Assembly: GCF_003253995.1 (NCBI RefSeq)
Contig: NZ_QKZL01000026.1
Coordinates: 1 to 40,032 of the forward strand
Direction: 5' to 3'
DNA: 40,032 nucleotides
Source of the DNA: Palleronia aestuarii
Lineage (GTDB): Bacteria > Pseudomonadota > Alphaproteobacteria > Rhodobacterales > Rhodobacteraceae
A model generated the notes under the pieces. The model ran no database searches, had not been told where the DNA came from, and worked only from the letters and a program-made list of their open reading frames with translations. Positions 1 through 40,032 of the stretch are shown here, in pieces (position 1 is the first letter of the stretch; each line of letters begins with the position of its first letter). Made by a program: the position numbers and the translations under genes.

Positions 1-409
1 GTTCCATGGCGGCGGATGATCTGTATCCCAGCGCCGAGTGGAGGCGGTGAGTAGTGTACCAGCCCTCGGTCCAGGCGAACAGGTCGCGCCTCGCCTCGTC
101 CCTGGTGGCGTAGCTCTGGTGGTGGACGCGCTCGGTCTTCAGAGACCCAAAGAAGCTCTCCATGGGGGCGTTGTCGAGGCAATCGCCCTTGCGGCTCATC
201 GACGGCGTGATCTTCGCGGCCTCCAGGGCCTTGCGGTAGTCCTCGCAGGCGTACTGGATACCGCGGTCGGTGTGGCAAATCAGGCCGGGGGCCGGCCTCT
301 GTCGCCTCACCGCCATCTCGAGCGCCTCGACGGCGATCTCGGCGTGCAGCGTCTCGCGCATGGACCATCCCACGATCTTGCGCGTGTGCAAGTCGAGGAC
401 CGCGGCCAG

Positions 410-450
410 GAGTGTACGGGGACCGTGGCCCCGGTGGGGCCGCGACAGCC
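410..450. repeat. Palindromic insertion in IS3 orfB sharing a 24-nt core with one in IS481
   Basis: Between the codons for RTGEGW and LLAAVLD lie about 40 extra bases with arms GGCCCC/GGGGCC around a 3-nt loop. The 24 bases at 422-445 are the exact reverse complement of 8984-9007 in the unrelated IS481 transposase. The insertion keeps the already shifted frame, so its length is a multiple of three. Confidence 0.8.
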
Positions 451-484
451 CCGGGAACCAGCCTTCGCCGGTGCGCACGTAGAG

Positions 485-511
485 CCTGCCCCCGCGGAGG
501 CGGGGGCCAGG
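485..511. repeat. GC-rich palindrome inserted in IS3 orfB
   Basis: GCCCCCGC (488-495) and GCGGGGGC (500-507) are perfect inverted arms around GGAG. The pairing extends outward with CCTG/CCAGG and one bulge. It falls between the codons for GDL and YVRTGEGW, where the integrase normally has only a Thr codon, and it shifts the frame. Confidence 0.75.
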
Positions 512-889
512 TCGCCGAGCCAAATCTGGTTCGGGGCCGCTGCGGTGAAGTCCCGTCCGAGCCTGTTCGGCGCGATGGGATACCCATGCCGGCTGTCAGT
601 TGTCCGCACGCGGCGCGGCAAGGCGGCCAGCCCACGCAGCCCGGCCTGCCGCATCAGGCGGGCCACGCGATTGCGCCCGACGGCTCGGCCCAGGCCACGT
701 GGAACGGCATGCACACGCGGGACCCCATACGCGCCGCCGCTGTAGGCATGGATTCGACGGATCTCTTCGAGCAGAGATCGGTTGGCCTTCACCCGTGCGC
801 TCTCGGGGCGGGAGCGCCATGCGTCGTAGCCGCTCACGGACACCCCCATCACGCGGCACATCACCGAGATCGGCCAGAGGTTCTTGTGC

Positions 890-1306
890 TCATCCACGAA
901 CCCGAACTTCATCGGGTGGCCGCCCCGAAGAGCGAGCCATGTGCGGTCGCCATGGTCGCGCCACGGGTCCGAGCGACCGTGGCGACGGTGCAAGCACACT
1001 GGCGAGCGCGGCCTTTCGCAAGATGTCGCGCTCCGTCTGGAGACGGGTGTTCTCGCGCTTGAGGCGCGCATTCTCGGCCGCCAGATCGGCGGGAGACAGA
1101 CCTCCGGCGGCCGCCCTCGCGCCCGCGCGCGTCGTCGGGGCCATACCCGGCTCGCCGTAGCGCGTGATCCAGCGCCGCAGCACCGTCTCGTGCACGTCCA
1201 GTTCCTTGGCCACCGAGATGATCGTCAGACCGCTCGTGCGGACCCTCTCGACCGCCTCGCGCTTGAACGCCTCGGGAAACTCCCGCCGCTTCCGTTGCCC
1301 CGTCAT
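890..1306 (-). pseudogene. IS3-family orfA (transposase helix-turn-helix subunit) with altered C-terminus
   Basis: The protein begins MTGQRKRREFPEAFKREAVE and carries the usual IS3 orfA helix-turn-helix (residues about 10-45) and a leucine-zipper-like stretch ENARLKRENTRLQTERDILR. The family normally ends soon after ERDILKKAAL. Here the end is replaced by an arginine-rich tail, because a 74-bp addition (69-bp palindrome plus a 5-bp duplication) lies at 930-1008. Removing 74 bp restores a frame that would end KAALFGAATR, the expected short tail. The insertion also separates orfA from orfB in the zone where programmed frameshifting normally fuses them. Confidence 0.8.
930..1008. repeat. 69-bp imperfect palindrome inserted in IS3 orfA, flanked by 5-bp duplication GAGCG
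   Basis: The direct repeats GAGCG at 930-934 and 1004-1008 flank 69 bp whose two halves are inverted copies. GTCGCCATGGTCGCGC on one arm pairs with GTCGCCACGGTCGCTC on the other, and the outer ends begin GCCATGTG and GCCAGTGTG. Excising 74 bp (insert plus one repeat) restores the expected orfA frame, which supports a true insertion with target duplication. Confidence 0.75.
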
Positions 1307-1384
1307 CAGATGCTCCTTCCAGGTCCGAAGACCTTAGCAGAGGCCTCCACCGAACCGGGGGAAGATCAGCAGCGGCCTCGGGTA

Positions 1385-1600
1385 AAACGATCCGGCACCG
1401 TCTGAACCGTGGCGGCGACAGGGAGGTCAACAGCGCGCCGCACATCGTCGCCGTCTCCCGAATGCGCCTCCACCAGCGGACGAAGGACCACGTGGCCAAA
1501 CGCACGGCTATGGAGCATTCGAAGCTCGAAACCATCCGGATGCTCGAACGCTACATCGCGCGCGAAGTCTTCGGGATCATTCGAGCTCAACGAACGGAGA
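1385..1600 (+). pseudogene. IS110-family transposase, C-terminal remnant
   Basis: Reading on the plus strand gives TIRHRLNRGGDREVNSAPHI, then a Met-Arg and a stretch ending HVAKRTAMEHSKLETIRMLE and RYIAREVFGIIRAQ. This matches the usual C-terminus of IS110 transposases (AL.RGGDR.AN.AL..I, then K.EI.RCLKRY.AREVF). Nothing upstream of about 1385 belongs to the gene, and downstream the frame runs into unrelated sequence. An N-terminal IS110 fragment lies at the other end of the window. Confidence 0.75.
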
Positions 1601-1654
1601 TCGACCGACCACACGCAGTCATCGCTCGACACACAGAAGGGCGGCCAGAGCAGC

Positions 1655-2017
1655 CAGATCACCAGCATCGACTTCACGTAGCTTCTGCTGGACGCCAAAG
1701 TCGTCATCAGCATGGACGCCAAGGGGCCGGCGTATACGCCGACGGAGCGACAATGTCTTCGTCGAGCGGCTCTGGCGGACGGTGAGATACGAGGAAATCT
1801 ACCTACGAGCTTATGCCAGCGTCTAAGAGGCGCGAGACTGGATCGGGCGCTACCTCGGCTTCTGCAACGGCACGCGCCCCCATTCGTCGCTCGGCAGGGC
1901 GACACCCGACAGTGCCTATCTCAACCAGCCGGCGCCGATCATGGCTGCAGCGTAACAAGGGCGGATAGCCACTTCAGGAAAGGCCAAACGCTAATCAAAC
2001 AAACCGAGCCACCGCTC
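1655..2017 (+). pseudogene. Second IS3-family orfB, C-terminal remnant with right end
   Basis: The codons for TSIDFT, LLLDAKVVISMDAKG, DNVFVERLWRTVRYEEIYLR, IGRYLGFCNGTRPHSSLG and LNQPAPIMAAA appear in order, interrupted by a TAG at about 1679, a TAA at about 1826 and frame shifts. This is the typical C-terminal third of an IS3-type DDE transposase. The expected right-end tail (GGCGGATAGCCAC, then AAACCGAGCCACC) follows to about 2012. A 14-bp perfect palindrome sits where the family reads KGAWRDN. Confidence 0.8.
1728..1741. repeat. 14-bp perfect palindrome inserted in the IS3 remnant
   Basis: CGGCGTATACGCCG is its own reverse complement. It separates the codons for MDAKG from those for RDNVFVERL, normally joined by about two codons, so it looks like a short palindromic insertion of the same style as those in the other transposases of this window. 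Confidence 0.6.
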
Positions 2018-2046
2018 ACGGGCGCGCCTGGAGCTGAACTATTGCT

Positions 2047-2115
2047 GCCGCCAAGGGTGAGTTGCTTCGGCAGGCTACGCAGATCAAAAACATATTGGTG
2101 CCTTACGTGGAGTGA
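2047..2115 (+). pseudogene. C-terminal vestige of an aldehyde dehydrogenase (ALDH16-like)
   Basis: The frame ending at the TGA 2113-2115 reads AAKGELLRQATQIKNILVPYVE and stop. The intact two-domain aldehyde dehydrogenase at 23024-25375 ends GRGFLHRATQVKNIWVPYGE and stop: the last 19 residues share 11 identities, including ATQ-KNI-VPY-E, and the stop falls at the same place. Upstream of 2047 an in-frame stop and then the IS3 remnant replace the rest of the gene. The vestige lies 48 bp before the PfkB kinase start, where an upstream operon partner would end. I infer that an ALDH gene headed or preceded this operon and was deleted by IS insertion. Confidence 0.7.
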
Positions 2116-2163
2116 GGTACGGCACTCCTATCGCGGGAGGACGGAGCGCATGGGGGGACGGGC

Positions 2164-3096
2164 ATGGCAGCGCAGATGGGCATCGCGATTCTCGGGATAT
2201 ATGTGGCCGACACCGCTTATCTCGCAGAGCGCATGCCGCAGGTTGGAGAGACCATCTCTGGTTCGGGCTTTTCACTGGGACCGGGCGGGAAGGGCTCGAA
2301 CCAAGCAGTGGCCGCAGGCCGTGCCGGAGCAAGGGTCAGCTTTATCTCCAAAATAGGCGACGATACTTTCGGCAAAATGGCGCTGGAGATCTACGCTGAG
2401 GCCGGTGTCACACCCAAGGTAGAGGTTATGGCAGACATGCCGTCGGGCGCAGCTTTCATCTTCGTCAACGACCAGACGGGTGAGAATGCTATTATCGTCT
2501 ATCCGGGTGCGGCGGGTACGATAACTTCAGCCGATGTCGAGGAGCATCGGGCGGTGATCGAAAGCTCAAAAGTCTTCGTTACACAGCTGGAACAGCCCCC
2601 CGATGCGGCCCTCACGGCGCTGACCCTGGCCCGGTCCGCCGGGGTCACAACGGTCTTTAATCCGGCACCTGCCAACCCGTTCGACGCCGCCTGCTACGGC
2701 CAGACTGATTACTTCGTTCCGAACGAGAGCGAGGCCGCGGCAATCGTCGGCTTCAAGATCGACACGGAGGAAGACGCTCGCCGTGCCGGGGATCTCTTCC
2801 TGGAACGCGGCGTCGGGACGGCTATAATTACGCTTGGTGCGAAAGGGGTCTATCTCCACGGACCCGGCATCAGCACCCGCGTCCCCGCGATGGCCAACGC
2901 TCCCGTCATAGACACCGCCGGTGCGGGTGACGCCTTCATCGGTGGGTTCGCCGCCGCGCTGTCCGAAGGGCAGGGGGTCGAGCAGGCGGTCCGCATGGGA
3001 TGCGCCACCGCGGGCATCGCCGTGACGCGACGCGGCACAGCGCCGGCTATGCCAGCCCGGGCTGAGATCGACGCAATGATGGGGCAGGGCGCATGA
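2164..3096 (+). CDS. PfkB-family sugar kinase (ribokinase / deoxyribokinase-like)
   Basis: A 310-residue cytoplasmic kinase of ribokinase type, which would phosphorylate a pentose or similar sugar at the terminal hydroxyl with ATP. PfkB signature 1 is GGKGSNQAVAAGRAGA (from about residue 41), and signature 2 is DTAGAGDAFIGG (250-261) with the catalytic Asp at 256. The anion-hole GAGD is intact. The start has a G-rich site (GGGGGA) 5-10 bases upstream; the next Met (residue 5) is an alternative. Its stop overlaps the next gene by 4 nt, so it is translationally coupled to an ABC sugar transporter. A vestige of an aldehyde dehydrogenase lies just upstream, so deoxyribokinase (DeoK-like) is a reasonable guess. 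Ribokinase is equally compatible with the sequence. Confidence 0.88.
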   Translation: MAAQMGIAILGIYVADTAYLAERMPQVGETISGSGFSLGPGGKGSNQAVAAGRAGARVSFISKIGDDTFGKMALEIYAEAGVTPKVEVMADMPSGAAFIFVNDQTGENAIIVYPGAAGTITSADVEEHRAVIESSKVFVTQLEQPPDAALTALTLARSAGVTTVFNPAPANPFDAACYGQTDYFVPNESEAAAIVGFKIDTEEDARRAGDLFLERGVGTAIITLGAKGVYLHGPGISTRVPAMANAPVIDTAGAGDAFIGGFAAALSEGQGVEQAVRMGCATAGIAVTRRGTAPAMPARAEIDAMMGQGA

Positions 3097-3968
3097 CCCG
3101 CGACGATCCGGTCAAGCACCTTTTCCTTTGGCCGGCTTTCCTCGTGGTGCTCGCGGTGGCGATCTTCCCGCTTATATACTCGCTGGCCAACAGCTTCATG
3201 AGCCTGCGCCTCGTGCCGCCCATTCCCGCACGCTTCGTCGGCACCAGCAACTACGCGGATCTTCTAAGCAATCCACGTTTCTGGCAGACGGTCAGAACGA
3301 CGTCGCTCATTGCCTTTGTATCAGTGGCGCTGCAATTCATGATCGGCTTCGGCATTGCGCTGGCGCTGGCCAAGCGGGTGAAGGGCGTGGAGTTCTTCCG
3401 CGTCACGTTCCTGATGCCGATGCTGGTGGCGCCGGTCGCGGTCGCCCTAGTGGCACGACAGCTTCTCAATCCCACCATGGGCCCGCTGAACGAGCTCGCG
3501 ACCTTCTTCGGATTTCCGAACTTGCCCTATTTGACCGAAGCGAAATGGGCGCTCGGGTCCTTGATTGCGGTGGAGATCTGGCAGTGGACGCCCTTCGTAA
3601 TCCTGCTGCTCCTGGCAGGTCTGCAGGGCTTGCCCGACGATGTCTACGAGGCCGCGGAACTCGAGAATGCCAGTCCGTGGCAGCAATTCTGGGGCATCAC
3701 ATTCCCGATGATGCTGCCGATCTCCGCGGCGGTAATCTTCATCCGCATCGTCGAGAGCTTCAAGATCATCGACACCGTCTTTGTCATGACCGGGGGCGGG
3801 CCCGGCATCGCGACGGAGACGTTGACGCTCTTCGCGTATCAGGAGGGATTCAAGAAGTTCAACCTTGGCTATACCTCGGCGCTGTCCTTCCTGTTCCTCG
3901 CGGTCGTGCTGATTCTAAGCCTCGTCTACCTCGCATTGTTGAAGCCGTGGCTGGAAAAGTACAAATGA
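3093..3968 (+). CDS. CUT1 ABC sugar transporter permease (MalF/UgpA type)
   Basis: A 291-residue inner-membrane permease with six predicted hydrophobic segments: about 10-30, 70-95, 108-128, 155-180, 205-230 and 262-285. The EAA loop, which contacts the ATPase, reads YEAAELENASPWQQFWGITFP (the consensus EAA---G replaced by EAA---N), followed by a PMMLP turn. It forms a heterodimer with the next gene product. The ATG overlaps the kinase stop (ATGA), and its own stop overlaps the next start in the same way. The substrate is not evident from the sequence. Confidence 0.92.
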   Translation: MTRDDPVKHLFLWPAFLVVLAVAIFPLIYSLANSFMSLRLVPPIPARFVGTSNYADLLSNPRFWQTVRTTSLIAFVSVALQFMIGFGIALALAKRVKGVEFFRVTFLMPMLVAPVAVALVARQLLNPTMGPLNELATFFGFPNLPYLTEAKWALGSLIAVEIWQWTPFVILLLLAGLQGLPDDVYEAAELENASPWQQFWGITFPMMLPISAAVIFIRIVESFKIIDTVFVMTGGGPGIATETLTLFAYQEGFKKFNLGYTSALSFLFLAVVLILSLVYLALLKPWLEKYK

Positions 3969-4993
3969 GCGTCCGTAACCTGCGCGGACCGCGGGCCTGG
4001 ATCGCCTTCGCTCTTTGCTGCGTGTGGTTCGCCTTCACCGTCTTCCCGCTCTATTGGGTGGCCATCACCTCGCTGAAGACACCACCCGACGTCGTGGGTG
4101 GCCCGACCTACCTGCCGTTCGTCGACTTCCAGCCGACATTGAAGGCGTGGCGCGAGCTCTTCTCCGGCATAAGGGGAGAATTTTACTCCAATTTCTGGTC
4201 TTCGGCGATCGTCGCAGTCTCGTCGTCGTTCTTTGCGACGCTCCTCGGGGCGATGGCGGCCTATGCGCTCGTCCGCTTCCCGTTTCGGGTGAAACTGCTC
4301 TCGGGCGTGCTCTTCTTCGTGCTCGCGATGGGAGGATTCCTCGCGGGACGCTACTGGCTGGGCCTGCCGCCGGCGACCGCGTCGATCCTGTCCTTCTGCG
4401 GCGCCCTCGCGCTCTCGGTCTTCGCGAACCGCCTTGCGCTGCCGGGCAAGGTCATGATGAACGACGACATCGTCTTCTGGTTCGTCAGCCAGCGCCTGTT
4501 CCCGCCCATCGTCGTGGCCTTCGCGCTGTTCCTGCTCTACACCGAGATCGGCAAGCTCGGCTTCAAGCTCACCGATACCTATCTCGGGCTGACGCTCGCC
4601 TACGTCGCTTTCTCGCTGCCCATCGTGGTCTGGCTAATGCGCGATTTCATCTCGGCGCTCCCCCTGGAGGTCGAGGAGGCCGCTCTCGTCGACAACGTTC
4701 CCTACTGGCGGATCTTCTTCGAGATCGTCCTGCCGATGTGCCGCCCCGGATTGATCGCGACCTTCGTGATCACCCTGGCCTTCACCTGGAACGAGTTCCT
4801 CTTCGCGCTCTTCCTGACGAATTCGGAATGGCAGACCCTGCCGGTCCTGATCGCCGGTCAGAACAGCCAGAGGGGCGACGAGTGGTGGGCGATCTCCGCC
4901 GCCGCGCTGGTCGCGATCGTGCCGATGATCGTCGTCGCGGGGCTGCTCGGCCGTCTGATGCGGTCCGGCCTGCTCAGCGGGGCCGTGAAATGA
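3965..4993 (+). CDS. CUT1 ABC sugar transporter permease (MalG type) with an extra membrane region
   Basis: The partner permease, 342 residues from the ATG that overlaps the previous stop. Segments are at about 13-35, 78-100 and 108-130, followed by about 30 further hydrophobic residues (SILSFCGALALSVFANRLAL) before SQRLFPPIVV, the point where MalG-type permeases usually continue directly. The extra part makes it about 60 residues longer than the usual 280. The EAA loop reads VEEAALVDNVPYWRIFFEIV, followed by LPMCRPG. The reading frame upstream of 3965 is open but belongs to a shadow of the first permease. Confidence 0.9.
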   Translation: MSVRNLRGPRAWIAFALCCVWFAFTVFPLYWVAITSLKTPPDVVGGPTYLPFVDFQPTLKAWRELFSGIRGEFYSNFWSSAIVAVSSSFFATLLGAMAAYALVRFPFRVKLLSGVLFFVLAMGGFLAGRYWLGLPPATASILSFCGALALSVFANRLALPGKVMMNDDIVFWFVSQRLFPPIVVAFALFLLYTEIGKLGFKLTDTYLGLTLAYVAFSLPIVVWLMRDFISALPLEVEEAALVDNVPYWRIFFEIVLPMCRPGLIATFVITLAFTWNEFLFALFLTNSEWQTLPVLIAGQNSQRGDEWWAISAAALVAIVPMIVVAGLLGRLMRSGLLSGAVK

Positions 4994-5003
4994 CTTTTTC
5001 GAA

Positions 5004-5019
5004 GCCCCGATAAAGGGGC
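5004..5019 (+). other. Small hairpin before the binding-protein gene
   Basis: GCCCC (5004-5008) and GGGGC (5015-5019) pair around GATAAA in the 40-bp gap between permease and binding protein. There is no T-run, so it is not a classical terminator; it may affect mRNA stability. Confidence 0.4.
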
Positions 5020-5040
5020 GCAATGGGAGGAAGGACCTTG

Positions 5041-6483
5041 TTGAACCGACTGAAACTGTCTGCGGCCGTGCTGGCTCTGAGCACGGGGGCGGCGTTCGCG
5101 TGCGATCCCGATTTCAGTGGCGTGGAGATCACCGCCACAACCCAGACCGGCCCCTATATCGCCTCGGCGCTGACGCTCGCGGGCGAAGCATGGGCGGAGA
5201 AGACCTGTGGAACCGTCAAGGTGGTCGAGTTCCCGTGGTCAGAACTCTATCCCAAGATCGTCACCACGCTGGCCTCGGGGGATACGTCCTTCGACGTGAT
5301 CGCCTTCGCCCCCGCCTGGGCGCCGGATTTCACGCCGTTCCTCGCCGAAATGCCCGCCGAGTTCCAGGAGGGCGAGGCGTGGGAGGATATCGCGCCCGTC
5401 TACCGCGAACAGCTCATGGTCTGGAACGACCAGGTGCTTTCACAGACGATGGACGGCGATGTCCACACCTACAGCTACCGTATCGATCTTTTCGAGGACG
5501 AGGCGAACAAGACCGCCTTCCGGGAGAAGTACGGCTATGATCTCGCCGTGCCGGAGACCTGGACGCAGTATCTCGACATCGCCGAATTCTTCCAGAACGA
5601 CGTCGATGGCGTCTACGGCACGGCCGAGGCCTTCCGCCGGGGCGGCCAGCAATTCTGGTTCCTGTTCAGCCATGTCGCGGCCTATGCGAGCCATCCGGAC
5701 CTGCCGGGCTCGATGTTCTTCGATCCCGAGACGATGGACGCACAGGTCAACAATCCGGCCTGGGTCCGCGGTCTCGAGGAATATATCCGCGCGTCCGAGC
5801 TCGCGCCGCCCTCGGCCCTGAATTTCTCCTTCGGCGAGGTCAACGCCGCCTTCGCGGGCGGGCAGGTTGCTGAGTCCATCGGCTGGGGCGACACCGGGGT
5901 GATCGCGGCCGATCCGAACCAGTCCACCGTGGCGGGCAAAGTGGGATCGGCCAAACTGCCGTCCTCCACCGAGGTCTACAACTACAAGACAGGCGAGTGG
6001 GACACGTTCGACGAACCGGTCGACACCTCCTTCATGGCCTTCGGCGGGTGGCAGGCTGCGGTGCCGCAATCCTCGCGGAACCAGGAGGCCGCATGGGACT
6101 TCATCGAACTGCTCTCCAGTCCCGAGATCTCTGGCCAAGCGACGGTGACGGGGGGCACCGGCGTCAATCCCTACCGGATCTCCCACACTACCGACATGGA
6201 GCGCTGGTCGAGCATCTTTAGCGAGCGCGAGGCCAAGGAATACCTCGATACGCAGCGCGAGGCGGTCACGGCGGAAAACGTCGCACTCGACATGCGCCTG
6301 CCGGGGTATTTCTCCTATACCGAGCTTCTTGAGATCGAACTCAGCCGCGCGCTCGCCGGTGAGGTGAGCCCGCAGGAGGCGCTCGACACCGTGGCGGACG
6401 GCTGGAACGAGCTAACTGACGAGTTCGGCCGCGACACCCAACTCGCAGCCTACCGCTCCTCGATGGGCCTGCCCGCCCAGTGA
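5041..6483 (+). CDS. Extracellular sugar-binding protein of the CUT1 transporter
   Basis: A periplasmic solute-binding protein of about 480 residues (SBP family 1). The start is ambiguous. An ATG at 5023 opens the frame, but its next bases, GGAGGAAGG, form a near-perfect ribosome site for the TTG codons at 5038 and 5041, which start a clean signal peptide ([20 protein letters not shown], cut before CDPDF). I prefer a TTG start. The mature protein opens with [12 protein letters not shown] and has the family regions [18 protein letters not shown] and [12 protein letters not shown]. The two early cysteines (in ACDPD and KTCGT) could form a disulfide. A 9-bp-stem hairpin follows the stop. The gene sits between the permeases and the ATPase of the same transporter. 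Confidence 0.9.
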
Positions 6484-6488
6484 CCAGA

Positions 6489-6520
6489 CGGGTCGGCGCC
6501 ATTCCGGGCCAGCCGACCCG
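6489..6520 (+). other. Intercistronic hairpin after the binding-protein gene
   Basis: CGGGTCGGC (6489-6497) pairs with GCCGACCCG (6512-6520), a perfect 9-bp stem with no T-run, right behind the binding-protein stop. Such stems commonly protect the upstream message, giving more binding protein than ATPase. That role is inference. Confidence 0.65.
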
Positions 6521-6544
6521 ATCTCCCTGAGAGAGACATCCGCG

Positions 6545-7642
6545 ATGGCAAACATCACGCTAACGGGCGTAACCAAATTCTACGAAGCGGTGCAGGTGAT
6601 CCCGCCGATGGATCTCCATATCGAGGATGGGGAATTTGTCGTGCTCGTCGGCCCCTCGGGCTGCGGCAAGTCGACCACCCTGCGCATGATCGCCGGTCTC
6701 GAGGCCGCGACGGGCGGACAGATGCATATAGGCGAGCGTGAGGTGACCCACCTGCGCCCGGGCTTGCGCAACTGCGCGATGGTCTTCCAGAGCTATGCGC
6801 TTTATCCCCACATGTCGGTGCGCGAAAACATCGGCTACGGCATGAAGGTGCGCGGCGTGCCGAAGACGGAGGCGCGAACGTCGATAGAGAACGCGGCCAG
6901 AATACTGAACTTGACCGAGTATCTAGACCGCAAGCCCGCCGCGCTCTCCGGCGGGCAGCGCCAGCGGGTCGCGATCGGGCGCGCCATCGTGCGCGATCCG
7001 GACGTTTTCCTCTTCGACGAGCCTCTATCGAACCTCGATGCCAAACTGCGCGTCGAGATGCGCGTCGAGATTAAGCAGCTGCATCGCCGGTTGAAGACCA
7101 CGATGGTCTACGTTACCCATGACCAAGTCGAGGCGATGACAATGGCCGATCGCGTGGTCGTCCTGCGCAAGGGCGTCATCGAACAGGCGGCCGATCCCAT
7201 AACCCTATACGAACGACCTGCGAATGCCTTCGTCGCGGAGTTCATCGGTGCACCCAGCATGAACATGCTCGATGGCCGGATCGAGCGGAGCGACACCGGA
7301 CTGCGCTTCGCGGGGGCCACGGGATTGGCCTTCGAAATACCGCCCGAACACACCGTCGCACTGTCGCGTTCGGTCGGCGAAGACTGCATCCTCGGCATCC
7401 GTCCCGAACATACCGTCGAAGCGGAGGGCGGCATCGGCGTCAACGTAGAGGTCGTGGACATCGAACCGCTCGGTCCGTACACTCTGCTGATCGGGCTCAT
7501 GGGCGACCGTAAGTTCACCGGGCAGACCCGCGCCGATACGAAGACCCGGCCCGGCGACCGCGTGCCAATTCAGTTCGACCCCCAAAAGCTGCACTTCTTC
7601 CGCGCCGGGGACGGCGCCGCCATCCGGGAGGATACCGCATGA
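6545..7642 (+). CDS. CUT1 ABC transporter ATP-binding protein (UgpC/MalK type)
   Basis: A 365-residue ATPase that energises the two permeases upstream. Walker A is GPSGCGKST (36-44), the Q-loop is VFQSYALYP, the signature is LSGGQRQR (134-141), Walker B is [12 protein letters not shown], and the H-loop is [10 protein letters not shown]. After the ATPase domain, a MalK-like TOBE region begins at about 235 ([12 protein letters not shown]) and contains LGIRPEHT and a late [20 protein letters not shown] stretch. The length is normal for UgpC/MalK. Its stop overlaps the next start by 4 nt. Confidence 0.95.
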
Positions 7643-8043
7643 CCGCACCCACCGATCGGATCATCGTTCTCGAGGCCTTCGAGCACGTCCACCCGGACCG
7701 TTGCACCGATTACGAGGCCGCGAGCCAAGCCATCGACGACCTCGCGCGCGAGACCGAGCCCGGAATGCTGGTTCACGCCCTGACGGTTCATGCCCGCGCC
7801 GACGACCGCGTAACCTACCGCTGGCTCGAGGTCTTCACCGACGCCGCCGCTCTTGAGGCGCATTTCGCCAGCCTGCACGTCCAGGCGCATGGGGCGAAGC
7901 TCAATGACGGGATCCTGCTCTCCCCGGTCGAGATTCTCCTCTACGTTGACTGGTCGGAGGCGGAGAAGGTTGAGATCAACACGAGGCTCGGAGGCGCGCT
8001 AAAATTCGCCGAAGTTCGCTCGGGGTTCTACCGGCCGGAATAA
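7639..8043 (+). CDS. Small ABM-fold protein (putative antibiotic-biosynthesis-monooxygenase-like)
   Basis: A 134-residue protein coupled by ATGA overlap to the transporter ATPase. Residues about 6-95 fit the dimeric ferredoxin-like ABM fold: [20 protein letters not shown], then [28 protein letters not shown] and HVQAHGAKL, the last two being typical of YgiN-like proteins. The C-terminal 40 residues ([17 protein letters not shown]) are not part of the common domain. No catalytic residue can be assigned. As the last gene of a sugar-uptake operon it may act on an aldehyde or keto-sugar intermediate, but that is a guess. A probable terminator follows. Confidence 0.75.
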
Positions 8044-8056
8044 TAATGGAGACAAT

Positions 8057-8086
8057 GGGCATTTGATTGCGCCCTGGGTGTTTTTT
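8057..8086 (+). terminator. Probable rho-independent terminator of the CUT1 operon
   Basis: GGGC (8057-8060) and GCCC (8071-8074) form a short stem, followed within a few bases by TGGGTG and six T (8081-8086). The stem is weak but the position, just after the last gene and before the IS481 element, is right. Confidence 0.45.
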
Positions 8087-8427
8087 AATCGCCCCTGCCA
8101 TGTGATCTACCTGCTAGATGTTTAATCCCACGGTTTGATGGTGCGATCTTTTCGGTGCAATGTAAGGAAGCCCTACGGGACAGGTTGGTCACGGGAGCGC
8201 CACGACCACGCACGCCGTCAGAGCGGCAATACAATCCGACCGCAAGCTTCGCTCTCGCAGCTGAGCGGGGAGCTGGGGATCAATCCGAAGACGGTCGCGA
8301 AGTGGCGGAAGCGGGCGACAGGCGAGGACCTGAAGACCGGTCCGAGGGAGCCGCGCTCGACGGTTCTGACCGAAACAGAGGAGGCGATGATCGTCGCGTT
8401 CCGACGGCACACGCTGTTGCCGCTGGA

Positions 8428-8475
8428 GTTCGAGCGTTTAGCAAACGATCCGGGGGATCGTTTGTAGCGAAGAAC
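8428..8475. repeat. 48-bp palindromic insertion in IS481 transposase (a)
   Basis: CAAACGATCC (8442-8451) and GGATCGTTTG (8455-8464) are perfect 10-bp arms around GGG. Imperfect outer arms run from GTTCGAGCG to CGAAGAAC. It lies between the codons for HTLLPL and LYALQP, where the family has only about two residues, and it introduces a TAG stop. Confidence 0.85.
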
Positions 8476-8545
8476 GGTCTCTATGCCCTGCAGCCCACGA
8501 TCCCGCACCTGACGCGCTCGGCACTGCACCGATGCCTGCAACGAT

Positions 8546-8583
8546 GAGCCATTGCGCGCCATCGGGTCGAGCGCGATGGCGAA
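8546..8583. repeat. Palindromic insertion in IS481 transposase (b)
   Basis: GCCATTGCGC (8548-8557) pairs with GCGCGATGGC (8571-8580) with one wobble. It lies between LHRCLQR and RLPDVEG, where the family reads only HGIS, and brings an in-frame TGA at once. Confidence 0.75.
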
Positions 8584-8658
8584 TGCATCTTCCGCCTGCC
8601 GGACGTCGAAGGCGATAAACTAAAGCGGCAGCGCTTCAAGCGCTACCCGATCGGGTTC

Positions 8659-8698
8659 GGCGGGACATCGCGGGTCCATCCACGATGTCTTCTCCGCC
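8659..8698. repeat. Palindromic insertion in IS481 transposase (c)
   Basis: GGCGGGACATCGCGG on the left matches the reverse complement of CCACGATGTC-TTCT-CCGCC on the right, allowing a short bulge. It separates the codons for RYPIGF from HIDIAKVQ, which are nearly adjacent in the family. Confidence 0.78.
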
Positions 8699-8970
8699 TC
8701 ACTCCACATCGATATCGCCAAAGTGCAGACCACCGAGGGCAAGCTCTATCTCTTCGTGGGCATCGACCGAACCAGCAAGTTCGCGGTCACCCAGCTCGTT
8801 GAGAAGGCCGACAGGCGCACCGCCTGGGAGTTCCTGCAGCACCTGCTGGAGGCATTCGGCGGGTCGCCTCATCCTATCAGGTCCACATGATCTCGACCGA
8901 CAATGGCATCCAGTTCGCCGAACAGCCGAGGAACCGGAACACGATCATCTCCCGACCGATACGCTTCGAC

Positions 8971-9016
8971 GCTTCCAGGGCTTTCGCGGCCCCACCGGGG
9001 CCACGGTTCCTTCCAG
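8971..9016. repeat. Palindromic insertion in IS481 transposase (d), core shared with IS3 orfB
   Basis: Arms GGCCCC and GGGGCC around ACC lie at its centre, and CTTCCAG is repeated directly at both edges (8972-8978 and 9010-9016). The 24 bases at 8984-9007 equal the reverse complement of 422-445. It falls between the codons for IRFD and CEANEIE, where the family has only Met-Ile. Confidence 0.85.
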
Positions 9017-9113
9017 CTCTGTGAAGCCAACGAGATCGAGCGCCGGCTGACAAAACCGGATCACCCCTGGACCAATGGGCAGGTCGAGCGGATGAACCGC
9101 ACCATCAAGGACG

Positions 9114-9155
9114 GTGAGGCCCAAAGCCGACCCGGGGGATCGGCGACGGCTGAAC
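9114..9155. repeat. Palindromic insertion in IS481 transposase (e)
   Basis: GCCGA (9126-9130) and TCGGC (9140-9144) are the inner arms, extended outward by GCC/GGC. About 42 extra bases separate the codons for RTIKD from VKRYHY, which are normally about two residues apart. Confidence 0.72.
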
Positions 9156-9403
9156 GTCAAGCGCTACCACTACGAAAGACATGATCAGCTGCGAACGCAT
9201 CTCAGCGACTTCATGGCCGCCTACAACTTCGCACGCAGGCTCAAGATCCTCGGCGGCCTCACGCCCTACGATTACATCCGCAAGATCTGGACTTCCGAGC
9301 CATATCGATTCATCCTCAACCCGATCCACCAAATGCCGGGACTGAACACCTTATGGACGAACCGTCGTTCGACGTCCGCGGCGCCAAGCCCAGCCGACAT
9401 CAT

Positions 9404-10435
9404 CTAGCGTTTTGCACGTAGTATTCTATCGAATCTGGAAATGCCCAAGATGCTGCCCCACGAGCGGTTCTGTTTCCTTAGCGTCATGATTGCGTCTGCT
9501 ATTACAACAAGGACCAAAACACCCCCAACCACGATCGATTGCCATTCCGACGGAACGCTGAGTAAGTTGAAAGCATTGGTTAAAAGCGAAATGAACAGTA
9601 CGCCCGCGAAGGCGCCGACATAGGATCCCTTGCCGCCGGCGATAGAGCCTCCGCCGATTAAGCAGGCGATAAAGATCTGCATCTCAAGGCCCTCACCCAT
9701 ATAGCGATTCGCCATGCCGACCCGTGAGGTTGCCAGAATACCGGCGACGGCTGCCAGCCCGCCAGAGACCACGAAGCATAGGAACTCGACCCGGCGGCGG
9801 CGGATGCCGATGGTGCGCGCCGCGTCCGGGTTGCCTCCGAGAAAGAGGAGGTTCCGGCCCGTGCCGGTGGCGCGGAACATCAGCTCCATCAGCAAAAGCA
9901 GGATCACGGCGCCGATGAACATGCCCTGCAGGCCGCCCGCCTCGAAGCGGCCGAGCGCGGTGAAACCCTCGGGGAAGCCGGTGAACCCAGCCAGTTTCTG
10001 CCCCGACATGACCACCTCGATGATGCCGCGGGTCATGTAGAGGACGCCGAGGGTGACGATCAGGTGGTTGATGCCCAGCCCGGCGACGAAGAGGCCGTTC
10101 AGGGCGCCGATCCCCAGCCCGACCGCCAAGCCGGCAAGGCAGGCCAGGGGGGTGGAGGCCCCGGCCCCCAGTGCCCACGCGGTCGCGATGCCGGCCAGCC
10201 CCATGACCGCGCCGACCGACAGGTCGAAGCGCCCGATCAGGAACAGGGTCATCATGCCGGTCGCCACGATCAGGTTCGGCGCGATCGCGGTCTGCAGGGA
10301 CGCAAGATTGTTCCCGTTGAGAAAGGCCGAGGTCCAGATGGCGAGCGCCAGCGCGATGAGCGCGGCGATGCCCAGCGTGAGGGCTTCCTGCTCCAGCCGC
10401 TGCGCGCGCAGGAAGGGAATGTTCCGCCGTGCCAT
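9404..10435 (-). CDS. CUT2 ABC sugar transporter permease (RbsC type), distal copy
   Basis: A 343-residue inner-membrane permease of the ribose/AI-2 type (BPD_transp_2), with about ten hydrophobic segments. Family regions: FLIGRFDLSVGAVMGLAG, the usual DLSVG motif of the second to third segment, GLGINHLIVTLGVLYMTRG and IGGGSIAGGKGSYVGAFAG. It is last in an operon of binding protein, ATPase and two permeases. The TAG stop (9404-9406) lies inside the terminal inverted repeat of the IS481 element, so the final residues (about RAKR) may not be original. The length suggests little was lost. Confidence 0.92.
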   Translation of the reverse strand: MARRNIPFLRAQRLEQEALTLGIAALIALALAIWTSAFLNGNNLASLQTAIAPNLIVATGMMTLFLIGRFDLSVGAVMGLAGIATAWALGAGASTPLACLAGLAVGLGIGALNGLFVAGLGINHLIVTLGVLYMTRGIIEVVMSGQKLAGFTGFPEGFTALGRFEAGGLQGMFIGAVILLLLMELMFRATGTGRNLLFLGGNPDAARTIGIRRRRVEFLCFVVSGGLAAVAGILATSRVGMANRYMGEGLEMQIFIACLIGGGSIAGGKGSYVGAFAGVLFISLLTNAFNLLSVPSEWQSIVVGGVLVLVVIADAIMTLRKQNRSWGSILGISRFDRILRAKR

Positions 10436-10456
10436 GTGCTTTTCCCCCTTGGCGAT

Positions 10457-11467
10457 TCAGCCGTTGCGCCGATTCACGAGCGTGTCGAAGGTGACGGTGG
10501 CGATAAGCAGGGCGCCGATGACGAATTGCTGGAAGACCGGTTCGATGTCGAACATGATCATCCCGTTCAGCACCAGGGCCAGGAGCAGCAGGCCCAGCGC
10601 CGATCCCCGGAGGTCACCGCGCCCGCCATAGAGGCTGGCCCCGCCGATGATGGCCGCCGTCACCATGACGAATTCCAGCCCCAGCCCCATCCGAACATCG
10701 GCATGGGTGATGCGACTCGCGGTGAAGATGCCGCCGAGCCCGGCGGTCACGGCGCTGGCCATAAAGGCGGCGATCTTGATTCGGCCCACCCGGATGCCGT
10801 GGACCTGCGCGGAGCGCATGTTCTCACCGATAAAGCACATCTTCCGGAAGAGCGCGCTGCGCTTCTGGAAGCCCCAGGCGATGAGGACGCAGACGGCCAT
10901 GAAGACGATGGTGATGCGGATATCGAAAAGGTCGGTCCGCGCAAGGCTGCGGAACTCGCGCGGGTAGGTCCGGCCGCCGAGGTCGTTCGCGATCACGTTC
11001 GAGCAGCCCCGGATGAGCAGGAGCGAGCCAATTGTCAGCATGAGCGAGTTGATCCCGAAACGGACCACGAGAAACCCCTGGCAGAACCCGATCCCAGCCG
11101 CGACCGCCAGCGCGATGCCGCCGGCCAGCCAGAAGTTCCAGTCATCGACCAGCAGGGCGCCCATCAGCGTTCCGGTCAGCGCGAAGACCGAGCCCACGCT
11201 GAGGTCGATCTCGCGCATCACCATCACGTAGGTGAAGCCGAGGATGGCGAGGAACTCGATCGAGGTCTGGAACAGGATCGAGTTGATGTTGCTCGCCGTA
11301 CCGAAGTTGGGCTGGGTCGCGAAGAGGACGATGGCGACTAGTGCGACGATGGCCGAGAGCGGCAGGACGTTGCCGCCGAAGCTGCGGCCGGCATCGCCCC
11401 GGCCGGACGCTGCCGTGCCGCCGGCGTGGTGATCGGTCGATGTGACGGTCTGATTGGTGGATCCCAT
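10457..11467 (-). CDS. CUT2 ABC sugar transporter permease (RbsC type), proximal copy
   Basis: A 336-residue permease from the ATG at 11467. A hydrophilic N-terminus of about 30 residues (MGSTNQTVTSTDHHAGGTAA) precedes the first membrane segment. The conserved motif reads MREIDLSVGSVFALTGTLMG, and the late motif IIGGASLYGGRGDLRGSALG. It differs enough from the neighbouring permease to be a heterodimer partner rather than a recent duplicate, as in LsrC/LsrD or RhaP/RhaQ systems. It lies 14 bp after the ATPase stop. ORFs on the opposite strand over this region are shadows. Confidence 0.92.
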   Translation of the reverse strand: MGSTNQTVTSTDHHAGGTAASGRGDAGRSFGGNVLPLSAIVALVAIVLFATQPNFGTASNINSILFQTSIEFLAILGFTYVMVMREIDLSVGSVFALTGTLMGALLVDDWNFWLAGGIALAVAAGIGFCQGFLVVRFGINSLMLTIGSLLLIRGCSNVIANDLGGRTYPREFRSLARTDLFDIRITIVFMAVCVLIAWGFQKRSALFRKMCFIGENMRSAQVHGIRVGRIKIAAFMASAVTAGLGGIFTASRITHADVRMGLGLEFVMVTAAIIGGASLYGGRGDLRGSALGLLLLALVLNGMIMFDIEPVFQQFVIGALLIATVTFDTLVNRRNG

Positions 11468-11481
11468 GTGTCTCTCCGTTC

Positions 11482-12966
11482 TCAGGCGGTGCCGGCGGCG
11501 AGGGCCATGATCTGATCCTCCTGCAGGTCCTGCCCCGACACCTCGCCGGCGATCCGGCGCGACCGCATGACGACGATCCGGTCGGCCAGCCGGAGCAGTT
11601 CGGGCAGGTCGGAGGAGAAGACGACGACGGCCCGGCCGGCATCGGCCTCGCTGCGGATGACGTCGTGGACCTCGGCCTTGGCCCCCACGTCGACCCCGCG
11701 CGTGGGTTCGTTGAGCGCCAGAATGTCGGGCCGGTCTGCGAGACAGGCCGAGAAGAGGACCTTCTGCTGGTTGCCGCCCGACAGCTGCCTCGGTTCCGCG
11801 TGGATGCCGGGGACGCGGATCGCGAAGCGGCCGACATCTGTTTCCGCCTGTTTGCGGATGCGATCGCGATCGACGAGGCCCATCCGCGATATGCGGTCCA
11901 AAATCGGTGCGGCGATATTGTCGACGATGCTGCGTTCCATGTAGAGCCCGGCTTCCTTCCGGTTGGCGGGCAGATAGGACAGCCCCGCCGCCCGCATGGC
12001 CGCCGGCGGAGCGCCGCGCATGTCGCGTCCTGCGATCTCGATCCGACCGGACCCCGCGGCCTTCAACCCGTAGAGCGCCTCGCTGAAGTCGGCGGCACCC
12101 GAGCCCTCGAGGCCGAAGACGCCGACGATCTCGCCGCGACGGCACTCGAGCGTGACGTCCTCGAACTCGCCGATCTGGGTGAGCGACTTCACCGAAAGCG
12201 CCGTCTCGCCGATGCCCCGCGCTCGCGCGTCGCGCGCCCCGGCCAGATCGCGGCCCACCATGTGCCGGATCAGGTCGTCCTCAACGAGGGCGTCATTGTC
12301 GAGCGTTGTCACGCTCGCGCCGTCGCGCAGCACGGTGATGCGGTCTGCGATCTCGAGCACCTCGTGCAGGCGGTGGGAGACATAGAGGACCGTGACGTTC
12401 TCGTCCGACAGCCGCTTGACCAGCGACAACAGGATCGTCGCTTCGTGATTGTTAAGACCCGAGGTCGGCTCGTCCAGGATCAGGAGGCTCGCCTCGCGGC
12501 GGACGGCGCGCAGGATCTCGACGATCTGCTGCTGGCCCGGCGTCAGGCGCGAGACGATCTCCCGCGTCTCGATCTCCAGTCCGAACAGCGACAGCAACTC
12601 GGCCGCGCGGGCGTGCATCCGGTCAAAATCGACCCGGCCGCCGCGCCGCGGCAGATCGCCCGCGAAGATGTTCTCGGCGACGGACATGTTGGTAAAGACC
12701 GCGAGTTCCTGATGCACCATGGCGATGTCGCCCCGCGCGCGTTCGGGCGCAGTCGTCGCCCGGCCGGCGACCGCGACGGTCCCGTCATCGGGATCGAGTT
12801 CGCCGTTGATGATCTTGAGCGTGGTGCTCTTCCCGGCGCCGTTCTCGCCGAGGATCGCATGGACCTCGCCGCGCCGGACGGTCAGGTCGACGCGGGACAA
12901 CGCCGTCACGGGGCCGAAGGTCTTGGTGATCCCGTTGAGATCGAGAATGTTGCTGTCGTCGGACAT
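11482..12966 (-). CDS. CUT2 ABC transporter ATP-binding protein (RbsA/MglA type, two ATPase domains)
   Basis: About 494 residues from the ATG at 12966 (MSDDSNILDLNGITKTFGPV). A longer start at 13026 adds 20 residues unlike the family. Domain 1 has Walker A GENGAGKST (40-48), LTPGQQQIVEI and LLILDEPTSGLN. Domain 2 starts near 265 and has the degenerate Walker A typical of the family (GLEGSGAAD), an intact LSGGNQQKV signature and an unusual Walker B ALNEPTRGVDVG, with Asn where most family members have Asp. As in RbsA, domain 1 is probably the catalytic one. It energises the two permeases downstream. Confidence 0.93.
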   Translation of the reverse strand: MSDDSNILDLNGITKTFGPVTALSRVDLTVRRGEVHAILGENGAGKSTTLKIINGELDPDDGTVAVAGRATTAPERARGDIAMVHQELAVFTNMSVAENIFAGDLPRRGGRVDFDRMHARAAELLSLFGLEIETREIVSRLTPGQQQIVEILRAVRREASLLILDEPTSGLNNHEATILLSLVKRLSDENVTVLYVSHRLHEVLEIADRITVLRDGASVTTLDNDALVEDDLIRHMVGRDLAGARDARARGIGETALSVKSLTQIGEFEDVTLECRRGEIVGVFGLEGSGAADFSEALYGLKAAGSGRIEIAGRDMRGAPPAAMRAAGLSYLPANRKEAGLYMERSIVDNIAAPILDRISRMGLVDRDRIRKQAETDVGRFAIRVPGIHAEPRQLSGGNQQKVLFSACLADRPDILALNEPTRGVDVGAKAEVHDVIRSEADAGRAVVVFSSDLPELLRLADRIVVMRSRRIAGEVSGQDLQEDQIMALAAGTA

Positions 12967-13029
12967 CTTGCGCTCCGCTGCCGCGAGCGGACGGACGGGC
13001 GCCCGGGCCCATCCGTCCGGGTGCATCGC

Positions 13030-14040
13030 CTACTCGTATTCGGGGAGGTTCGAGCGCATGAAGTCCTCGACGTTCTCGGCATCGATGACTTCGGTCCCCA
13101 TGTAGATCGCGGCGGGGAAGGGGGTCACGCCGGCCTCCTCGTTCGACGCCGAGATCGGCACCTCCGCGAGGCCGGTCTCGGCATCGTTGTAGGCCTCGAG
13201 CATCTGCACGGCCATGTAGGCCTGCAACGCGGTCTTGTTGACGATGGTCGCGTCGATGGCGCCGTACTCGATGCATTCGAGGACGGGATCCTCGCGGTCA
13301 TGGACGATGACGACGAGATCCTCGATGTCGCGGTCCAGTTCTTCCGCAGCGAGGCAGATGCCGGTTCCCGACGAGCTATCGAGGCCGATGACCGCGGTGA
13401 TGTCGGGATAGGTGTTGAACATGGTCTTGGCCGCGTCGATGGCCGTCGAGGTGGTGGCTTGGTCGTCGATGCGGCCTGCAAGCTCCCACCCGGAGTTCGC
13501 GTCGAGATACTCGGTCAGGCCTTGGAACTTCGCATCGGTGTTGGATGCGCCCCAGTTCCCGGAGGCGACATAGGTGCCCGAATTGCCGCCACGGGCGATG
13601 AGTTCCCTGGCGGTGTCGACGCCGGCCTCGTAGTTGTCGAGCCCGATGAAGGTCAGCGCACCGCTGTCGGGCACTGTGGCCTCGATGACGACGACGGGAA
13701 TGCCCTGCTCCATCGCGCGGGCGATGCCGGGGAGGGCGCCCGGCTCCCAGAGGGTCGTGATGATGCCGTCGGGCTCGCGGGCGATCGCCTGCTCGACGGA
13801 TTCGGCGCCGGCGACTGGGTCCCAGCCCTGCGGTCCGATGGGCTCGACCGTCACGCCGAACTTCTCTTCGGCGTAATCCATGCCCAGGAGGCTGTCGAGA
13901 AGGTACGGGTGGCCCTGAAGCTGCGACGCGTAAATGTAAGTTCGTTGACCGTCATCCTGCGCGAGCAGGGTCGTGGCCGACACTGCAAGTCCGAGGGCAG
14001 TCGTGGCGCCGAGGCGAACGGCAGTCTGGATCGTGGGCAT
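13030..14040 (-). CDS. Periplasmic sugar-binding protein of CUT2 transporter (RbsB/Peripla_BP_4 type)
   Basis: 336 residues from the ATG at 14040, preceded by a strong AGGGAGGA site. The signal peptide is MPTIQTAVRLGATTALGLAV-SATTLLA, cut before QDDG. The fold features of the family are present: HPYLLDSLLGMDYAEEKFGV, GPQGWDPVAGAESVEQAIAR, DGIITTLWEPGALPGIARAM and GIPVVVIEATVPDSG. The C-terminus ends at EYE. It is the first gene of the transport operon, transcribed away from the RpiR regulator at 14244, with a shared 200-bp control region that carries two tandem operator-like repeats. Confidence 0.93.
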   Translation of the reverse strand: MPTIQTAVRLGATTALGLAVSATTLLAQDDGQRTYIYASQLQGHPYLLDSLLGMDYAEEKFGVTVEPIGPQGWDPVAGAESVEQAIAREPDGIITTLWEPGALPGIARAMEQGIPVVVIEATVPDSGALTFIGLDNYEAGVDTARELIARGGNSGTYVASGNWGASNTDAKFQGLTEYLDANSGWELAGRIDDQATTSTAIDAAKTMFNTYPDITAVIGLDSSSGTGICLAAEELDRDIEDLVVIVHDREDPVLECIEYGAIDATIVNKTALQAYMAVQMLEAYNDAETGLAEVPISASNEEAGVTPFPAAIYMGTEVIDAENVEDFMRSNLPEYE

Positions 14041-14143
14041 GTTGTCCTCCCTGAAAATAGTGGACGCCGCCCCGGCATCGATGGTCGCGGGGGTCCTCAC
14101 GGCGATCTACGGCAGGGTAAGCTACATGAAAAAAAATTGTCCA

Positions 14144-14173
14144 GAAAAATAATTTCTTGAAAATAACATTCTT
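14144..14173. promoter_or_regulatory. Tandem 15-bp repeats, probable RpiR operators in a divergent control region
   Basis: GAAAAATAATTTCTT (14144-14158) is followed without gap by GAAAATAACATTCTT (14159-14173), 11 of 15 identical. The first contains the palindrome GAAA-N5-TTTC. They lie in an AT-rich patch between the divergent binding-protein gene (14040) and the rpiR gene (14244), so the RpiR product at 14244-15176 is the likely ligand. Confidence 0.6.
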
Positions 14174-14243
14174 AGATTGCACCTTGCCTGCACCGAGGCG
14201 CGCAGGGTTCCTTCGCGTCCTTCTTTGAGGAGCGTGAGCTTCG

Positions 14244-15176
14244 ATGCCGACACAGGAAGATGATCGGATGCAGCCCGAAGGCGGGGACATCCTCGATCGC
14301 ATCCGGGCCGTTCGCGGCGGTCTGAAGCCATCGATGCAGAATGTCGCCGAAGAGGTACTGGCGCGCCCCGATGCCGTGCGTACCATGAGTCTAAGGGATC
14401 TGTCCCAGGCCTGTGGTGTATCGGAGGCTTCGATCAGCCGGTTCGTGCGTGGGATCGGCTTGCAGAACTATCGCGAATTCGTCGTGCGCATGGCCGAGCG
14501 GCCCCTCGGTGGGACGGACACCGGGACGCGCGAGGCCAGTGGCGTTTACGAAAGCATCGGTCGCGACGATACGGCTGAGAGCATTCTCTACAAGATCTCG
14601 CACCGGCAGATGGACGTGGCCCGCGCCGCCATGACCACGCTCGATCCGGTGGCGCTGGAAGAGGGGGCGGGCCTCGTCTGCGCCGCGCGCGCGATCCTTT
14701 TCGTGGCGGCCGGGTCGTCGAGCCTCGCCGCGGAGAACGGAGTGGTTCGCTTCGGGCGGATCGGCTGTCCGGCGACGTTCCATCGCGACTGCAACACTCA
14801 GGTCATCTTGGCCGCGGCAATCTGCACCGGGTCCGTGGTGGTCGCCATCTCGGATTCGGGTCGCACCGACCAGACCCTCGAGGCTGTCGCGGCGGCCCAG
14901 CGGGCCGGGGTGCGCTGCATCGCGGTGACGTCTTATCCCGACGCGCCGCTGGCGCGGATGTCCGATGTCGTGCTCCAGACGCCGCCGGCCTACGAGCCGT
15001 CCGGAGAGGAGCCCCTCTACGAGAGCATGGTGTCGAAGTTCGGCCAGCTTGCTGCGATCGATGCCCTTTATTCGCTCTGCGCCGTGCGCGAGTTCGATCG
15101 CGCCACGACCCATCTCGTGCGCGGCAACCCCCATATCCGATTGAGCAGGACACGCCGGCCCCATGCACCCGACTGA
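14244..15176 (+). CDS. RpiR-family transcriptional regulator (HTH plus SIS domain)
   Basis: 310 residues. The N-terminal HTH_6 domain lies at about 18-95, with the recognition region MSLRDLSQACGVSEASISRF; the SIS sugar-phosphate-binding domain lies at about 130-270 (FVAAGSSSLAAENG and VVVAISDSGRTDQTLEAV). SIS domains sense a phosphosugar, so the protein probably controls the divergent transporter and its own operon by the phosphorylated product of the FGGY kinase two genes later. Its stop overlaps the next start by 14 nt. The ATG at 14244 is the first plausible start; a Met at residue 9 is possible. Confidence 0.9.
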   Translation: MPTQEDDRMQPEGGDILDRIRAVRGGLKPSMQNVAEEVLARPDAVRTMSLRDLSQACGVSEASISRFVRGIGLQNYREFVVRMAERPLGGTDTGTREASGVYESIGRDDTAESILYKISHRQMDVARAAMTTLDPVALEEGAGLVCAARAILFVAAGSSSLAAENGVVRFGRIGCPATFHRDCNTQVILAAAICTGSVVVAISDSGRTDQTLEAVAAAQRAGVRCIAVTSYPDAPLARMSDVVLQTPPAYEPSGEEPLYESMVSKFGQLAAIDALYSLCAVREFDRATTHLVRGNPHIRLSRTRRPHAPD

Positions 15177-16734
15177 TAAACCCTCGCTCGGCGAAACCCG
15201 CGGCAACCGGCACTGGCCGCATCGTGGCGGGACCTTGTCCGACCTGAGCAAAAGCGACCCCGAGACGCTGCCGTTGACTGCCCCCGCCCCAGGCGAGATC
15301 GTCGCGCGGGTCGAGGCGGCGTCGATCTGCTCGTCCGACCTGAAAATCATGCACATGGGCGGCGATCACCCCCTCTTCCAGGACGGTGAGATCGAGACCG
15401 TGCTGGGCCACGAGATGTGCCTGCGTGTCGTTTCTGTTGGCGAGGACCGCACGGGTCGGTTTCGCCCCGGCCAAAGGCTGGGCCTGCAGCCGGCGATGCG
15501 GATCGACGGGGCGCGGCGGATCGTGGGTATGCACCTTCCCGGTGGCTTTGCACAGTACATCCGCCTCGGCGGTGAAGTGATCGACGGCGATTACCTGTTC
15601 GACCTGCCAGAGGCGCCGTCGGCCGCCGAACTCGCCCTGCTTGAACCCTACGGCTGCGTCGAGCGCGCTTGGGCGCCCAATGCACGGCGCGAGCTGAAGT
15701 CGGGCGGGCGGGCGCTCGTGGTTTGCGGCCCGGGGGCCGCGCGGTTCAGGCTGCCCGACGTGCCCGCGTGGTTGGAGGTGACGCTTATAGGCGAGATGCC
15801 GGACTGGCTGGAGAGCCAACCCCGCAGGCTCGGTGCCATCAGCGAATTGGACGGTGGCACGTTCGACGATATCCTGGCGCTGGGCGAAATCGGGGCCGAA
15901 ATCCTGTCCAAGCTGGTCGAGCGGATGAACCGGGGCGGAGTGCTGCTGATCGGCCGCAGCGGGGATACGGCCGGGCCAGTCGGGATCGATCCCGCGCGGG
16001 TCCACTACGACATGCTGTCGTTTCTCGGCACGATCGCGGACGACCTGTCGACGGCGCTTCGTCCGGAACGACAGCGCTTCGACGTGCGGCCTGGCGGCGC
16101 CGCCCTGGTCTTCGGCGCGGGCGGCGCGATGGGGCGGATGCACGTGCACCGGCTGCTGCAACTGAAGGATGGACCCGCTCTCGTGATCGCGACGACCCGC
16201 AAAGGCGCCCGGCTGAAGGCGATCCGCGAGGATTTCGAGCCGCTAGCCCGGGCCGCCGGCCGTAGGCTCGAGGTGTTCGAACCCGACGCGATCGCCGAGG
16301 CCTGCGCGGCCCTCGCGCCACGGGGCCTCGACGATGCAACGGTTGTGGCGCCCGATCCGGACGCCGTGGCGCGGGTCGCGACCCTTATGGCCGATGACGG
16401 TCTGCTCTCGGTCTTTGCGGGATTCCCGTTCGGCCGGCGCGTGCCGATCCAGCTGTCGAAGGTCGCCACCGGCAGTTTCCGCCTGACGGGCTCGACCGGC
16501 TGCACCGTCGAGGACATGCGCGGGGTGCTGCGTCGAGTCGAGGCGGGCGAACTGTCGCTGCTCCACAATCTCAAGGCGGTGGCCGGGCTCGATGCGCTGC
16601 CGCAGGCGATGCGAGCGGTCACCGACGGGGCGGTCTCGGGCAAGATCGCGATTTTCCCGCACGCTCCGGATATGGGCCTGACGATCCTCGAGGATCGGTG
16701 GACGGCCGCGAGGGAAGTCGGCCTGACCGGCTGA
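15163..16734 (+). CDS. Oversized zinc-type dehydrogenase, L-sorbose-1-phosphate-reductase-like
   Basis: 523 residues; family members are about 350-410. The N-terminal part resembles SorE-type MDR enzymes: ASICSSDLKIMHM (catalytic Cys), VLGHEMCLRVVSVG (His-Glu), FRPGQRLGLQPAMR, LPGGFAQYIRLGG and LLEPYGCVERAW. The four-cysteine structural-zinc loop is absent. The C-terminal part also matches: LVFGAGGAMGRMHVHRLLQL (nucleotide binding), DDGLLSVFAGFPFGR and STGCTVEDMRGVLRRVEAGE. Between them (about 178-305) sits an extra stretch with a second half-Rossmann look (ALVVCGPGAARF, GTFDDILALGEIG, NRGGVLLIGRSG). It probably interconverts a ketose phosphate and a polyol phosphate. The cofactor and exact substrate are unknown. 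Confidence 0.7.
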   Translation: MHPTDKPSLGETRGNRHWPHRGGTLSDLSKSDPETLPLTAPAPGEIVARVEAASICSSDLKIMHMGGDHPLFQDGEIETVLGHEMCLRVVSVGEDRTGRFRPGQRLGLQPAMRIDGARRIVGMHLPGGFAQYIRLGGEVIDGDYLFDLPEAPSAAELALLEPYGCVERAWAPNARRELKSGGRALVVCGPGAARFRLPDVPAWLEVTLIGEMPDWLESQPRRLGAISELDGGTFDDILALGEIGAEILSKLVERMNRGGVLLIGRSGDTAGPVGIDPARVHYDMLSFLGTIADDLSTALRPERQRFDVRPGGAALVFGAGGAMGRMHVHRLLQLKDGPALVIATTRKGARLKAIREDFEPLARAAGRRLEVFEPDAIAEACAALAPRGLDDATVVAPDPDAVARVATLMADDGLLSVFAGFPFGRRVPIQLSKVATGSFRLTGSTGCTVEDMRGVLRRVEAGELSLLHNLKAVAGLDALPQAMRAVTDGAVSGKIAIFPHAPDMGLTILEDRWTAAREVGLTG

Positions 16735-16791
16735 TGCAGCAGGGGCCCGCGCCGGACGCTGCGGGGGCCTGATCCTAAGGAGGGAACGACC

Positions 16792-18339
16792 ATGTCGGCA
16801 GATCACGTGATCGGCATAGATATCGGCACGACCGGCACGAAGACCGGCATCTACGACGCATCGGGCCGTCTGGTCGCCGATGCCTTCGAGGAATCGCGGC
16901 TGACCTATCCCGCGCCGGGGCAGGTGGAGCAGGATGCCGACGAGATTCACGAGAGCGTCGTCAATACGATCCGCGCGGCGATGGAGACCTCTGTTCTTGA
17001 TGCGTCCCGCATCGCGTGCATCGCACTCGACGGGCAGATGGCCGGCACCATGGCGATTGACGCCGAGTGGAATGCCGTCACACATTACGACAGCTGGCTC
17101 GACACGCGCTGCGCCTCGAAGATCGAGGCGCTTCGGCCCCACGAGGACGAGATCATCCGTACCTGCGGGATGGCGCTGGCCTTCAACCACGCCCCGAAGA
17201 TGCTCTGGTGGCGCGACGAACGCCCCGAAACCTGGAGCCGCATCCACAGCTTCATCCAGCCCGCCGCCTATTGCGCCGGCAAGCTGGCTGGGCTGGGCGG
17301 AAGCGACGCGTTCATCGACCGCACCTACCTTGTCTTCACCGGCTTCGGCCATGGCGAGACCTCGACCTGGAACGAGGAGCTCTTGGGCAAGGTGGGGCTC
17401 GATACCTCGAAGCTGCCCCGGATCGTGGAGCCATGGGACATCATCGGTCGTGTCACGGCCGAACAGGCGTTGCTGACAGGGCTGGCTGAGGGGACACCGA
17501 TCGCGGCCGGCTGCGGCGACCAGTCGGCGAACGTTCTGGGCGCGGGGCTCGTCGAGCCGGGCATGGTCTTCGACACGTCGGGCACGGCGTCCGTGTTCGC
17601 GACCGTGATCGACACCTTCGGCACCGACCTGACGTATCGCTGTCTGATGACCTGTCCCCATGTGGTACCGGGACTGTATTTCCCCATGGCGTACGTGGCC
17701 GGGGGCGGATTGAACCTGCGCTGGTTCCGCGACGAGGTCTCCCCCCTCGAAACGGAGCGGTGGACCGGCGCCGGCGAGGAGCCCTATGCCGCGCTCTCGC
17801 GGGAGGCCGGGTCGGTGCCGCCGGGCTCCGAGAAGCTGATCTTCCTGCCGCACCTGTCGGGCCGGAATACCCCGAACGACCCCACGATGCGCGGCGCCTT
17901 CTTCGGATTGACGTGGAAACACGGCAAGGCGCATCTGGTTCGCGCGATCATGGAGGGCGTCGCCTACGAATACGCCATCTACCTCCGCGCGGTCCGCGAG
18001 ATCGCGCCGGGCTACGACCCGAAGATCGCGCTGAACATCGGCGGCGGCGCGCGCAGCGATCTGTTCCGCCAGATCAAGGCGGATGCGCTGGGCATGGATT
18101 ACGCGCGCCTGCCGCGGGAGGAATTCGGCACCCTGGGCGCCGCCATCGTCGCGGGTCATGCGGTGGGCCTCTTCCCCGACATCCGCGCGACCGCCAAGGC
18201 TTTCGCGGAAGAACCCGGCGACATCCTGGAATGGAGGCCCGACGTGAACAGGGCCTACGCGCCCTATGTCGAGATGTACGCCGAACTGCTGGAGCAGACC
18301 TCCGGACTGTTCGGCGAGATGGACCGCCGCCTCGGCTGA
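16792..18339 (+). CDS. FGGY-family carbohydrate kinase (xylulokinase-like), first of three
   Basis: 515 residues, cytoplasmic; phosphorylates a ketose or polyol with ATP. It opens with VIGIDIGTTGTKTGIYDASG (phosphate 1 motif), then IALDGQMAGTMAID. The ATP-site region is GCGDQSANVLGAGLVEPGMV, with DTSGTASVF and the adenosine motif LNIGGGARSDLFRQIKADAL. A clean AAGGAGGG-like site precedes the ATG by about 8 bases. It is the last gene of the RpiR operon and is followed by a strong terminator. Length and motifs fit the family; the substrate is not readable from the sequence. Confidence 0.9.
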   Translation: MSADHVIGIDIGTTGTKTGIYDASGRLVADAFEESRLTYPAPGQVEQDADEIHESVVNTIRAAMETSVLDASRIACIALDGQMAGTMAIDAEWNAVTHYDSWLDTRCASKIEALRPHEDEIIRTCGMALAFNHAPKMLWWRDERPETWSRIHSFIQPAAYCAGKLAGLGGSDAFIDRTYLVFTGFGHGETSTWNEELLGKVGLDTSKLPRIVEPWDIIGRVTAEQALLTGLAEGTPIAAGCGDQSANVLGAGLVEPGMVFDTSGTASVFATVIDTFGTDLTYRCLMTCPHVVPGLYFPMAYVAGGGLNLRWFRDEVSPLETERWTGAGEEPYAALSREAGSVPPGSEKLIFLPHLSGRNTPNDPTMRGAFFGLTWKHGKAHLVRAIMEGVAYEYAIYLRAVREIAPGYDPKIALNIGGGARSDLFRQIKADALGMDYARLPREEFGTLGAAIVAGHAVGLFPDIRATAKAFAEEPGDILEWRPDVNRAYAPYVEMYAELLEQTSGLFGEMDRRLG

Positions 18340-18367
18340 GGTAGCCACCCGGTCCGCATCCTGCACA

Positions 18368-18408
18368 GGGCCGCCAGAGAAACCGGGCGGCCCCTTGCTT
18401 TTAAGCAA
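18368..18408 (+). terminator. Rho-independent terminator after the FGGY kinase
   Basis: GGGCCGCC (18368-18375) pairs with GGCGGCCC (18386-18393), followed by CTTGC and four T. The T-run overlaps a second inverted repeat, TTGCTT-TT-AAGCAA (18395-18408), which may make the site work in both directions. Confidence 0.8.
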
Positions 18409-18416
18409 TCGGAAAC

Positions 18417-18466
18417 TTGACAGGTCCGAGAGGACCTCACATAAGTGCGTTGACAACACTTATGTG
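18417..18466 (+). promoter_or_regulatory. Promoter with overlapping perfect 10-bp inverted-repeat operator
   Basis: TTGACA (18417-18422), a 17-bp spacer and CATAAG (18440-18445) make a sigma70-type promoter. The -10 lies inside the left arm of the operator CACATAAGTG (18438-18447) / CACTTATGTG (18457-18466), a perfect inverted repeat with 9-bp spacer. Another palindrome, AGGTCC-GAGA-GGACCT (18422-18437), fills the promoter spacer. A repressor on the CACATAAGTG site would block the promoter. The SorC-family product of the same operon (21054-22019) is the likely binder, by inference. Confidence 0.75.
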
Positions 18467-18486
18467 ATTACTGTGGAGGCACCGAG

Positions 18487-19506
18487 ATGCGCGCGATCGT
18501 GTTGCATGAACCCAAGGACATCCGTCTCGAGGATCGGCCGAAGCCGGAGGCGGGAGCAGGCGAGGTCCTCGTCCGCGTGGCGTCCGTGGGGGTCTGCGGG
18601 TCGGACCTTCCGCGCATGCTGGTCAAGGGCGCGCACAAGATGCCCCTGATCACGGGCCATGAGTTTTCCGGCCATATCGAGAGCCTAGGCCAAGATGTCG
18701 CGGGCTGGTCGGAAGGGGAGTTGGTAGCCGTGGCGCCGCTCCTGCCTTGCAACGAATGCAGCCAGTGCCTAACGGGCAACTTCTCTCGCTGCCGCGACTA
18801 CGACTATTTCGGCAGCCGCCGCGATGGCGCCTATGCGGAATATGTCGCCGTGCCCACGCAGAACCTCCTGAAGGTCGAGCAATCGGCCGATCCCCGCGCC
18901 ATCGCCATGACCGACCCGGCCTCGATCGCGCTCCACGCGATCTGGAAGGCGGGCGGGATCGAGGTGGGCCAGACGGGCGGCGTCGTCGGGTGCGGGCCGA
19001 TCGGCCTTTATGCCATCCAATGGCTGAAGATGATGGGCGCCTCCCGCATCCTTGCCGTGGACGTGTCGAAGGAGAAGCTCGACCTGGCCGCCGAGGCGGG
19101 CGCGAGCGATTGCATCCTGTCCTCCGATGTGGGCGGCACGAAGCTCAAGGCCGACGTCCTGATCGAGGCGGTGGGGCTCGACGCCACGATCGGCTCGGCC
19201 ATCTCGCTGGCCGCGCCAGGTGGCCACGTGGCCTTCATCGGCATTCCCGTGCCCGACGTGTCGATCCCGAATTCCGTCTACCAGACGTTCCTGCGCCAGG
19301 AGGTCAGCCTGCACGGGGCCTGGAACAGTTTCGGCGCGCCGTTTCCCGGGCCGCAGTGGACGACCACGGTCGAGAAGTTCGGCACGGGCGAGCTGAAATG
19401 GGAGTTCATGATCTCCCACGATCTGGACCTCGCCGAGTTGCCGGAGATCTTCCGCCGCTTCGACGCCCGAGACCTGTTCTTCTCGAAGGTTCTCTTCCGG
19501 CCCTGA
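18487..19506 (+). CDS. Zinc-dependent polyol (phosphate) dehydrogenase, galactitol-1-phosphate-dehydrogenase-like
   Basis: 339 residues, cytoplasmic MDR dehydrogenase. It resembles E. coli GatD in several places: SVGVCGSDLPRMLVKGAH (catalytic Cys), ITGHEFSGHI (His-Glu), APLLPCNECSQCLTGNFSRC (the four structural-zinc cysteines) and YDYFGSRRDGAYAEYVAVP. The NAD motif is GVVGCGPIGLYAIQW. The predicted role is oxidation of a hexitol or pentitol (or its phosphate) to the ketose with NAD. It is the first gene behind the operator-promoter and precedes a kinase, the usual pairing for polyol catabolism. The GatD likeness is from recall of the family, not a search. Confidence 0.85.
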   Translation: MRAIVLHEPKDIRLEDRPKPEAGAGEVLVRVASVGVCGSDLPRMLVKGAHKMPLITGHEFSGHIESLGQDVAGWSEGELVAVAPLLPCNECSQCLTGNFSRCRDYDYFGSRRDGAYAEYVAVPTQNLLKVEQSADPRAIAMTDPASIALHAIWKAGGIEVGQTGGVVGCGPIGLYAIQWLKMMGASRILAVDVSKEKLDLAAEAGASDCILSSDVGGTKLKADVLIEAVGLDATIGSAISLAAPGGHVAFIGIPVPDVSIPNSVYQTFLRQEVSLHGAWNSFGAPFPGPQWTTTVEKFGTGELKWEFMISHDLDLAELPEIFRRFDARDLFFSKVLFRP

Positions 19507-19542
19507 TCGGGAGAGGGTGCGGTCCGGGGAGGGGCCCAGCGG

Positions 19543-21057
19543 ATGACCCACGTCTTGAGCTGCGATTTCGGCACCGGCGGCGTCCGCGTCGGGCTCTTCG
19601 ATCTCGATGCCGGCCGGCTGGTGGCCGCGGGTGAAGCCCCCTACGCCACGCGTCACATCCCCCCCGACCGGGCCGAGCAGGACCCCGAGGAGTGGTGGTC
19701 GGCGCTGCTGACCTGCGTACCGGCTGTACTGGCGAAGGCGGACAACCCCGAAATTGCGGCGGTCTGCGTGGCCACGTTCTCGTCCACCGTGGTGGTCTGC
19801 GACCGCGAGGGACATCCGATCCATCCCGCGATCCTCTGGATGGATGCCCGTGCCGCGCAGGAGGCCCGGGAGACCGAGGCCGCCGACCACCCGGTGATGG
19901 AGTATTGCGGTGGGGGCGATGCGGCCGAATGGCTGGTGCCCAAGGCGATGTGGCTGAAGCGGAACGCGCCCGACATCTACGCGCGCGCCGAAATCATCTG
20001 CGAGGCGCTGGATTTCGTGAACTTCCGGCTGTGCGGCGCATGGGCGGGGTCGGTGATGAACGCGACATGCAAGTGGAACTGGGACAGTCGCACGGCCGCC
20101 TTCGTGCCTGAACTCTACCGACAATTCGGCGTCGCCGAACTGATGGAAAAGTTGCCGAACCGGATCGAGCCTATCGGAAGTGTCATCGGCGAGATGACCG
20201 CCGAGGCGGCTCGGGCCCTGGGCATCAGCGGACGACCGGTCGTGGTGCAGGGAGGGATCGATGCCCATATGGGGACCTTCGGGGCGGATACGATCACGCC
20301 GGGGCGGATGCTCCTGATCGGGGGGACGTCGAATGTCCACCTCACCCAGGTGCCCGACGACGGGCGCGCGATCACCGGCGTCTGGGGGCCGTATCCTGGC
20401 GCGTTGACCCCGGAGCTGCGGATGATCGAGGGGGGGCAGGTCTCCGCCGGCTCGATCCTCAACTGGCTGGCCCGCGATATCTTCGGGCTCGACGAGGACG
20501 GTTTCGCCGATCTCTGCCGGGAATCCGAGGCCATCGATTTCAGCACGACCGGGCTCCTCGCGCTAGACTTCTGGATGGGAAACCGCACGCCCTATCGGGA
20601 CGCACAATTGCGCGGCGCCATGCTCGGGCTATCGCTCTCCCACGACCGGGCGACGATCTTCCGGGCCTGCGTCACCGCAGTCGCGCTGGGGGCGGCGAAC
20701 GTGGTGCGGGACCTCGAACGGCAAGGCGTCGGGATCGAACACCTCGTTGTCGCCGGGGGCATCCTGCGCAATCCGATGTGGCTAGCCGCAACAGTCGACG
20801 CGATCGGCAAGCCCGCGCGGGTGGTCACGGGCGACAACCTGTCGCTTTACGGCGCCGCGATCGCGTCTTCGGTGGCGCTGGGGCGCTTCGCGACGATGAG
20901 CGAAGCCGCCGGCTCGATCCCGGCGCCGTCCGAGCTGCGTGAGCCCGATGCCGAACGCCACGCGGCCTACACGCGCATGCTGGACGAGTACCGAGAGGCG
21001 GTCGACGTGCTGTCGCCGATCCTGAACAGGCTAGCGCGGCAAGGCGCCGGAACATGA
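19543..21057 (+). CDS. FGGY-family carbohydrate kinase, second of three
   Basis: 504 residues. The start region is SCDFGTGGVRVGLFDLDAGR; a GAEQDPEEWW-like block (RAEQDPEEWWSALLTCVPAV) and ILWMDARAAQEA follow, as in ribulo- and xylulokinases. The core is VVVQGGIDAHMGTFGADTIT, LLIGGTSNVHLTQ and EGGQVSAGSILNWLARDIFG, the last like ribulokinase-type enzymes. The adenosine motif reads VVAGGILRNPMWLAATVDAI. It lies 36 bp after the dehydrogenase, and its stop overlaps the SorC gene by 4 nt. It probably phosphorylates the ketose made by the dehydrogenase, though the reverse order of steps is possible. Confidence 0.9.
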   Translation: MTHVLSCDFGTGGVRVGLFDLDAGRLVAAGEAPYATRHIPPDRAEQDPEEWWSALLTCVPAVLAKADNPEIAAVCVATFSSTVVVCDREGHPIHPAILWMDARAAQEARETEAADHPVMEYCGGGDAAEWLVPKAMWLKRNAPDIYARAEIICEALDFVNFRLCGAWAGSVMNATCKWNWDSRTAAFVPELYRQFGVAELMEKLPNRIEPIGSVIGEMTAEAARALGISGRPVVVQGGIDAHMGTFGADTITPGRMLLIGGTSNVHLTQVPDDGRAITGVWGPYPGALTPELRMIEGGQVSAGSILNWLARDIFGLDEDGFADLCRESEAIDFSTTGLLALDFWMGNRTPYRDAQLRGAMLGLSLSHDRATIFRACVTAVALGAANVVRDLERQGVGIEHLVVAGGILRNPMWLAATVDAIGKPARVVTGDNLSLYGAAIASSVALGRFATMSEAAGSIPAPSELREPDAERHAAYTRMLDEYREAVDVLSPILNRLARQGAGT

Positions 21058-22019
21058 CGCGGTCGACGAAGGACCCGCGTCCGGTCGATCGGGAGATGCT
21101 GATCGAGCGGGCCGCACGCATGTTCTACAACGAGGACCGCACACAGGCCCAGATCGGCACCGAGCTCGGCTTGAACCGATGGCAGGTCAGCCGGCTCCTT
21201 CAGGAAGGGCGCGATCTCGGGATCGTGCGGATCGAGATCGTGCCGCGCTCGGACCATCTCCCCGAGCTCGAGACGCGGCTCGTCGAGACCTATGGCCTGC
21301 GCGATGCCGTCGTCGTGCGCCGCAATGGCGCCGGGCGGCTCGAAGGGGTGGCACGCGCAGCAGGACAGTACCTCGCGGCGCTCAAGCCGCGCCCGCGCCG
21401 CATCGGCGTGTCCTGGGGCCGGACGATGGCCGCCGTCGCCCACTGGCTGCCCGAGGGCTGGGCGAGCGATATCGAGGTCGTCCAGATCAACGGCACGGTC
21501 GCGCCGGTCCCCCAATCGGGACATCACAACGACGTCGCGGAGACCTTTGCGCGCAAGGGCGGTGGGCGCTTTGTGCCGCTGCCCGTTCCCGCCATCGTCG
21601 GGGCGGCCGAGACGCGCGTCGTCCTGGAACGCGATCGGATCGTGTCGGACGTCCTGCGGCTGGCCCGTTCGACCAGGGTGCTCTGCTTCTCTCTGGGCGC
21701 GGTCGAGGGATCGGCCCTCCTGGTCTCCGGCAACATCACCGAGGCCGAGCAGTCGGGGCTGCGGGCGGCAGGGGCCGTGGGCGACGTGCTGGGCCGTTTC
21801 ATCGATGCACGCGGCGCGATCGCCGATAGCAAGGTGGACGAACGCACCATCGGCCTGTCGCTGGCCGACCTGAAGACCCGGGATCACGCGATCTGCGTCG
21901 TTACCGGACCGGACAAGCACAATGTCACCTGCGGCGCGCTGCGCGTCGGATTGTGCAACGTGTTGATCACTGACGAGGATACCGCAATCCATGCATTGGA
22001 GCATGCCTATGACCGTTGA
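21054..22019 (+). CDS. SorC/DeoR-type sugar-binding transcriptional regulator
   Basis: 321 residues. The N-terminal helix-turn-helix (about 25-50) reads TQAQIGTELGLNRWQVSRLL; the rest is the SorC effector domain (from about 65, DHLPELETRLVETYGLRDAV, then RIGVSWGRTMAAVAHWLPEG) with the late motifs LGAVEGSALLVSGNI and CVVTGPDKHNVTCGALR. SorC proteins sense phosphosugars. Lying inside the operon it probably governs, it is a good candidate to bind the inverted repeat at 18438-18466. It overlaps the kinase by 4 nt and the aldolase by 11 nt. Confidence 0.88.
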   Translation: MTRSTKDPRPVDREMLIERAARMFYNEDRTQAQIGTELGLNRWQVSRLLQEGRDLGIVRIEIVPRSDHLPELETRLVETYGLRDAVVVRRNGAGRLEGVARAAGQYLAALKPRPRRIGVSWGRTMAAVAHWLPEGWASDIEVVQINGTVAPVPQSGHHNDVAETFARKGGGRFVPLPVPAIVGAAETRVVLERDRIVSDVLRLARSTRVLCFSLGAVEGSALLVSGNITEAEQSGLRAAGAVGDVLGRFIDARGAIADSKVDERTIGLSLADLKTRDHAICVVTGPDKHNVTCGALRVGLCNVLITDEDTAIHALEHAYDR

Positions 22020-23013
22020 CGAAAGAACCGCGGCGGCGCTTCCTGCGACGCTGGCCAAGGGCGATCCCGGCCGCAATCCGGGGATGCCGCTCGATCTGTC
22101 CATGTTCGACGGGCACGCGGTAAACCGGCAGGCGACGGAGCGTCGGGCCTCGACGCTGGGCGGGAGGCGGTCGGTCAAGAAGGCCCATCAGGCGGCCTGG
22201 CTCGTCAATGCGATCCGGCTGGTTGACCTGACGACGCTCTCGGGTGACGACACCGCTGGCAAGGTGCGGCGCCTGTGCGCCAAGGCGCGGCGTCCGCTGG
22301 CCGCGCATATCGTCGAGGGGCTGGGCATCGCCGATCTGGGTCTGACGGTGGGGGCGGTCTGCGTCTACCCCACCATGGTGCCGCACGCGGTCGAGGCGCT
22401 CGACGGATCGGGCATCCCGGTGGCCAGCGTCGCCACGGGCTTCCCCGCCGGCCTGATGCCGCTTGATCTCCGCCTCCGGGAGATCGAGTGGGCGGTGGCC
22501 CGGGGCGCGCACGAGATCGACATCGTCATCACCCGCGAACATGTGCTCCGGCAGGATTGGCGGGCGCTCCATGACGAGGTGCGGCAGATGCGCGAGGCCT
22601 GCGGCGAGGCGCACATGAAGGCGATCCTTGCCACGGGCGATCTGCAGACACTGCGCAACGTCTATTCCGCCTCGATGGTCGCGATGCAGGCAGGTGCCGA
22701 TTTCATCAAGACCTCGACCGGCAAGGAGGGCGTGAACGCGACCCTCCCCGTGAGCCTGGTGATGATCCGAGCGCTGCGCGACTATGGCCTGGTCACCGGT
22801 CACCGCATCGGCTTCAAGCCCGCGGGCGGCATGAAGCAGGCCAAGGAGGCACTGGCCTGGCAGGTAATGATGCGCGAGGAGCTTGGACGCCCCTGGCTCG
22901 AGCCCGACCTGTTCCGCTTCGGCGCCTCGTCGATGCTGGGAGACATCGAACGCCAGCTCGAGCACCACGTCACCGGGCGCTACGCCGCCTCGCACCGCCA
23001 TGCCGCATCGTAA
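22009..23013 (+). CDS. deoC: Deoxyribose-phosphate aldolase
   Basis: 334 residues from the ATG at 22009, preceded by TTGGAG at proper spacing; Mets at 22003 and 21991 are alternatives. Class I aldolase that splits 2-deoxyribose-5-phosphate into acetaldehyde and glyceraldehyde-3-phosphate. The Schiff-base Lys is in DFIKTSTGK (about residue 234), the second essential Lys in GFKPAGG (270), and the Asp in EIDIV (171). The barrel start reads IRLVDLTTLSGDDT. The family is about 220-260 residues; the extra 60-70 residues at the N-terminus occur in some DeoC forms. Followed directly by an aldehyde dehydrogenase, which fits removal of acetaldehyde as acetate. Confidence 0.93.
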   Translation: MTVDERTAAALPATLAKGDPGRNPGMPLDLSMFDGHAVNRQATERRASTLGGRRSVKKAHQAAWLVNAIRLVDLTTLSGDDTAGKVRRLCAKARRPLAAHIVEGLGIADLGLTVGAVCVYPTMVPHAVEALDGSGIPVASVATGFPAGLMPLDLRLREIEWAVARGAHEIDIVITREHVLRQDWRALHDEVRQMREACGEAHMKAILATGDLQTLRNVYSASMVAMQAGADFIKTSTGKEGVNATLPVSLVMIRALRDYGLVTGHRIGFKPAGGMKQAKEALAWQVMMREELGRPWLEPDLFRFGASSMLGDIERQLEHHVTGRYAASHRHAAS

Positions 23014-23023
23014 GGGGACAACC

Positions 23024-25375
23024 ATGAGTATCCAGGAGATCCTGAAGGACATGTCATACGGCCCCGCTCCCGAAGATCCGTCGATCGTGCACGAATGGCT
23101 CGCGTCCCGTCCGGACGGCTTCGGCCATTTCATCGACGGAACCTTCACCGCGCCCGGCACGACGTTCGAGGTGCAGAACCCTGCGACAGGCAGGGTCATC
23201 GCGCGGGTCACGCAAGGCAGCGCCGCCGATGTCGACGCCGCCGTCAAGGCCGCGCGGAAGGCGCAGCCGGCTTGGGCGGATCTGTCGGGCCACGAGCGGG
23301 CACGGTATCTCTACGCCATCGCGCGCCATGTGCAGCAGCATGCGCGGTTCCTCTCGGTGCTCGAGGCGATCGACAACGGCAAGCCGATCCGCGAGACCCG
23401 CGACATCGACGTGCCGCTGGTCGCGCGGCACTTCTATCACCACGCAGGCTGGGCCGAGATTGCCGTCGACGAGCTCCCGTGGACCGAGCCCTACGGGGTC
23501 TGCGGCCAGGTGATCCCGTGGAACTTCCCGCTACTCATGCTGGCCTGGAAGATCGCGCCGGCGCTGGCCGCGGGCAACACGGTCGTCCTGAAGCCCGCTG
23601 AGTACACCCCGCTGACCGCGCTGGCCTTCGCCGGCATCTGCGCGGAGGTGGGCCTGCCCGCAGGCGTGGTGAATATCGTCACCGGCGACGGCGAGACGGG
23701 TGCCGCGATCGTCGGACACGAGGGGATCGACAAGATCGCCTTCACGGGCTCGACCGAAGTGGGCAAGACCATCCGCCGCCAGATCGCGGGGACGGGCAAG
23801 GGGCTCACCCTCGAACTGGGGGGCAAGTCGCCCTTCGTCGTCTTCGCGGATGCCGATCTAGACGCCGCCGTCGAAGGCGTGGTCGACGCGATCTGGTTCA
23901 ACCAGGGTCAGGTCTGCTGCGCGGGCGCACGGATCCTCGTGGCCGAGGCGGTGGCTTCGCGGTTCGAGATGCTGCTGCGCGCGCGGATGGAGACGTTGCG
24001 CGTGGGCGACCCGCTCGACAAGTGCACCGACATGGGGGCCATCGTCCACCCGGTGCAACTCGAGCGGATCCGGGCGCTGGTCGAACAGGGTAAGGCCGAA
24101 GGGGTGGAGCTTCATCAGGGCAGCGCGCCGGAGGGCTGCTTCTATCCGCCCACGCTGGCCACGAACGTCGAACCCGCCAGCGTCCTGTCGACCGATGAGA
24201 TCTTCGGCCCCGTGGTCACCATGACCACCTTCCGCACGCCCTCGGAGGCGGTCGAGCTGGCCAACAACACGCGTTACGGCCTCGCCGCGTCGATCTGGTC
24301 GGAGAACGTGAATCTCTGCCTCGACATCGCCGCGCAGGTGAAGGCGGGCGTGGTCTGGATCAACTGCACCAACGTCTTCGACGCGGGCGCGGGCTTCGGC
24401 GGGTACCGCGAATCCGGCTTCGGACGCGAAGGCGGGCGCGAGGGGATGATGGCGTATCTCCGCCACCCCGCGCCGTCCGGACCGGCGGTCGAGTTGGCCC
24501 GGCTCTCGGCGGTGCCCCATGACGGCGGCGGGACGGATGCGATCGACCGGACCGCCAAGCTCTTCGTCGGCGGCAAGCAGTCCCGGCCGGATTCGGGATA
24601 TTCCTATGCCGTCGCGGGTCCGGCGGGCCCTGTCGGGCTGGCCGGGCTGGGCAATCGCAAGGATATTCGCAACGCAGTCGAGGCGGCGGCGAAGGCCGTC
24701 GGCTGGGGCGGGGCGACCGGCCACAATCGGGCGCAGATCCTGTACTACATGGCCGAGAACCTTTCCGCCCGGAGCGCCGAGTTCGCCGCCCGGCTGGAGG
24801 CACTGGGCGCGGAGCCGTCCGCCGCCCGGGCGGAAGTCGAGGCGGCGATCCGGCGCTGCTTCTGGTACGCGGCGCAGGCCGACAAGTTCGACGGCGCGGT
24901 GCACCAGACCAAATCGGCCCACGTGACGCTCGCCATGCACGAGCCGCTGGGCGTCATGGGGATCGTCTGCCCGAGCCAGGCGCCGTTTCTGGGGTTTGTC
25001 AGCCTTGTCCTGCCGGCGATCGCGATGGGCAACCGGGTGGTCACAGTGCCGTCGCAGCCGTATCCGCTGGCCGCGACGGACCTCTACCAGGTGTTCGAGA
25101 CGTCCGACCTGCCGGCGGGCGTGGTCAACATCGTCAGCGGACCACGGGACGAGCTGGCCAAGACGCTGGCCGGTCACGACGAGGTCGCGGGCATGTGGTA
25201 TGTCGGCGGGGCCGAGGGCTCTGCGATGGTCGAGCGCGAGAGCGCGGGCAATCTAAAGCAGACCTGGACCGAGGCCGATGGCGCGCGCGACTGGTCCGGC
25301 CGCGATGGCCAGGGGCGCGGCTTTCTTCACCGCGCGACGCAGGTGAAGAACATCTGGGTGCCGTACGGAGAATGA
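23024..25375 (+). CDS. Two-domain aldehyde dehydrogenase (ALDH16-like)
   Basis: 783 residues, far above the usual 480-500. The start is the ATG at 23024 behind AAGGGGACAACC. Domain 1 (about 35-490) has all active-site elements: PWNFP (Asn167), LELGGK (Glu264), FTGSTEVG and FNQGQVCCAG (catalytic Cys about 298). Domain 2 (about 505-783) is a second ALDH fold beginning LFVGGKQSRPDSGYS, with CPSQAPFLGFVSLVLPAIA, but lacks a catalytic Cys, as in ALDH16-type proteins. It ends HRATQVKNIWVPYGE. The likely substrate is acetaldehyde from DeoC, oxidised to acetate with NAD. A vestige of a homologous C-terminus is at 2047-2115. The stop overlaps the HAD gene start. Confidence 0.9.
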   Translation: MSIQEILKDMSYGPAPEDPSIVHEWLASRPDGFGHFIDGTFTAPGTTFEVQNPATGRVIARVTQGSAADVDAAVKAARKAQPAWADLSGHERARYLYAIARHVQQHARFLSVLEAIDNGKPIRETRDIDVPLVARHFYHHAGWAEIAVDELPWTEPYGVCGQVIPWNFPLLMLAWKIAPALAAGNTVVLKPAEYTPLTALAFAGICAEVGLPAGVVNIVTGDGETGAAIVGHEGIDKIAFTGSTEVGKTIRRQIAGTGKGLTLELGGKSPFVVFADADLDAAVEGVVDAIWFNQGQVCCAGARILVAEAVASRFEMLLRARMETLRVGDPLDKCTDMGAIVHPVQLERIRALVEQGKAEGVELHQGSAPEGCFYPPTLATNVEPASVLSTDEIFGPVVTMTTFRTPSEAVELANNTRYGLAASIWSENVNLCLDIAAQVKAGVVWINCTNVFDAGAGFGGYRESGFGREGGREGMMAYLRHPAPSGPAVELARLSAVPHDGGGTDAIDRTAKLFVGGKQSRPDSGYSYAVAGPAGPVGLAGLGNRKDIRNAVEAAAKAVGWGGATGHNRAQILYYMAENLSARSAEFAARLEALGAEPSAARAEVEAAIRRCFWYAAQADKFDGAVHQTKSAHVTLAMHEPLGVMGIVCPSQAPFLGFVSLVLPAIAMGNRVVTVPSQPYPLAATDLYQVFETSDLPAGVVNIVSGPRDELAKTLAGHDEVAGMWYVGGAEGSAMVERESAGNLKQTWTEADGARDWSGRDGQGRGFLHRATQVKNIWVPYGE

Positions 25376-26046
25376 TCGTCTTCGATTGCGACGGCGTGTT
25401 GGTGGACAGCGAAATCCTGTCCTGCGGCACTGATGCCGAGCTGATGCGCTCTGCCGGCCACGAGATCACGCTGGAGGATCTCGTGGCCGGCTATATCGGC
25501 TGGCCGAAGCGGGCGATTTGGGACGATATCGCCGCCCGGCGCGGCACACCTTGGCCCGACGGATTGTTCGAACTCGCGACCTCGCGCCTGATGGAGCGGA
25601 TCGAGGACGAACTGGTCGCGGTCGCGGGCGTGGCCAAGGCGCTGGACCGGATCCCGGACCCCAAGGCGGTCGCGTCCTCGTCGGGCGTGGCCAAGCTTCA
25701 CGCCTCGCTCGCGCGGTGCGGGCTGACGCACTATTTCGATGAACGGATCTTCTCGGCCCAGCAGGTCGCGCGTGGCAAGCCCGCGCCTGACATCTTCCTC
25801 TTCGCCGCGGAGCAAAGCGGCGTCGCGCCTCGGGATTGCCTGGTCATCGAGGACAGCGCCGCCGGCGTCACGGCGGCACGGGCCACCGGCATGCCCGCGA
25901 TCGGGTTCACCGGGGCGAGCCATACCTATCCCGGCCATGCGGATGCGCTGCTTGACGCCGGAGCCGTGACGGTGATCGCGGATATGCGCGAGCTGCCCGC
26001 GCAGATCGACCGCTTCAGAAGGGCTGGTTCCGCCGCATCTGACTGA
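25372..26046 (+). CDS. HAD-superfamily phosphatase / phosphomutase-like
   Basis: 224 residues from the ATG overlapping the previous stop. HAD motifs: I FDCDGVLVDSE (Asp nucleophile plus acid Asp), II ASSSG, III GKPAPD (Lys), IV IEDSAAG. With a helical cap between motifs I and II it belongs to the beta-phosphoglucomutase/phosphatase branch. It might recycle or dephosphorylate sugar phosphates made by this operon, for example detoxifying a dead-end phosphosugar; the substrate is unknown. It is the last gene of the operon and overlaps by 32 bp, tail to tail, with the RpiR gene on the other strand. Confidence 0.88.
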   Translation: MIVFDCDGVLVDSEILSCGTDAELMRSAGHEITLEDLVAGYIGWPKRAIWDDIAARRGTPWPDGLFELATSRLMERIEDELVAVAGVAKALDRIPDPKAVASSSGVAKLHASLARCGLTHYFDERIFSAQQVARGKPAPDIFLFAAEQSGVAPRDCLVIEDSAAGVTAARATGMPAIGFTGASHTYPGHADALLDAGAVTVIADMRELPAQIDRFRRAGSAASD

Positions 26047-26896
26047 GGAACCGTTTCATCCTGACCAGCCGCTGGTTGTGGGCCTGGCCCAGCCTGCGCG
26101 CCACCAGCGTCGACAAGATGTCGGCCACGCAGAGGGCGGCGATCCGCGACGTGGTCGGCGTGAAGAGCTCGGTATTATCCAGGGCCTCGACGTTGATGAC
26201 GACGTCGGAATAGTCGAGCAGCGTGGTCTGCGTGCCGCCCGTCATGGCGATAACCTTGGCGCCGCGGTCACGCGCGAGGCGGGCGAGCTCGATGATGGTC
26301 AGCGTGGCGCCGGTGTTGGAGATCGCCACCGCGACCGATCCCGGACGCATCATCGAGGCCGCCATCAGCTGCTGGTGGCTGTCCATCGTCGCATTGCAGG
26401 GAATGCCGAAGAGCGGAAATTTCTGCTGCAGGTCCTGGGCCACGATCGCCGAGGCCCCGAAGCCGAAGAATTCGATATGCGTGGAATCCAAGATGATCTC
26501 TACGGCGGCGTTCACCTGCTCCATGTCGAGCGCATGGCGCGCCCAGTCGAGCGAGCTGATCGTGTAGTCGAAGATTTTCGAGGCGACCTCTTGCGGGGTG
26601 TCAGCGTCGTCGATCGCCGAATTTGTCGCGGGCGTGCCCAATGCGAGGCTCTGTGCTAGCCGCAGCTTGAGATCCTGAAACCCCTCGCACCCGATCGCAC
26701 TGCAAAAGCGGATCACGGTAGGCTGAGACACCCCGGCGAGTTCCGCGGTCTCGGCCACGGTGGCGTTCATTAGGCGCTGCGGATTCTCGAGCAGGACGTC
26801 GGCGACCTTGCGATCGGATTTCCTCAATGTGGGATAGCGCGTCTTGACCGCCTCTAGGATGTTGCGGCCGAAGGGGAGAGGATCGTCGCTGTTCAT
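26015..26896 (-). CDS. RpiR-family transcriptional regulator, HexR-like
   Basis: 293 residues. The HTH (about 35-65) reads ATVAETAELAGVSQPTVIRF, followed by CSAIGCEGFQDLKLRLAQSL, then a SIS domain (about 130-265): FFGFGASAIVAQDLQQKFPL and VAVAISNTGATLTIIELARL. The order and spacing resemble HexR, which senses KDPG. That is notable because the same operon carries a KDPG-type aldolase. It is the last gene of the minus-strand operon, coupled by ATGA overlap to the metallo-hydrolase gene, and overlaps the HAD gene on the other strand. It probably binds the operator at 31034-31063. Confidence 0.9.
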   Translation of the reverse strand: MNSDDPLPFGRNILEAVKTRYPTLRKSDRKVADVLLENPQRLMNATVAETAELAGVSQPTVIRFCSAIGCEGFQDLKLRLAQSLALGTPATNSAIDDADTPQEVASKIFDYTISSLDWARHALDMEQVNAAVEIILDSTHIEFFGFGASAIVAQDLQQKFPLFGIPCNATMDSHQQLMAASMMRPGSVAVAISNTGATLTIIELARLARDRGAKVIAMTGGTQTTLLDYSDVVINVEALDNTELFTPTTSRIAALCVADILSTLVARRLGQAHNQRLVRMKRFLSQMRRNQPF

Positions 26897-27777
26897 GTTC
26901 CCCCCCAGGAGGATCGGTCGGTCAGCGCCTCGAGACGGTAGCAGGTCTGCGTTATCGCGGGGTGAAACGCAACCGGACCGCTTTCGGCCGCAATCCTGTC
27001 CAGTTCCGCGCGCGGGGCGGTGTTGAAGGCGAACATGTCGAAGTGATGGGCGATCACGCAGGGAATGCCCGTGGCTTCGGCCAGGGCCAGCGCCTCGCGC
27101 GCGGTCATGTTGCCCGGAATGCCGGCTCCCGCGCGTTGTGCGTCGCGGCCGTTCACCGGCAGCAGAGCGAGATCGGCGGACAGGGCGGCGACCTCATCGA
27201 TCTGACCGGGAAAGGGGATCGTGTCGCCGGAATGGAGGATCGTCGCACCGCAAAGGCGCAGGGCGTAACCAAGGAAGAGATGACGCCCCTCGGCATCGAC
27301 CTCGAGCGTCTCGTGCGCGGCGCGCGTGGCTTGCAGCCCGATCCCGTCCACGGGGCTCGCGGTCTCGCCCGCATCGAGCAGGATCAGTTCCGGCGTCACG
27401 GCGCCGATCCTTTCGCGGACCTTCGCTTCCGAGGACGCGGCGGCCACCAGCACCGCGGCGGGGTTGGCTTCGAGCAGCGGAACAAGCGTTGCACCGTCGA
27501 GATGATCGGTATGGGCATGGGTCGAGAGCACCGCGTCGACATGCCGGATCTCGCCGGGCTCGACCGGCGGCGGCATCATGCGCCCATGCGGCGTGGCGCT
27601 GCCGTGATACTTGGCTTCGAGGGAATCCGACAGGTAGGGGTCGATCACGACCCGTCGGCCCACGCCGTCGATGACGAAGCCCGCCTGGCCCAGCCAGTAG
27701 AGGCACAGCGCCTCGCCCGGCGGCGCGCCGAGAACTTTGGGCAGGGGATCGCGGCGGGGGACTTCACGCAGCCGCAT
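26893..27777 (-). CDS. Metallo-beta-lactamase-fold hydrolase, UlaG (ascorbate-6-phosphate lactonase)-like
   Basis: 294 residues from the ATG at 27777. Metal motifs: THAHTDHLDG (HxHxDH), LHSGDTIPFPG (Asp) and VIAHHFDMFAFN (His). LYWLGQAGFVIDGVGRRVVI at the start, the spacing and the final HHFDMF stretch fit the UlaG branch better than a true beta-lactamase. UlaG opens the lactone ring of ascorbate-6-phosphate, so a role as lactonase for a sugar-acid phosphate is a fair inference next to dehydrogenases. It overlaps the upstream dehydrogenase gene by 14 nt. Confidence 0.85.
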   Translation of the reverse strand: MRLREVPRRDPLPKVLGAPPGEALCLYWLGQAGFVIDGVGRRVVIDPYLSDSLEAKYHGSATPHGRMMPPPVEPGEIRHVDAVLSTHAHTDHLDGATLVPLLEANPAAVLVAAASSEAKVRERIGAVTPELILLDAGETASPVDGIGLQATRAAHETLEVDAEGRHLFLGYALRLCGATILHSGDTIPFPGQIDEVAALSADLALLPVNGRDAQRAGAGIPGNMTAREALALAEATGIPCVIAHHFDMFAFNTAPRAELDRIAAESGPVAFHPAITQTCYRLEALTDRSSWGGT

Positions 27778-28705
27778 GGTCCCGCACCAGATGCTTGAGC
27801 AGGTTCTCGACGGCGGCGTCGGTCGCGCGCGAGACGCTGCCATCCGTCAGCCCTCCGATATGCGATGTTGCGATCACGTTGCGATGGGCGGCGAGGGCGA
27901 GGCTCTTGGGTGGTTCGACCGAGAACACGTCCGTCGCATAATGCGAAATTCGTCCCTGGTCGAGCGCCTCTAGCATGGCCTCCTCGTCGACCAGCGCCGC
28001 CCGCGCGGTGTTGATGACGATCGCCCCCCGTTTCATGCGCTCCAGTGTCTCGGCGTGGATGATGGGCCTGCCATCCTCCGGCTGCGGGCAGTGCAGGGTC
28101 AGGAAATCTGCGTTCCGCACCACCTCGTCGAGCCCGGCATACCGGACGGCCCCCCCGAGCAGACCCAGGGGCGGGCGGGCCGGGTCCATGGCGAGCACGC
28201 GTGCCCCCAGCGCTGAGACCACCGACGCCACCTTGCCGCCGATCGCGCCCATGCCGACGATCCCGATCGTCGAGCCCTCGATCTCGCGTCCGCGGCGCCG
28301 GGGCCATCCGCCCGCGGCGACGCCTTTCGAGATTTCGGGAAGGTGACGGCAGCACGAGAGCATCAGGCCGACGGCCAGCTCCGCCACCCCGGTGGCATTG
28401 GCGCCCACCGCGCGCTCCAGCGCGATGCCCTTCCGACGCAGCAGCTCCAACGGAAGGCTGTCCACCCCGGTCCCGTTGCGCGAGATCACGCGCAGCTCGC
28501 TCGCCGCTTCGATCACCGCCTCGCTCACCGGCTCGACGCCGGCCAGCCAACCGACGCATCCGGGAACGAGCCGCAGAAGCTCGGCCTCGTCGGGCATCTC
28601 GCCGGGGGTGCTGAAGATCGGCTCGAAGCCGTTGGCCGCGAGGCGGTCGAGTTCCACGGGCGGGTCCGAGGTGAGCGAACGAGGGGTAATGAGGATCCGG
28701 GTCAT
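27764..28705 (-). CDS. D-isomer-specific 2-hydroxyacid dehydrogenase (phosphoglycerate-dehydrogenase-like)
   Basis: 313 residues, NAD-dependent. The Rossmann motif is GIVGMGAIGGKVA. The catalytic Arg is in NTARAALVDEEAM, Glu in DVFSVEPPK and His in SHIGGLTDGS. The N-terminal catalytic domain starts ILITPRSLTSDPPVELDRLA. The length is usual for the short form without a regulatory domain. It could oxidise a 2-hydroxy-sugar acid, or reduce a 2-keto acid, within the pathway encoded by this operon. It lies between the lactonase-like gene and the shikimate-dehydrogenase-like gene, with overlapping ends on both sides. Confidence 0.9.
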   Translation of the reverse strand: MTRILITPRSLTSDPPVELDRLAANGFEPIFSTPGEMPDEAELLRLVPGCVGWLAGVEPVSEAVIEAASELRVISRNGTGVDSLPLELLRRKGIALERAVGANATGVAELAVGLMLSCCRHLPEISKGVAAGGWPRRRGREIEGSTIGIVGMGAIGGKVASVVSALGARVLAMDPARPPLGLLGGAVRYAGLDEVVRNADFLTLHCPQPEDGRPIIHAETLERMKRGAIVINTARAALVDEEAMLEALDQGRISHYATDVFSVEPPKSLALAAHRNVIATSHIGGLTDGSVSRATDAAVENLLKHLVRDHAAA

Positions 28706-29652
28706 GCGTTTTTCGCTCTGAGGGCGATCTCGGTCAGCCGGTCGATATTGTCCTGCCCGGGATCGATCTCGATATCGAAGACCTCCGCGATCACCTGCGT
28801 CCAGCCGTGGATGAAGTAAGTCCAGCCATCTACGATTGTCAGGTTGCGCGCGACCTCCTGAATTCGGGCCTGCTTGAGGAAGATGAGATCCCCGCGATAA
28901 TTAAGCTCCCACGCCACGGCGGCCTCGGGGAATTCCGCCGCTTCGGTTAGCGGCGAACCGGGGGCGTCCTTGCCCAGACCCGTCGCATTGATGACCAGCG
29001 ATCCGGGCGCCAATCCGGGCAGCACGGCGTCGTTGCCGGCAGGTTGTTCGACCAGCACGTATTCGACGGGGACGTCGCTCTCGATCTCGGAATGGACGCG
29101 GCGGATCTCGTCGATGCGTCCGGGCTCGCGGTCCGATACCACGATGCGGCCGGGCACGTTCGCGCCCCTCTCCTTACGCATCAGATGCCACGTCATGGCG
29201 ATGGTGGATCCACCGGCCCCCATCGCGAAGACGTCGCCGTCCGTGCGCTTCCAGTACTCCGGTCCGAGAAAGCCGTCGATGGCCAGGCCCGAAGAGATCG
29301 GGTCCTTGGCGTGGCAGACGAGCTTGCCGTCGCGCTTGGAAATGCACGACGTCTCCCGCATGAGGGCCGCGAACGGGTCGATTTCGTCGAACATGTCCCG
29401 GCACGCCTCAAAGAGATCGATCTTGTGGGTCGTGACCAGCGCACCCAGCGAGTTCGGATCGTCGCGGATATAGGCCACCGCCTCGCGGTACGCCGCGGGG
29501 TCGGCGTGGGGCGCGAAGTCGATGCCGGAGATGCTGGCGTGGTCCAGACCGAAATGCCGGGCCCAGGCAGGGAAGACCGTCATGATGGACGAGTGTTTCG
29601 TCGTCACGCCAATGAAGTGCAATGTCGGCCTTTCGCAGGGGGCATAGCTCAT
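28702..29652 (-). CDS. Shikimate-dehydrogenase-fold protein of unknown substrate
   Basis: 316 residues, longer than AroE (about 270). The AroE order is kept: an N-terminal substrate domain with TTKHSSIMTVFPAWARHFGL (equivalent of the HSxSP motif), LVTTHKIDLFEAC (Thr and catalytic Lys), KDPISSGLAIDGF at the place of the NTDxxG motif, then a Rossmann motif MGAGGSTIAMTWHL and a C-terminal LVINATGLGKDAPGSPL. Key substrate contacts differ, so it is unlikely to make shikimate. It probably oxidises or reduces a sugar acid or cyclitol. It is coupled by 4-nt overlaps to the KDPG-type aldolase and the hydroxyacid dehydrogenase. Confidence 0.78.
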   Translation of the reverse strand: MSYAPCERPTLHFIGVTTKHSSIMTVFPAWARHFGLDHASISGIDFAPHADPAAYREAVAYIRDDPNSLGALVTTHKIDLFEACRDMFDEIDPFAALMRETSCISKRDGKLVCHAKDPISSGLAIDGFLGPEYWKRTDGDVFAMGAGGSTIAMTWHLMRKERGANVPGRIVVSDREPGRIDEIRRVHSEIESDVPVEYVLVEQPAGNDAVLPGLAPGSLVINATGLGKDAPGSPLTEAAEFPEAAVAWELNYRGDLIFLKQARIQEVARNLTIVDGWTYFIHGWTQVIAEVFDIEIDPGQDNIDRLTEIALRAKNA

Positions 29653-30296
29653 CCCCGGATCTCATCAACGCGTTCGACGGCGTGGCGGGCGCGGGCCGTG
29701 ATCCCGGCCCAGTCGCCTGCTTCGATGTCGGCGGGCTTCGCGATCCAGGTGCCGCCGACCGCCGCGATGATCGGAAGAGACAGCCATTCGTGCATGTTGT
29801 CTTGGGTGACACCGCCCGTCGGGATGAACGTAAGGCCCAGGTGCAGGAAGGGGGCCGAGATGTTTTTTAGCATGTCGGGGCCGCCGGCGGCCATTGCGGG
29901 GAAGAACTTCATCAGCCGGCAGCCGCGGGCCGTGGCCAGGGAGATGTCCGAAGGCGTCATGATGCCGGGCGCGAAGGGCAGGCCGGCCGCGTCGGCGGCC
30001 GCCACGACCTCGGGGTCGAACCCCGGCGCGAGACCGAAGGTGGCGCCGGCCGCGACGGCGCTCGAGACGGCGTCGACCGACAGGACCGTGCCCGCGCCCA
30101 TCAACAGGTCGGGCCGCGTTTCGGAGACCCGGGCCATGGCCTCGGCCGCGGCCTCCGTGCGGAATGTGATCTCGGCGATCGGCAGGCCGCCCTCGAGGAG
30201 CGCGTCGGCCAGCGGTTCGGCGTAGTCCGCGGACGGGATGGCGATGACGGGGACGACGCCGATCCGGGCCGCCCGATCGAACGGAGCCACGTTCAT
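29649..30296 (-). CDS. KDPG/KDPGal-type aldolase (Eda family)
   Basis: 215 residues, class I aldolase trimer family. Active-site residues: PIAEITFRT (Glu and Arg), MGAGTVLS (Thr), FAPGIMTPSD and RLMKFFPAMAAGG (Schiff-base Lys), followed by FIPTGGVTQDNM. The family cleaves 2-keto-3-deoxy-6-phospho-sugar acids to pyruvate and a phosphorylated aldehyde. The ATG is at 30296, overlapping the isomerase stop. The precise substrate (KDPG, KDPGal or another chain length) cannot be read from sequence. The HexR-like regulator in the same operon fits a KDPG-like effector. Confidence 0.92.
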   Translation of the reverse strand: MNVAPFDRAARIGVVPVIAIPSADYAEPLADALLEGGLPIAEITFRTEAAAEAMARVSETRPDLLMGAGTVLSVDAVSSAVAAGATFGLAPGFDPEVVAAADAAGLPFAPGIMTPSDISLATARGCRLMKFFPAMAAGGPDMLKNISAPFLHLGLTFIPTGGVTQDNMHEWLSLPIIAAVGGTWIAKPADIEAGDWAGITARARHAVERVDEIRG

Positions 30297-30928
30297 GTTG
30301 CCGCCCCCGCATCCTCGTAGATCCGGGCGATCTCGGCGTCGCTGCGGGGGCGCCATCCGGGGTTCGGGACATCGGTCCAGCCGCCCATTCCGTCGTCGAC
30401 GATCCGCACTCGTAGGCCGCCCGAACGCTCGATGATCCCGTAATCCTGTCCCGAATCGGCTGGATAGACGAACATCATCACCAGATCCTCCGACCCGGTA
30501 TTGACCGATCGATGGATCCAGAACGGCGGCACGTAGCAGATCGATTGCGGCTTCACTTCGATCAGGCGGGTTTCGCCTTCGGGGCTTTCGAGCTGCATAA
30601 TACCGCGGCCTGACTGCCCGTAATAAATCTCGGGTCGGTCGCCGTTCGCGTGGATGTGTCCGCGGGTAAGGAAGTACTCGTCACCCACCTTTCCGGGCGC
30701 CATCCGGGTAACGCCCATGATCAGGTCGGAGACCTTCTTCCCGGGCGTATAAGTGGTGACCTCATACGCGACGGTGCCCCGGCGTTCCTCGATCAGCCGC
30801 GCGAAGGCGGCAGCGTCCGAATAAAGCCCCGTCAGGTCATCGTAGAGCTTCTGGTAGTGGCCGTTGCCGCCCTCGAGACGCCCCTCCGACACCACTACGT
30901 CGCAGGATTGCGGTTCGTGACTCTCCAT
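30293..30928 (-). CDS. Cupin-type phosphoglucose isomerase-like protein
   Basis: 211 residues. The start at 30928 (MESHEPQS) is preceded by GGAGG at good spacing; a Met at 30940 overlaps that site. The archaeal-type cupin isomerase motif is present: TRGHIHANGDRPEIYYGQSG (two His and the Glu metal ligands), then GRGIMQLESPEGETRLIEVK and the final metal His in PPFWIHRSVNTGSEDL. These enzymes interconvert fructose-6-phosphate and glucose-6-phosphate. Here it is the first gene of the minus operon and may isomerise the ketose phosphate made by the divergent FGGY kinase. Confidence 0.87.
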   Translation of the reverse strand: MESHEPQSCDVVVSEGRLEGGNGHYQKLYDDLTGLYSDAAAFARLIEERRGTVAYEVTTYTPGKKVSDLIMGVTRMAPGKVGDEYFLTRGHIHANGDRPEIYYGQSGRGIMQLESPEGETRLIEVKPQSICYVPPFWIHRSVNTGSEDLVMMFVYPADSGQDYGIIERSGGLRVRIVDDGMGGWTDVPNPGWRPRSDAEIARIYEDAGAAT

Positions 30929-30947
30929 AATCGCCTCCATCGAAAAG

Positions 30948-31073
30948 GTAGCAGCGCTACATATTATTTTGAGGATTAGGGTAAAGCGGGCATTCTAGGC
31001 AAGGGTTTGATGCCAAACGAGGCAGTTTTTCCTGAAATTCTGTATTGACCGAAAGAATTTCGGTAACTACGCT
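30948..31073. promoter_or_regulatory. Divergent control region with inverted-repeat operators
   Basis: Between the two divergent operons (30928 and 31142) are CCGAAA-GAA-TTTCGG (31049-31063), a perfect palindrome, and GAAATTC (31034-31040) with GAATTTC (31055-31061), a perfect inverted pair 14 bp apart; both share the right half. TTGACC (31045-31050) and TACGCT (31068-31073), 17 bp apart, could be a promoter for the plus operon covered by this operator. Nearer the minus operon is GTAGC-AGC-GCTAC (30948-30960). The HexR-like RpiR protein is the probable ligand of the first. Confidence 0.65.
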
Positions 31074-31141
31074 CCAAAAAAGATCGGGCTGAGGGTGCCT
31101 GATGCGCTGCATCGCAGCGCCACCACAATGGGGAGGACACC

Positions 31142-32116
31142 ATGAAGAAGCGCACATTCCTTGCAACCGCCGCCGTCGCCGCGGCCGGTTTCGCCGCGCC
31201 GGCATTCGCGCAGGATGGCGACTGCAGCGTCGGCATCGCAATGTACACGCTCGGCGCACCCTACTTTGCCGCGCAGGCGGAGACGGCCCGCCAGGTCGCC
31301 GAGGAGGCCGGCTGCGAGGTGCGCGTCGCCGATGGCCAGAACGACATGGTCAAGCAGATCGGCGACGTCGAAGACATGGTGGCGGCGGGGATCGACATCC
31401 TGATCCTGAACCCGCGCGACGCGCAGGGTCTTGTCGCTTCCGCGAACATGGCGTCCGCGCAGGGGGTGCACGTGATCGCCATCGACTCGACGCTCGACCC
31501 GTCGGCGGATTTCATCACTCAGATTCAGTCTTCCAACACCGCCAACGGCGAGCTGGTCGGGCAATGGCTGGCAAACGAGCTTAACGGCGAGCCGGCGAGA
31601 ATCGCGCTTATCTCCGGCAGCCAGGGCAACCTCGTCGGGCGGGAGCGGCGTCTCGGCGTCCTGCGCGGCCTGATGGATGCGCAGCTGACGAGTCAGGGCG
31701 ACGCGGATATCGAGGTTCTAGGCCAGGGCTGGGGCAACTGGGCGACCGAAGGCGGCCTGACCGCGATGGAAGACCTGCTCACTGCGCATCCCGACATCAA
31801 CGTCGTGCTGGGTGAGAACGACTCGATGGTGCTCGGCGCGCGTTCGGCGCTTCAGGCGGCTGGTCGTCTCGACGAGGTCATCCTGGTCGCGGCGGCCGAT
31901 GGCCAGAAGGAAGCGCTCCAACTCATCAAGGACGGCGAGTATGGCGCGACCGGGCTGAACAACCCCAACGAAATCGCCCGTCGCGCGGTTGAGATCGGCC
32001 TGCAGGCCATGAACGACGAACTGCCCGAGGGTCTCAGCAAGCTCACCTATACCGACCCGGCGGCGATCACGCAGGAGAACGTGGATCAGTATCTGGACCC
32101 TGAATCGGTCTTCTGA
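31142..32116 (+). CDS. Periplasmic sugar-binding protein of second CUT2 transporter (RbsB type)
   Basis: 324 residues. The signal peptide MKKRTFLATAAVAAAGFAAP-AFA is cut before QDGDCS. The mature part follows the RbsB pattern: VGIAMYTLGAPYFAAQAETA, VADGQNDMVKQIGDVEDMVA, DILILNPRDAQGL, GVHVIAIDSTLD, ALISGSQGNLVGRERRLGVL, LTAHPDINVVLGENDSMVLG and VAAADGQKEALQLIKDGEYG. A GGGAGGAC site precedes the ATG. It is the first gene of the plus-strand operon, behind the shared control region, and is followed by a strong hairpin. The ligand is unknown; the downstream enzymes suggest a polyol. Confidence 0.94.
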   Translation: MKKRTFLATAAVAAAGFAAPAFAQDGDCSVGIAMYTLGAPYFAAQAETARQVAEEAGCEVRVADGQNDMVKQIGDVEDMVAAGIDILILNPRDAQGLVASANMASAQGVHVIAIDSTLDPSADFITQIQSSNTANGELVGQWLANELNGEPARIALISGSQGNLVGRERRLGVLRGLMDAQLTSQGDADIEVLGQGWGNWATEGGLTAMEDLLTAHPDINVVLGENDSMVLGARSALQAAGRLDEVILVAAADGQKEALQLIKDGEYGATGLNNPNEIARRAVEIGLQAMNDELPEGLSKLTYTDPAAITQENVDQYLDPESVF

Positions 32117-32136
32117 GCGCGTCACCTCCCAGTGCC

Positions 32137-32158
32137 CGTCCGGCCGACCGGCCGGACG
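32137..32158 (+). other. Intercistronic hairpin after the binding-protein gene
   Basis: CGTCCGGCC (32137-32145) and GGCCGGACG (32150-32158) form a perfect 9-bp stem with GACC loop, with no T-run. It sits where the binding-protein message would be protected relative to the ATPase message, the same position as the stem at 6489-6520 in the other transporter. Confidence 0.7.
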
Positions 32159-32191
32159 AGCGCCGACTCAAGCAATTTTCGGGGGCGGACG

Positions 32192-33697
32192 ATGACGGCG
32201 CTGATTGAGCTCGACGATATCACCAAGACCTTCGCGGGCATCCATGCGCTGTCCGGCGTGAATTTCACGCTCCACGCCGGTGAGGTCCATGCGCTGTGCG
32301 GAGAAAACGGTGCCGGCAAGTCGACCCTCATCCGCGTCCTGGGCGGCGAGATGCGCCCCGACGGCGGCACGATCCGGATCGACGGCGAGGCCGTGCGCCT
32401 CTCGGGGCCCATGGACGCCATCTATCGCGGTGTCTCGATTATCCATCAGGAGATGGCGCTGGCCCCGGACTTGACCGTGGCCGAGAACATCTTCCTCGGC
32501 GAACTTCCCGCCAGGATCGGCTGGTCCGAGCTCAATCGCCGGGCCGGCGAACTCATCGACCGGCTCGGCTTCGACATTTCACCCCGCGCGCTCGTCGCCG
32601 ACCTCTCCGTGGCTCACCAGCAGGTGGTCGAGATTGCCAAGGCGCTCAGCCGCAAGGCGCGCGTCATCGTCTTCGACGAGCCGACAGCTGTTCTGTCGAT
32701 CGGAGACGCGAACCGCCTGCTCGAGATCATCCGGGGCCTCAGGTCCGACGGTGTCGGCATCGTCTACATCTCCCACCGCCTAGACGAGATCTTCGCGATC
32801 TCCGACCGTGTCTCGGTCCTCAAAGACGGACGGAACGCCGGCGAGGTTAAGGCGGAAGACGCGAATGTCGAGACGCTCATCCGGATGATGGTGGGCCGTC
32901 CCCTGTCGCAACTGTTCGGCGACAAGCCCGAGACCGATATCGGCAAGGAGATCCTGCGGGTCGAGAATCTGACCCTGCCGAACGGCGTCGCGGGCATATC
33001 TTTCTCGCTGCGGCGCGGAGAGATTGTGGGGCTCGGCGGGCTCGTGGGCTCGGGCCGGACGGAGGTCGCCCGCGCGATCTTCGGCGCCGATGCGATCAGC
33101 TCGGGCACCATGACGCTCGGCGGCGCAGCGTATCGACCGAGAAGCCCCACGCAGGCCGTAAAGAATGGGGTGAACCTCGTCCCCGAGGATCGAAAGGGTC
33201 AAGGCATCGTGCTCGACATGGGCATCAACAAGAACATGACGATGGCCAACATCAACGCCGTCGCGCGAATGGGGTTCTTCCAGCCCCGCAAGGAACGCGG
33301 CGTCGTAGGCGCGCTTATCAAGTCTCTGCAGATCAAGCTAGGTGCACCTTCCGATCCGGTAAGCAGCCTATCGGGCGGCAACCAGCAGAAAGTCGTCCTG
33401 GCGAAGTGGTTCCACTCAGGTGGCGATGTCGTCATTCTGGACGAACCGACGCGCGGGGTGGATGTCGGGGCCAAAACCGAGATCTATTCGCTGATTCACA
33501 AGATGGCGGCGGCGGGCAAGGCCGTTCTCGTCATCTCGTCGGAGCACGCCGAACTCTTCGGTCTGTGCGACCGCGTGCTTGTCATGGGCGAGGGCCGTCT
33601 GCGGGGCGAACTCGGCCCGGACGAATTTACCGAGGAACGACTGCTGACCCTCTCCATCGGAGGCGGCGACCGGCAGGGCAGGGAGGCTATGGCATGA
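32192..33697 (+). CDS. CUT2 ABC transporter ATP-binding protein (RbsA type), second copy
   Basis: 501 residues from the ATG at 32192 behind GGGGGCGGAC. Domain 1: Walker A CGENGAGKST, the QEMALAPDLTVAENIFLGE region, LSVAHQQVVEIAKAL, Walker B VIVFDEPTAVLS. Domain 2 (from about 255): GLGGLVGSGRTEVARAIFGA (family-typical degenerate P-loop), VPEDRKGQGIVLDMGINKNM, LSGGNQQKVVLAKW and VVILDEPTRGVDVGAKTE. Unlike the RbsA protein at 11482-12966, the Walker B Asp of domain 2 is intact. It is coupled by ATGA overlap to the permease. Confidence 0.95.
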   Translation: MTALIELDDITKTFAGIHALSGVNFTLHAGEVHALCGENGAGKSTLIRVLGGEMRPDGGTIRIDGEAVRLSGPMDAIYRGVSIIHQEMALAPDLTVAENIFLGELPARIGWSELNRRAGELIDRLGFDISPRALVADLSVAHQQVVEIAKALSRKARVIVFDEPTAVLSIGDANRLLEIIRGLRSDGVGIVYISHRLDEIFAISDRVSVLKDGRNAGEVKAEDANVETLIRMMVGRPLSQLFGDKPETDIGKEILRVENLTLPNGVAGISFSLRRGEIVGLGGLVGSGRTEVARAIFGADAISSGTMTLGGAAYRPRSPTQAVKNGVNLVPEDRKGQGIVLDMGINKNMTMANINAVARMGFFQPRKERGVVGALIKSLQIKLGAPSDPVSSLSGGNQQKVVLAKWFHSGGDVVILDEPTRGVDVGAKTEIYSLIHKMAAAGKAVLVISSEHAELFGLCDRVLVMGEGRLRGELGPDEFTEERLLTLSIGGGDRQGREAMA

Positions 33698-34701
33698 GCG
33701 ACAGAACGGCAGGCATAGGCGAACCCGCCGCTACCGAGGAGAAAGCGGCCAACCGGAAGGGCCCGGGCTTCTCGCGTCTCTTTCGGACCTACGGAACCCT
33801 CACGATCTTCATCCTGCTGGTACTGCTTGCCAGCACCCAGTCGGACGCGTTCCTGACGGAGCGCAACGCCACGAACCTGCTGCGCCAGATGTCCGGTGTC
33901 GGGATCATGGCCATCGGCATGTTGTTCGTGATCCTCACCCGCGGCATCGACCTAAGCGTGGGCTCGATCGCGGCGTTGGGGGCGGTGACCTCGGCTATGT
34001 TCGTGCAGGACATGTCGATGCCGATGGCCGTCGCCTCCGTCGTGCTGATCGGCGCAGCCTGTGGGGCGGTGTCGGGCTTTCTCATCGCCTTTCTGCGGCT
34101 CCCGGCCTTTGTCATCACGCTGGCGATGATGACAGGTGCGCGGGGCCTGGCATTGATCCTGTCGAACGGGCAACCGGTCATGCCGGGCACCTCGGGGCAG
34201 GGCCTGCAGAATTTCGGGACCTCCTTCACGCTGGGGCTGCCCAATCCGGCGTGGCTGATGCTCTCCCTTTTCGCCATCGCGTTCCTGATCCTGAACTTCA
34301 GCCGTTTCGGGCGGCTGGTGAAGGCCATCGGGTCGAACGAGGAGGCCGTGCGCCTCTCCGGGATATCGGTGCCGTGGTACGTGGCGTCGGTCTACGTGAT
34401 CTCCGGCGCGCTCGCGGCGGTGGCGGGGCTCCTCGTCACCGCACGCTCCGGCGTCGGCTCCGCGCAGGTGGGCGTGGCCGCCGAACTTGACGTCATCGCG
34501 GCCGTCGTCATCGGCGGCGCGAGCCTCATGGGCGGACGCGGCGATGTGGTAAACACTTTTATCGGCGTGATGATCCTGGGCGTGATCGGCAACATCATGA
34601 ACCTCGCCGGGGTGCCGGGCTATCATCAGCAGGTTTATCTTGGCGTCATTATCGTGGTCGCGGTTGTGCTGCAGAACTCAGCGCAGCTTTTCCGTCGCTG
34701 A
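33694..34701 (+). CDS. CUT2 ABC sugar transporter permease (RbsC type), second system
   Basis: 335 residues with a 30-residue hydrophilic N-terminus and about ten hydrophobic segments. Family motif VILTRGIDLSVGSIAALGAV, then LRLPAFVITLAMMTGARGLA, SNEEAVRLSGISVPWYVASV and VVIGGASLMGGRGDVVNTFI. There is only one permease gene in this operon, so it should act as a homodimer, in contrast to the two-permease system at 9404-11467. The stop TGA overlaps the next ATG by one base. Confidence 0.94.
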   Translation: MSDRTAGIGEPAATEEKAANRKGPGFSRLFRTYGTLTIFILLVLLASTQSDAFLTERNATNLLRQMSGVGIMAIGMLFVILTRGIDLSVGSIAALGAVTSAMFVQDMSMPMAVASVVLIGAACGAVSGFLIAFLRLPAFVITLAMMTGARGLALILSNGQPVMPGTSGQGLQNFGTSFTLGLPNPAWLMLSLFAIAFLILNFSRFGRLVKAIGSNEEAVRLSGISVPWYVASVYVISGALAAVAGLLVTARSGVGSAQVGVAAELDVIAAVVIGGASLMGGRGDVVNTFIGVMILGVIGNIMNLAGVPGYHQQVYLGVIIVVAVVLQNSAQLFRR

Positions 34702-36218
34702 TGACCCGGATCTGCACGATCGCGCTGGATATTGGTACCGGCTCCACCCGCGCTGCGGCAATGGGGGCGGACGGCCGGATCTTGAAGGTGGCGGCCCGGG
34801 AATACGAACAATCCGTGCCCGCCCACGGCTGGTCTGAACAGCGGCCCGACGATTGGTGGGCAGCGGCGGTGGCCACCTTGCGGGAGGTCACGCGGTGGGC
34901 CGGCGACGAGGGGATATCAGTCAGCGTCGTCGCTGCCTGCGGTCAGATGCATGGAACGGTGCTGATCGACGAGGATGGCCGCACGACGCGGGATTGGGTG
35001 CCGCTCTGGAACGACAAGCGCACCCTCGACCACGTCAAGCGCTTCGAGGCGGCCGAGAACGTCGAGCGTTGGCTGGAACGTACGGCGAACCCGCCGACGC
35101 CCGCCTGGCCGGCCTTCAAGATGCAATGGTTGCGCGACAACGATCCCGCGGCGTGGGACGCCGCGACCACTGTTCTCATGCCGAAGGACTACATCAATTT
35201 CCGCCTCACTGGCGCGCGCTCAATGGACTGGACTGAGGCGGCCTGCTCGTTCCTAATGGACCCTGCAACGGGCGACTGGAGCGGTGAAGTCATCGCGACC
35301 CTCGGGCTCGATCCAGCCAAGATGGCGCCGATCCGCCTGCCCACCGACATCGTCGGGACCGTGACGGAGGAGGCCGCGCGGCAGACCGGGCTGCGGGCGG
35401 ACACGCCCGTTCTGGTAGGCGGCGGCGACTACCCCGTGGCGCTCTTGGGTTCGGGCGTGTGCCGCCCCGGTCTCGCCTCCGAGGTGGCCGGCACCTCCTC
35501 GATCATGACGCTGGTCTCTGAAACCCCGATCCTCGACACCGAGATCTCGAACGTCGGCACCCCCGAGGGCAATTGGGGTGCCTTCGCGCTGCTCGAGGCC
35601 GGCGGCGATGCGGCCCGATGGGCACGGCGGGTTTTCCATGGGAACGCGGCCAGCTATTCGGAGATTCTCGACATGGCTGCCGGTGCTGCGCCCGGATCGG
35701 ACGCGCTACTGTTCCTGCCCTATCTTGTGGGCGAGCGGCTTGGCGAGCATCGCAATTCCCGTGCACAGTTTTTCGGCCTGTCGGCTGGTCACGGCCTGCC
35801 CGAGATGCACCGCGCGGTTCTGGAGGGTGTGGGTTTTGCCGTGAATCGGCACCTGCGCGTCATGGAACGCGCAACTGGATTGCGGCCAGAGATGCTGATC
35901 GCCTCTGGCGGCGGCGCGAAGGCGGATCTTTGGCTGAAGATCAAGGCATCGATCTACGATCTGCCAATCCTGATCCCGGAAGAGCCGGAATGCGGCCTCG
36001 TAGGCTGCGCCATCCTGGCGGCGGTCGCGACGGGCGACGCCCGCGACCCCGCTGAAGCGGCATCGCGCCTCGTCAGGCATGAACGCGAGATCTCCCCAGA
36101 CCCCGCCTGGGCGGAGCACTACGCCCGGATGCAGCCGCTCTTCGATGCGCTCTGCGCTCACGGACAGAAATATTACGACACTCTCGACGCGCTCGCTGCG
36201 TCCACACCGGAGACCTGA
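34701..36218 (+). CDS. FGGY-family carbohydrate kinase (xylulokinase-like), third of three
   Basis: 505 residues, with ATG overlapping the permease stop (TGATG). N-terminal motif IALDIGTGSTRAAAMGADGR, then HGWSEQRPDDWWAAAVATLR and ACGQMHGTVLIDEDG. Middle: VLMPKDYINFRLTG, then the ATP-side core VLVGGGDYPVALLGSGVCRP and EVAGTSSIMTLVSE; adenosine motif LIASGGGAKADLWLKIKASI and PEEPECGLVGCAILAAV. It phosphorylates the imported or oxidised sugar with ATP. The next gene is an SDR polyol dehydrogenase, so ketose phosphorylation after polyol oxidation is the likely order. Confidence 0.9.
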   Translation: MTRICTIALDIGTGSTRAAAMGADGRILKVAAREYEQSVPAHGWSEQRPDDWWAAAVATLREVTRWAGDEGISVSVVAACGQMHGTVLIDEDGRTTRDWVPLWNDKRTLDHVKRFEAAENVERWLERTANPPTPAWPAFKMQWLRDNDPAAWDAATTVLMPKDYINFRLTGARSMDWTEAACSFLMDPATGDWSGEVIATLGLDPAKMAPIRLPTDIVGTVTEEAARQTGLRADTPVLVGGGDYPVALLGSGVCRPGLASEVAGTSSIMTLVSETPILDTEISNVGTPEGNWGAFALLEAGGDAARWARRVFHGNAASYSEILDMAAGAAPGSDALLFLPYLVGERLGEHRNSRAQFFGLSAGHGLPEMHRAVLEGVGFAVNRHLRVMERATGLRPEMLIASGGGAKADLWLKIKASIYDLPILIPEEPECGLVGCAILAAVATGDARDPAEAASRLVRHEREISPDPAWAEHYARMQPLFDALCAHGQKYYDTLDALAASTPET

Positions 36219-37001
36219 ATGCCCGACGCCGCCAACATCCTCTACCTCGACCGCTTCTCGCTCCGGGGACGTCGCGCCCTGGTGACCGGAGGTGCGCGGG
36301 GCATTGGATTCGCGATCTGCGACGCGCTTTCCCAGGCCGGTGCGACCGTGGTCCTGACCGATCGCGACGGCGATGCGGCGCACGACGCGGCCGAAAGGCT
36401 GCGCGGGCGCGCCGGCGATGTGGCGGCGGCGCAGCTCGACGTGACCGACCCCGCCGCCGTCACGGCGATGGCGGACGAATGGCCCGAGATCGACATCCTC
36501 GTGAACAACGCGGGCATCGCCCGCTCCAACATTCCCGCCGAAAAGATGAGCGACGACGAATGGTCCTCGGTCATCGATATCAATCTCAACGGCCTCTTTT
36601 GGTGCTGTCGTGCCTTTGGCAGGCATATGCTCGGGCGAGGCGCGGGGAATGTTGTCAATGTGGGCTCGATGTCCGGCTATATCGTCAATCGTCCGCAGGA
36701 GCAGGCACAGTACAATGCCTCGAAGGCGGCAGTGCATCAGCTTACCCGGTCGCTGGCCGCCGAGTGGGCGCCGCGCGGCGTACGAGTAAATGCGGTCGCA
36801 CCCACCTACATAGAGACCGAGATGAACGCCTACGTCTACAATGACGACGCCCTCATGCGGCACTGGATCGGCGGTACTCCGCAAGGCCGGATGGGGCGCC
36901 CGGATGAGGTCGCCTCGGTCGTTCTGTTTCTCGCCTCGGACGCGGCTAGTCTGATGACCGGTTCGATCGTGCTCGCCGATGGCGGCTATACCTGCTGGTA
37001 A
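36219..37001 (+). CDS. Short-chain dehydrogenase, galactitol/polyol-dehydrogenase-like
   Basis: 260 residues, NAD-dependent SDR. Cofactor motif VTGGARGIGFAIC, NNAG motif VNNAGIA, catalytic Ser-Tyr-Lys in GSMSGYIVNRPQEQAQYNAS-K. The stretch FGRHMLGRGAGNVVNVGSMS, AVHQLTRSLAAEW and the C-terminus DGGYTCW strongly recall the Rhodobacter galactitol dehydrogenase, which ends GGYTVW. It probably oxidises a polyol to a ketose that the kinase just upstream phosphorylates. It starts one base after the kinase stop. Confidence 0.88.
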   Translation: MPDAANILYLDRFSLRGRRALVTGGARGIGFAICDALSQAGATVVLTDRDGDAAHDAAERLRGRAGDVAAAQLDVTDPAAVTAMADEWPEIDILVNNAGIARSNIPAEKMSDDEWSSVIDINLNGLFWCCRAFGRHMLGRGAGNVVNVGSMSGYIVNRPQEQAQYNASKAAVHQLTRSLAAEWAPRGVRVNAVAPTYIETEMNAYVYNDDALMRHWIGGTPQGRMGRPDEVASVVLFLASDAASLMTGSIVLADGGYTCW

Positions 37002-37011
37002 GGAGACACCA

Positions 37012-38079
37012 ATGCGTGTGACCGGAGCCCGTTTCCCGGGCCGATACATTCAAGCGCCGGAATTGCTGTCGCGACTGGGCTCAGAAGTGTGCAGCCTCGG
37101 CTCGCACGCGCTGTGTCTGCTTGACGGGACCCTGGCCAGTAGGCTCGAGCCACTTGTGTATAAGGGCGCAGGATCGTCGCTAAAGGTCGTGTGTCGAACG
37201 CATGGCGGCGAATGTTCCGAGACAGAGATCGCAGCCAGCGTGAAGGCCGGCCGCGACGAGGGCGTGGACCTAGTCATTGGCGTCGGCGGCGGCAAGACGC
37301 TTGACACTTCCAAGGCGACGGCGCACGAGCTCGGCGTGCCCGTGGTGATCGTGCCGACCATCGCTGCCTCCGATGCGCCATGCTCGGCCCTGGCGGTGAT
37401 CTACAACGAGGACGGCAGCGTCGCCTACGACAGATTCCTTTCGCGCAACCCGGAACTGGTGCTGGTGGATACGCAGATCGTCGCCCAGGCGCCCGCCCGC
37501 TTTCTAGCCGCCGGTATAGGGGACGCTCTCGCCACCTGGTACGAGGCGCAGAGCAGCCTCCGCGCCGACGTACCGAATTGCTGGGGCACCCATGGCGCGA
37601 TCGTCGCGCACGAAATCGCGCGCCTCTGCCGGGACGTGATTTTCGAGCACGGTGCCGCCGCGCTGACCGATTGCGACAGCAATACCGTGACGCCTGCGCT
37701 CGAGGCGGTGATCGAGGCGAACATCCTGCTCTCCGGCGCCGGCTTCGAATCGGGCGGCGTCGCCGGGGCGCATGCGATCCACCACGGCCTATGCGAACTC
37801 GAGGACGTCCATCATCACCTCCATGGTGAAAAGGTGGCCATCGGTGTCTTGGCCATGCTCCTGATCCTCGGCGAGGACGACGAATTCGAGCATGTGCGCG
37901 ACTTCTGCAAGAGCGTGCGGCTGCCGGTACGGCTTGCCGATGTCGGCATCGTCGAGGTCACCGACGAGAAGCTCGACCGCGTCGGGCGGCGCGCTTGCAA
38001 GCCCGGCGACATCATGAAGAACGAGCCGATCGAGGTGACCCCCGGCATGGTCGCGGACGCCCTGAAGCGACTTGGATAG
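37012..38079 (+). CDS. Iron/zinc-type glycerol-dehydrogenase-like protein (GldA family)
   Basis: 355 residues from the ATG at 37012, which has an AGGAGA site; an in-frame upstream Met at 36979 lies in the previous gene. NAD-binding motif VIGVGGGKTLDTSKATA, PTIAASDAPCSALAVIY, and metal ligands Asp in AAGIGDALATWYEA, His in GAHAIHHGL and His in HHHLHGEKVA. Family enzymes oxidise glycerol or related diols to the ketone. Here it may act on a polyol or ketose of the pathway. The length is right for the family. Confidence 0.88.
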   Translation: MRVTGARFPGRYIQAPELLSRLGSEVCSLGSHALCLLDGTLASRLEPLVYKGAGSSLKVVCRTHGGECSETEIAASVKAGRDEGVDLVIGVGGGKTLDTSKATAHELGVPVVIVPTIAASDAPCSALAVIYNEDGSVAYDRFLSRNPELVLVDTQIVAQAPARFLAAGIGDALATWYEAQSSLRADVPNCWGTHGAIVAHEIARLCRDVIFEHGAAALTDCDSNTVTPALEAVIEANILLSGAGFESGGVAGAHAIHHGLCELEDVHHHLHGEKVAIGVLAMLLILGEDDEFEHVRDFCKSVRLPVRLADVGIVEVTDEKLDRVGRRACKPGDIMKNEPIEVTPGMVADALKRLG

Positions 38080-38089
38080 GATGAGAGGC

Positions 38090-38854
38090 ATGAATGATGC
38101 GAATGCAATCTTGGGCGCCTTCCGGCCCGACCTCTTTGCCGGGAGAACGGCCGTCATCGTCGGTGCGACAAGCGGCATCGGGCTCGAAATCGCGCGCGGT
38201 TTCGCGTCGCTGGGGGCCGAGGTGATCGCGACCGGCAGTTCGGCGGAGAAGATCGCCGGCCTGCCGGAGGAGAAGGGCATCACGATGCGGCAGCTCGACG
38301 TCCGCGACGCGGATGCCGTGCATGCTTTCTGTGCGGAATTCTATTCTCTCGACTTCCTCGTGAACGGCGCGGGGATCGCCCGGGCGGAACAGGAATGGGA
38401 CGAGGCGGTCTTCCTCGACACGATGGACGTGAATCTCAATGCCCAGATGCGGTTCAGCTTTGCGTTGCACGATGCGCTGGCCCACAATCGCGGCGGTTCG
38501 ATCGTGAACATTGCTTCCATGTTGAGTTTCATGGCGGATCCCGGGGTCCCGGCCTATTGTGCATCAAAGACCGGCGTTTTAGGACTGACTAGGGCATGCG
38601 CCCACCGTTGGGGACGGGAAGGTATCCGCGTGAACGCCATTGCGCCAGGGTATCACAAAACAGATATGACCAGGCCCATCTGGTCGACCGAAGCCGGCGA
38701 GGCGGCGGTTTCAAGGCGGACGGCGGTTGGGAAGTGGGGAACGGCCAATGATTTGGTAGGGGCCGCGATTTTCCTCTGCTCGCCAGCAGCCTCTTATATA
38801 ACCGCAACTTGCCTTCCTGTCGATGGAGGCTTCGCTACGGGTAATCCCTTGTAA
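38090..38854 (+). CDS. Short-chain dehydrogenase, second SDR of the operon
   Basis: 254 residues from the ATG at 38090 (AGGATGAGAGGC upstream); a TTG at 38072 and an ATG at 38081 are alternatives. Cofactor motif IVGATSGIGLEIA, VNGAGIA in place of NNAG, catalytic Ser in VNIASMLSFM and Tyr-Lys in AYCASKTG. The C-terminus is LPVDGGFATGNPL. It is the last gene of the operon. Distinct from the first SDR, it may catalyse a different oxidation or the reverse step. The substrate is unknown. Confidence 0.86.
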   Translation: MNDANAILGAFRPDLFAGRTAVIVGATSGIGLEIARGFASLGAEVIATGSSAEKIAGLPEEKGITMRQLDVRDADAVHAFCAEFYSLDFLVNGAGIARAEQEWDEAVFLDTMDVNLNAQMRFSFALHDALAHNRGGSIVNIASMLSFMADPGVPAYCASKTGVLGLTRACAHRWGREGIRVNAIAPGYHKTDMTRPIWSTEAGEAAVSRRTAVGKWGTANDLVGAAIFLCSPAASYITATCLPVDGGFATGNPL

Positions 38855-39068
38855 TATTTCACCATTTCTGGTTGTATGTGGGTCCCACCTAATTGTAACA
38901 ACTAGTTCTAGCGTTGTGAGCGCTGACGTATACCCGGCTTCTGAGAGTGGCCCGATGCTATCGTCGCCGCAAGCCCTGATGGTTTTTCGCCCGCCTCGCG
39001 CTTCATGCCCCCGAGGCACGAGCCATTGTCGTGCCGGTCCACACATCAGGCTCCCTAGGCGATGGGCC
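38855..39068. other. Gap without a recognised gene; small inverted repeats
   Basis: No coding sequence I can support. It contains GTGGG-T-CCCAC (38878-38888) and GGCACGA-GCCATTG-TCGTGCC (39015-39035), a perfect 7-bp-arm palindrome of the same size class as those found inside the transposases. AT content is higher in the first 100 bases. It may hold worn IS ends. Confidence 0.4.
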
Positions 39069-39504
39069 GTAAGCCTGATCTCCATTCTCGGCAGGAGCTG
39101 CAATGTTCTGGGGTGAGCCCTTCCGCTGCTTTGTTCCTACTTCGGTCCTTGGGCGCCGCGGTCAGGGAGCCATCGCGATGTCGCCGGGTTCGTAGTCGGC
39201 GCCGCTCGAGAGCATGGACCTGAACTGCCTCCCATTTCGATCGGACAGTCCGGCATAACCATGAAAGGCTCAAGCCTGTGCTTGAAGACATGCTCATTTC
39301 CAAAGACAATATCCGCCGGGTCGAGGTAATCACCGGCGCTGCACAACGCGGATATCGGGCTGCCCACGAGAAGCTGCGCATTATCCAGGAGAGCCTGGCG
39401 TCAGGAGGGTTCGTTTCCGCCGTGGCCAGGCGGAATGGCGTGGCACCGAACTTTCTGTTCCGGTGGCGCTGGTTGATGGATAAGGACGAGCAGTGCGTTA
39501 CCAT
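39069..39504 (+). mobile_element. IS66-family element, left part with TnpA-type orf
   Basis: The orf from about 39278 reads LISKDNIRRVEVITGAAQRG, then EKLRIIQESLASGGFVSAVA and RRNGVAPNFLFRWRWLMDKD. This is the small first protein (TnpA, helix-turn-helix) of IS66 elements. A GTAAGC sequence at 39069 could be the left tip, which is typical for the family, though I cannot verify it. The frame is lost at about 39490, where an IS110 left end begins, so the IS66 element was hit by IS110. Confidence 0.65.
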
Positions 39505-39675
39505 TTATGGAGTGGATGGCTCCGGCCCCCGGCACCGCAATGTGCCACATTGGGTGTCGTCATTGACCTATCGAGGAAGCCATCCATGGGCCATTTTACC
39601 ACCATCGGCATCGATCTCGCCGAGAGCGTCTTCCAGATCCACGGCGTCCGGGAGGACGGTACGGTTGGGCTGCGG
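39505..39675 (+). mobile_element. IS110-family element, left end and N-terminus of transposase
   Basis: A non-coding left end (about 80 bp) with the inverted pair GGATGGCT / AGCCATCC (from 39515 and near 39577) precedes the ATG at 39586. The protein starts MGHFTTIGIDLAESVFQIHG, then VREDGTVGLRR, the usual RuvC-like N-terminus of IS110 transposases. It stops being IS110 at about 39675, where an IS5-type end (GTTGTTGCACGAA) follows. The rest of the gene may lie beyond the IS5 copy. In part of this family the left end encodes a guide (bridge) RNA; I cannot see one here. Confidence 0.75.
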
Positions 39676-39736
39676 CGTTGTTGCACGAAGTTTGCCTGGG
39701 ATTCACATCAGGAGTCCTGCGACATAGCTAGGCGCC

Positions 39737-40032
39737 ATGTCCAAGCCTGTGCCGACCCGCTACCGTACCCTGAACTGGTCATCCTACAACGCGCCGCTGC
39801 GTGAGCGTGGGTCGCTGACCGTCTGGCTCGACCCCGTTACACCATGGCATGCGGCGGCGTCCGGCAAGCGCGGGGCGCAGCCGGTCTACAGCGACGCCGC
39901 CATCCAGGCATGCCTGACGATGAAGGGTGAAGGGCGTCCCGGAAACAGGCCGGTGGCCTGTTTCAGCCCTGAACGGGCGGAGCCCCGGGCCTGTTCGGCC
40001 TGCCGTTGCGCCAGACGACCGGCTTCGTGGCG
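39737..40032 (+). pseudogene. IS5-family transposase, N-terminal part, disrupted by a palindromic insertion
   Basis: It reads MSKPVPTRYRTLNWSSYNAP, LRERGSLTVWLD, then QPVYSDAAIQACLTMK, as IS5/IS903-like transposases do. At that point the family continues VLFGLPLRQTTGFVASL. Here about 65 extra bases (39926-39990) separate LTMK from the codons for LFGLPLRQTTGFVA, which follow in a shifted frame to the window end. The insertion carries a REP-like hairpin. Beyond the window the gene may go on. Confidence 0.8.
39926..39990. repeat. REP-like palindromic insertion in IS5 transposase
   Basis: AAACAGGCC (39943-39951) and GGCCTGTTT (39955-39963) are perfect 9-bp arms around GGT, nested within AGGGC (39931-39935) / GCCCT (39966-39970). 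The whole block of about 65 bases is absent from the normal gene and shifts its frame. Confidence 0.82.

Follow-up and report, generated by a model that had tools for sequence, protein, structure and literature searches.

Palindromes of about 48 bp that encode nothing re-occupy exact sites in diverged alleles of IS and phage genes, like homing elements. We draw this conclusion because copies at a site are identical or nearly so despite diverged flanks and because their carriers do not form one clade. The recurrence of such hairpins at exact sites suggests that tiny non-coding hairpins spread by themselves through many-copy genes. A sequence-only reading of a 40,032-nucleotide stretch of the Palleronia aestuarii genome (hereafter, the window) had described palindromic blocks in transposase genes, and attributed them either to miniature palindromic elements that prefer, or are tolerated only in, these genes or to a process that inactivates mobile DNA. 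As a whole, this interpretation is partly supported: a class of miniature palindromic elements does exist, in the form of the dispersed families D1, D2, E and F, and the link is to mobile-DNA genes, not to transposases alone.

Palindromic inserts in the window

The inserts and their host genes in the window are as follows:

1..1320, minus strand: IS3-family transposase, host gene (orfA at 890-1306, orfB below it; PF01527 and PF13276)
410..457, minus strand: F-family palindrome in IS3 orfB, 48 bp, in frame; window positions 423-444 are an exact F core
482..507, minus strand: palindrome GCCCCCGC/GCGGGGGC in IS3 orfB, 26 bp, frame shifted
about 943..988, minus strand: palindrome at the IS3 orfA/orfB junction, assigned to the E family by eye, with compensating arm changes
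8128..9418, plus strand: IS481-family transposase, host gene, split over several frames; its relative L248 matches rve
8428..8478, plus strand: D1-family palindrome in IS481, 51 bp against 7 bp in the own-genome copy L003
8543..8588 (ends approximate), plus strand: E-family palindrome in IS481, net +36 against L003
8970..9018, plus strand: F-family palindrome in IS481, net +43 against the empty homologue L248 of another genome
9112..9154, plus strand: D1-like palindrome in IS481, net +37 against the own-genome copy L004; D1 is at the same site in G325
39739..40032, plus strand: start of an IS5-family transposase, host gene, cut by the window end and named by eye
39924..39990, plus strand: D2-type palindrome in the IS5-family transposase; the same site is filled in L105 and L163 (by eye)

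The single IS481 copy thus holds four palindromic inserts of several families, and alignment to relatives, the check proposed in the sequence-only reading, confirmed that these are true insertions: own-genome copies lack three of them (two in L003, one in L004) and L248 lacks the fourth. The two pieces of the window IS481 gave no Pfam match. In IS3, the F insert amounts to 16 codons where the related IS3 L253 reads LY (2 codons); the described breaking of the IS3 frame was observed at 482-507 but not at 410-457. One family includes both the block at 410 and that at 8970. The sugar genes of the window, said to be free of such blocks, indeed contain neither core D nor core F. No Rfam family was found at gathering score.

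Palindrome families and their locations

D1, D2, E and F are nested-stem hairpins, mostly 43-51 bp long with a 3-base loop, that are found across Rhodobacterales. D1 combines a 10-bp stem with GTTCGTCGGG at one end, F lacks the CGTC end, and D2 has the D1 core in common and bears the end GGGGTGAG, which fits GGGGWSAS. The hairpin arms covary; for F, the search pattern dictates the inner stem and part of the 3' side of the outer stem, which leaves only the outer stem as an informative part of the alignment, and D1 was held to at most 3 mismatches. The cores are found more often than by chance: core D, AAACGATCCNGGGGATCGTTT, occurs (at 3 mismatches or fewer) at 16 places in the genome, with 0 for the reversed control, and core F at 8 exact places, matches to core F at 2-3 mismatches being at control level and excluded. 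F is present in 27 of 295 related genomes, a set in which the control matched nothing; an initial D pattern proved overly stringent and recovered the own genome only (1 of 295). A wider contig scan yielded at least 111 stretches, all read by script and including chance matches in unrelated phyla.

Among the fetched sites, D1 lies in transposase genes in 28 of 30 cases, E in 6 of 6 and F in 20 of 30 (assigned partly by eye); a Pfam transposase-type, integrase-core or transposase-HTH domain was detected in 17 of the 22 D1 flanks and 15 of the 28 F flanks run, a few of these below the curated cut-off. The hosts belong to unrelated IS families (IS3, IS5, IS21, IS66, IS110, IS256, IS481 and IS630), and the 28 D1 sites represent about 18 distinct gene-and-site combinations (grouped by eye). 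F is also found at fixed sites in prophage genes and in intergenic DNA. D2 is located largely after ordinary genes or in intergenic DNA, as read by eye and uncounted, and the D1-type rows of the contig scan were likewise read by eye, uncounted. On viral contigs, 1 of 52 F sites is within a transposase gene and 2 of 5 D1 loci are outside one (by eye). Outside IS and phage genes, we found F at L192, L197, L201, L208, L209, L215 and perhaps L213, and D1 at L256 and L265. The suggested preference for transposase genes stands for D1 and E, which in the fetched loci are almost confined to such genes in many unrelated IS families. F is concentrated in IS genes too but lies in prophage genes and intergenic DNA as well, and D2 is largely intergenic.

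Identical exact sites are used repeatedly, and orientation relative to the gene varies. One IS3 orfA site holds F in an alignment of six genomes, although the outer stems differ; at a single locus, L063, F is flanked by TTCATC on either side. In pairs other than those of the tape-measure site, most net gains fall around 39-46 bp. Over 55 pairs, mostly from IS genes, in which one site recurs many times and the alignment slack is about 1 bp, the net length modulo 3 was 0 in 22, 1 in 24 and 2 in 9, so that frame preservation was not found as a general rule. Many inserts break transposase frames, and in-frame inserts occur within an annotated IS66 and an annotated IS3 gene.

The phage tape-measure site

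Tape-measure alleles have either 6 bp or exactly 48 bp at the insertion site, in frame. We compared 93 loci, namely, the best 80 of 533 relatives and 13 chosen loci, nine of these for carrying F there, so that F counts reflect nine hand-picked loci and are not an F frequency. Among the best 80 of 533, 71 have 6 bp, 2 have a different palindrome, X, none has F and 7 are unreadable; altogether, 72 of the 85 readable alleles lack F. The F-bearing frame is open, with a flanking dN/dS of 0.03-0.31. The nine F copies are identical (49/49) while the adjoining dS reaches about 1 (0.98), and this identity holds across dS of 0.25-0.60 inside one phage clade.

On a tree of 65 loci, built after removal of a remote group and of rows that were short or identical, F requires 4 changes, 3 of them forced by well-supported branches, and X requires 2; a single clade is rejected for F (p-AU 8e-51) and for X (p-AU 5e-71), with AU groups set by insert and the first tree seen beforehand. 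Here, as in the IS5 tree below, the changes are in site occupancy, gain and loss not being told apart. In 11 pairs, F-bearing clades do not resemble one another more closely in their flanks than empty alleles do, and ordinary gene conversion with long tracts was rejected on this ground. In flank counts that leave out two 12-bp loci, GCGGGC lies to the left of the site in 9 of 9 F alleles vs 24 of 72 empty alleles; together with the IS5 flank bases described below, it is the only hint of co-conversion.

D1 in IS5 transposases

For D1 in IS5, the tree requires 2 changes and a single clade is again rejected (p-AU 7e-62); L046 and L057 were dropped, and L225 (D-like insert) and L226 (another palindrome) were scored as lacking D. 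D1 differs at 0-2 of 47 positions between IS5 copies with dS of about 0.4-1.7, and at 3-6 of 47 in the remote copies L046 and L047. One fixed base inside D1 separates the two D1-bearing clades, and one flank base on each side hints at co-conversion. One near-identical pair aside in each, dN/dS is 0.06-0.34 in clade a and 0.41-1.18 in clade b, where frames are shifted in two copies. In L217, D1 is placed between two IS5 ORFs, so that both are in the same frame, interrupted by one TGA. A translational bypass like that of T4 gene 60 was considered and rejected, as no matching take-off and landing codons were seen in IS5 by eye.

Homing-like spread and alternative explanations

We see a nearly even chance that the palindromes are non-autonomous mini-elements of about 48 bp that spread, by a mechanism we infer, through recombination between copies meeting in one cell. 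Such an element would consist of nested stems round a 3-base loop and would take the place of about 6 bp in a favored target. From one allele, it would be copied by recombination into empty alleles of the same gene within one cell, the meeting places being multi-copy IS in one genome, or co-infecting phages and prophages; repair would keep the hairpin-bearing strand, and transposase damage would be a side effect. Because spread of this kind needs copies that meet in one cell, it would account for the prevalence in genes of IS and phages, and drive would operate mainly in mobile DNA because a gene present once in a haploid genome seldom encounters a second allele. More tentatively, these non-coding 48-bp hairpins could form a new class of homing palindromes of bacteria and phages that exploit hairpin-biased repair of recombination intermediates, drive through gene families with alleles that come together in a cell and mainly colonise transposase and phage genes. 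RecA performs poorly on diverged DNA, which is a weakness of the recombination view for IS. Phage recombinases tolerate divergence, according to the relevant part of PMC3945230. It would be unusual for a copied tract to stop only a few bases from the insert, which counts against copying by recombination; nor did the compared loci show any intermediate, donor or recombination event.

Miniature transposons of the REP kind, mobilized in trans by a Y1 (RAYT/TIRYT) transposase and surviving where harmless, in mobile and intergenic DNA, would fit the covarying arms, the largely intergenic location of D2 (by eye) and its GGGGTGAG end, which resembles the GGGGWSAS of TIRYT repeats as given in the pertinent section of PMC3733652. 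We nevertheless regard them as unlikely: the own genome has no Y1 match, and Y1, present in 30 of 295 family genomes, overlaps with the 27 F genomes in 3 (2.7 expected) and with the 13 D1 genomes of the set in 2 (1.3 expected), small numbers in both cases. Moreover, tolerance alone predicts more intergenic than transposase copies, the opposite of what is seen for D1. Just as unlikely, in our estimate, F and D1 might be nucleotide-level functional sites (a binding site, an RNA structure or a recoding signal) kept by selection in IS and phages. The identity of F within one phage clade, the joining of two ORFs by D1 in L217 and the low dN/dS of IS5 clade a all point in this direction, but most readable tape-measure alleles lack F, X takes the same site, orientation varies and dN/dS is high in IS5 clade b.

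The latter clade, with its shifted frames, and the several inserts that ride in multi-copy IS would be compatible with neutral build-up in dead IS copies, amplified as the IS transposes. We find this improbable given the number of distinct gene-and-site combinations for D1 (by eye), the occupation of the same site outside a single clade and an element more alike than its hosts. Still less credible is the second proposal of the sequence-only reading, namely, that a process, taken here to be one of the host, adds palindromes and thereby inactivates mobile DNA. The broken transposase frames and the accumulation of several families in the window IS481 copy favor it, but it is unlikely as a general explanation because the tape-measure insert is in frame in an open gene with low flanking dN/dS, other in-frame inserts lie in annotated IS66 and IS3 genes, and the same exact sites recur.

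Gene drive by conversion is usually tied to sexual or multi-copy genomes. If a 48-base hairpin drives in IS and phages, bacterial selfish DNA can be far smaller than an IS, and such palindromes would influence how transposases decay, as well as phage genes, and would offer a simple test system for the biased repair of hairpin loops. For annotation, it should be kept in mind that some of the split transposases of Rhodobacterales owe their interruption to palindromic elements.

Comparison with known systems

As with homing elements, the same site is occupied in diverged alleles outside one clade (F and X in the tape-measure gene, D1 in IS5), but the palindromes encode no endonuclease, for which 48 bp leaves no room. 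Mitochondrial double-hairpin and bypassing elements are short mobile hairpins in or near genes; in IS5, there is no sign of bypass by eye. The target-site duplication of MITEs is not found, the target instead losing about 6 bp, although L063 does have TTCATC to the left and right of F.

REP/REPIN and TIRYT repeats, as far as they are described in the sections of PMC3733652 devoted to them, share with our families the covarying hairpins and, for D2, the intergenic tendency and the GGGGWSAS-like end, whereas D1, E and F are mainly intragenic, and D1 and F show no association with Y1 transposase at the genome level. REPs of the GTAG type are extragenic, unlike D1 and E with their location in transposase genes, D2 being different; no conserved GTAG was found in F, nor at the D1 ends (by eye). 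The CGTC-tagged REP/RPE have a CGTC end, a stem of 8-9 bp and a loop of 4-5, vs GTTCGTCGGG, 10 bp and 3 bases in D1. Rickettsia palindromic elements (RPE) are likewise palindromic inserts within bacterial reading frames; in the account given in that part of PMC3733652, however, they sit in frame in host genes, whereas the palindromes described here lie mainly in genes of IS and phages, at recurrent exact sites and in many cases out of frame. Only the 22 of 55 pairs noted above, mostly from IS genes, are multiples of three; the insert at the phage tape-measure site is in frame.

A 46-bp GC cluster in var1 spreads by biased conversion. GC42, one of the mobile GC clusters of yeast mitochondrial DNA, is a 42-nt, palindromic, non-coding element with constrained stems, like the elements analyzed here, and the relevant passages of PMC4478555 tie it to homologous recombination, the link proposed here as well. 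According to the same passages (PMC4478555), GC42 is mitochondrial, mostly intergenic and targets AG, whereas the present palindromes are bacterial and phage-borne, intragenic, and replace about 6 bp.

Inserts in the window and the host genome

According to the sequence-only reading, palindromic blocks had been inserted in transposase genes. The host elements in the window are the following:

1-1320, minus strand, IS3
8128-9418, plus strand, IS481
39739-40032, plus strand, IS5, cut by the window end

Comparison with other IS481 copies bears out insertion: one copy in the same genome (L003) is without the blocks at 8428 and 8543, another (L004) is missing the block at 9112, and a homologue from another genome (L248) has an "empty" site, that is, a homologous site without the palindrome, at 8970. 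A further copy in the same genome (L002, contig C48) carries an extra D-type block at a site other than those of the window. The IS3 block at 410 and the IS481 block at 8970 belong to the same sequence family. We distinguish the insert families D1, D2, E and F, where D1 and D2 share a core, D, which occurs at 16 places in this 4.5 Mb genome (control, 0); core F occurs at 8 exact places, and F matches with 2-3 mismatches were left out because they were at control level. Window positions 482-507, in IS3 orfB, hold a 26-bp palindrome of other make-up. At the IS481 site HPW^NGQVERM, D-type palindromes are present in L002 and in a Cereibacter sphaeroides plasmid (L289), apparently at the same site in two organisms.

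Single examples of F, D1, E and X, a different 48-bp palindrome, fold into nested stems with a 3-base loop. Among 24 F sequences, 5 of the 6 outer-helix pairs are changed on both sides, with a covariation of 0.214 (shuffled mean 0.084), and in D1, 3 of 10 pairs are so changed (0.232 vs 0.128); in each case, 0 of 500 shuffles, which leave the relatedness of the sequences in place, scored as high. The inner helix of F is fixed by the search pattern and therefore uninformative.

Genomic distribution

A search of 394 genomes of the family with a 34-base pattern (at most 3 mismatches) detected D1 in 19 genomes (controls, 0). Of its 38 matches (36 listed), 30 were fetched, 28 of them lying in transposase genes (p = 4e-26 under an assumed 10% transposase share of the genome; p = 2e-16 for 18 of 20 distinct gene-sites, by our own grouping and under the same assumption). 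Pfam identified transposase, integrase-core or transposase-HTH domains in 17 of the 22 D1 flanks run. F was present in 27 of 295 family genomes (controls, 0), and of the 30 sites fetched from 44 places listed, 20 are in transposase genes and 3 in prophage genes; the remaining 7 are either intergenic or unclear. By eye, all 6 E sites fetched (of 20 places) are in transposase genes, including one annotated as IS66, where the insert is in frame. Plasmid records carrying D1- or F-type elements come from Rhodobacterales; all 10 loci fetched, of 29 D1 and F matches listed, are by eye in transposase genes of the IS3, IS5, IS256, IS630 and IS1182-like kind, one being annotated as an IS3 transposase. 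In viral contigs, 1 of 52 F sites is in a transposase gene by eye, and the 5 D1 loci are divided between IS256 genes (3) and other locations (2).

Among the matches listed in the core D scan, two kinds can be told apart by eye, D1 with the flank GAGGATCAGG..CCCGA and D2 with the ends GTTCG..CTCACCCC; in these matches, D2 often lies directly past the stop codons of ordinary genes and occurs in IS5 too. By eye, D2 palindromes are also seen within the Y1 (RAYT-like) transposase genes of loci L109 and L118. Y1 matches were found in 1 of 14 genomes of the genus and 30 of 295 of the family, with none in the genome studied here, and co-occurrence is, with these small numbers, near chance (3 of 27 F genomes, 2 of 13 D1 genomes).

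F occupies several fixed prophage places (L290-L340), with an outer stem particular to each place. These places are two tape-measure sites, one site upstream of a DUF3489 gene and one in a DUF6441 gene (Pfam: L192, L196, L209, L210); a further one adjoins, by eye, a RuvC-like gene.

Exact exchange and recurrence

Compared with empty homologues (55 pairs), the net gain is 35-46 bp, with modes at 43 (14), 42 (12) and 40 (9). The phage tape-measure gene is the cleanest case of exact exchange: in the 85 readable of 93 loci, the site holds a 6-bp word in 72 (most commonly GGGATC, GGGATT or GGCATC), 12 bp in 2, and exactly 48 bp in 11, of which 9 are F loci added on purpose for carrying F. The 80 loci obtained by protein similarity (best 80 of 533 relatives) include 73 readable ones; the site holds 6 bp in 71 of these and X in the other 2. 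The reading frame stays open across F. X (L371 and L395) sits at the same site as F, and the two have the GCCCCACTGGGGC centre in common.

Nine tape-measure loci, two of which (L210 and L320) are the same sequence, show no difference in F across 49 bases; upstream, the other pairs show dS of 0.22-0.98 and dN of 0.01-0.18. If F drifted like synonymous sites, 0 differences in 48 at dS 0.6 would have p = 8e-12. On the flank tree, F needs 4 changes, 3 of them forced by well-supported branches, a count that does not separate gain from loss, and single clades are rejected for both F (p-AU 8e-51) and X (p-AU 5e-71). In the pairs compared, identity beside the insert shows no rise between F-bearing clades relative to that between empty ones. 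GCGGGC stands left of the site in 9 of 9 F alleles vs 24 of 72 empty alleles, a difference that might come from a requirement at the target or from the copying of a very short tract.

IS elements show the same kind of recurrence. In IS5, D1 occupies one base-exact site in two clades, each with an empty sister, and a single D1-bearing clade is rejected (p-AU 7e-62). Between IS5 copies, 0-2 of 47 D1 bases differ while the coding flanks show dS of 0.4-1.7; two remote copies have 3-6 differences in D1. With one near-identical pair set aside in each clade, dN/dS is 0.06-0.34 in clade a and 0.41-1.18 in clade b. The site is also occupied by a D-like insert (L225) and by another palindrome (L226), and the IS5 of L240, a locus from the same genus, is identical, over the part compared, to that of L058, on a plasmid of Palleronia sp. 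LCG004. In the D1-bearing IS5 L217 (same genome as the window, C7:182907-183837), both ORFs are in one frame with TGA and the insert between them; by eye, its empty relative L219 is fused and others seem to require a frameshift at an A/G run. In IS3, the orfA start site holds F in six aligned genomes and, by eye, in a seventh (L065); orfA identity between these genomes is 48-78%, and the outer stems of F differ.

Possible mechanism and known systems

What IS families most simply share with phages is that different alleles of the same gene come together within a bacterial cell. We therefore propose a drive in which the palindrome would spread through recombination between alleles followed by hairpin-biased repair. 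RecA works poorly on diverged DNA, and this is a weak point of recombination drive for IS. Phage recombinases act on diverged DNA (PMC3945230). Retention of the palindromes by selection for function is a live rival to such a drive.

A literature search by title and start of abstract, with coverage that excludes most subscription journals and all preprints, found no account of a palindrome preference for transposase genes. In the paper that comes closest, CGTC repeats were associated with other transposase genes in only a few cases, described as fortuitous (PMC3733652). The proposed drive has a parallel in the GC clusters of yeast mitochondria (PMC4478555). The recurrence itself resembles another class of elements. 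In homing introns and inteins, an identical element re-occupies one site in diverged alleles, and the palindromes described here likewise re-occupy the same site in diverged alleles; unlike those elements, however, the palindrome here is 48 bp long and encodes nothing.
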